Below are positions 1 through 37,465 of a stretch of 37,465 nt of DNA, piece by piece. Numbering within the stretch: the stretch's first letter is position 1; each line of letters opens with the position of its first letter. Where the stretch lies: the IMG/VR virus record IMGVR_UViG_3300037088_000471, positions 1 through 37,465 of that record; one strand, given 5' to 3'. The notes beneath the pieces were generated by a model. It made no database searches. It was not told the origin of the DNA and saw nothing but the letters and a program-made list of their open reading frames with translations. The position numbers were made by a program, and so were the translations under genes. This stretch comes from a virus.

Positions 1-372
1 ACCTTGCCAACCTTGCATTCCTTGAGCACCGGAGCCGCCAGATATACTGCCAAGTTTTCTATCAATTGAAGCTATGTGTTCGCCAAGCACATTATGGACA
101 GGCTTATTATAATAGAGAGGATTATATATTAGGCCAAGTTCATAACCATCTATTCTTATTACTTGAACATAATCATCTATCCAATCAACTCCATTTTGAC
201 CATTTATAATATGAATCCCATCAGCTTCACCAAACTCACCAGACACAACGGCAATATAGGCCCCATCGACGCCAACAATCCATGCAACAAATCCAGGTTC
301 AACATTAGGTTGAGCCGCAAGGGAATCAAGATCTGGTAGATAAAAGCTTTGTTGAATATATATTTTTGACAT
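1..372 (-). CDS. Fibre-like structural protein with collagen-type Gly-X-Gln repeats, N-terminal part only
   Basis: Reading on the minus strand from the ATG at 372 gives 124 uninterrupted codons that run off the left edge. The protein begins MSKIYIQQSFYLPDLDSLAA. Its last visible residues, GSGAQGMQGWQG, have glycine at every third position with Gln in the third place. Such collagen-like triplets are typical of phage tail fibres and other trimeric surface appendages, so a fibre or head-fibre role is inferred. The visible N-terminal 110 residues match no family I recognise. The binding site before the ATG (GTGAG) is modest. The gene follows a terminator at 470-495, so it probably has its own promoter, which I could not identify. 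Confidence 0.8.
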   Translation of the reverse strand, partial: MSKIYIQQSFYLPDLDSLAAQPNVEPGFVAWIVGVDGAYIAVVSGEFGEADGIHIINGQNGVDWIDDYVQVIRIDGYELGLIYNPLYYNKPVHNVLGEHIASIDRKLGSISGGSGAQGMQGWQG

Positions 373-469
373 ATCTCACAATGTGATGATTCGGCCAAAA
401 CAGCCATTTATTCATCTAAAAGACGCTCTTTACAACATGCAAAAATATCCGTTACACATAACAAAACAA
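373..469 (-). other. Intergenic leader before the fibre-like gene
   Basis: This AT-rich stretch lies between the terminator and the fibre-like gene. It should contain a promoter, but only poor matches to -35/-10 hexamers are visible (TTGCAT, 17 nt, TTAGAT). I see no small gene in it; a short overlapping reading frame here lies out of frame over the fibre gene and looks like a shadow. Confidence 0.4.
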
Positions 470-495
470 AAAGCCCCGGCTTTCACCGAGGCTTT
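470..495 (-). terminator. Rho-independent terminator after the LAGLIDADG gene
   Basis: AAAGCC-C-CGG (470-479) pairs with CCG-A-GGCTTT (486-495) around a 6-nt loop with one mismatch. On the minus strand the stem is followed by TTTTTGTTTTGTT, a good U-tract. It lies 43 bases beyond the stop of the endonuclease gene and ends the major capsid transcription unit. Confidence 0.75.
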
Positions 496-538
496 GCAAA
501 GCCCCAAATCATCGAGGCCTTATGTATGAATGTCTATA

Positions 539-1606
539 TTATCCGGCCGCTTTTCTTGCATTCGCCGCAACCGAACCATAATATAAACGCTCACTCAAAT
601 TAGGAGTTTCTATTACACGAATCGCCTTGCTATTCTCCCTGCGCGCCTCAGCTCGATCTTCTTTTCCCTCCAGCCAAGCCTTCAGCTTCAAAAATCGCTC
701 GTGTTTCCTATCAAGATAAATGGAAGAATCAACGTCTTCGTATAACCAAGAACAGAATCTGAAAACTTGTTGATTGCCAGTGATTTCAGAGGTCCACGTG
801 TTATTTTCTGATACATGGGCAATATAAGAATGAATAGATAATTCACTTTCAACAATACCAGAGATAACCCTAATGGTATTCTCGGTTCCAACAAAACTAG
901 CATTCCACTCACCGGTCTTACTAGCAACTTTAATGCACCCATCACCATCAAACACGCCTCTAATAAAATGACGATGTAAACGCTTTTCAAGCCATAATGG
1001 ATATTGAACAATCAAACTCTTAGCCCTTGGAACTCCAACCTCAGTACAACGCTCACATAAATGTTTACTATATAACTTGAAACTCGCCACATCAGCGCCA
1101 TCATTCCTAATTTTTCTAGTAACCCTATCCTCTGGAAGCCCAAAGAAAACGGACATTTTCTTTAAATGCCCCTCATCAGATCCCTTAAGGCCAAAACTAA
1201 CAGTATTTGTATCCGGCTGGTTACAGCCATCAGCATAGATGAAGCCCAGCCAATATGCCTTGCTTGGCGTATCGATTACGTCAAATGCATTCTCATTAAA
1301 TGAAGTAAATCTATGGCTCTCATTCTTTGAACGAAGAAACCCTTGTTCTTTCACCCATCGCTGAATCCTTTCCTTTCGTATTGAGAATTTTTGTGCCAGC
1401 GATTTGGCAGATACTCCTTCTGAATAAAGCTTGACAATTCTTTCGATTTGAGAATTGTCGAAGGTTTCCTTTTTCAATTGAAGGTTGTTCTTAGCAATCT
1501 CTTCTTTTACCAGAGAAATTTGTATGTTTAGTTTTGCGGCAATTCTTTTAATTGCCAGCCCGTCTTCTACTAATTGCGATATTTCAGTCATGATAATATA
1601 CCGCAT
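539..1606 (-). CDS. Free-standing LAGLIDADG homing endonuclease
   Basis: This 355-aa protein has both LAGLIDADG dodecapeptides: LGFIYADG at about residues 120-127 and IRGVFDGDG at about 215-223. The aspartate or glycine ends of these helices carry the metal-binding acidic residues in this family, so it should be a monomeric two-motif nuclease that makes a double-strand break at its target. The first ~95 residues contain two helix-turn-helix-like stretches (around 11-40 and 52-88), probably for DNA recognition. No flanking intron or intein is visible, so it is an intergenic mobile gene sitting just after the capsid gene. The start is uncertain: ATG at 1606 (AGTAGG nearby) or ATG at 1591. A terminator at 1637-1666 separates it from the capsid gene, so expression may depend on read-through. 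Confidence 0.93.
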   Translation of the reverse strand: MRYIIMTEISQLVEDGLAIKRIAAKLNIQISLVKEEIAKNNLQLKKETFDNSQIERIVKLYSEGVSAKSLAQKFSIRKERIQRWVKEQGFLRSKNESHRFTSFNENAFDVIDTPSKAYWLGFIYADGCNQPDTNTVSFGLKGSDEGHLKKMSVFFGLPEDRVTRKIRNDGADVASFKLYSKHLCERCTEVGVPRAKSLIVQYPLWLEKRLHRHFIRGVFDGDGCIKVASKTGEWNASFVGTENTIRVISGIVESELSIHSYIAHVSENNTWTSEITGNQQVFRFCSWLYEDVDSSIYLDRKHERFLKLKAWLEGKEDRAEARRENSKAIRVIETPNLSERLYYGSVAANARKAAG

Positions 1607-1636
1607 TACCTACTTAGGCTCGACTTTTTTAAATAA

Positions 1637-1666
1637 AAAGGCTGGATATTTACATATCCAGCCTTT
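1637..1666 (-). terminator. Strong rho-independent terminator after the major capsid gene
   Basis: A perfect 13-bp stem (1637-1649 with 1654-1666) closes a 4-nt TTAC loop. On the minus strand it is followed by TTTTTATTTAAAAAAG. It lies about 60 bases downstream of the capsid stop codon and is the strongest terminator in the window. Confidence 0.85.
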
Positions 1667-1690
1667 CATCATCTAATTAGGCACTTATTA

Positions 1691-1713
1691 TTTGTGAATC
1701 AGAGATTCACAAA
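1691..1713 (-). repeat. Perfect inverted repeat between the capsid stop codon and its terminator
   Basis: TTTGTGAATC (1691-1700) and GATTCACAAA (1704-1713) are exact inverted repeats around a 3-nt loop. There is no U-tract directly after it on the minus strand. It may cap the 3' end of the capsid mRNA against exonucleases, or act as a protein-binding palindrome; both are inferences. Confidence 0.6.
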
Positions 1714-1724
1714 TCAGCCTAAAA

Positions 1725-2729
1725 TTAGGATCCGATGACAGTTGACTTACGGGAAGCGGCAATAGCGCGTGGGTTCACAATACCAATTCCAATCTCCTCG
1801 GAAACAACCCAGCCCAATTTTAGCTGTTTTGGTTCATCCGCTGGAATTACTTCGATGTCCTGACGAATCGGCAACACACCTACGAACTCTGGGTCAGAGG
1901 CACCGTAGACAGTTCCTGGAGGAACGATCTTGGAGACCATGATATCAGCGCCCCAGATGTGAGCATAAAGACCAGTCTGGAGAATTTCGCGCTGTGTAAC
2001 TGGATCAATTTCACCAGCCGAGGTTCCGGAAGCTGCCCAATTAAGGATGTCCGTAAACTCGTTGATGTTCATGAAGAACTTCGTGGTTACAAGGTCCCAA
2101 CGATCAATCTGTACCTTGATTTCAACCAAGTCTCTCTTCAACAGACCGCTGTCTGTAATGTCTTGCAACGTATTTTCAACAGACGATGCTGCGTCAATGG
2201 CGGCGAAGATGTTTGCATCTTCTTGGGCCATAAGTTCTTGACGGGCCTTCTGAACGGCACGATCAATAACGTTGAATCGACGACGACGAACTTCAGAGAT
2301 ACGAACTGTTGGGTTCGAGTAAAGCTCGAAGGTTGGTACAACGATACGATCACCGAACACGCGGCTTTCACCACCGGTACCATTGCTGGAAATAACGGTA
2401 GCGGCGACATCAATGTCACGCTCGTACTTCGGATCGACGCCCTGTGGAAGTGGATCGACCACCAACAGACGGCGGGCAATTCCCTGATAGTCCAAGTTAC
2501 GACGAATTGGATTCGCCATAGCCTGAGCAAGAGCAAGCTTGCCTTCCTGTGTCATGATTGCACGGGCGATCAGCTCGTCCCGTTTTTCGTCATTCAAACC
2601 TGGTTGGCCCGAAAGCGCCAAATTTGAAGGCTGGCCCTCTTCGAGGATCGCAGCATACTTAACTAACGTATTTAGTGCGTCTTTGACGCTGGTAGCGTTC
2701 ATGCCACCACGGGTATCAAATAAAGACAT
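1725..2729 (-). CDS. Major capsid protein, HK97 fold
   Basis: The start at 2729 (MSLFDTRGGM, 334 aa) has AGAGGTAAATAT just upstream, which favours it over the ATG at 2768. The stretch around ANPIRRNLDYQGIARRLL, followed by VDPLP and then a region rich in VVPTFEL-type beta segments, is the pattern I know from HK97-fold capsid proteins of large myophages. Length, position downstream of portal and protease, and flanking by a decoration-like gene and a strong terminator all fit. The N-terminal ~75 residues are polar and could be a maturation-cleaved arm: LVKYAAILEEG there resembles the K-x-A-Q/A motif seen in other proteins of the block. The protein would assemble the icosahedral shell. The family call is by recognition, with no alignment run. 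Confidence 0.88.
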   Translation of the reverse strand: MSLFDTRGGMNATSVKDALNTLVKYAAILEEGQPSNLALSGQPGLNDEKRDELIARAIMTQEGKLALAQAMANPIRRNLDYQGIARRLLVVDPLPQGVDPKYERDIDVAATVISSNGTGGESRVFGDRIVVPTFELYSNPTVRISEVRRRRFNVIDRAVQKARQELMAQEDANIFAAIDAASSVENTLQDITDSGLLKRDLVEIKVQIDRWDLVTTKFFMNINEFTDILNWAASGTSAGEIDPVTQREILQTGLYAHIWGADIMVSKIVPPGTVYGASDPEFVGVLPIRQDIEVIPADEPKQLKLGWVVSEEIGIGIVNPRAIAASRKSTVIGS

Positions 2730-2783
2730 ATATTTACCTCTTGTAACAATTTGTTTGTAAGCTGCCAAAATCCATCAACAGCT

Positions 2784-2813
2784 GGTGGAAGAGGAGGGGG
2801 ATTCCACCCCTCC
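2784..2813 (-). promoter_or_regulatory. Possible pseudoknot or alternative hairpins in the capsid mRNA leader
   Basis: In minus-strand RNA, GGAGGGG (2813-2807) can pair with CCCCTCC (2799-2793), while GGTGGAA (2808-2802) can pair with TTCCACC (2790-2784). The second helix uses the loop of the first and sequence beyond it, which is H-type pseudoknot topology; only two bases are contested. It lies about 55 bases upstream of the capsid start and 20 bases after the preceding stop codon. A role in translation control, RNA processing or pausing is inference. Confidence 0.45.
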
Positions 2814-2832
2814 AAATCCATATATCGATCAA

Positions 2833-3531
2833 TTACGTAAGCGGAGGTGCGAAGTAGAACAGCGCACGGAAGGCTCCACCACTTGGATTCTGGACTGTTC
2901 CAGATGGGCTCAGAGCAGCCGTTACCAATGTGACAGGAGTCGTTACCAAGCTTCCACCCTTGTAAGCTTCGAAGTTCAAGAACCTTCCAACGATTGCATA
3001 ACCGTCAGAGTCGAAGTTCAACGCAGAGTTAGGAGTCAACAGACCGGTGGCCGTTGCGTACAATGCAGCACCAATCCTAAGAGTGCTGTTTGTTGGCTGA
3101 AGACCAGTTTGTGTTGTAGTGTCACAAGCGTCCAAGGTCACAGCGTATGTACCTGGTTTGTCCCAAAGAGTGACCTTGCCAGAAGCGTATGCCGTGTGTG
3201 GGCCCAATACAACTGCTGGAACCTGGCCAAGACCGTATGCATACTGTCCGGCAGTTCCACCAATCACTGAACCAAACAAGGTTCCGTATCCGGTGATACC
3301 TTCATCCACCAAGAAAAGAGGACGATCGCCAGGAACCAAAACAGTTGTAACAACTGGTCGAGACGTTCCCACGTATCCGTCATAATCTACGTCCCAAGCG
3401 GCCTTATCAGCCGTACGAGTTACGCCCTTAATTGTTGCAACTTCTCCACCCTTAAGAGTAGTTAAGATGCCATCTGCCCCATCAAATTGTCCTAGCGGTT
3501 GAATGCCAGGCTGAACAAGTTCTAATGCCAT
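2833..3531 (-). CDS. Putative capsid decoration or head-surface protein
   Basis: This 232-aa protein is rich in Gly, Thr, Val and Ala with a beta-sheet-like pattern and no long helices, and lies directly upstream of the major capsid gene, as decoration or stabilisation proteins often do. The segment IGAALYATATGLLTPNS resembles VGNSLYCNEFGVLSS in the 10379-10780 protein and LNSILFVSENGRLTTS in the 11575-12270 protein, suggesting a common beta-rich domain. It starts with ATG at 3531 behind AGGA. I infer a virion surface role. Abundance, binding partner and fold are unknown, and a minor tail or baseplate protein remains possible. Confidence 0.85.
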   Translation of the reverse strand: MALELVQPGIQPLGQFDGADGILTTLKGGEVATIKGVTRTADKAAWDVDYDGYVGTSRPVVTTVLVPGDRPLFLVDEGITGYGTLFGSVIGGTAGQYAYGLGQVPAVVLGPHTAYASGKVTLWDKPGTYAVTLDACDTTTQTGLQPTNSTLRIGAALYATATGLLTPNSALNFDSDGYAIVGRFLNFEAYKGGSLVTTPVTLVTAALSPSGTVQNPSGGAFRALFYFAPPLT

Positions 3532-3546
3532 GATTATATCCTATTT

Positions 3547-3564
3547 GCACCACTTCTTTGGTGC
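3547..3564 (-). promoter_or_regulatory. Short hairpin just upstream of the decoration-like gene
   Basis: GCACCA (3547-3552) and TGGTGC (3559-3564) form a 6-bp stem with a 6-nt loop. It ends 15 bases before the ATG at 3531, immediately ahead of the AGGA ribosome binding site, so it could affect ribosome access. No U-tract follows. Confidence 0.4.
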
Positions 3565-3601
3565 GCCATACGTCTTACATCTTTAGGTCTTACAAAATCT
3601 T

Positions 3602-3630
3602 TCCGGTCTTTATTTCTAAAGGTGACCGGA
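3602..3630 (-). promoter_or_regulatory. Hairpin with internal bulge in the 3532-3669 gap
   Basis: TCCGGTC (3602-3608) pairs with GACCGGA (3624-3630), and an inner TTTA/TAAA pairing extends the helix around a TTTC loop, with three unpaired bases on one side. The bases after it on the minus strand (AAGATTTTG) make a poor U-tract. It could be a weak terminator, a processing site or an attenuator before the decoration/capsid genes. Confidence 0.4.
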
Positions 3631-3669
3631 GCCTTCAAATTAAATACAACGGTAGTAGTAGATGAGAAA

Positions 3670-4185
3670 TTATTTTTCTACATTTTCTATCAAATTCGTC
3701 AGCCTTTTCATACGTTCGTCAATATTTATAGTTTTAGGCTGTTTTTCGGGGGTTTTTGAGGAATCTTTTTTACCAGAAGAAGGTATTTTTCTTGGTATTG
3801 AGCTGCCCTCGGTGCCTTGATTTTGAGAATTTCCAGGACTCCACTCATCGGATTTTGAATCTTCTTGTGAAATGAACATGCTGTTCATTGGTGTGCCGCT
3901 AAGACGATTCGGATCGCTGGGGTTGCCCAGGTCATCCAAGTTCGCTTGTCCAAACTTCGACAGAAGTGTGAGTGCGACATCCACATCAGCGATGGATACA
4001 TTTGGATTGATCTGTCCATTGCGCCAAATCATACCTTTGGTGGATGGAACGCTGGCCGCAATTAGATCATCGAGCCCCCTCATGGCTCTTCGAAAACCGC
4101 GCTCAGAATCAACAGCGATGCGCTGAGATTTACTATGTAAGTATCTCTTCCAATCGTCTATCGTGTTCTTAGATCTCTCATCCAT
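3670..4185 (-). CDS. Uncharacterised structural-block protein, 171 aa
   Basis: The product family is not recognised. The N-terminal ~85 residues look folded and partly helical, while residues ~105-155 are a Ser/Pro/Lys/Gln-rich, probably disordered linker, followed by a short C-terminal helix (RMKRLTNLIENVEK). The ATG at 4185 overlaps the stop of the preceding gene by 8 bases (ATGGATGA), indicating translational coupling. It is the last gene before a 138-base gap containing two hairpins. Placement among capsid genes suggests a virion or assembly protein, but no function can be assigned. Confidence 0.82.
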   Translation of the reverse strand: MDERSKNTIDDWKRYLHSKSQRIAVDSERGFRRAMRGLDDLIAASVPSTKGMIWRNGQINPNVSIADVDVALTLLSKFGQANLDDLGNPSDPNRLSGTPMNSMFISQEDSKSDEWSPGNSQNQGTEGSSIPRKIPSSGKKDSSKTPEKQPKTINIDERMKRLTNLIENVEK

Positions 4186-5485
4186 TTAATCCCAAAGTTG
4201 CAAGCAATTCATTATTAAGATCGGCCATCGATGGGCTTTGTGGTCTTGGTTGATTTGAGGCAATTGGGGCGTCGGTATTTGCCGGTTTTGTTGCTGGTTT
4301 TGGAGCGGGGGTTGGAGCTAGGCTTGGGGCTTCTTTCGCTGCCGCCTGAGCCAATGTCTCGTGAATTTCTGGGGTCTTTTCTTTGGCAACATCGATTGCG
4401 CCTTGAAACTTCTTAAGTTCTTGATTAATCGATCCCAACAGACCACCCATCACAACATCTTGTCCACGCTCGCCACCATGGGTATCCTGAGTTCCTGGAA
4501 TGAATTGCTTAAGCTTTGCAAAAAGATCAGACTTTCCTTCAATGGCTTCGACAAGATCTTCTTCTGGTGTATTTACACTAGAGGACCAGAGGGCATGTAA
4601 TTTTGCTGACCAATCACCTCGCTGCTCGGTATCTTCTCCGGTCATGGCACGAATAGCGGCAACCCATCCTTTAATAGCCGATTTAATCTTCGACAATTGA
4701 GTCATATAATTGGTAAGTATTTGATGAGCGACTTCGGCTTTTTGTTTTTCATCTGCTTGCTGAGCTGCTGTGATGGCCTCATCAACAGAATGAATTGCAA
4801 TAAGCTGAGTCTTCACATTGTAAACTTGCTTAGCCATATTCATTACGTTAGCCATGTCTCTTCTGATTGGAGCGGCATAGGCTCGATCAGACAATGGCTC
4901 AAGGGCATCGATCACCTTCTGGGCGTTTTGATAAACATCCTCAGCTGGAGGCGCTCCCTTTGTGAAGTAATAACCCAGCCCCAATACTGCCGCCGCTATC
5001 CCGGCTATGGCTAAAGGGGCAATTGCCTCCTTCTTAATCTGACGCTCTTCCAAACGTTGAGAGCAAGAATCGGCAAGCGCCATCAACCCTTCTTCGTCCT
5101 GATTATCAAGAGTAAACGCTGATCTTATCAAAGAATCCAAGAGTTCTTTTTTGGCCGCAACATAGCGCCTCTGTGTCAGCTGACCATTTGGCATCTTTAG
5201 AGCAATGTAAGCCATCATGTCTTGATGTTGCTGTTCATTTTCAACAATTGAATTCATCGCATCGTAAGCGCGACCAACCACAGCTGTTTCTGGATGAGCA
5301 AATTCAACAATGTTCTTTTTATTCTCAAGATCTGGCTCGATGTTATAGAGCAAGCGAATCGCATCGTCCGAAAGTGAGTCATACCTTCGCGGCAAGGTGC
5401 CAGACTGGCCATCCTCTTCGGCCACCGAAATTAGCCCTTGAGCAACTGCTATCTTTTCGAATTCGTCCCAAATATCTTGGTTCAT
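4178..5485 (-). CDS. Uncharacterised protein with one membrane segment and a Pro/Ala-rich C-terminal linker, 435 aa
   Basis: ATG at 5485 is chosen because AAGGGAG lies just upstream and the codon sits one base after the previous stop; an upstream ATG at 5506 would be inside the neighbour. Residues ~154-175 (APLAIAGIAAAVLGLGYYF) form a clear hydrophobic helix. The regions before and after are helical, and residues ~375-420 are Pro/Ala/Lys-rich. The N-terminus contains FEKIAVAQG, a variant of the K-x-A-Q motif seen in other proteins here. The next upstream gene also encodes a membrane segment. A soluble phage protein with one membrane helix in the virion operon could be ejected into the host envelope, but this is inference. 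Confidence 0.85.
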   Translation of the reverse strand: MNQDIWDEFEKIAVAQGLISVAEEDGQSGTLPRRYDSLSDDAIRLLYNIEPDLENKKNIVEFAHPETAVVGRAYDAMNSIVENEQQHQDMMAYIALKMPNGQLTQRRYVAAKKELLDSLIRSAFTLDNQDEEGLMALADSCSQRLEERQIKKEAIAPLAIAGIAAAVLGLGYYFTKGAPPAEDVYQNAQKVIDALEPLSDRAYAAPIRRDMANVMNMAKQVYNVKTQLIAIHSVDEAITAAQQADEKQKAEVAHQILTNYMTQLSKIKSAIKGWVAAIRAMTGEDTEQRGDWSAKLHALWSSSVNTPEEDLVEAIEGKSDLFAKLKQFIPGTQDTHGGERGQDVVMGGLLGSINQELKKFQGAIDVAKEKTPEIHETLAQAAAKEAPSLAPTPAPKPATKPANTDAPIASNQPRPQSPSMADLNNELLATLGLNG

Positions 5486-5486
5486 A

Positions 5487-6587
5487 TTATTTTCTCCCTT
5501 GATCATTCACGGCTTTGAAAACATCATCAATGAACAGCTTCACAACCTCATCCCTTGATTTATATGGATCCGGAATAACCACATCAGCTTGCCCAGGTCT
5601 CCAATCCTCGGTTACTTCGCGAACGGTATTCCAAAAAGAAGGTGTATTCAGTATAATGCTTTTATATTGGTTTAGAATTGGATATGACTGCAGTGCCCAC
5701 TTTAAAATCATCTCGTGAGGCTGCTGACCATTCAGATCCTCAACCCACATATCCCCTGGCTTTTTCTTGTAAACGTAAGAATTAACACCAGTAGGGGCTG
5801 GCGTTTGCGAACTGCCACTAACTTGAGATGCAGGTGCTTGAGATGCCGGAGCGGTTCCTTCTTGACCTGTTTCTCCCGGCTTCTTTGAAAATACCGAACC
5901 CACAACTCCGGCCACAGCCAACAAACCAGCAGATAGTAATATTGTCTTAAGAAACCACGACAGAAGCCCAACAATTATACTACCTCTTCGTCTAGCAGAA
6001 AATAAATTGAGCAAACCCTTCATTGGATTTAACCAGCCGCCTTCAGCACGATTGCGCGCAATGTATGAATTGCCCTTACCTATTGCTTCTTTGGTAAGTT
6101 GGCCCTTATCAATCATTGCCCGCAGCGGATACAAAAGATCGTCGGCCTCTCCCTCTTCTGGTGGTGGCTCTGTTGAAGAGGTCTCTGAAACTTCAGGTAT
6201 AGCCGCCTGAGCTGCGTTATTAATCTGTTCAGCGGTAACTGGTTTACCGGCTTTTAAATCCGGCATAATTGCGCTCTTAATCTTTTCGTAGATTTCGGTA
6301 AGATCATATCCAAAATATTCAGCTACAGCAACTAAAGCTCCAAGCAAAGGGTGGATACCAAAAGCTATTCCAGGAACCACAAGGTCTTCAACAGTTCTAA
6401 GAATACTGTTTGGTTCATCGCGAAATTGTGCACCAGTATGCGACGCAACCCAACTACCAATGCTTGGAAGAATTGCGGCTAAATCAAATGCATATTTCTC
6501 AAACCGGTTATCATTAAATTCAGCAAGAACTTGAAACGTTTTTTCAAGCAAAATAGTATCTGATACATACTGAATCTCTCCATTCAT
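5487..6587 (-). CDS. Uncharacterised protein with a long hydrophobic segment, 366 aa
   Basis: The start is placed at ATG 6587 (MNGEIQYVSD), which shares its A with the stop of the preceding gene (TAATG) and has AGAGGG upstream; the frame is open further upstream only inside that gene. Residues ~202-233 (from GSIIVGLLSWFLKTILLSAG) are strongly hydrophobic, enough for one long or two tightly packed membrane helices. Two less hydrophobic stretches occur near residues 68-95. A Ser/Pro/Ala-rich linker follows, then a folded C-terminal domain. No family is recognised. Together with the downstream membrane protein it may be an internal or ejected virion component. Confidence 0.85.
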   Translation of the reverse strand: MNGEIQYVSDTILLEKTFQVLAEFNDNRFEKYAFDLAAILPSIGSWVASHTGAQFRDEPNSILRTVEDLVVPGIAFGIHPLLGALVAVAEYFGYDLTEIYEKIKSAIMPDLKAGKPVTAEQINNAAQAAIPEVSETSSTEPPPEEGEADDLLYPLRAMIDKGQLTKEAIGKGNSYIARNRAEGGWLNPMKGLLNLFSARRRGSIIVGLLSWFLKTILLSAGLLAVAGVVGSVFSKKPGETGQEGTAPASQAPASQVSGSSQTPAPTGVNSYVYKKKPGDMWVEDLNGQQPHEMILKWALQSYPILNQYKSIILNTPSFWNTVREVTEDWRPGQADVVIPDPYKSRDEVVKLFIDDVFKAVNDQGRK

Positions 6588-8380
6588 TAAAGCCCTCTTC
6601 GTGCCCTTTCCATTCTTTCTTTGTATGTCTTCTGCCAAAGACCAATCGTGCCATTGATTTTGTCCATCCACTTCTCTAGCCAATCGCGCTGATTCTCAAG
6701 ATTTGAATGCAACTTATCACGCTCTTTTTCTAAATATTGATCACTATGATTTCCACGCTTCCAGTCGTTATAGTCGTTGCTTACAGATCCCCGCCAATCA
6801 TTGTAAATGTTTCTTATGGAATCCCTAACCGCCACTGCCCATGGGCCAAAATTCTCATACTTTTCAGCATCGCTTCCGCCCTTCACATCGCTTTGGGCCA
6901 GGCTTGTCCAACCGTAAGACCAATCATTGATGTTTAGTTCGGGCAAACCACCAGCAGATTTTTCTGCAAGATCTTGTGTAAGTGCATCGCGTTTATCTTT
7001 GGGAATATTAGACAAAATGATAAAGCTACCAAGAGGAAGTTCCTGACCACTCTTGCCATAATTGATGGTACGGCCTCTATCTTCACCGCCCTCATCGCGT
7101 TGTTGATGGGCTTTACCAGTAGTAGTCCCACTGGTTCCAACCCCACTGAGAGCATCCCTGATCATCTTCTTGGTTACAATTGGAGATCTTGGATTCCCAT
7201 GTGTCTTGATGGCGTCGATGATTTTGTCTTTAATATCATTCCAAGCATTGGATATTGCCTTCATTTGCTGGACATAAAGCTGACCAAGTTGCGCATCATA
7301 CTTGGTTGCAACCTTACCTTTTCGATCTGGTCGCGGGCTTGGGAATGATCCTGCCTTTCCCGGCGGCGACCACGCCATATACAATGCATCAAACTCTGTA
7401 TTTGCCCTTTCAGAAAACCACTTGATAATTTCTTCGATAACACTTACACAATGAGGATCGGAAGACTGCGGAGGAGCCGCTACTGCCGCAGGAACCATCT
7501 CCGCAACTTGTCCCAATCTAATAATAGATCTATCAAGAATTTCATCTGCCAGCTTTTTGAAATAATCATCAAAAGCCGCTGTCGTTGGACCTTTGGTTTG
7601 AATCTCAGCTTTAGGAGCTGGTTCAGAATCTAACGGAGTACAGGGGAAGTGAGGCTTCAGCCCACTCATAAAATCAAAGAAGCTAAGAAGATCTACCAAA
7701 TCTCCTATTGTTACTGGACGAGTTCCCCAACCAGCACCAAATGGATCTTCTAAACCAGACAAATCTGGTTTGACAACATCAACAACAACCATTCCAAAAT
7801 TTTCACCAACAGATTCGGTTGAAGTTTGAATACCTAACGCACCAAATATCCTAGAGATGTTATTGATATTCTCACGGGCTCTCTCAATCAACTCTTCATC
7901 CTTCATTGATTTATAAGGTACCGGACCAGTTCCCTCAGAGATAATTACATCTTTGATATTTAGTTGAGCCACTAGATTCTGGATTGCAACCAGTGCATCA
8001 TGAGTATTTTTGCCCCAAACACCATCACCAGCCGTTGCTCGTGAAGAAACAGAAGATCCAGTTCTGGCGAAATGAACTGCTTGATCGGTAATCATTTTGG
8101 AAGTTACTTTGGTGTTAGGATCTTCTTGTTGTAATCTGCTAACAACAGCTTGAGCGGCGTCTGGAGTACTCAGCTTAGTTCCCAAGTCAGCCATTAGGTT
8201 TTGCATGGTAGCAACAACGGCATCAACGTCTTTGTTGGTAGATATAACCCCACCACTAGGCGCAACACCACCGCTGGGTGCAGCTCCGCCGCCACCAGGC
8301 TGAGAAACATGAGCCTTTCCTGTAACGCCACCGCTAAATATTGCAGAAAATGCACCTTGTTGAGCTATCTTGATCACCAT
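6587..8380 (-). CDS. Uncharacterised large virion-block protein, 597 aa
   Basis: The N-terminus reads MVIKIAQQGAFSAIFSGG and is followed by a Gly/Pro/Ser linker to residue ~48. KIAQQ is one of the recurring K-x-A-Q motifs. Around residues 119-130, GDGVWGKNTHDAL resembles the GxWGxxT turn of peptidoglycan-binding (PG_binding_1) repeats, which could point to cell-wall contact, but a single motif is weak evidence. The rest is mixed helical with no enzyme signature. It starts with ATG 8380 behind AGGAGAA, sharing a base with the previous stop, and ends in the same way with the next gene, so it is tightly coupled in the operon. Confidence 0.86.
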   Translation of the reverse strand: MVIKIAQQGAFSAIFSGGVTGKAHVSQPGGGGAAPSGGVAPSGGVISTNKDVDAVVATMQNLMADLGTKLSTPDAAQAVVSRLQQEDPNTKVTSKMITDQAVHFARTGSSVSSRATAGDGVWGKNTHDALVAIQNLVAQLNIKDVIISEGTGPVPYKSMKDEELIERARENINNISRIFGALGIQTSTESVGENFGMVVVDVVKPDLSGLEDPFGAGWGTRPVTIGDLVDLLSFFDFMSGLKPHFPCTPLDSEPAPKAEIQTKGPTTAAFDDYFKKLADEILDRSIIRLGQVAEMVPAAVAAPPQSSDPHCVSVIEEIIKWFSERANTEFDALYMAWSPPGKAGSFPSPRPDRKGKVATKYDAQLGQLYVQQMKAISNAWNDIKDKIIDAIKTHGNPRSPIVTKKMIRDALSGVGTSGTTTGKAHQQRDEGGEDRGRTINYGKSGQELPLGSFIILSNIPKDKRDALTQDLAEKSAGGLPELNINDWSYGWTSLAQSDVKGGSDAEKYENFGPWAVAVRDSIRNIYNDWRGSVSNDYNDWKRGNHSDQYLEKERDKLHSNLENQRDWLEKWMDKINGTIGLWQKTYKERMERARRGL

Positions 8381-9987
8381 TACATTCTCCTTTGCTTCAC
8401 AATTGCATCAATATCATGTTGCAATGAAGCTTCATTTGGGTGATTGATTTTTAGAGGCGATGTTAGAAGAGCCTCTTGCAACTCAACCCATGGTTTATTC
8501 TTGTGATTGTCGATAATCTCTTTAAACATCTGTATTCTGTCAGCAATAGCTGCCGCATTCTCATCTTCACCAGATTTACTATCCCAATAATTAAATGCAG
8601 CTCCTAATGCGGTTGTATCTATATCTACTAACCTCACGCCTTCAGATCCAGAAATTTCTTTATATTGTTCGGAAATATTTTTTGATATTGATTTTGTCAA
8701 TGCAACAATCTGATTAATAAGCGTAGGATTAACAAGACTAAGATATCTAAATGACGTGCCATTTGTGAATCTAGCCAAGGCATCATTAATCCCATTACCA
8801 ACATGGATTAATTGTTTGAAAGCTGAATTTGTCGTTGTGGCCTGCACATTAATATTGATAGCATTCAAATCACTGACCAGCTTTTCAACAATACCAACCA
8901 TCTTATTTTGGGCATCATTAAAGATTTCATTATTAGCACCAAAAGTTCTGTTTGTTAAATTTTGAAATGTTTGCTGTAACCATTGACAAGCTTCCGAGGC
9001 ATATTGGGAGAGACCGGTTGAAAAATACACAGCACTATAAATGTATTTTGGACTATTTTCATTTAGATATGTTTTTTGAAGAGCATCTCCAATCCCTAAA
9101 ACATTAGCTATTGCAATCAAAAAATCAGCATTGTGAGACGAAAGCTTATTATACATTGCACTGGAATTAACCAATCCGCTTACAAAGACACCTTCTTTTT
9201 CTGATACTTCTTTGGTCTTAAACCAAACATCAATATCATTGGGATTTACTTGCCTGCCAGCCAAAGAAGCAAAATAAACATATGCTGATAATTGGCCAGG
9301 AGAGTTGACATTATCAAACCCAAATGTATTTATGCCTGGTAAATTTTGAATTTGTTTTCTGGCTGTATCAAACTGATTTAAGGTTCCTTGTACTGCCTCT
9401 AATATTTCTCTTCTTGTCTTTGGCTGGGGAGCTGCCCCTGAGGCAGCCTGACCTCCTTGAGGCTCTCCCCAATCGCCAGAAGCCCCCTGCTGCGCAACCT
9501 TATTAATCATCGAGGCCAATGCCGCCAGCTTGCCAGTAGGCTCCTTACGAGTCACTGCAAGAATCTTGTCAGCAACACTCTGTAGTGTCTCAAACGTACC
9601 AAGATCTCCTGAGCCCTCAATGAGATTCACATCGCCATCACGATGAGCGAAATTCATCAAGTCTTCATTTGTCTCTTTGGTAACATTGTAAAATGCATTT
9701 TCGGCTTGCTTGAACATAACCAATTTCTGTTCAATGTCTTCGGCCTGAGTAATAAGACCCTTGCGCCTCATTGCATAAGCCAAACGGGCAACGTCTACGA
9801 TTAGGTCGTTAGACGGAGTGGCATCAACCTCCCGATTGATGCTCTGTGTTTGCTGAATCTCCTGGGCCGCAAGTTTAACTAGCTCAGCATCTGTTGGTTT
9901 GAAAAATCCATTCTTCACAGCCTGACGCTCAAGCTCGCGGTATACTTCAGACTGATATAGGTTATCTGTATATTTTGAAAGCGTCAT
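8380..9987 (-). CDS. Uncharacterised large virion-block protein, 535 aa
   Basis: No family is recognised. Residues 1-165 are helical and include VKLAAQEIQQ and, near residues 163-167, KVAQQ, just before a Gly/Ala/Gln/Pro linker (about 168-190). That is the same motif-then-linker arrangement found in neighbouring proteins. The remaining ~345 residues look like a folded, mostly helical domain rich in Asn and Gln. ATG 9987 has GAGGA upstream and lies two bases after the previous stop. An internal or core virion protein processed at the motif is a possibility, not a demonstrated fact. Confidence 0.86.
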   Translation of the reverse strand: MTLSKYTDNLYQSEVYRELERQAVKNGFFKPTDAELVKLAAQEIQQTQSINREVDATPSNDLIVDVARLAYAMRRKGLITQAEDIEQKLVMFKQAENAFYNVTKETNEDLMNFAHRDGDVNLIEGSGDLGTFETLQSVADKILAVTRKEPTGKLAALASMINKVAQQGASGDWGEPQGGQAASGAAPQPKTRREILEAVQGTLNQFDTARKQIQNLPGINTFGFDNVNSPGQLSAYVYFASLAGRQVNPNDIDVWFKTKEVSEKEGVFVSGLVNSSAMYNKLSSHNADFLIAIANVLGIGDALQKTYLNENSPKYIYSAVYFSTGLSQYASEACQWLQQTFQNLTNRTFGANNEIFNDAQNKMVGIVEKLVSDLNAININVQATTTNSAFKQLIHVGNGINDALARFTNGTSFRYLSLVNPTLINQIVALTKSISKNISEQYKEISGSEGVRLVDIDTTALGAAFNYWDSKSGEDENAAAIADRIQMFKEIIDNHKNKPWVELQEALLTSPLKINHPNEASLQHDIDAIVKQRRM

Positions 9988-9989
9988 AA

Positions 9990-10313
9990 TTAGTCCTCAA
10001 GATTAAGCAGCTCTAAGCCATTCAAAAAGTTTTGGTCTACTTTCTCTTTCAGCTCTGGATGTTCTTTTAGTACATCAGCAGCTTTCTTGAGATATGCTTT
10101 CAACGCCGGATCGCTGGCAACCTTCTGGCGGAAAGCCTCAATATCAGCCATTACCTGGTTCTCATGATCGAGAGCTGCGGCAACAGCATTCACCTTCTGA
10201 AGCTGCTCTCGCGCAAGCTCAGCTTGAGAATAGTTCCTCCACACTTCCGAGCTATTCATAACTCGCCTAGTCTGGTCATCGTCGAAAAAATCCTTCCAAA
10301 CCTGATCGTTCAT
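9990..10313 (-). CDS. Small helical protein of unknown function, 107 aa
   Basis: ATG 10313 (MNDQVWKDFF) is preferred, with AAAGGTG at proper spacing; an in-frame GTG at 10322 would overlap that site. The sequence is almost entirely charged helix (SQAELAREQLQKVNAVAAAL and following), resembling a small chaperone or coiled-coil assembly factor. It is followed after two bases by the 535-aa gene. Function is not assigned. Confidence 0.82.
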   Translation of the reverse strand: MNDQVWKDFFDDDQTRRVMNSSEVWRNYSQAELAREQLQKVNAVAAALDHENQVMADIEAFRQKVASDPALKAYLKKAADVLKEHPELKEKVDQNFLNGLELLNLED

Positions 10314-10332
10314 GTAAAACACCTTTAAATAT

Positions 10333-10361
10333 GGCTATGGTTAAACCTATTACCATACGCC
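10333..10361 (-). promoter_or_regulatory. Intergenic hairpin between the decoration paralog and the 107-aa gene
   Basis: GGC-TATGGT (10333-10341) pairs with ACCATA-c-GCC (10352-10361): nine pairs with one bulge and a 10-nt loop. The U-tract on the minus strand is poor (ATATTTAAAG), so it may be a weak terminator or an mRNA-processing or stability element. Confidence 0.4.
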
Positions 10362-10378
10362 AATAGTAATAGTTTTCC

Positions 10379-10780
10379 TCAAAGCCATAAAATCTGCATA
10401 TGGTTCTTTCCAGCACCGGCCGGAGTAATGACCTTAGCCAATAAAATAGCACTATCAAAAGGCTTCTTGCTGCTCAAAACCCCAAATTCATTGCAGTATA
10501 GAGAGTTTCCAACCTTGATATCATTTCCTCTATCAAACCTATTCAGATCCACTATCATTCTTTGTGGATACACATTTGCCATCTGATTAAAATCAACAGC
10601 ATTGCCACCAAAACAACGATTTCCTACCAGCCCAAATGGAGTGTTGCCATCACACAAATCGATCACGATGTCATCTTCATATTCAACAATACTAACGACA
10701 TGACCTGGCAAAAGACTAATGCCAGGCTTTGCTGGGAAACGTATAGGGTTGGTAAATATAGATTCGACAACTTTGAACAT
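10379..10780 (-). CDS. Decoration-type structural protein, short paralog, 133 aa
   Basis: This protein is a clear relative of the 11575-12270 product. Its LLPGHVVSIVE...DLCDGNTPFGLVGN matches FEPGMIAQLYL...GVSDGRAPFGIIDD, and its C-terminal VGNSLYCNEFGVLSS...ILLAKVITP matches LNSILFVSENGRLTTS...VALVTGPP. It lacks a central ~60-residue insertion present in the longer copy. The D-G-x-x-P-F-G motif and beta-rich pattern recall small virion surface proteins of large myophages. The ATG lies one base after the HNH gene stop and uses AGGGG within that gene as its binding site. Which shell or tail surface it binds is unknown. Confidence 0.85.
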   Translation of the reverse strand: MFKVVESIFTNPIRFPAKPGISLLPGHVVSIVEYEDDIVIDLCDGNTPFGLVGNRCFGGNAVDFNQMANVYPQRMIVDLNRFDRGNDIKVGNSLYCNEFGVLSSKKPFDSAILLAKVITPAGAGKNHMQILWL

Positions 10781-10781
10781 G

Positions 10782-11567
10782 CTAAACCCCTGACGCTCTT
10801 TTTTGGACCTCGTCCAGGGATATTGATTTATTACCCTTTTTTAGATTAGCTATCGTTTCAAGTGGACGTAAATTTTCCAACGCCCAGAGCTTGTGAAAAT
10901 TTTCATCAGAAAATGATTCGAAAAGCAATTTACTTTGAGGAATGATATGGTCAATTTGCCAAGTGTCCCTAATCTTATCAAATTTACCGTAATTATCCCA
11001 ATTCATCCACGGCTCCCACAAAGACTCTATGTGTAACCTAAGTTCATCGGAAGTATATGGCAGCCAATCAAATATATATTTATTTAGTCTATCCAATTGG
11101 CTATTAAATAATGGACGGTTACGAATAGTCTCTCTAATAACATTTGAAACATTAAGCCTTAATCTGAATTTAGGATCTGTTTTGCGCTTAATTTTGCGAT
11201 ACTTATTTGCGGTGCGTTTCACTCTTTCTGCATTATTTGCATTCCATAACCTTCTACTTTTACACTTTTTAGATTGTCTCTCTGGCGTAGCCGCAAATCC
11301 TCGTTCACATTCAATACAAGATGACCTCAAACCATCTATATTATCTATAGATTTCCAAAATTTATCAGATGATTTTAACAACCTACACGTACAACATACC
11401 TTCTTAAGAATTTCAATTTTTTCTTTAGATATTCTAACTCGCCTGCGCATTTTAGAATCAATATTTGCACATATTTTACAAACATCACTCAAGCCATCTT
11501 TTCTGGATTTGTGCTTGTGAAACTCACTTATGTCCTTGTCAACATTGCATCGATAACACGTTTTCAT
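10782..11567 (-). CDS. HNH homing endonuclease with tandem zinc-binding modules
   Basis: ATG 11567 (MKTCYRCNVDK, 261 aa) is chosen because AAGGG precedes it just after the upstream stop; the frame also stays open upstream inside the neighbour. The N-terminal half has two similar Cys4 modules (CYRC...CKIC and CCTC...CIEC), each with a DGL just before the second Cys pair. The C-terminal half has the HNH core WQIDHIIPQS followed by LWALENLRPLETIANLKKGNK, as in phage free-standing HNH nucleases. It would nick or cut DNA at a homing site. It sits between two paralogous structural genes, so its insertion may have split or followed a duplication. Confidence in the family is high; the target is unknown. 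Confidence 0.93.
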   Translation of the reverse strand: MKTCYRCNVDKDISEFHKHKSRKDGLSDVCKICANIDSKMRRRVRISKEKIEILKKVCCTCRLLKSSDKFWKSIDNIDGLRSSCIECERGFAATPERQSKKCKSRRLWNANNAERVKRTANKYRKIKRKTDPKFRLRLNVSNVIRETIRNRPLFNSQLDRLNKYIFDWLPYTSDELRLHIESLWEPWMNWDNYGKFDKIRDTWQIDHIIPQSKLLFESFSDENFHKLWALENLRPLETIANLKKGNKSISLDEVQKRASGV

Positions 11568-11574
11568 CTGGCCC

Positions 11575-12270
11575 TTATAGATACATGAACTCCAAAGTGC
11601 CAAATGCGGCAGTTGGCGGCCCCGTAACGAGCGCAACTCCTGGATAATCTTCATTTGGTTGTGATGTAGTTAGTCTGCCATTCTCGGATACGAATAGAAT
11701 GCTATTGAGTGGATATCTCTGGTTAGTCTCGTACATATCAGTTTGGAAAATTCCACGCTGAAACCATACGGTAATATGTCCACTACCCAAGGTTGAATCA
11801 TCACCAGACACATTCGGTATTTGATATACATAACTAACGACGGTGCGGATCGAGTCAGGAATACCATCTCCATCGAAATCGAAGTTAAGTTCCGTTCCAG
11901 CTGGGAATAGAACGACTCCGTTACGTGGAATAAGATGCACATCAACCGGCGCTGTCATGAAACTAGACGGAATGATATTTGGGTTACGAAGTTCCCATTT
12001 CACATCAACCACAGTAATTAATTTTCCATCTTGTTCAATTGCTGATGTGATCGGAACAATCACCTCTTCATCAATTGATGGGGCTGTGAATGCTCTTGTC
12101 TTGAAATCATCAATAATTCCAAATGGTGCTCTACCATCACTCACACCACACACTAAGTTATTTCCGCGCAAATAAAGCTGGGCAATCATTCCCGGTTCAA
12201 ACTCTGCCACGGGATCAACTGGATATGATACTGGAATAGCATTTCCTACTTGTACAATTTTTAAACTCAT
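11575..12270 (-). CDS. Decoration-type structural protein, long paralog, 231 aa
   Basis: This beta-rich protein is the longer member of the pair with 10379-10780 (shared D-G-x-x-P-F-G motif at the front and N-x-L-x-x-x-x-x-G-x-L near the end). Its extra central region contains ELNFDFDGDGIPDS, a run of Asp/Gly resembling an EF-hand-like calcium loop (DFDGDGIPDS), which suggests metal-stabilised folding. The start has a textbook AAGGAGAGAT binding site. It is the first gene after a terminator and may have its own promoter. An abundant virion surface protein is the likeliest role; tail or baseplate membership cannot be ruled out. Confidence 0.86.
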   Translation of the reverse strand: MSLKIVQVGNAIPVSYPVDPVAEFEPGMIAQLYLRGNNLVCGVSDGRAPFGIIDDFKTRAFTAPSIDEEVIVPITSAIEQDGKLITVVDVKWELRNPNIIPSSFMTAPVDVHLIPRNGVVLFPAGTELNFDFDGDGIPDSIRTVVSYVYQIPNVSGDDSTLGSGHITVWFQRGIFQTDMYETNQRYPLNSILFVSENGRLTTSQPNEDYPGVALVTGPPTAAFGTLEFMYL

Positions 12271-12289
12271 ATCTCTCCTTGTAATAACT

Positions 12290-12320
12290 TATATAACAAG
12301 CCGCATTTGATTTATGGCAA
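12290..12320 (-). promoter_or_regulatory. Weak sigma70-like promoter candidate for the decoration-type gene
   Basis: On the minus strand TTGCCA (12320-12315) and TATATA (12295-12290) are separated by 19 bases, directly after a terminator and ~20 bases before the start codon. The match is imperfect and the spacing long. The argument is mainly positional: a gene with a strong ribosome binding site right after a terminator needs a start site for transcription. Confidence 0.3.
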
Positions 12321-12322
12321 AA

Positions 12323-12347
12323 AAAAGCCTGGGTTTACCAGGCTTTT
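12323..12347 (-). terminator. Rho-independent terminator after the 158-aa gene
   Basis: AAAAGCCTGG (12323-12332) and CCAGGCTTTT (12338-12347) form a perfect 10-bp stem around a 5-nt loop. On the minus strand the 3' arm runs straight into TTTT and more, giving eight Ts. It ends the protease-scaffold transcription unit. Confidence 0.85.
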
Positions 12348-12368
12348 AATTCAATATAAGATGATTTC

Positions 12369-12845
12369 TTAAGATTTTGACAAACTAAGAAGATATTGTT
12401 TCAAACCGGCCTTCTTATCTGGCTCAACATTGCTCAATAGAAGATCAAGAACATTAATCAGGTTGCCTGGCTTAACCCAAGTCTCTCCTGCTTCCTTTGG
12501 AACACCACTATTGACATAGTCTACAAAGTTTTTTGCATCGACAGGAACTAGATTTGAAGGGGCTCCTTTTCTGATATACGCAGCAAATGAAGGAGACTCT
12601 CTATCCAAAGCCACACTAAGACTCATTAGGTCTGGCTTAATATCTGCTGGCATTTCAATATCGGCCATTTTCAGAACAGCGCTATAAGAAGCGGCGGCTG
12701 CGGCCTTTGCGATATCATCCAATGTAGGAGATGTTTCGAAACTGGTACCAGCAACTTTCCAAACTGGTGGGTTTAGAATTGCCTTATATGTTGCCAGAGC
12801 CGCAATTTGTGCAGCTTTCTTAGCTATTTGTTCTTTACGTGTCAT
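12369..12845 (-). CDS. Small helical protein of unknown function, 158 aa
   Basis: ATG 12845 (MTRKEQIAKKAAQIAALATY) is chosen for its GGAGGAAATA binding site; the frame extends upstream to 12875 but into the neighbour. The N-terminus is an amphipathic Ala/Lys helix, and the C-terminal ~60 residues (NLINVLDLLLSNVEPDKKAG onward) look helical as well. It is the last gene before a terminator. No recognised domain is present. Its neighbourhood suggests a prohead core or assembly protein. Confidence 0.84.
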   Translation of the reverse strand: MTRKEQIAKKAAQIAALATYKAILNPPVWKVAGTSFETSPTLDDIAKAAAAASYSAVLKMADIEMPADIKPDLMSLSVALDRESPSFAAYIRKGAPSNLVPVDAKNFVDYVNSGVPKEAGETWVKPGNLINVLDLLLSNVEPDKKAGLKQYLLSLSKS

Positions 12846-12861
12846 TATTTCCTCCAATATA

Positions 12862-13236
12862 TTATTTAGTATCAATTCCTAAAAACTCAAAAACATTTTC
12901 GGCTTCCTTCTTATTTGTTTTATCAAAGAAATTCTCACAATTTTTTCGATAATCAGGATCCGAATAAAAGCGCATTACATGGGCCTTTTGATTAAATTCT
13001 GGCAAAAACTCAACCGCAGATGCGCTATCAGCTAGCGATATCATTACTGCCGTTACCTCTTCTGCACGAGCTACTCTACCAACTCGTTCAAAACTTTCAG
13101 CCGCACTATTCAATGCTTGCATTGCTGCAAAAACCAACTGATCGTGTTGCTGATCCTCTTCTACAAGAACTTGTTGTTGAGCGTTTTGCATGCCATCAAA
13201 AAGTTCTTCTGCGCAAGATCCTCGCTTGAAAATCAT
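12862..13236 (-). CDS. Small protein of unknown function, 124 aa
   Basis: It starts with ATG 13236 in an ATGA overlap with the preceding stop, behind GAGG. Residues ~15-75 form a predicted helical bundle (QQHDQLVFAAMQALNSAAES, then VGRVARAEEVTAVM). The C-terminal part has an aromatic/charged stretch MRFYSDPDYRKNCENFF. The pattern of short helices with an ARAEEVT-type segment also appears in the 71-aa neighbour (LLENAGMKLQCAAVDAI) and in the larger proteins here, so a shared helical-hairpin building block is possible. No function is assigned. Confidence 0.83.
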   Translation of the reverse strand: MIFKRGSCAEELFDGMQNAQQQVLVEEDQQHDQLVFAAMQALNSAAESFERVGRVARAEEVTAVMISLADSASAVEFLPEFNQKAHVMRFYSDPDYRKNCENFFDKTNKKEAENVFEFLGIDTK

Positions 13237-13448
13237 ATTGATACCTCGATAGTGCTTTCATCAATAGTTTTTGCTCTTTTGATAATAGCGTCAACAGCTG
13301 CACACTGAAGCTTCATGCCAGCATTTTCAAGCAAATTACGAGCCTTAATAAGAGAGGATATGGCCTCATCAGCTCCGAGAGATTTCTTAAGATCTCCACT
13401 GAGGAAAAAGGCCATATCGCGCTCTATGTTTGCGGTGAAATTTTTCAT
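13233..13448 (-). CDS. Small protein of unknown function, 71 aa
   Basis: The 71 residues begin MKNFTANIERDMAFFLSGDL and form a two-helix pattern with a segment SLIKARNLLENAGMKLQCAA. It overlaps both neighbours by ATGA junctions, so it is coupled to the frameshift-encoded domain upstream and to the 124-aa gene downstream. Its size and context resemble small head-assembly factors, but no family is recognised. Confidence 0.8.
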   Translation of the reverse strand: MKNFTANIERDMAFFLSGDLKKSLGADEAISSLIKARNLLENAGMKLQCAAVDAIIKRAKTIDESTIEVSI

Positions 13449-13774
13449 GTTTGCATTCCAAGGGATTCTAGAAGAGTTACCATAGCCGCTTTCTTTTTCT
13501 TATCATTGATTTTGATACTAGGATATTTGCTATGGACTGCTCTAGTTACTGCACTTTGTAGTTCTTTTAATGAACCACTCCACCACGGTGGGGCTGATGT
13601 ATATTGATGTGATCTTGCAATGGCATTTCGAGCACGGCCGCTGGTATCAATTGGAAAATGATCCTTATCGTCCTTTACTTTTGGATGCTTATTATCAAAT
13701 ATGGCAGCCGGTTTGTTACGCACCTTAGCTTTTGGATCTTTTTTTGTATCCTTTTTTTCAGCTGCCTTTACGCT
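13445..13774 (-). CDS. C-terminal extension domain reached by -1 frameshift
   Basis: This frame is open from the frameshift site to a stop at 13445 and encodes about 109 residues (SVKAAEKKDTKKDPKAK, then a 92-residue domain containing SHQYTSAPPWWSG and SLKELQSAVTRAV). It has no ATG until its last codons. The only alternative start nearby is GTG at 13723, which lacks a convincing binding site. The first 17 residues are Lys-rich like the protein encoded upstream. Its stop overlaps the next start (ATGA), as for a real gene. The simplest reading is that it is the C-terminal domain of a 459-aa fusion made by ribosomes slipping at 13780-13774. A homopolymer sequencing error that split one gene is the main alternative. 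Confidence 0.8.
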   Translation of the reverse strand, partial: SVKAAEKKDTKKDPKAKVRNKPAAIFDNKHPKVKDDKDHFPIDTSGRARNAIARSHQYTSAPPWWSGSLKELQSAVTRAVHSKYPSIKINDKKKKAAMVTLLESLGMQT

Positions 13775-13793
13775 AAAAAACCCAATTCCTCTG
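13703..13793 (-). promoter_or_regulatory. Programmed -1 ribosomal frameshift cassette
   Basis: In minus-strand order: AGAGGAA (13793-13787), a Shine-Dalgarno-like stimulator; the slippery heptamer T TTT TTA (13780-13774) in correct zero-frame phasing (GGT TTT TTA); a 7-base spacer that contains the zero-frame UAA stop (13770-13768); then GGCAGCTG (13766-13759), which pairs with CGGCTGCC (13710-13703), 8 bp including one G-U, enclosing a 48-base loop. This is the dnaX-like arrangement of three stimulators. The frame entered is exactly the -1 frame of the downstream open region. All parts are visible in the sequence; that slippage occurs is inference. Confidence 0.72.
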
Positions 13794-14823
13794 CTAACTT
13801 CTGCAAAGATGTTTTCTTGCTCGCAACACTACGAGTCAATTCATCAAGGTCTGGCTCCTCTGTAGTTGCCTTACCATCATCTCCGATGCCTTCAACCAAA
13901 GACTCAATATCTGGATCTTCGAGATCAAGTTCGCCTTCGCCTTCGCCATCAGCTGGTTGATCTAAGACCGACCAATCGCCTTCGCCTTCCGGCTCTTCGA
14001 GTTGTTTCATCAATTCTGCGAACTCTTTGTTATCATCAGAGTCTTCAGCCATGCCTGTATCGCAATCTGCATCGGCATGATCTTTAGGCAATCTGGGATC
14101 TAGCGGATCGCCAGGATATGGTGATGGTCGAAATTGAGCCTTCTTTTTAAGATCTTTCTTAACGTCCTTCTTCTCGTCTTTTCCCTTGGCCTTGGCTTTG
14201 TCGTCCTTCTTCTCATCCTTCTTCTTCAACCAAGGAGGTAGACCTTTGGCATCATTCTTATCTTCCTTCTTTTTGGCCTCTTCCTTTTTCTTGGCTTCTT
14301 CCTTCTTCTTTTCGGCGGCCTTTTTTTCCTCTTCCTTCTTCTTGGCTTCTTCCTTCTTGTCCTTGCCCTTGCCATCTTCCTTCTTCTTGGCAGCGGTCGT
14401 TATTAGGTTATCAAGAGCCAACAATGCGAAAGCTGATGCCTTGGAAAGTCCTGCCTCATCCAAAATTTCAGATGCCGTGCACAGACTCTTAATACAAGCT
14501 TCGTACTTGGTCACAGCCTTCTTTTTTGCGGCTGCAGCTTTGGCCTTGGCCTTTTCCTTCTCGGCCTTTTCCTTCGCCTTCTCTTTTTCGGCCTTTTCCT
14601 TGGCTTTTTCCTTGGCTGCCTTCTCCTTAGCCTTTTCAGCTTCGGCCTTGGCCTTCTCCTTTTCCTTGGCAGCTTTCTCCTTTTCCTTGGCAGCCTTCTC
14701 CTTATCATCTTCTTTCTTTGCAGCAGTCTTCGTGAATTGTAACTCTGGCTTTGCAAAAATAGACTGATATACTGGGCTGGCCATAATACCATTCATCTCT
14801 GTAGCAATATCAAATTTAGACAT
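13768..14823 (-). CDS. Lys/Glu/Ala-rich coiled-coil protein, 351 aa, zero-frame product of a frameshift gene
   Basis: ATG 14823 (MSKFDIATEM) has GAGG upstream. Two long Lys/Glu/Ala repeat blocks (about residues 36-100 and 145-225, built of KEKAAKEKEK- and KKEEAKKKEE-like units) flank a short folded segment (KYEACIKSLCTASEILDEAG). A basic-to-acidic switch follows: KKKAQFRPSPYPGDP, then an Asp/Glu/Gly-rich tail ending KLAEELGFLA. Such charged helices suit a scaffold or DNA-condensing internal protein. The K-x-A-Q motif at ~229 could be a protease site. Translation either stops at 13768 or slips -1 at 13780-13774 to give a ~459-aa form. The DNA is locally repetitive, so read errors there should be considered. 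Confidence 0.87.
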   Translation of the reverse strand: MSKFDIATEMNGIMASPVYQSIFAKPELQFTKTAAKKEDDKEKAAKEKEKAAKEKEKAKAEAEKAKEKAAKEKAKEKAEKEKAKEKAEKEKAKAKAAAAKKKAVTKYEACIKSLCTASEILDEAGLSKASAFALLALDNLITTAAKKKEDGKGKDKKEEAKKKEEEKKAAEKKKEEAKKKEEAKKKEDKNDAKGLPPWLKKKDEKKDDKAKAKGKDEKKDVKKDLKKKAQFRPSPYPGDPLDPRLPKDHADADCDTGMAEDSDDNKEFAELMKQLEEPEGEGDWSVLDQPADGEGEGELDLEDPDIESLVEGIGDDGKATTEEPDLDELTRSVASKKTSLQKLAEELGFLA

Positions 14824-14841
14824 ATTTACCTCATTATGGAT

Positions 14842-14864
14842 GGGCGGGGCCTTCAACCCCGCCC
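14842..14864 (-). promoter_or_regulatory. GC-rich hairpin between the protease-scaffold gene and the coiled-coil gene
   Basis: GGGCGGGG (14842-14849) pairs perfectly with CCCCGCCC (14857-14864) around a 7-nt loop. No U-tract follows on the minus strand, so it is not a standard terminator. A strong 8-bp GC helix here could separate mRNA segments by processing or protect the 3' end of the upstream message. Confidence 0.5.
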
Positions 14865-14875
14865 GGCCCAGAAAA

Positions 14876-17800
14876 TTAGAACTTCAAACCTTTTGACTCA
14901 AAGTAGCTATCAAAGAACCCCTTGATATCTTGCCCGTCTTCTTGTGCAACCTTGGCCATTGGTAGAATTACCTCACCAGAACTTAGAAGACCAACCATTG
15001 GAAGGGAAGCCTGCTTGTTCATTGATGGCTGCTTTGCCAAAATATTCTTGATGCTCTCAAATCCAGCGTCATTCCATTTCATAATGTCATTGACTTGCGA
15101 ATCAATCTGAGCCTCAGTAATCATGCCCTTGGCAACCATTTGGTTGGCAACTTCATAAGCTCTCTTGATACGGCCCTTGTAAGATTCAACTTCCTCAGCC
15201 TGCTTGGCCTTGGCGTGTTCCTGTGTCAGCTTGGATGCGAAGTCTTTGCTCTCCGAATCGCCCTGACCAAACAGTTCCTTCCAATACTTGACTGCATCGG
15301 CGTCAACACCATAAGAGGTTAACTTATCAACATCTTCAGCCTTCATGCGACCTTCGGCAACAAGCGCTTGAATCATCTCAGCTTGCTTACGTACGCGAGG
15401 TGGCATATTTGCCAAATCGAGCATGTAGCTTTTGATATCCTTTGGCACATGGAATTCGGCACCTGGAACATTTGGTTTTACATCCAAATTACCGGCGTCA
15501 ACCGCACTAACGCTGCCACCTGGATGCGCATCGTTAGACAATTCATTAAACCCAAGCAAGCCCTTTTCAGCTAGCTTTATACGTGCCTGGGCACGCCCTT
15601 CTTTAGTTGATAGTTCCAAAGTTCCTCCTGCTGTTACTGTTACCTCTCCTAATTCTTGTGTGGCACCACTTGGAGCTTTGAGAGAAAGCTTGGCATCATC
15701 TTCATCAGCCTTGGCGTCATCAGCCTTCGCCGAATCTCCGCCCTTGCCAATATTTGCCAACCACGAATTAAACGTTCCACCGTCCTTTGCGTCTGCACAC
15801 TCTTCCTCACCATCAGCGGCGTCTGCGCACTCTTCCTGCTCGCCATCGGCGGCATCTGCGGCATCTGCTTCTTCGGCATCCGCTGCGTCTGCACATTCCT
15901 CACCGTCTGCGGCGTCTGCGCATTCTTCGGTCTCGTCCGAAGCAAAAATCACGTCAAGAAGATTTTCTTCTGTTGTGCTATGTGCGCGCTTCTCTAGTTC
16001 AGCGGTTCCGTAAGCATACTTAACAACTGCTTCCATCAACTTACCAGCATCAACCAACATGGCCTTTGCGTCTTTGACTGCAGAAATTGTTAGCTCATTC
16101 AGATAATCACGCTGCTCTTCGGTCATAGAAGCATAAGTTTCCTTGTAGACCCTCTTCGCAGTATTGATCTCGCGCATATGCTTCGCCAAAGAAGTGATGG
16201 TCTCATCAACTCCCTCTTGCAGCATACCGTTCAAACGCTTACGCATTGATTGAAGTTGAGCTGCCGTCTTTGGCCCCTCTGCGAACTCTGCGTCACCGGC
16301 AGGCTCGACATCTGGCATGGCATCTGCATCTTCACCAACGGCCCCGCTGACCTTATCACGAAGATCGCTAAGCTTGCCGCCCATCTCATCATATAGAGAT
16401 TGTAGGTCGTCTACGATTTCATCGGTATTTCCACCCTCTCCACCAACACTCTTTGGCGGCTCAAGTGGAGGCAGATCACCAGCACCCGCTGCAGGAGCCG
16501 GAGCTGGAGGAGGAGCGGCTGGGGCAGCCTGTGCACTCTTTAATAGAGCGTCTGCTGTGGCCTGGAAGCCTTCGGTCTGAATACGATTCAGTAATGACTT
16601 ACCAAAACGCTCAGTAGCAACGGCGTCGTAAAGGGCATCTGAATTACCCTTAGTAATTTGATCAACGGAAGCACGAAGAATTGGCTTGTCATTAGCATAG
16701 ACAACCCAGCTTGAAGCTGACTTGTTGACGCGGCCATCAGGAAGGGCAACCTTCTCGAAACGTGCTTTCACCAACGAAGCGCGAAGTAATTTCTCCTTCT
16801 CTGCCTCATCATCCCCGTAAAGACCCTCAACATCACCAACGCCTGGGAATGGCTTGGCACCAACCATTTGCTTATCGAGCATACGGTCTTTTTCATTCAA
16901 AGGATCCTTTGAATACTGAACCTTTCCTGGCTTTGGCTCTTCTGTGCCCTGGAAATATCCTTTGCTCTCCAATTGTTCCTTGGCCTTCTTAAGAGCGGCC
17001 TCACGGAACAATGCGCGTTCGTGCTCATCAGCTAAACGCTGAAGTTCTTTCTTTACTTTCTCATCACCAGGGTACATTCCATCTTCGTCACCCGTATTTG
17101 GGAAAGGAGCCGGACCATGTAGATTCTTGTCCATCAATCTCGCCTTCTCATTCAACGGATCTACAGAGTATTGTTTCTGTCCCGGCTTTGGTTCTTCTGT
17201 ACCTTGAAAATATGCATTCTTCTTTGTCATGGTTGGTTCCTCGTTATTAGATGCTACTCTAAGTAAATTCTCCTGTAGGCTAGCCAGTTTCGTCTGCGCT
17301 CCCAAAATTGCTTTCTGTAAGTCTGAGGCGTACGTTGGGAAAGCCTCAGGCATATTTATCTGAGTCGATGGCTCTACACTAGATTCTTCCATCGACCAGC
17401 TAGAGCGAGTTGGGCCAACCGCATCGCTCTCATCATTTTCATCAAAGTCATTGGCCATAGATTCGATCTTACCCATTAGACTTTGAAGGTCTTTCTGAAT
17501 AGATGTCAAATCTTGCCTAGACAAACCTTTCTTTACTTCCAAATAATCTGAAAGTAACCCGGCAGCCCTAGCAATATCACTGGCAATAATATGCTTAACC
17601 TTGGCTTTTGGGTCTGCTCCGGAAACAACTAATGACAGTTCAATCGGAGACAAATCTAGGTTGATTTCGCCGTAGCAGCTCTTGTTCTTCATGTGTTGGC
17701 AGAAATCTTTTTCAGTTCTGGCGACTCTGTGGCAGTCGGAACATACAGCGCGCCCAACGGCTGTACCCATCGAAACATTATTAGCAACGCCTGTCTTGAC

Positions 17801-18325
17801 CTTATCGGCCAAATCGCCATAATTTTTCGCATCAAGAGCACAAAGAGCAATTACTCTCTTTCTACGGTCATCATATACGGTGTCAACAATAACGCCTCGA
17901 ATCTTATCAACCGACTGTGATTGATGATCGAGGCATAATGGACGACCGACCCAAACTTTATAAGCTATCTTTAACTCTGCTTCGGGGAAAATATCACGGT
18001 TATTATTTCTATAAGGCATCAGGGTTTTGTCATTACAAACCCACTTAACGCCATCCCCAGCCTTTTCCCAGGTAGCTGTGACATCTTGTCCTGTAGATGT
18101 CTTCTTTGGGGTTCCATCATCATTAACGCAGGCCGCTTCAGCAGCATGCATCATAACGCAAGTAAAATACAAAAAGTCCTTTGCTTTGGGAGCGATAACT
18201 TTCAGCTCTTGGGCAAATTTATACATGCGGCTTTCAATATCCAAATCGATATCATCTGCCAATTTCTCAATTGGTTTGATATCCTCCGGCCTAATAAAAA
18301 CAGATTCGCCTAGTTTTATCAGCAT
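14876..18325 (-). CDS. Prohead maturation protease fused to a giant scaffold-like region, 1149 aa
   Basis: Residues ~100-250 resemble phage prohead proteases: CLDHQSQSVDKIRGVIVD (candidate catalytic His134), then a small-residue stretch with NNVSMGTAVG (candidate Ser185), then INLDLSPIELSLVVSGADP. A possible zinc site CSDC...CQH (Cys195, Cys198, Cys209, His211) lies between them. The following ~900 residues are scaffold-like: two tandem repeats (period 85 aa) beginning YFQGTEEPKPG at about residues 370 and 455, a Pro/Ala linker at ~600-625, an acidic tract of ECADAADG repeats at ~800-850, and a helical C-terminus. K-x-A-Q motifs occur near 36, 596 and 1126. Most prohead proteases are ~200-350 aa, so this is an unusual fusion that would process the prohead core and itself. 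The start has GGAGAGCT and overlaps the preceding stop. Confidence 0.8.
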   Translation of the reverse strand: MLIKLGESVFIRPEDIKPIEKLADDIDLDIESRMYKFAQELKVIAPKAKDFLYFTCVMMHAAEAACVNDDGTPKKTSTGQDVTATWEKAGDGVKWVCNDKTLMPYRNNNRDIFPEAELKIAYKVWVGRPLCLDHQSQSVDKIRGVIVDTVYDDRRKRVIALCALDAKNYGDLADKVKTGVANNVSMGTAVGRAVCSDCHRVARTEKDFCQHMKNKSCYGEINLDLSPIELSLVVSGADPKAKVKHIIASDIARAAGLLSDYLEVKKGLSRQDLTSIQKDLQSLMGKIESMANDFDENDESDAVGPTRSSWSMEESSVEPSTQINMPEAFPTYASDLQKAILGAQTKLASLQENLLRVASNNEEPTMTKKNAYFQGTEEPKPGQKQYSVDPLNEKARLMDKNLHGPAPFPNTGDEDGMYPGDEKVKKELQRLADEHERALFREAALKKAKEQLESKGYFQGTEEPKPGKVQYSKDPLNEKDRMLDKQMVGAKPFPGVGDVEGLYGDDEAEKEKLLRASLVKARFEKVALPDGRVNKSASSWVVYANDKPILRASVDQITKGNSDALYDAVATERFGKSLLNRIQTEGFQATADALLKSAQAAPAAPPPAPAPAAGAGDLPPLEPPKSVGGEGGNTDEIVDDLQSLYDEMGGKLSDLRDKVSGAVGEDADAMPDVEPAGDAEFAEGPKTAAQLQSMRKRLNGMLQEGVDETITSLAKHMREINTAKRVYKETYASMTEEQRDYLNELTISAVKDAKAMLVDAGKLMEAVVKYAYGTAELEKRAHSTTEENLLDVIFASDETEECADAADGEECADAADAEEADAADAADGEQEECADAADGEEECADAKDGGTFNSWLANIGKGGDSAKADDAKADEDDAKLSLKAPSGATQELGEVTVTAGGTLELSTKEGRAQARIKLAEKGLLGFNELSNDAHPGGSVSAVDAGNLDVKPNVPGAEFHVPKDIKSYMLDLANMPPRVRKQAEMIQALVAEGRMKAEDVDKLTSYGVDADAVKYWKELFGQGDSESKDFASKLTQEHAKAKQAEEVESYKGRIKRAYEVANQMVAKGMITEAQIDSQVNDIMKWNDAGFESIKNILAKQPSMNKQASLPMVGLLSSGEVILPMAKVAQEDGQDIKGFFDSYFESKGLKF
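15785..15935 (-). repeat. Asp/Ala/Cys acidic repeat tract in the scaffold region
   Basis: The minus strand encodes reiterated ECADAADG units with variants (EEADAADAADG, ECADAKDG). The DNA is a matching imperfect repeat. Cysteines recur at regular spacing in an otherwise disordered acidic segment, which is unusual and may allow metal binding or disulfide crosslinking. Confidence 0.8.
16775..17225 (-). repeat. Two tandem ~255-bp coding repeats in the scaffold region
   Basis: The sequence ctttggctcttctgtgccct (from 16931) recurs as a diverged copy from 17186, giving a 255-bp (85-aa) period. The protein copies share YFQGTEEPKPG, QYS-DPLNEK and FP-G-D--G-Y, spread over about 55 residues. The in-frame duplication is diverged, so it is old and both copies are presumably functional. 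Confidence 0.85.
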
Positions 18326-18492
18326 TAGCTCTCCATTACATTTTTGTCTTTAACTGCAGACTCTTTTGCAGAAATGCGACTCTGCGCCTTCTCTAAAGCT
18401 GTAGCCAAAGCAGATTTGCGTTCGGTTTCATCCTCAATTTCGTAAGGGTCAACAACGCTAATAATTTCTGCATCGCCAGTTTTTACTAACAT
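18325..18492 (-). CDS. Very small gene, 55 aa, upstream of the protease
   Basis: ATG 18492 begins MLVKTGDAEIISVVDPYEIE and the frame runs 55 codons to a TAA that shares its A with the protease start (TAATG). GGAG sits 6 bases upstream of the ATG. The second half is a helix rich in Ala/Lys/Glu (ERKSALATALEKAQSRISAK). Tight coupling with good start signals on both sides supports a real gene. It may be a small assembly cofactor or chaperone of the protease-scaffold protein; no family is recognised. Confidence 0.75.
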   Translation of the reverse strand: MLVKTGDAEIISVVDPYEIEDETERKSALATALEKAQSRISAKESAVKDKNVMES

Positions 18493-18504
18493 ATCAATCT
18501 CCAA

Positions 18505-19128
18505 TTAGCTCTCTTGTAAAGCTTTCTGCCTTTCCCTGAAGAGCTGAACGACCAACGGAACTCGTTCCTCAATGGGCTCACCATCACCTTTTGAAATATC
18601 CTTAGCCCAATTCTTTGCCAAAATATTACTGTCTATGTGTTCCAAAATACGATCTCGAATCAACTGCTCAATTTGATTCATCTGTTTCTTGAGCGAGTCA
18701 ATCGTCGAAATCAAGTGATCTCGGAACTCGGAACTATTAAGATTCGAGAATATTGACACAAAGGTATCAACATATTTATCTAATTCCCTAATGGACCCAA
18801 TAAAAGATTCCATTATTTCTTCGGTGGCGGTATCTGTGCTGAAAGCATTCATTAAACCTACACATTTATAGGCTTTTCTTACCATCTTCCTAAATTTCAG
18901 CTTTACCTGGTCACGATAATCCTTAAAGGTCTTTCGGTAGTCAGTTACCATTTCCATATCAATATTTTGATGCTTCTGAAATGGAATATAGATTAAATCA
19001 AGATAATCTTTGGTATCTTGTAGTCCTGAAATAAGCTGCTCAAAATATTCCTCTGCCTTTTCCGCAATCCTCTTTTCAGATTCCGGAACCCCAAAATGCA
19101 TTTGAACAGAGTAAGCTTTTCTATACAT
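18505..19128 (-). CDS. Helical protein of unknown function, 207 aa
   Basis: The whole chain is predicted helical with heptad-like spacing (for example TDYRKTFKDYRDQVKLKFRK and IDSLKKQMNQIEQLIRDRIL), with no catalytic motif. It lies between the phosphatase and the 55-aa gene, separated by short gaps with ribosome binding sites (AAGG before ATG 19128). A structural or adaptor role near the portal/prohead is plausible from position only. Confidence 0.84.
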   Translation of the reverse strand: MYRKAYSVQMHFGVPESEKRIAEKAEEYFEQLISGLQDTKDYLDLIYIPFQKHQNIDMEMVTDYRKTFKDYRDQVKLKFRKMVRKAYKCVGLMNAFSTDTATEEIMESFIGSIRELDKYVDTFVSIFSNLNSSEFRDHLISTIDSLKKQMNQIEQLIRDRILEHIDSNILAKNWAKDISKGDGEPIEERVPLVVQLFRERQKALQES

Positions 19129-19159
19129 TAGTTACTAACCTTATATCACAGTATTACCA

Positions 19160-20239
19160 TTATACCTGTCCAGGCCCCGAATATGGAAGCTGAACAATAC
19201 CCGCCGCACCATCTGGCATTCCACCAACGCCAGCTCCACTTCCTGGGTAGGCAAATGTATAATCTGTAGAATTGTCCCTAAGGCCAACTTCAACAACATC
19301 ACCAATTCCGGCAACATCATTTACATCATCTTCTTCTTGTATATCTATCAAAACATCAGGATCAATTACCAAATACTGATCATTCCTAAGAATAGCCACA
19401 TCAATATCTTTAGTAAGAATATTATGTATCAAGTTATTTGTAACTGGTTTATCGAACTTCTCAAAAACAGCTGATGATGCTAAGTTGGCAGAAAACATTT
19501 TACCAGAAGAGTTTGGACTTTTATTTGCCGCCTCTCTGGAACCCCACCAATAATTGCTTGGCTTGAGCAAGTCAGAAGACTTACATTTAATGTAAATGCG
19601 GACATATGCCTTCTTATTGAGCGCGGCAATTTTTGCAATCCTACTAAGCTGACTGAATTCTATATCAGTACCAGGAGGAAGGTTGAAATTCACCGGCCTG
19701 GTTATTGTCATATCGTTGACCGCCGGATTTTGTGGGGCAAACGAATTCGTCTGCCGCGTCAACGAAACCGCATCAATAGCATTACTCTTATCGTCTTCTA
19801 ATTCGTTGGCAAATTGCTTGACGGCGTCGTAATAGCTTCGAGTCACACTTGGAGATAAGTATTTACCCATTCCGAATGCGGCGGCCTCTTTGAGAGCCTT
19901 TTCCACAGGCCATCCCGTATAGACTCGATACATTGCCACACCCATCCCAGTTCGGTCCTTGCCATGAAAGCAGTGAATATAGGTTGGTCCGTCATGGGTA
20001 AGCGTCGGAACAATTCTCTTCTTTAAAGCGGCCACTTTTGGATCGTTACCATCGCCCAATCCCCAAATAATATGTTTTAGACCAAGTTCTTCGCAAATTA
20101 GATCTATACTATGGCCGCACTCATCGTCCAAACTAACAATCTTGTTTATTCCCAAGCCCTTGAGAAAAAGCAAATCGTGAGCAGACGGACACCCACCCCT
20201 ATACAAATTCTTGGAAACTTGTGAAAATCTAGCTGGCAT
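19160..20239 (-). CDS. Tyrosine/dual-specificity protein phosphatase with C-terminal extension, 359 aa
   Basis: The N-terminal ~165 residues match the cysteine-phosphatase fold: an early NLYRGGCPS strand-turn, LGINKIVSLDDE, and the P-loop HCFHGKDRTGMG with Cys90 and Arg96 (CX5R intact). Asp63 or Asp66 in WGLGDGNDP is a candidate general acid. It would hydrolyse phosphotyrosine, phosphoserine/threonine or another phosphoester. Residues ~170-359 form a second, unrecognised domain ending in a Gly-rich tail. ATG 20239 has AAGGACG and overlaps the preceding stop by 11 bases. An enzyme of this type embedded between portal and protease genes is uncommon. It could be packaged and injected to act on host proteins, or dephosphorylate virion proteins; an RNA phosphatase role is also possible. 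Confidence 0.9.
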   Translation of the reverse strand: MPARFSQVSKNLYRGGCPSAHDLLFLKGLGINKIVSLDDECGHSIDLICEELGLKHIIWGLGDGNDPKVAALKKRIVPTLTHDGPTYIHCFHGKDRTGMGVAMYRVYTGWPVEKALKEAAAFGMGKYLSPSVTRSYYDAVKQFANELEDDKSNAIDAVSLTRQTNSFAPQNPAVNDMTITRPVNFNLPPGTDIEFSQLSRIAKIAALNKKAYVRIYIKCKSSDLLKPSNYWWGSREAANKSPNSSGKMFSANLASSAVFEKFDKPVTNNLIHNILTKDIDVAILRNDQYLVIDPDVLIDIQEEDDVNDVAGIGDVVEVGLRDNSTDYTFAYPGSGAGVGGMPDGAAGIVQLPYSGPGQV

Positions 20240-20537
20240 CTTCGTCCTTGAAATCAATTGCTTTCATAGCAACCATCAAGGCAATTTCTGCAGGCTCCTC
20301 TACATCCTCATATAAGGCATTATCAAATGCTTCCTTAAATGCCATTTGAAACTTCAATTGCCGATCATAATCGCCTTTTCGTAGTTTTCTCATTACATAA
20401 CTGTAACTCAGATCTGCCCTTGGATTTTCTGTATCGGTTATCGCAGCATAAGCGAAAAGAGCATCCTTCGTTAACTCGGCTTCGCCAAGCAACCTCAAAT
20501 CTTTACAAATGGATGCTAATTCACTGGCTATGCTCAT
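20229..20537 (-). CDS. Small helical protein of unknown function, 102 aa
   Basis: The chain reads as a short helical bundle (ELASICKDLRLLGEAELTKD, then DRQLKFQMAFKEAFDNALYE). It overlaps the preceding gene by ATGA and the phosphatase by 11 bases, so its translation is coupled to both. It could be a partner of the phosphatase or a head-completion factor. No motif allows a choice. Confidence 0.83.
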   Translation of the reverse strand: MSIASELASICKDLRLLGEAELTKDALFAYAAITDTENPRADLSYSYVMRKLRKGDYDRQLKFQMAFKEAFDNALYEDVEEPAEIALMVAMKAIDFKDEDAS

Positions 20538-20947
20538 GGCAAACCCTGACTCTTATTCTTCTTCAATCTGCCCTTGAAACAGTGCGTGATATCAACACCA
20601 TCTAGTGGAGTTATCATATAGACATTATAAGAGTTGAATAATACAACCGTTTTGAATTTCTTGAGCGCTGTAGTTACTTCGCATTCCAAAGCAAAAACCT
20701 CTCCCCTGCCCCAAAGAACCCTGCCCTCAATATACAATTGGCTAGAGATTTCAAAATCAGAATAATTGGTACTTCCGCCAGAATCAGACCAATAAACCTG
20801 AATCATTTTGCCCTTGTAGAAGTGACCAACAGCTTCTGCCAATGAATCTATATTTGCAAATTTGTCGGAGTCAGCTTCATAGACATCTTGGGCATAGACG
20901 CTTGATCCGTCAGCCGCAATATTGATAACGTCATTTTTATTCATCAT
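20534..20947 (-). CDS. Uncharacterised protein, 137 aa
   Basis: Two adjacent start codons (ATGATG, 20947 and 20944) follow GGAG; the first overlaps the preceding stop as ATGA, and the second has better spacing. The sequence is beta-rich in the middle (KMIQVYWSDSGGSTNYSDFE, RVLWGRGEVFALECEV) and ends in a basic tail (CFKGRLKKNKSQGLP). No family is recognised. Position between the portal-proximal genes and the phosphatase suggests a head or connector role. Confidence 0.83.
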   Translation of the reverse strand: MMNKNDVINIAADGSSVYAQDVYEADSDKFANIDSLAEAVGHFYKGKMIQVYWSDSGGSTNYSDFEISSQLYIEGRVLWGRGEVFALECEVTTALKKFKTVVLFNSYNVYMITPLDGVDITHCFKGRLKKNKSQGLP

Positions 20948-22284
20948 GATCTCCAACAATCAAAAGCAACCTTTCTAAAACTTTGGTCTAGAACCTCAGA
21001 CTCAATTACCTCTAGTTCTGAGACGCCAGAGACAATTTCAACATCAATGCCGATCTTGGTTAGATTCAAAAACTCATCGGTTAGATACTTAGATATGCCA
21101 AAAATTGCAGGTAAGGCAGCCACCTTACTTCCACAAATTTCCACTTGTACTTCTATATCATCATCCTGGTGCCTTACCGAGCATTCGGCATCAATCTCTT
21201 GCCTTAATGCACTAGCTAAGATTCGCGCAAATTGAGCTTTGTAATCAAAGGTCTGTCCATTAACCTTAACAACCGCCTGAGTTATTGGAAGCACTTTCTT
21301 GAGTAAAGCCCGCTTCACAATTCTGGTAATTGGTCCATCAGACGCCACTGTGGGTTCTTCTGGTTCTGGTTCAATCACGGGTTCAGCTGGTGGTTTGTAA
21401 CTCTTAAGTCTGCCCGCCGGATCTGTGGACAGCCAAACGCCCAACATCGATAATTGAGTTCTCTTTGGAATTCTTGTGCCCAAATCTGTTAGGATAACCT
21501 TATCAATTGGAATTGGAATTTCCTCCGTCCCTGTAGGAAAGGCTACTGGGGGTAGATGTAATTCAACTCTCATTTCGTTAGAATATCTATTTTTAACTTG
21601 CTCTGAAACTGGAGAGAAATTAACTACTTCCAACATCGAATCATTTAGAATAGAAAACTTCAAATTCTCTAAGAACTGATCGTAGTTAGGGGCCATATAC
21701 TCAAGCATATGACTATCAAATAAACGCCCCAAGTTTCGCCATATATTTTCTTTGACATTGTTACTTATAGCAATATTTTCTGGCCCATAGTTTCGATACC
21801 AAGAAAAATTAGATATGGGTTGATTGATACGCTTGCCTACTGGAACTTCAGACCTAAAAGCTTCTGGTAATTGTTCCCAGAGCTTCTGGACCAAAGTCTT
21901 GTCTTTGTGGTAATTCTTAGCTACCCAACGAAGATTGTTGCCAGCAAGCGTATCTCCACTGGGACTAACGTAATCCTGTTGATGCTCCAACATCGAATCC
22001 CGAAGCGTCTCCATTTTTCTTACGCTATCTGAAAGCAAAGATGGAAGTACTTCCGATGTGATACGATCAACGGTTTCTGAATCTTGACTGCGAACAGCTT
22101 CGTCTAATCGCTTGAATGTTCTTTCAACTGGCTCTCGAAGCGCTTTAAGCGCCTTTCTGTTTTTTCGAATAGCCCACCAATCCTTGAGCTTTTGAACAAC
22201 GCCGGCAGTCTTAACCAGATCTCCAGTATTCGCCTGTAACTCCAAGGCTGCATATCGCAATATCTGAAGATCTTCGCTCTCCAT
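20944..22284 (-). CDS. Uncharacterised protein, 446 aa
   Basis: Residues 1-110 are helical and charged. A middle region (110-260) has an aromatic-rich stretch (NFSWYRNYGPENIA, NIWRNLGRLFDSH). A Pro/Glu linker (KPPAEPVIEPEPEEPTV, about 290-310) leads to a C-terminal alpha/beta domain of ~130 residues. The start shares a base with the previous stop (TAATG). Two genes after the portal, it occupies a place where connector, scaffold or head-completion proteins are often found, but I recognise no signature. Confidence 0.85.
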   Translation of the reverse strand: MESEDLQILRYAALELQANTGDLVKTAGVVQKLKDWWAIRKNRKALKALREPVERTFKRLDEAVRSQDSETVDRITSEVLPSLLSDSVRKMETLRDSMLEHQQDYVSPSGDTLAGNNLRWVAKNYHKDKTLVQKLWEQLPEAFRSEVPVGKRINQPISNFSWYRNYGPENIAISNNVKENIWRNLGRLFDSHMLEYMAPNYDQFLENLKFSILNDSMLEVVNFSPVSEQVKNRYSNEMRVELHLPPVAFPTGTEEIPIPIDKVILTDLGTRIPKRTQLSMLGVWLSTDPAGRLKSYKPPAEPVIEPEPEEPTVASDGPITRIVKRALLKKVLPITQAVVKVNGQTFDYKAQFARILASALRQEIDAECSVRHQDDDIEVQVEICGSKVAALPAIFGISKYLTDEFLNLTKIGIDVEIVSGVSELEVIESEVLDQSFRKVAFDCWRS

Positions 22285-23528
22285 TATTCAATTTCCTTTC
22301 CATCTATCATAAGTTTTGGAGTGCTCTGTACTTCTGGATTTCTGTAGCCACGAAGAAATGCTTCAGCAATTCTCTCTCTTGAAAATCGTGGAAGATCCTG
22401 ACAATCATCAAGGTAACAAACATCTACGGTTCTTCCTCGAATCCGATCTAAATCAGCAGCAGTCTTTAACAAACCAATACTGCGCTGCTCATCTCCAAAT
22501 TGATCACAAAGCTCAGACGCCATGGTTAATAAAGCAATTCCAATACCAATGTGACCATTCAGTATCTCTATTCTCGCACGAGCAACCATATCGTTTGCGG
22601 CTTTGGCCTGCTTTGGATCTTGTGGATTGCCAGGAAGGATAGGTTTAGGAGTTGCTGTCTGCGGCCCTAAACCAATCATTGTTGCCGGTTGGGGAGCGGG
22701 TGGCGTTGCTGGGGGTTGGGGCGCTGCGGGTGGTGTTGTTGCAGCTGGAGGCTGGGAAACTCCTGCTGGCTCTTCAGCTGGCTTGGTAGGTTCGACTGCT
22801 GGAAAGTAATTTACATACATACGCTTCAGCTTGTCCTTTTCAATCGTTAGCTTCCTCTGATATTCCCTAGCCAATCGCACGTACTCCATGATATTTCTGC
22901 GATTATCATCCAAGACAGCAAACGCCTGCTCAATAAGATTGTATGTATTTTCTGCAATGGCCAAAGCATCACGCGCTGCATTTTGTTGTTTGCCCTGCAT
23001 GTTTTTGAAAATCCTATCAAAGAACACTCCCTCAAATTCTTTTCTTGTAGGTATTTTTTCTTGAAGCCATTGAGTAACACCGGCTTCAATAACCAATTCA
23101 GGATCTGCAGAAGCCGCTACTCGCGGAGCCTTACGAATACCAAGCTCTTCTTCAAGTTGTTGCCTATCAAATTCGTCCATTGTATCTTGAGAAAACTCGG
23201 CATATATTTCACGACCAATAGAATCAAGCTCATCCATTTGATCAATGAATACACCATTCACAGAATCAAGAAGAGAATTGGCATATTGAAAAACTCTTCT
23301 AAAATCCCGATTCTTCAATGCCATACGGGCTTGATGTAGGCGCTCACGCAAATCTGGCCTCAGCCTTGTAACGTTATCGCGCATCGTCTTGTCAACAGCA
23401 TCTACGGCAGCAATCAACCTGCGATATTTGCTGGATGACATTTGTCGAATCCATTCCATTGGATTTAAGGCTCTTCCAAGCATCTTGGTCACAGATCTCT
23501 TTTGAGCTTCTTTTTCAAAGTTATTCAT
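22284..23528 (-). CDS. Uncharacterised helical protein with Pro/Ala linker, 414 aa
   Basis: ATG 23528 (MNNFEKEAQKRSVTK) is preferred over an upstream TTG because GGAGCGGTAC precedes it. Residues 1-245 are long charged helices (for example RERLHQARMALKNRDFRRVF). A Pro/Ala/Gln linker spans ~250-300, then a C-terminal domain contains ILNGHIGIGIALLTMASELC and a Cys-containing turn VCYLDDCQDLPRF. KEAQK at the N-terminus is a variant of the recurring K-x-A-Q motif. It directly follows the portal gene, so a portal-associated or scaffold function is likely but unproven. Confidence 0.85.
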   Translation of the reverse strand: MNNFEKEAQKRSVTKMLGRALNPMEWIRQMSSSKYRRLIAAVDAVDKTMRDNVTRLRPDLRERLHQARMALKNRDFRRVFQYANSLLDSVNGVFIDQMDELDSIGREIYAEFSQDTMDEFDRQQLEEELGIRKAPRVAASADPELVIEAGVTQWLQEKIPTRKEFEGVFFDRIFKNMQGKQQNAARDALAIAENTYNLIEQAFAVLDDNRRNIMEYVRLAREYQRKLTIEKDKLKRMYVNYFPAVEPTKPAEEPAGVSQPPAATTPPAAPQPPATPPAPQPATMIGLGPQTATPKPILPGNPQDPKQAKAANDMVARARIEILNGHIGIGIALLTMASELCDQFGDEQRSIGLLKTAADLDRIRGRTVDVCYLDDCQDLPRFSRERIAEAFLRGYRNPEVQSTPKLMIDGKEIE

Positions 23529-23569
23529 GTACCGCTCCAACTATAATAAAGCTGGAATATGCCTGTGTG

Positions 23570-25486
23570 TTATCCCGAAGTAGCTGGTGGTCTCGGCGCT
23601 CCGCCACCAATTGGAGCTGGTGGAGGTGCTCCAGGCATTGGCCCTGGCCCTGGAGGTGCTCCCAATCCGCCGCCACCCAATCCGCCACCACTTGGCGCTG
23701 CACCTGGCACTGCTCCTAGCGGAGTTACAAATGGACTCTCTCCAGGTACTGGTTGATTAATTGGAGTAACTTCATCAATCTCATCACCTGGCCCAAGAGC
23801 ACGCAATTCATGGAGATCGTATTGTGCCAGAGATGCCAATTCCTTGGTTCGAATTGCATCCTGAATATCTTCGTAACGAATCTTCCTCTGCTCTTCCTCG
23901 TATTCTAGACCAAGACTTCTATATAGCGTTTGTAATGAGGCACGCTTAGCGACACCTTCACCGGTTGTAAGCTGAACCATCTGATTGATGTAGCTGTCCA
24001 TATCAAATAGTGACATGTGATTCCAATCAATCTCTGGAACTACAAGTATCTTCTCTCCATCAATCACATCATAAAAATCCTGAATCTGTGCAATTGGAGC
24101 GAAGATCTTTCTCTTCAACCAAGTAGACATCATTTGACGGAATTGCATATATCGTTGTCGCAAAACATCCAACGCCACAGAACCCGTTGCATAAGTAGTA
24201 TCACTTCCATCCATAATAACCGACGGAACCATCAAGCCAATATAGATCTCTTTTATTAATTGAGTAACATCAGCCGAAGTGTCATAAATACCCTGGCCAT
24301 AACCGATACGATCAACCGTTACGGCGTCGTGAGTGAAGATCTTGAAGTCTTTATCATATTGGGCCTGTTCAAATACATGCCTCCAGTTCTCAAGATCAAC
24401 TGGGCTTGGGCGGAATTCCGGATTACCTATTTTTACAAGGGTTAATGGGTTAACCATATTGTCTGCTTGGGCATACTTAGATTCGCGCAGCTTATCCCAT
24501 AGCATCAGCGCTCTGAAACAACTTACAATCAACCCAGTCCCACGAATCTCGTATGGAGAAATCCTTCGAGCCATGTGATGAACGTAGAAGTTATTCAGCG
24601 GAATTTGTTCATTATTGCGAACATGTTCGATGATTGAAGGATCCAGCTGCTTGCGCTGTTGTAGGTCAGATGGTTGATTACCAAAAACTACTCGCCTAAG
24701 GTTTTCATCTGGGCGCATGCTGATGATTGGCTCGGCCGCAATGACACTACGCTGCACATTGACGTAATCTGGATTGAGAATCATCAAGCGGCTCCAGCTA
24801 CCCTTGCTCTCATCCAGTTCTCCGTAAATAAACGCCTCTCCAAGAATCCAAAATTCTTGAGCTGCCATACAAGCGATATTCATCAAATCAATTTCTTCCG
24901 CCATTTGGGAGAAGAACTTTTCTGCCCTGGCGTTCTTTGATTTGATATTAAGCTTGGCAATTGGATAAGTTGAATGTAATGTAATTGCATTATGAACAAT
25001 TGGGTTCAATGCAAAAAAGCTACGACTCCAAGCATTAATGGTTGGGCGGTCTCTTGGTAAGTTTAGGTTGGAGTTCAGCCATAGAGGGGAGTAAACTTCG
25101 GGAACTTGCCTTACAGAGTCATTAGAGCCACGCCAGCCGCCACCAGCAGAGGAGGCAACATTGCCAACTCCACTCGCCATCTTATACATACCCTTGCCGT
25201 TGTGTGTAACTACACCCAGGCTGGTTTGAACATGCCGAACGTCACTTCGCCCACTCCTGGCAGAAAATCCAGATCCTTGTTCTCTCAATTCTCCGGAGTC
25301 AATCTGCATTTCCATGATCTCTCTGCGCTCATCGCTAACGCCACGAGCCATACGATTGGAAACCTCGGGAATGCTTGAGAGAGCTATATTTTTAGCCATT
25401 AAGCTTTCAGAACGAGAAGCTATCTTGGCGTTCCTTTCAATAAGGTCTTCTGCCCGTGTTCTGGTATTATTAATATCAATCATCAT
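23570..25486 (-). CDS. Portal protein
   Basis: This 638-aa protein shows the portal pattern: helical clip/stem segments, LMILNPDYVNVQRSVIA, the region PYEIRGTGLIVSCFRALMLW followed by DKLRESKYAQADN, and later GLMVPSVIMDGSDTTYATGS. It would form the dodecameric ring at one vertex through which DNA is packaged by the adjacent terminase. Length is in the upper range for portals. The last ~50 residues are an unusual Gly/Pro/Ala tail (GGGLGGGGLGAPPG and similar), probably disordered. It starts with tandem ATG codons behind AGAGG, 29 bases after the terminase stop. Confidence 0.92.
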   Translation of the reverse strand: MMIDINNTRTRAEDLIERNAKIASRSESLMAKNIALSSIPEVSNRMARGVSDERREIMEMQIDSGELREQGSGFSARSGRSDVRHVQTSLGVVTHNGKGMYKMASGVGNVASSAGGGWRGSNDSVRQVPEVYSPLWLNSNLNLPRDRPTINAWSRSFFALNPIVHNAITLHSTYPIAKLNIKSKNARAEKFFSQMAEEIDLMNIACMAAQEFWILGEAFIYGELDESKGSWSRLMILNPDYVNVQRSVIAAEPIISMRPDENLRRVVFGNQPSDLQQRKQLDPSIIEHVRNNEQIPLNNFYVHHMARRISPYEIRGTGLIVSCFRALMLWDKLRESKYAQADNMVNPLTLVKIGNPEFRPSPVDLENWRHVFEQAQYDKDFKIFTHDAVTVDRIGYGQGIYDTSADVTQLIKEIYIGLMVPSVIMDGSDTTYATGSVALDVLRQRYMQFRQMMSTWLKRKIFAPIAQIQDFYDVIDGEKILVVPEIDWNHMSLFDMDSYINQMVQLTTGEGVAKRASLQTLYRSLGLEYEEEQRKIRYEDIQDAIRTKELASLAQYDLHELRALGPGDEIDEVTPINQPVPGESPFVTPLGAVPGAAPSGGGLGGGGLGAPPGPGPMPGAPPPAPIGGGAPRPPATSG

Positions 25487-25515
25487 AATCCTCTATATCA
25501 CTACCCAGCTTGTAT

Positions 25516-27384
25516 TTATCCACGGCCACCAAACATTCGAGGGACATACCCAACAACTGCCTGAATTGGGCGAGCGCTTGTGGTTACTTCATATTTCATA
25601 TATTGTGGATTGCTAATCGTGAATCCCTGAGTTACATCGAACTTCCAGGCCAAATAAGCGTTCAATAACGCCATCAAACCGTCATTGGCTCCTGAACCTT
25701 TGACATACTTCTTTAAAGGTTCGCCGGATTTATCCCTTGTAACTTTGATTTCCATGCTTGCACAATGCTCAATCAACCATTCGATTCGGTCTAGACTGCC
25801 ACCCGGGAACTTGATGCGGCCATCCTTCAAAAGCCCAAGTAGCTCTGAAATGTAATAATCTTTTTCAAATACAATTGTCTTTGGCCATTCATCATTTGAA
25901 TATTTGATATGCCCATTTACTTTGTGAGAAGAGCGTGATGCTAAAAACTTTTCATCATAAGTTCTTTGCAACTGATGCGTTAAGTCATAAGCATCACCAA
26001 TATCACCAACCGACAATGCCATATTGTAACGCCGAAACATTTCTTCGACGGCACCCTTCTTGGTTTCGGGATCTGGCCGAACTAATCGGGTGGCGAATTC
26101 AACATTAAATATGTTACCAGAGACAGTTAAAATAACTGCACAGCTATATGAGCCCTTACGCCCTCGCCCAGCAAGCTGCTCCAATACCCCTCTCTGGCCC
26201 CAGTCGAATCCAGCGTAAACACGGCGGCCTTCATCCGGAAAAATGTATTTGACCATCTTGCGGCCTTTATCGATGCACCGCTCACGAATCTCTTGAGTTG
26301 TAATTGTGCCGCCTTCTCCGTCGTAGAACTCACCAAGAACTTCGTTCATATAAACGCGCTCAGTATTGATTGGGCTACGCTCAGGCTTTGCTTTATCTAT
26401 GGTCTCTTTGGTAAAATGTGGAATATACAATTGATTAATATGATAGCCAACAAAATCACACTTCTCTGGATCATTGATCGGTATCCATCGGCCACGCTCT
26501 TGTGCCTCAAGCTTATCTTGTTCATGATGACATTCGGTACAACGAACCGTCAAACCATAGATCCATACTTCTTCCCAATTCACACCAGGATGATACAAAG
26601 GAAAGTACTTTCCACATTTTTCGCAGCGTAAATGAAAGTAATTTTGAGAGGAATTCTGCCACATATTCCAATAGGAACCGCCTTTGGTTTTTGGTGTTCC
26701 ATAATATACTTGAACGCCTTCACCAGGCATTCCGTATCTAGATTGAGCTAAAATTTTAGTAGCTGCACCGATAGCGACATCGGGCATATCTTGTACTTCG
26801 TCAAAGAAGGTACCATCACATGTACGACCACGAATTCTGTCACCGTCGATACCAGTTGACTCAATCCAAATCTGATTTCCAAACAAGAATTTTTTGAAAT
26901 GCATGTTGTTATTGGTTGGGCTTGACAAGTCCAAACGCGCTTCCATGTACGACTTCAGAATGCCGTTACTCTTCATCATTCCTGGAACAGGAATCGCGTG
27001 ACCAATGATTGGATCAAGTTTGTCTTTTGTATACGCAGCCGCCAAAGATAACGTCGGGAACAAATGCATCATGCGCATGGGTGGGCGTTCATTCGTGCCA
27101 AATAACCCACAAGCACTGAAGTAACATTCAAGTGCCGCAGCCATCGTCGTCGCCCCAACCTGCCGCCCCTTCACAAGAACAATTGGTTTTGAATTTGGCT
27201 CAATTGCTTTGAGAGCTATGTATCGATAAATATCAGCAAATGGCTTGTAACCAGTGCCCTCTAATTTTAAAGGCTTGCCATCTACAGTTAGATATTTTGC
27301 ACAAAAATATACCGGATCAAGACTTAGAATTCCATCACGAAGCTTATAGAATAATTCATTATAACCAATTTCTGTAGATTTCAT
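25516..27384 (-). CDS. Terminase large subunit (packaging ATPase-nuclease)
   Basis: The ATPase domain has Walker A VKGRQVGATT (~71-80), Walker B TFFDE (192-196, with Asp195 and Glu196) and the coupling motif YYGTPKT (~227-233). A zinc ribbon CEKC...CTEC (Cys254, 257, 282, 285) sits between the ATPase and nuclease domains, as in a subset of large terminases. The RNase H-like nuclease has AGFDWGQ (Asp394), GDIGDAYD (~460-467) and a late GANDGLMAL. All key residues are present. It would translocate and cut genomic DNA through the portal encoded next. The start is ATG 27384 with AGGTG. The small subunit is not obvious by homology; the 279-aa gene at 33318 is my best guess. Confidence 0.95.
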   Translation of the reverse strand: MKSTEIGYNELFYKLRDGILSLDPVYFCAKYLTVDGKPLKLEGTGYKPFADIYRYIALKAIEPNSKPIVLVKGRQVGATTMAAALECYFSACGLFGTNERPPMRMMHLFPTLSLAAAYTKDKLDPIIGHAIPVPGMMKSNGILKSYMEARLDLSSPTNNNMHFKKFLFGNQIWIESTGIDGDRIRGRTCDGTFFDEVQDMPDVAIGAATKILAQSRYGMPGEGVQVYYGTPKTKGGSYWNMWQNSSQNYFHLRCEKCGKYFPLYHPGVNWEEVWIYGLTVRCTECHHEQDKLEAQERGRWIPINDPEKCDFVGYHINQLYIPHFTKETIDKAKPERSPINTERVYMNEVLGEFYDGEGGTITTQEIRERCIDKGRKMVKYIFPDEGRRVYAGFDWGQRGVLEQLAGRGRKGSYSCAVILTVSGNIFNVEFATRLVRPDPETKKGAVEEMFRRYNMALSVGDIGDAYDLTHQLQRTYDEKFLASRSSHKVNGHIKYSNDEWPKTIVFEKDYYISELLGLLKDGRIKFPGGSLDRIEWLIEHCASMEIKVTRDKSGEPLKKYVKGSGANDGLMALLNAYLAWKFDVTQGFTISNPQYMKYEVTTSARPIQAVVGYVPRMFGGRG

Positions 27385-27441
27385 TTACACCTATCTATAT
27401 AACACATATATGAAAATACAGATAAATGTATAGAATTACAA

Positions 27442-28395
27442 TTACAGATGACCCTTATCTGGCTCTAACAGAGTAAATGGATCCTTATTTGAGTCTCTAT
27501 CTCCAGAATAATCAACGTGAGTACCTACGCCGCGCCCAATATGAGATGGGACATCATTCTTCGCAATACCCTTAGTAATAAGCCTTCTGTTGATCCAATC
27601 CAACAGCTCTCTGTCAGAATAGATCTTATGATCAACCCCGTCTCGGCCGAAAGTCTCAATCAGCGAATGGAGAATGGCTGGCATCTGAATTCCGATATTT
27701 GTTTCTATGACGTTGTTAAGAAAATGCTCAATTGACGGGTTTTTTACGAGTAATTCTGGTTTTTCCTCATCTGCCTCAGAGATTAATTTTTTTTTTCCAG
27801 GATTGGCTGCTAGCTCCTCTCGGGTCATATCGCGAGCTTCGCCGTAATCAAGATTCCTGCGGAAGGCATCAATAGCATCATCCTTATCGCCGTCATCTTC
27901 GTCTTCGTCATCCTCTTCTTCCTCGTCCTCGTCCTCGTCATCTTCGTCTTCGTCTTTCTCTTCGTCCTCATCTTCTTCTGATTTGCCGTCGTCAGAATCA
28001 CCTTTATCTTCTGGACATTCGCATTCTTCTTTGGAATTGCCGCATTTATGGCAAGCGCCATGAGCTGCTTCCGCGATTATTTGGCTAGCCAAAACACTCA
28101 AATTATTATCCCCGGCACGCTTCATGTACTCTTCCAGCCCGGTTTGACGCTGATAATCTTTCACAGCCTCTTCGACAGAACTATACTTTGGCTTCTGGCC
28201 GCTGACGATGGCACTCATCATTTCATAGATAGATGGTTGGTGTTGACGCTCCCTAGCTACCTCAACGGCCGTCTTGGAAGCGTTTTTTTCAATGCTCATC
28301 TTGGTAGCAAGGAGATCAATCCAATCCGGACATTGATCGTCAGGCTCGCGGCTAATCTCATCGGTTCTGTAAAAGGCACCCTTGTAGTTTCTCAT
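27442..28395 (-). CDS. Uncharacterised acidic protein with a Cys motif, 317 aa
   Basis: A small Cys cluster CHKCGNSKEECEC (Cys115, 118, 125, 127) could bind zinc. It is followed by a run of almost pure Asp/Glu (about residues 133-173), then a folded C-terminal domain with HFLNNVIETNIGIQMPAIL. A 10-base A run in the coding strand (27787-27796) encodes the Lys stretch after the acidic part. The acidic segment may mimic DNA or bind a basic partner. It lies just upstream of the terminase and could be a packaging accessory, but no family is recognised. Start ATG 28395 has GGGGA. Confidence 0.85.
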   Translation of the reverse strand: MRNYKGAFYRTDEISREPDDQCPDWIDLLATKMSIEKNASKTAVEVARERQHQPSIYEMMSAIVSGQKPKYSSVEEAVKDYQRQTGLEEYMKRAGDNNLSVLASQIIAEAAHGACHKCGNSKEECECPEDKGDSDDGKSEEDEDEEKDEDEDDEDEDEEEEDDEDEDDGDKDDAIDAFRRNLDYGEARDMTREELAANPGKKKLISEADEEKPELLVKNPSIEHFLNNVIETNIGIQMPAILHSLIETFGRDGVDHKIYSDRELLDWINRRLITKGIAKNDVPSHIGRGVGTHVDYSGDRDSNKDPFTLLEPDKGHL

Positions 28396-28397
28396 AT

Positions 28398-29243
28398 TTA
28401 TCCCCGGTATTGAGCAGAAAAATCAAAATTGTCATTTCTCCAAGTTTCAACTGGAGTGCCAACCGCATACCCACGATCTTGCATCATCGCGTAACCCATG
28501 TCCGAAAGAAGCTGAGAAAGCTCTGCCTGTTCTCTCTTATCAAGATTATATTCCTCAACCTGACGCTTGAAAGTATCTTCAATGTCATGCCCAGCCGATA
28601 CCATTCCATTAATGCAAACACGTGCAATTCTCGAAATCAACAATGGTACCGTAATCGTAATGCCGGTGATATTTGTGGTCTTTTGAGCCTCTTTGACAAT
28701 GCCGGCATCCTCTGCCCAACTCTTGCTCTTCTTCTTCTTGTGGCGCTTGTACTTATCAACCTTCACGCTCTCTAGACGATCCAGCAAACGTTCGAGCCCA
28801 TTTTCAATCTGCTCACGAGCCCGCTCGGCCTGTGCGGCATCAATCTCATCCTTGAAATCGGTGCGCATAGCTTTCGATATCTCGCGATCCAATGCCTCAA
28901 AAAAAGCAATTGCCTTTTCCAATCCGGTGGTGTCATAGCCTGAATGTGGAGGAACACTCTTGAACATTTTACTAAGCCAAGGAAGGAAGCTAGAATGTTC
29001 CCATTTCCATGCATCAGAATCTGCCGGATCGGCATCCACTTCAATATCTTCGTCATTACCATCATCTTCTACAATAATATCCTGTGCATCTGGAGCACCC
29101 GGAATCTTATCAAGATTGAAAATAACTTCATGAGGATCTTGCGAGACCTCGATATTGTCACCTATCTCAAAGTGCGGAAAATGTCCGCCTCCCATCAAAG
29201 GGGCAATAACTTCTCCTAAATCTTGTGCGCGTTTTTCTACCAT
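28398..29243 (-). CDS. Uncharacterised protein, 281 aa
   Basis: Residues 1-85 are acidic and loop-rich (DIIVEDDGNDEDIEVDADPA). Residues 110-170 are a long charged helix (LDREISKAMRTDFKDEIDAA and on) ending in a basic patch KRHKKKKSKSW. A C-terminal domain follows with hydrophobic ITITVPLLISRIARVCING. VKEAQKT near residue 190 is a variant of the K-x-A-Q motif. ATG 29243 has GAGG upstream, and the next gene starts two bases after its stop. Function is not assigned. Confidence 0.84.
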   Translation of the reverse strand: MVEKRAQDLGEVIAPLMGGGHFPHFEIGDNIEVSQDPHEVIFNLDKIPGAPDAQDIIVEDDGNDEDIEVDADPADSDAWKWEHSSFLPWLSKMFKSVPPHSGYDTTGLEKAIAFFEALDREISKAMRTDFKDEIDAAQAERAREQIENGLERLLDRLESVKVDKYKRHKKKKSKSWAEDAGIVKEAQKTTNITGITITVPLLISRIARVCINGMVSAGHDIEDTFKRQVEEYNLDKREQAELSQLLSDMGYAMMQDRGYAVGTPVETWRNDNFDFSAQYRG

Positions 29244-29308
29244 TACAACCTCAATGTTGCTGACAAACCTATTCTGAATTATTCGTATATTTAGCTATGT
29301 GGGCAAAA

Positions 29309-30139
29309 TCATGGAACATGAGCCCACCGCTGACGTTTGACAATTTTCCCAATTTGAGTGGGTTTAACCCCAAACCTATCCGATAAAACCTTGTATGAGA
29401 TTCCCTCCGAGGCCAGTTTTCTTATCAATATCACATCGGCTTCTTTGAGCTTGGCCGCATGATGTTGTTCACCGAACTCAGACGGCTTACCAATTCTGGC
29501 CACACTAATTTTTTGCCTAGATTCTTTCGACATTGGCGATTGAGCAAATCTCTTAATTGTACTTGTCCTAACTTTATTTTTAGTTTCTTCTGAAACCACT
29601 CTTCCTTTTTGTCTTGCACTAATAATCTTTTTTTGCTCTTCTGAGCAATGTTTACCATATCGATGATTACCGGCCCCAATTTGATGAACAGACATTTTCT
29701 TTCGCGTCTCTTCAGATCTAACTATACCAGTATTTACAGCAATAATCTTTTGTCTAAGCCACTCTGGCATCTTGCGACCTTTATTAGCTTTTGACATCTT
29801 CTCTCTGGCCTCGGCCGATACCGTATGTCCAAGAGTGCCGTCGCCACCAGCTGTTAAGTTCATACCAATTTTTTTATTATTTGAGTTATAATGACTAATC
29901 CAATAAATCTCTTTATTATACGCCTCTTCTGCAGTTTCACACTTATCGATAATTTCCATACTGAAACAATCTTCGCCATATTTATTGATTGAGGCTTGAA
30001 GATAGAAAAACTGAGCCTTTGACTTTGTTTTGGCTGCGCTTACATGCCTTCGCCACCTAGCCTTTGGATCAATGGATTTACCAATATATATTTTCCCATT
30101 AACTGTATTGGTTATTTTGTATACATAATGTGATTTCAC
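29309..30139 (-). CDS. GIY-YIG homing endonuclease with NUMOD3 repeats
   Basis: The N-terminus YVYKITNTVNGKIYIGKS (residues 5-22) carries the GIY-YIG signature variant, followed by RWRRHV and a helix with YGEDCFSMEIID. Residues ~100-210 contain repeated NUMOD3-like DNA-binding motifs (SAEAREKMSKANKG, SEETRKKMS, SEEQKKIISARQKG), and the C-terminus (residues ~235-272) is a helix-turn-helix (DVILIRKLASEGISYKVLSD). It would cut DNA at a homing site. Translation begins at GTG 30139, overlapping the preceding stop (ATGTGA) behind AGGAAAG. No intron is evident. It is free-standing in the packaging operon. Confidence 0.94.
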   Translation of the reverse strand: MKSHYVYKITNTVNGKIYIGKSIDPKARWRRHVSAAKTKSKAQFFYLQASINKYGEDCFSMEIIDKCETAEEAYNKEIYWISHYNSNNKKIGMNLTAGGDGTLGHTVSAEAREKMSKANKGRKMPEWLRQKIIAVNTGIVRSEETRKKMSVHQIGAGNHRYGKHCSEEQKKIISARQKGRVVSEETKNKVRTSTIKRFAQSPMSKESRQKISVARIGKPSEFGEQHHAAKLKEADVILIRKLASEGISYKVLSDRFGVKPTQIGKIVKRQRWAHVP

Positions 30140-30627
30140 ATCTTTCCTATTTTGCTAATTATACCGACGAAGCCACCACTTAAAGAATATGTGCCAAAGT
30201 ACATATTTCTACTCACACTATAATCGGACATATAGCCAGCGGGATATGTGGTCAAGCCCGTGATAATTCCATTAAACATCTTGGAATAATATGGAGCTGG
30301 CATCAATGGTTGAGCCGGTCCCTGCCCAGGAGCCGTATCATCATGATTACACTCTACTGCATTTTCATGTTCTAGAATATGCCCCACATACTTGCAATGA
30401 GACGGCTTATCCGAACTTCGCAGTAAATTCCAAGCAAGAAGTTTTGTATTGGCAGCAGATAACATTTCCTTTTCATCTTCGGATGCTTCTTTACCCATCA
30501 CCTCAAATGGAGCCATTTGATTCACATGATCACCAGCATTTTTACATGCAAATGGTATTGGAAGACCGAACGGACATTTGTTCTCTTCGTTCTTACGAAT
30601 CTCTGCTATTTTCAAATGACGCTTCAT
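30136..30627 (-). CDS. Cys/His-rich protein of unknown function, 163 aa
   Basis: ATG 30627 overlaps the nucleotidyltransferase stop (ATGA) and has GGTGG upstream. The sequence contains CPFGLPIPFACKNAG, SHCKYVGHILEH and ECNHDD, giving four Cys and several His in pairs that could bind one or two metal ions. A Gly/Ala/Pro segment and a Tyr/Gly/Ser-rich C-terminus follow (YMSDYSVSRNMYFGTYSLSG). It is coupled to the nucleotidyltransferase gene and precedes the GIY-YIG gene. It may cooperate with the nucleotidyltransferase or be a minor virion protein; I recognise no named family. Confidence 0.84.
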   Translation of the reverse strand: MKRHLKIAEIRKNEENKCPFGLPIPFACKNAGDHVNQMAPFEVMGKEASEDEKEMLSAANTKLLAWNLLRSSDKPSHCKYVGHILEHENAVECNHDDTAPGQGPAQPLMPAPYYSKMFNGIITGLTTYPAGYMSDYSVSRNMYFGTYSLSGGFVGIISKIGKM

Positions 30628-31388
30628 AATGCCACCTGGGCAGCTGACTGCGCCACCGGCATTGACTGTTGAAGAATTTTTGGAATACCAATAACATTCC
30701 AAAGCCTCATGCGTGTGACTAGTTGCATTGTCTTAGTGGCATCAGCTCTGGTGGCATCAGCAAGCTTTCTCCTAGAAAACCCAACAGAAACCTCTTCTTT
30801 GATCTTGTCGTGATGGGCCAAAACCCACAATGTAATATCTTCTTCAACAACAAATCCAAGCTTTGCGGCAAGATAAATAGCACGTACTACACGTTTCGGA
30901 TCATCTCTAAGTGTGATGCGTGGTGGTAAAGGGGTACGGATTATCTTCTTTTTAATATCATCTATAGCCAACCCAGTTGGGTCTACAATTTTACGCAATG
31001 CCAATGGAATGATAAGTGTGTTGCACGTGAAATCACGACTGAACAATTCAATCAACATACTTGATGGCTCTTTGATTCCGGCCTTTTTTAGAAAGTACGC
31101 CGCATCGGGTGAATTGAAATTGGATGAGAAGTCGTATTTTATCTTATTGATGTACAACTGATAGTGGCCATCAGGAAAACGTATAGGGTTTACTCTGAAT
31201 TTTTGGGCTGCCAGTTCTGCCAATTGATGAACTGATTCATCGCCAGAAGTAATATCAATATCTTCTACTTTGTTGATGCGGTGGAGGATTTTATCACGAG
31301 GAAGTCCGCCGACAATATAAGGCTCGGACAAGCCATTGTCTTTTGCAAGGCGCTTCACTTCCAGTAATACGTCCCTAATTCCGGCCAT
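30624..31388 (-). CDS. tRNA nucleotidyltransferase/poly(A) polymerase-type enzyme, head and neck domains only
   Basis: The class II CCA-adding/poly(A) polymerase head domain is clear: YIVGGLPRDKIL (GG at 27-28, RD at 31-32), the catalytic pair EDIDITSGD (Asp43, Asp45), KYDFSS (third carboxylate Asp86) and RDFTCNTL (118-123). The neck motif DPKRVVRAIYLAAKLGF follows. At 254 aa it is much shorter than the usual ~400-aa enzymes and lacks the C-terminal body/tail that grips tRNA. It would transfer nucleotides to an RNA or another acceptor; repair of tRNA 3' ends is the classical role. Its place inside a virion operon is striking. GAGGAG lies almost against the ATG, a tight spacing. Confidence 0.9.
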   Translation of the reverse strand: MAGIRDVLLEVKRLAKDNGLSEPYIVGGLPRDKILHRINKVEDIDITSGDESVHQLAELAAQKFRVNPIRFPDGHYQLYINKIKYDFSSNFNSPDAAYFLKKAGIKEPSSMLIELFSRDFTCNTLIIPLALRKIVDPTGLAIDDIKKKIIRTPLPPRITLRDDPKRVVRAIYLAAKLGFVVEEDITLWVLAHHDKIKEEVSVGFSRRKLADATRADATKTMQLVTRMRLWNVIGIPKILQQSMPVAQSAAQVAL

Positions 31389-31396
31389 TCATCTCC

Positions 31397-33328
31397 TCAT
31401 CGAACATCAATTCTTGGGGCTCGTTCAATTGTAGAGACTGGCTTCTGCAAATCAGCAGACTCTCCTGGAGGTACGGCAGCTGGCCCTACATCTGGACCTG
31501 CAGCTCCGCCCTGCATCTTCGCAAGATCTTGCTGCTTACGCAGTTCTTTGTGCTTCGCTTCTTCTTCCTTCTTTTGTTGTAAGCTATTTCTGATACCAGC
31601 TGTTTCTGGGTTCATTTCAACGGTCTTAGGCTCAATCCATTCTGAAGCGCCTGGCACTTCCATAGATCCCTTTAGCCTTGTCAATACGCCTTCAAGACGA
31701 CTGCCAATGTATTGGTTAGACTCAAGAGCCTTGCTCATCGCCTCGCCCAACGCAGGGAAGAATGAGGATAGGCCAAGGCGGTCCATCATAATATCAAGGA
31801 TTGATAATTGACGAGCAATTTCTCGCTTGTTGTAAATTGATACAAGCATGTCTAGTCTATTCACTACATCGTTAACTGTTACGCCCTTCAGTGCCGCATC
31901 AATAACATCTTCAGTGTTGTCTGCTGTAACTTCCTCTTCTGGAGGTGGGGCCTCAACTTCAACAGGCTGAGGCGGGGCGGCTTCAGGAGGCGGCGGAAGT
32001 GGGGCTTCTTGAGCAAACTTTGAACGAGGGTGCCAATAACCATGGCCAATTTTGATAATATCAGCAACTTCAATAGCTGCCGCTGCCTGCGGGGCTGTTG
32101 GTGGAACTGGCGGTGGGGCTGTTGCAGCCGGCACTCCTGCTGGTGCTGGTGGAAGTGGCGCAACCTCATGGCTTCGCTGTGCCTTCCTTTCTTCTGGAGT
32201 GTCATCCTTATCGGACACGCCCCTGTCCAAATTATCAAAGAATTCTTTCAAACACTGATAGGTATCGTCCTTATTGCCTTCTGCATTGCCTTCTGATGGA
32301 GGATCGCCTACACCTGGAATACCTGGGGCCGAATCCATGCCGGAAGGATCTAATTGGGCCAGCTTGTAAAAGAAGCCGGCTGCGCCATCCCTGCCTCTTG
32401 ACTTCAATAGATTTGCGGATCGATAGATTTGATCTAGAAACAATGAAGAACTAGACGTGAGTTTGTTAGCGGTTTGAATTCTTCGCTTCAAGTCCTGAAG
32501 AAGCTTCAGCATCAATTCTTGATCGTCTCCGGCAAATAGTTGGCCGTCCATAGAGGCCAACATCTTCTCCGCTGAATTGAGACGGCTGATTAGCTTTCTA
32601 CGTTGTCCTTCAATTTTATCACGAGCAGAATTCACATCGCCTTGTGGCAGACCTGGTAGTTCATCTCTCATACCACCGATGGGATTTGGGAATTTGCCGC
32701 TACGATGCCGAGCGCGCAAAGAGTCTACTCCAATAGGAAGGTTAGCCAGAAATAACCCATCTTGAGCCAACTTAGGATATTTCTCGGGGGTCCTCTCCTT
32801 ATAGAATTTCAGCCATTGTTCATAATCCATTTGTTCCTTTGCTTCCCAGTTACCGATTACAGATTTTTTTGCTTGAGTAGGTTCATGACCCTTATTCATT
32901 AAACCATATATCTCGCGAGTAGCCGCCACCCAACGACCGATGTCGTATTTGGGGAGTTCTGAAATCGACCCTGGTTGTGGGTAGGCAAGCTTGGGCCTAA
33001 CATGTCCCGGTACCATCTTCTTTAATGCGAGATCAATGGCTTCTATCAACTGCAAAAGTGTACCAATGGGTGCTTTTTCTCTATTCCTGAACACTTCCGC
33101 AGCAATTGCACGAGCTGTAGGGTCATTGAGTTTTACTTTGAATATCAAATGAGCAATTTCTGGAACATGATTTCTTACCAAGAAGAATCTATTTTGATCA
33201 TCATTATTGTCGATACCGAGCCCTGACATCGTATCAAAATCAGACAATACTCCGTCCCGAATGTCTTGTGGCAAGCATTCACAATTTGCCGAATCAACTT
33301 GGCGCTGAAAATGTTCGTTAAAAGTCAT
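31397..33328 (-). CDS. Uncharacterised large protein with Pro-rich linkers, 643 aa
   Basis: ATG 33328 (MTFNEHFQRQ) has GAGGAG and overlaps the previous stop by 11 bases. Three upstream in-frame ATGs lie inside the neighbouring gene. The N-terminal ~270 residues look folded, ~270-330 is helical, and ~385-470 is Pro/Ala-rich with a short island GHGYWHPRSKFAQE. A helical domain follows, then a charged C-terminus. KLAQLDPSG (~322) and KFAQEAPLPPPP (~436) are K-x-A-Q motifs at linker starts, and PKLAQDG occurs earlier. The pattern suggests a multi-domain virion protein processed by the prohead protease; no family is recognised. Confidence 0.86.
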   Translation of the reverse strand: MTFNEHFQRQVDSANCECLPQDIRDGVLSDFDTMSGLGIDNNDDQNRFFLVRNHVPEIAHLIFKVKLNDPTARAIAAEVFRNREKAPIGTLLQLIEAIDLALKKMVPGHVRPKLAYPQPGSISELPKYDIGRWVAATREIYGLMNKGHEPTQAKKSVIGNWEAKEQMDYEQWLKFYKERTPEKYPKLAQDGLFLANLPIGVDSLRARHRSGKFPNPIGGMRDELPGLPQGDVNSARDKIEGQRRKLISRLNSAEKMLASMDGQLFAGDDQELMLKLLQDLKRRIQTANKLTSSSSLFLDQIYRSANLLKSRGRDGAAGFFYKLAQLDPSGMDSAPGIPGVGDPPSEGNAEGNKDDTYQCLKEFFDNLDRGVSDKDDTPEERKAQRSHEVAPLPPAPAGVPAATAPPPVPPTAPQAAAAIEVADIIKIGHGYWHPRSKFAQEAPLPPPPEAAPPQPVEVEAPPPEEEVTADNTEDVIDAALKGVTVNDVVNRLDMLVSIYNKREIARQLSILDIMMDRLGLSSFFPALGEAMSKALESNQYIGSRLEGVLTRLKGSMEVPGASEWIEPKTVEMNPETAGIRNSLQQKKEEEAKHKELRKQQDLAKMQGGAAGPDVGPAAVPPGESADLQKPVSTIERAPRIDVR

Positions 33329-34157
33329 CTGACTCCTCATCGTCTGGTTCCTCATCATCGGAATCTGTAGAATCGAGCGGCTCTTCGTCTTTGTATTCCT
33401 CTAGAAACTTTTGATCAAATTCTTCCACCTTGACGCTCAACTTATCCAAAGACTGTCTTTCCTTTTCAATCTCCTTTGACGTTGCGACCGGCAATGGGCC
33501 CAGATCTCTTGGGGTCATCTTTGAAAGCTCCTCCTTCAACAAATCCATGAACAAAGATCCATATTCTGGCCCAAGGCGTTCCAACACCCTTCGAATCGCA
33601 TCCTGGAAAGCAATCGACTGTTGCTCCACCATCTGAACTGTGTACGTATGTTCAATGCGAATATCCGGACGATCATTTTTGATCTTGTCGCACTTTTCGA
33701 GAACTTGCATCAGAATTTCTGCATACTTGGTAAAGATATAATCTGTTCGAGTATTTTCCGGATCGCTTTGAATTAAATCGAAGAGCTGCTCTGAACGAAC
33801 CTCCATAATGGTAACCAAATTATCGAGTTTATCTAAGTAATTGAGTTCCTTCTTAACACCGTCAACAACACGATCACGCCATGCCCGATTATCCATCAGT
33901 GACTCGGCGATCCTTTTATCAATCTTACTGTCCGCGTCTCGCTGAATGATCTTTTTTATAAAACCATGATGATCGGCATACTCATCCAAGAATGTTTGCA
34001 GAAGAGTCGCTGGAATTCTTAAATGGCCCTCATCAGGTTTTGGATATTTGTCTTTTAGATATGCAGATACTGTCTTGGGGTTATCACCACTAAGAAGCTT
34101 TGTAATTATTGATTGCTTCTCTGGATGATTATTAATCTTTGAAAAATCGGACGCCAT
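33318..34157 (-). CDS. Uncharacterised protein with N-terminal helix-turn-helix-like module, candidate small terminase, 279 aa
   Basis: Residues 13-60 (EKQSIITKLLSGDNPKTVSA and following, ending in IPATLLQTFLDEY) form a compact helical module whose GDNPKTVSAYL part looks like a DNA-recognition turn. The same pattern recurs in the upstream 1090-aa protein. A long helical middle (about 80-210) and an acidic C-terminus (DSDDEEPDDEESDDF) follow. An N-terminal DNA-binding module, an oligomerising helical core and an upstream position relative to the large terminase are compatible with a terminase small subunit, but the genes are not adjacent and no family match is claimed. ATG 34157 has AAGGA. Confidence 0.85.
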   Translation of the reverse strand: MASDFSKINNHPEKQSIITKLLSGDNPKTVSAYLKDKYPKPDEGHLRIPATLLQTFLDEYADHHGFIKKIIQRDADSKIDKRIAESLMDNRAWRDRVVDGVKKELNYLDKLDNLVTIMEVRSEQLFDLIQSDPENTRTDYIFTKYAEILMQVLEKCDKIKNDRPDIRIEHTYTVQMVEQQSIAFQDAIRRVLERLGPEYGSLFMDLLKEELSKMTPRDLGPLPVATSKEIEKERQSLDKLSVKVEEFDQKFLEEYKDEEPLDSTDSDDEEPDDEESDDF

Positions 34158-34168
34158 TTCATTCCTTC

Positions 34169-37100
34169 TTACTTCTTAGAAACAAATGGAGACAATCCCT
34201 TAATTGGGTTGAATGCTTTTGATTCCCCTGGTTGACGTTGGGCGGAAGATGGCCACTTTGGATTGCTAATGCGACTTCGCGCAGGAATATTTCGTATCTT
34301 TGGCGGGCCACCTTTCTGAAGATCTTCAAGAGAGGGTGCTTCGCCAGAAATTCCGGCATCTCGAACGCCCTTTCCTTTGCGCGGCTTCAGAATCGAGGCA
34401 AACGTCACCGGCTCTTCACGCCTTGGAAACTTGCCCCTCTGTTCCCTATCCATGCCCAAGCCACCGACCGCAATTTGGAACGGAGGATAGAAGCCCTGCT
34501 CTTTCATCCACTCATTTTGTTGTTGCTGGCTAGCTTCGGTATCTTCCTTATCAGATTGTAGATTGTGATAAGCATATTCTATAACATCCCAAGGAAGATT
34601 CGCATCAGGGAATCTTTCTTCAAGTTGCGCTTTCGCATCGCTAAATGGCGTCTTACTAAATGCCAACGCCATAATGGTATTGCGAACCTTATCTCCACTT
34701 TGACTGACATACTTTCGAATCCTATCTACGGTTTCAGAATCAATTCCCATTGAGTCGGCAATCTCTTCCAATTTCTTCTTTGGAAGTCCCTTGACAGCCA
34801 ATGGTAATATTTTGCTCTTTACACCAACAGGAATGTCTGAAATATTATACTTAGTGGAACCGACAATCCTATTCCACTCATCTGGCTTGTCTCTCCATTC
34901 GGTTGAAAATTGTTTCTGCGCTTCCAAGAAAGCCTGTTGATATTCCTCAGGATTTGAGAACAATGTCTTCAACCCATTGTAATTCGGAAGAATGTTACCA
35001 GAGACTTTCTTATCTAGATTGCGAAGAAGTTGTCGTGCTGTCTGATATCCAAACACCGGCTCATCAGGAGAGTTGAATCCCTTAGAGACCATTTCATCGG
35101 CCTGAGCTTTCTTCTCGGCATCACCGTAACCTTCGTAATGATTCTTGGCCGCTACGAAAGCCTCCCAATACCCGGCAGGATCTTGCCAAAATTGAACAAG
35201 AGGCTTACCATCAGGTCCAATAGGTTGTTTCTTGAAGAATGGAGCTTTGGCTCGCTCCTCTCCCATGATATTCCTTAGATCAATATTGACCTGGTTGTAT
35301 GAAATGTTATCATCTTCTCCAGGTTCGATCATTGGATTCTCAAAGCCAGCTTCGCTCAATACCTTATTGACACTCCTTCTAATGATTCTTCCCATAATAT
35401 CATTTCGATAGGCTTTGAGTTCTGCGGTTTTCTGTGGACCAACCCTAATAAAGCGAGAGGCTTTGAGATCGTTCAAAGAAGGAATCGTAAATAGTTCATT
35501 CTTATTTTCTTTACGTTCAATATTCTTCTTAACCAAATAAGATTGAACAGCTTTTGAAGACTCCCCACGGCCAAGCATATCAAGAACTTCACCACGCACA
35601 TCATCTGGCAAAGAGGTTACAGACACTGGATCTTTGTCAACATCATATACAAAATTCTTGAATGCTTCTTCTAACTTATCCTTGTCAGCTAGAACCCTAG
35701 CTTCGATCTTGCCCTCAAGTTCTTTGGCTTGAGCTTCGCTAATAGTTACGCCCCAATGATCTTGATAACCTCCCCACTTGAGATACTTGTGCTTCACAGA
35801 GTCCTTTGCGGGCTCTTCTGTTGAAAGCTTGGGCTCTTCCTCGGAAATAGTCTTGCCAATTTCCAACTGCTCTTTGGTGGGTGGAGCCAGCGGCAAAGCT
35901 CTGGCTTTTCTTTTCTCAAATTCATCATCGCTCTCTTTGGGCCCTTGAAGCAGCTCTTTAACCTTCTCTTCTTCGGGTCTGGCTTTTGGATTCCATGGGC
36001 CATGAGTAATCTGTCGCATCTCCGACAAAATGCCTTCGAATATTTCCTCATTAGTAGGATCTGATTCACCAGACACAATTCTGTCAGTAATTCTTTCTAC
36101 CATTGTATAAAACAACTTCGAGGCTTTTGTATCTTCATCGTCAATCCACTTCTTCTTATTTTTCTCATATTGATAGATCTCGGTAATGATTTTCTTTGGC
36201 TCTCCCTCTGCGAAAAATGCCCTGGCCTCATCTTCTGCGGCTTGGTACTCTTCACTATTTTCATCATATACCTTTTCTTCTTGCGCTTTTGGAATTGATA
36301 CAACAGCTGGTTTTCTGACTTCTACTTTGGCAGCTGGCATTTGTGCTGGAGCCATTGTCGGAAACAGTTCTGCTACGGCCCATTCTTTAACCAAATTTGC
36401 AAATTCAGAAAACATTTCGGCATTCATTTCATTACGAAACTTCTGGACTTCGTAATTAGCCGCTGCGTCGATAAGGTCCTTTCCGTGAAACGAAAGCCTA
36501 AGTCTATGATATTCCTTAGGATTAGCCAAACCAGCTCTAAGGATTTCAACAACACGTTGAGCAAGTTCAGGAAGCTGTTCAGATGTTATTTTGTGTTTGC
36601 CTCTTGGCTTCTCATTTTCAAATGGATTTAATATCTGAACCGGAGCAGCAGCGGCTGGAGGTTTATCTAATTCTAACGCGAGCCCTCCGCCCAACTCTTC
36701 GGCTGTAAACTCTTTATCGCCAGCACTCTTCAAAACCCTACCGAGCAAACCCAAGCTCTTGATATCGGCGGGTCCGTATTTGTCGGCAATCTTTTGTAGT
36801 GCATCCTTCTTTACACCAAGGCTAGCCATGACTTTGATGTGCTTGTTAATCAAATCAGTCCATCCTAAATCCCGTAAGTGTGGGAATAGCGACTCGGCAA
36901 CCTTGGCCTCATCGGCAGGCTTATCAAATTGATTATTGAATCCTGAAGATAATACAGACTTAATCTGTTGATCTTTTAGACCTTCGGTTTTCGCCTTAGC
37001 AATTGCAGATTTCAACAAGTGTGGTGCTATTTCTTGAATAGCGTTAATCACCAAAGCTATAAGGCTTTGGCGCGCAATCCTTGTAGTTTCAGCAGTCTCG

Positions 37101-37441
37101 AAATCATCCCTGGTTCGTGGTTGTTCCATACTTGGAATAGAGCGTGGTAGTGGCGCAGATGGAGGTATGGTCTCAGATCCGAAACCCGGTTTATTTTTCA
37201 AGAACTCGGCGTTCAATAAAGCAAGATGATTTGAATGCATACCAATATCTCTCAAAGCTATGAGGACATCATCCATCATCCTTACCCATTGGGCGGCATG
37301 AGAAGGATCCGCCTCTACCAATTCCGATAAAGGCAGAAGAACACGCTTAGCATTGTAATATTGATCTTCGCTTTCGGTCCTAGAGAGAGTCCTATCTATG
37401 TTACTCTTGGGATATTCTCTTTTTTTTTTTAGCAGACTCAT
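34169..37441 (-). CDS. Giant uncharacterised protein, 1090 aa
   Basis: The protein has several folded stretches separated by charged linkers. Residues ~608-662 (DVRGEVLDMLGRGESSKAVQ... ending ELFTIPSLNDLKASRF) closely resemble the helix-turn-helix-like module of the next gene (residues 13-60 there). Residues ~865-910 (GVKSKILPLAVKGLPKKKLE) and ~915-960 (RNTIMALAFSKTPFSDAKAQ) look like further related copies. Pro/Ala-rich joints occur near 275 and 370-385. No enzyme motif is seen. A coding-strand A run of 11 (37420-37430) at codons 4-8 is a place for slippage or read error. The ATG overlaps the preceding stop (ATGA). A multi-module DNA- or protein-binding virion protein is an inference. Confidence 0.86.
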   Translation of the reverse strand: MSLLKKKREYPKSNIDRTLSRTESEDQYYNAKRVLLPLSELVEADPSHAAQWVRMMDDVLIALRDIGMHSNHLALLNAEFLKNKPGFGSETIPPSAPLPRSIPSMEQPRTRDDFETAETTRIARQSLIALVINAIQEIAPHLLKSAIAKAKTEGLKDQQIKSVLSSGFNNQFDKPADEAKVAESLFPHLRDLGWTDLINKHIKVMASLGVKKDALQKIADKYGPADIKSLGLLGRVLKSAGDKEFTAEELGGGLALELDKPPAAAAPVQILNPFENEKPRGKHKITSEQLPELAQRVVEILRAGLANPKEYHRLRLSFHGKDLIDAAANYEVQKFRNEMNAEMFSEFANLVKEWAVAELFPTMAPAQMPAAKVEVRKPAVVSIPKAQEEKVYDENSEEYQAAEDEARAFFAEGEPKKIITEIYQYEKNKKKWIDDEDTKASKLFYTMVERITDRIVSGESDPTNEEIFEGILSEMRQITHGPWNPKARPEEEKVKELLQGPKESDDEFEKRKARALPLAPPTKEQLEIGKTISEEEPKLSTEEPAKDSVKHKYLKWGGYQDHWGVTISEAQAKELEGKIEARVLADKDKLEEAFKNFVYDVDKDPVSVTSLPDDVRGEVLDMLGRGESSKAVQSYLVKKNIERKENKNELFTIPSLNDLKASRFIRVGPQKTAELKAYRNDIMGRIIRRSVNKVLSEAGFENPMIEPGEDDNISYNQVNIDLRNIMGEERAKAPFFKKQPIGPDGKPLVQFWQDPAGYWEAFVAAKNHYEGYGDAEKKAQADEMVSKGFNSPDEPVFGYQTARQLLRNLDKKVSGNILPNYNGLKTLFSNPEEYQQAFLEAQKQFSTEWRDKPDEWNRIVGSTKYNISDIPVGVKSKILPLAVKGLPKKKLEEIADSMGIDSETVDRIRKYVSQSGDKVRNTIMALAFSKTPFSDAKAQLEERFPDANLPWDVIEYAYHNLQSDKEDTEASQQQQNEWMKEQGFYPPFQIAVGGLGMDREQRGKFPRREEPVTFASILKPRKGKGVRDAGISGEAPSLEDLQKGGPPKIRNIPARSRISNPKWPSSAQRQPGESKAFNPIKGLSPFVSKK

Positions 37442-37465
37442 CGTCCGCCAATGCCTTTAGGCCTG
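37438..37465 (-). CDS. C-terminal tail of a further upstream gene, partial
   Basis: The last visible codons read RPKGIGGR followed by TGA, which overlaps the start of the 1090-aa gene as ATGA, the commonest junction in this window. Only eight codons are visible, so nothing can be said of the product; an alternative frame ends earlier at 37458. Confidence 0.4.

Follow-up and report, generated by a model that had tools for sequence, protein, structure and literature searches.

C-terminal extensions of phage proteins that are made by ribosomal frameshifting have been described for T3/T7 gene 10B, Lactobacillus phage A2 and coat or tail proteins of the Listeria phages A118, A500 and PSA (PMC5009743). 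Ig-like extensions are in some cases encoded in frame, in others reached by a frameshift, and missing in still others, a pattern attributed to mobile domains that landed either in or out of frame (PMC5009743). In these systems slippage by -1 (or +1) close to the gene end provides a minority of the copies of a structural protein with a mobile domain at the C-terminus, and elsewhere that domain is either absent or encoded in one frame with the protein. In lambda, a -1 frameshift close to the end of the gpG reading frame produces the long form gpGT, so that this assembly protein exists in two forms at a constant ratio. In the dnaX gene (tau/gamma), an X_XXY_YYZ heptamer is accompanied by an SD-like element and a stem downstream, and lineages differ in how they make the two forms.

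The locus described here resembles each of these systems in part. It is located in a viral DNA stretch of 37,465 bases, called the window in this report. On the minus strand of the window, the genes for terminase and portal are followed by a 1149-aa protease gene, the slip gene, small genes and the gene of the major capsid protein. The Lys-rich slip gene of this head block very probably yields a short form and, by a programmed -1 frameshift, a long form with a DUF6582-like domain. The features are as follows.

14876 to 18325, minus strand: gene upstream of the slip gene; residues 107–215 of its 1149 aa form a head maturation protease segment (phrog_18299, 1.1e-15); used as syntenic marker
13768 to 14823, minus strand: zero-frame ORF of 351 aa (short form) with a Lys/Ala/Glu-rich coil; homologues follow the protease gene in further records
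13786 to 13792, minus strand: SD-like AGAGGAA, 5 nt ahead of the heptamer, a doubtful stimulator
13774 to 13780, minus strand: slippery heptamer T_TTT_TTA, kept in L001, L002/L003 and L006/L008
13768 to 13770, minus strand: zero-frame stop TAA, one sense codon past the heptamer
13445 to 13774, minus strand: -1 frame extension, 109 codons plus stop, dN/dS about 0.1 in that frame
13703 to 13766, minus strand: candidate stimulatory stem of 8 bp, GGCAGCTG / CGGCTGCC (p = 0.024 vs synonymous recodings)
13505 to 13717, minus strand: DUF6582-like domain within the extension (RNKPAAIFDNKHPKVKDDKDHFPIDT...WWSGSLKELQSAVTRAVHSKYPSI), from PF20223 and AlphaFold2
13233 to 13448, minus strand: gene downstream of the slip gene, 71 aa, overlapping the last bases of the -1 frame by ATGA
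1725 to 2768, minus strand: major capsid protein, 54% identity with Bacillus phage G gp27

The identity of the capsid protein with that of phage G marks the window as a piece of a phage-G-like jumbo phage, and contigs of its relatives reach 472 kb. The 1149-aa protease matches Bacillus phage G gp19 and the prohead protease of Rhodococcus phage E3. Named relatives were obtained only for the major capsid and protease proteins; blastn and tblastn against annotated phages returned nothing for the short form or the -1 extension, and a scan of genome contigs gave no matches. Inspection by eye of phage G gp20 and gp21, which adjoin the protease gp19, revealed no DUF6582-like segment. The position of the slip gene between head protease and major capsid protein is kept in the 20 records read.

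The closest precedent appears to be the frameshift-made C-terminal extensions of phage coat proteins, with gene, domain and phage group apparently new. The carrier is a Lys-rich gene following the protease and not a major capsid or tail protein, the domain is DUF6582-like instead of Ig-like, and the phages are jumbo, phage-G-like ones. Furthermore, several heptamers and several different domains occur here at one gene. The first-pass annotation regarded frameshifting in a head gene as unusual, but T3/T7 gene 10, A2, A118 and PSA are precedents (PMC5009743). No paper on a frameshift in a head-core or scaffold gene was found in the open-access literature. In contrast to lambda gpG/gpGT, which lies upstream of the tape measure gene, the slip gene belongs to the head block, and no sequence similarity to gpG/gpGT was found. 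A tail assembly chaperone of the G/GT type is ruled out by the position after the head protease and by the lack of a PHROG or Pfam family match for the short form. The label dnaX-like, also from the first-pass annotation, is misleading: the slip in E. coli dnaX leads into an early stop and makes the short product, whereas here it would make the long one, on an HIV-type U_UUU_UUA and with an SD spacing that is wrong for dnaX.

From N- to C-terminus, the short form comprises a conserved N-terminus (MSKFDIATEMNGIM...), the Lys/Ala/Glu-rich coil, a helical segment (SEILDEAGLSKASA), an acidic region and a C-terminal KKTSLQKLAEELGFLA directly before the stop. The layout read in the first pass was reproduced in nearly all respects. 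The 351-aa frame (14823–13768, minus strand) ends with GGT TTT TTA GCG TAA, and its T_TTT_TTA (13780–13774) is in slippery phase inside a 58-nt overlap of both frames. After the slip the -1 frame is open for 109 codons, up to TGA at 13447–13445, and its end forms an ATGA overlap with the next gene (13448–13233). The first ATG of this frame is found only among its last residues (AAMVTLLESLGMQT). A second in-phase heptamer, G_GGT_TTT (13783–13777), overlaps the first within TTG GGT TTT TTA. The 11,979 codon slots in the genes of the window contain a single in-phase T_TTT_TTA, and X_XXY_YYZ with Y = A or T occupies 0.45% of the slots in phase. The product of chance probabilities (2e-8) was set aside as main argument because the four lineages with this heptamer share ancestry. 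Two in-phase A_AAA_AAG heptamers, the strongest type in E. coli, are also present in the coil of the short form (starting at 14527 and 14326, minus strand).

Relatives with the two-frame layout were found by a search with the -1 domain, and they strongly support the proposal that a programmed -1 frameshift adds a separate C-terminal domain to the Lys-rich protein. T_TTT_TTA is kept in four diverged lineages represented by six contigs (the window, L001, L002/L003 and L006/L008); L006 and L008 are separate strains, as shown by differences between their coil regions. Across these lineages the short form is 85 to 49% identical to that of the window, and the frames overlap by 13, 16, 37 or 58 nt. 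The gene ends are GAT TTT TTA GCA CAA AAG TAG in L001, GGT TTT TTA GCA TAA in L002 and L003, and AGT TTT TTA GCC GCA AAG TAA in L006 and L008. The zero-frame stop thus shifts between 3 and 9 nt past the heptamer while the heptamer itself is kept. In L001 and L002 the final -1 stop lies directly before the T-run or three bases before it, so that the frame can change only at the heptamer or the few adjoining bases. The first -1 codons past the slip encode S-x-K in all four lineages.

Within the -1 domain, dS is about 1 and dN about 0.1 among the window, L001 and L002 (ratio 0.09–0.11); synonymous sites are near or at saturation in the comparison with L006. Judged by these substitution patterns, the -1 domain is under purifying selection and translated in the -1 frame. 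An error in sequencing or assembly, or a fused gene recently inactivated by a frameshift mutation, would fit the homopolymer at the site and the existence of single-frame relatives. Such an origin is extremely improbable, since the layout recurs in all six diverged contigs with the stop always within the short distance given above, the low dN/dS holds for the downstream part, and a different heptamer is used in the relative L177.

Further records were read by means of an anchor, the C-terminus of the protease gene, followed by the next gene. The protease C-terminus and the helical segment served as queries; a profile of the full-length short form was swamped by Lys-rich low complexity. A tree of the protease C-terminus unites the T_TTT_TTA records in a single group (84/97) that is nested among records of the fused and the short-only kind. 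By this tree, the four lineages do not count as independent cases of heptamer conservation. L170 and L171, with capsid proteins 88–90% identical to that of the window, have only the short form, without domain or heptamer. Their genes end with TSLQKLALELKKAKRSLA (TCT TTG GCA TAA) and SSLEKLAGELKKNFLK (TTT CTT AAG TAA) before the stop, respectively. In five other relatives (L004, L005, L128/L172, L133/L173 and L195) the domain is fused in one frame. The first-pass annotation named single-frame relatives as grounds for rejecting a frameshift. Formally such relatives exist, but the branches of these five lack the cassette at that junction; they show the long product to be functional and do not refute the frameshift. 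As both short-only and fused relatives occur, both products are viable proteins, and the layout of the window would make the two from one gene.

PF20223 (DUF6582) is matched by 19 of the 36 members of the extension family (E up to 1, best 5.5e-7), but not by the window's own domain. In the AlphaFold2 model of the domain, short strands and two helices form a confidently predicted core (core blocks with pLDDT 87–97). No match to the fold of the extension was found in the PDB or BFVD, and no paper on DUF6582 was found in the open-access literature. The domain is mobile: it is free-standing in some jumbo phages and fused to many large proteins. In L020 and L034 it is N-terminal to a Mu gpI-like head maturation protease, with two tandem copies in L034. 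Through this fusion the domain would be linked to head assembly a second time.

In other jumbo phages (L007, L013, L018 and L022) DUF6582-like ORFs stand alone and have an ATG of their own, and in the window a GTG of the -1 frame lies 47 nt past the stop. Both would fit a separate downstream protein made by translational coupling or reinitiation, with no fusion. This explanation is highly improbable. The GTG is not conserved, and no conserved ATG, GTG or TTG precedes the domain (L001 has only a late GTG beside the DHF motif, L006 and L177 have none). Moreover, the five relatives named above encode the fusion in one frame, and a separate protein would leave the conservation of the heptamer without a reason.

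The 8-bp stem reported to start 7 nt past the heptamer is present, with arms at 13766–13759 and 13710–13703 (minus strand) and a loop of 48 nt. Against dinucleotide shuffling the fold of the window reaches a z of only -1.46, and 15 of 200 shuffles are as good. Against synonymous recodings, in addition to the value listed above for the window, p is 0.10 for L002 and 0.004 for L177, and the fold energies of L001 and L006 are not significant. A stem begins 7–8 nt past the heptamer in the window, L001, L002 and L177, in the latter within a very stable hairpin. Comparison of the arms by eye gave no covariation support: those of the window, L001 and L002 are nearly alike, partly because the conserved KPAA codons force them. 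Among the elements whose conservation the first-pass annotation proposed to check, heptamer and two-frame layout are kept in relatives. The stem has support in the window and in L177 and lacks it in L001 and L006.

The SD-like AGAGGAA (13792–13786, minus strand) is present as well, but at a spacing of 5 nt and not of 6 as first read. The spacing in dnaX is about 10 nt, so that the element of the window is too close. L006 (GGAGG) and L002 (GAGGAG) carry SD-like elements about 10 nt upstream, and L001 carries none. An SD-like element was rejected as a required stimulator, as it is badly spaced in the window, not conserved and suitably spaced only in L002 and L006.

In the proposed mechanism, most ribosomes would stop at the TAA just past the slippery site and release the 351-aa short form. 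Some would slip back by one base on U_UUU_UUA, perhaps helped by the downstream stem, and produce a long form, about 459 aa in length, with the DUF6582-like domain at its C-terminus. We infer the slippage and its rate. A shift on U_UUU_UUA yields a mixture of Leu and Phe (PMC5009743), which predicts LAEELGFLSVK and some LAEELGFFSVK at the junction; the short form ends in LAEELGFLA. U_UUU_UUA is a known shift site (HIV) and has been tested in E. coli constructs, in which it is a modest shifter and far less shifty than A_AAA_AAG (PMC5009743). Most heptamers shift when stimulators are present, and stimulators raise most of them many-fold (PMC4066793). From both properties, a minority of long form is expected. 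The slip would fix the ratio of short to long form, so that a sub-stoichiometric share of the copies in the assembling head carries the extra domain. Position, composition and the protease neighbourhood tip the balance slightly towards an internal prohead or core component as the carrier.

The construction of the very large heads of jumbo phages is poorly known. The slip site, together with short-only and fused relatives, offers a comparative system for the role of the extra domain, and the rule that mobile C-terminal domains are added by phage frameshifting would be extended to a new gene, domain and phage group. In the annotation of such genomes, long forms of this kind will be missed.

Other slip cassettes were found at the same gene. 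In L177 (the record of L093, 321 kb) the DUF6582-like domain is reached via C_CCA_AAA (CAC CCA AAA GCG TAA) with a 19-nt overlap. L177 is placed outside the 12-row clade that includes all T_TTT_TTA records (100/99) on a long branch of the protease C-terminus tree. The fusion gene of L005 ends with AGT TTT TTA GTG TAA, again with a 19-nt overlap, and the -1 frame continues for about 90 codons to an ATGA. This extension and the tail of that in L006 are weakly similar. The L005 extension also shares 46% identity with the following gene, of which it is apparently a tandem duplicate (L005:6267-6555). In L200/G035 (contig 3300023199_000204, 316 kb) the gene after the protease ends on an A10 run and has a 76-codon -1 extension. 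This is of a third kind (PPPKKWWDKMSKEIKKNN..., containing PPPKKWWDKMSKEIKKNNKDYSKERIRETVGDIWY) without sequence kinship to the DUF6582-like domain, to which the L005 extension is likewise unrelated. The slip site is conserved and, as these sequences suggest, repeatedly evolved. Conservation, selection in the -1 frame, fused and short relatives and the other cassettes together make a programmed frameshift very likely and a sequencing error very unlikely.

The small downstream gene, homologous to 12862–13236 (minus strand) of the window, ends on an A9–A10 run in L176, L178, L179 and L180. There the frames overlap by 10 nt, with the zero-frame stop 3 nt past the heptamer, and the -1 frame continues as a conserved extension of about 60–67 codons, e.g. 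GLTPEKMVENLKHTGTPFDYPADD in L179. The matching segment is in frame in L174, L175, L181, L184, L186 and L187. This gene would be a second frameshift or transcriptional-slippage gene of the head block, in a sister clade.

Transcriptional slippage, in which RNA polymerase adds one U to U6 in some transcripts and thereby joins the frames on the mRNA, would give the same ORF layout at the slip gene. The A9–A10 runs of the small gene and of L200 are long enough for it, and these A-run cases could alternatively be of that type. Six T are short for polymerase slippage, the longest run in CCCAAAA of L177 is four A, and all cases retain the heptamer's codon phase, a feature that polymerase slippage would not need. 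For the window, transcriptional slippage is thus very improbable and ribosomal frameshifting is preferred. An in-phase canonical heptamer near the gene end is also present in 5 of 17 relatives with the short form only, always as an A-run from Lys codons. Since such heptamers arise by chance at Lys-rich gene ends, A-type heptamers alone prove little and the A-run cases are weaker.

Whether the post-protease gene of phage-G-like jumbo phages is a recoding hot spot, at which C-terminal tagging of a minority of copies evolved at least 3–4 separate times by -1 slippage, is an evenly balanced question. That reading covers U_UUU_UUA, C_CCA_AAA and A-run sites and domains of the DUF6582-like, L005-type helical and KWWDKM types, plus the small gene (A_AAA_AAA, four lineages of the sister clade). 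If true, it would suggest that the building of very large heads is under selection for a defined proportion of tagged and untagged core protein.

The endolysin gene of phage G (NC_023719 19865-21534, L011), which served as positive control for the heptamer scan, is annotated as a joined CDS, with A_AAA_AAG at the end of the first ORF and a 307-codon -1 extension. Between protease gene and slip gene, the window contains a strong GC-rich inverted repeat (GGGCGGGG..CCCCGCCC, 14830–14870, minus strand). It is kept in L001, L002 and, altered, in L006, and could be an attenuator, a terminator or a processing site. Genes of homing/HNH-type endonucleases are present within the structural block at 10782–11654 and 29309–30139 (minus strand).
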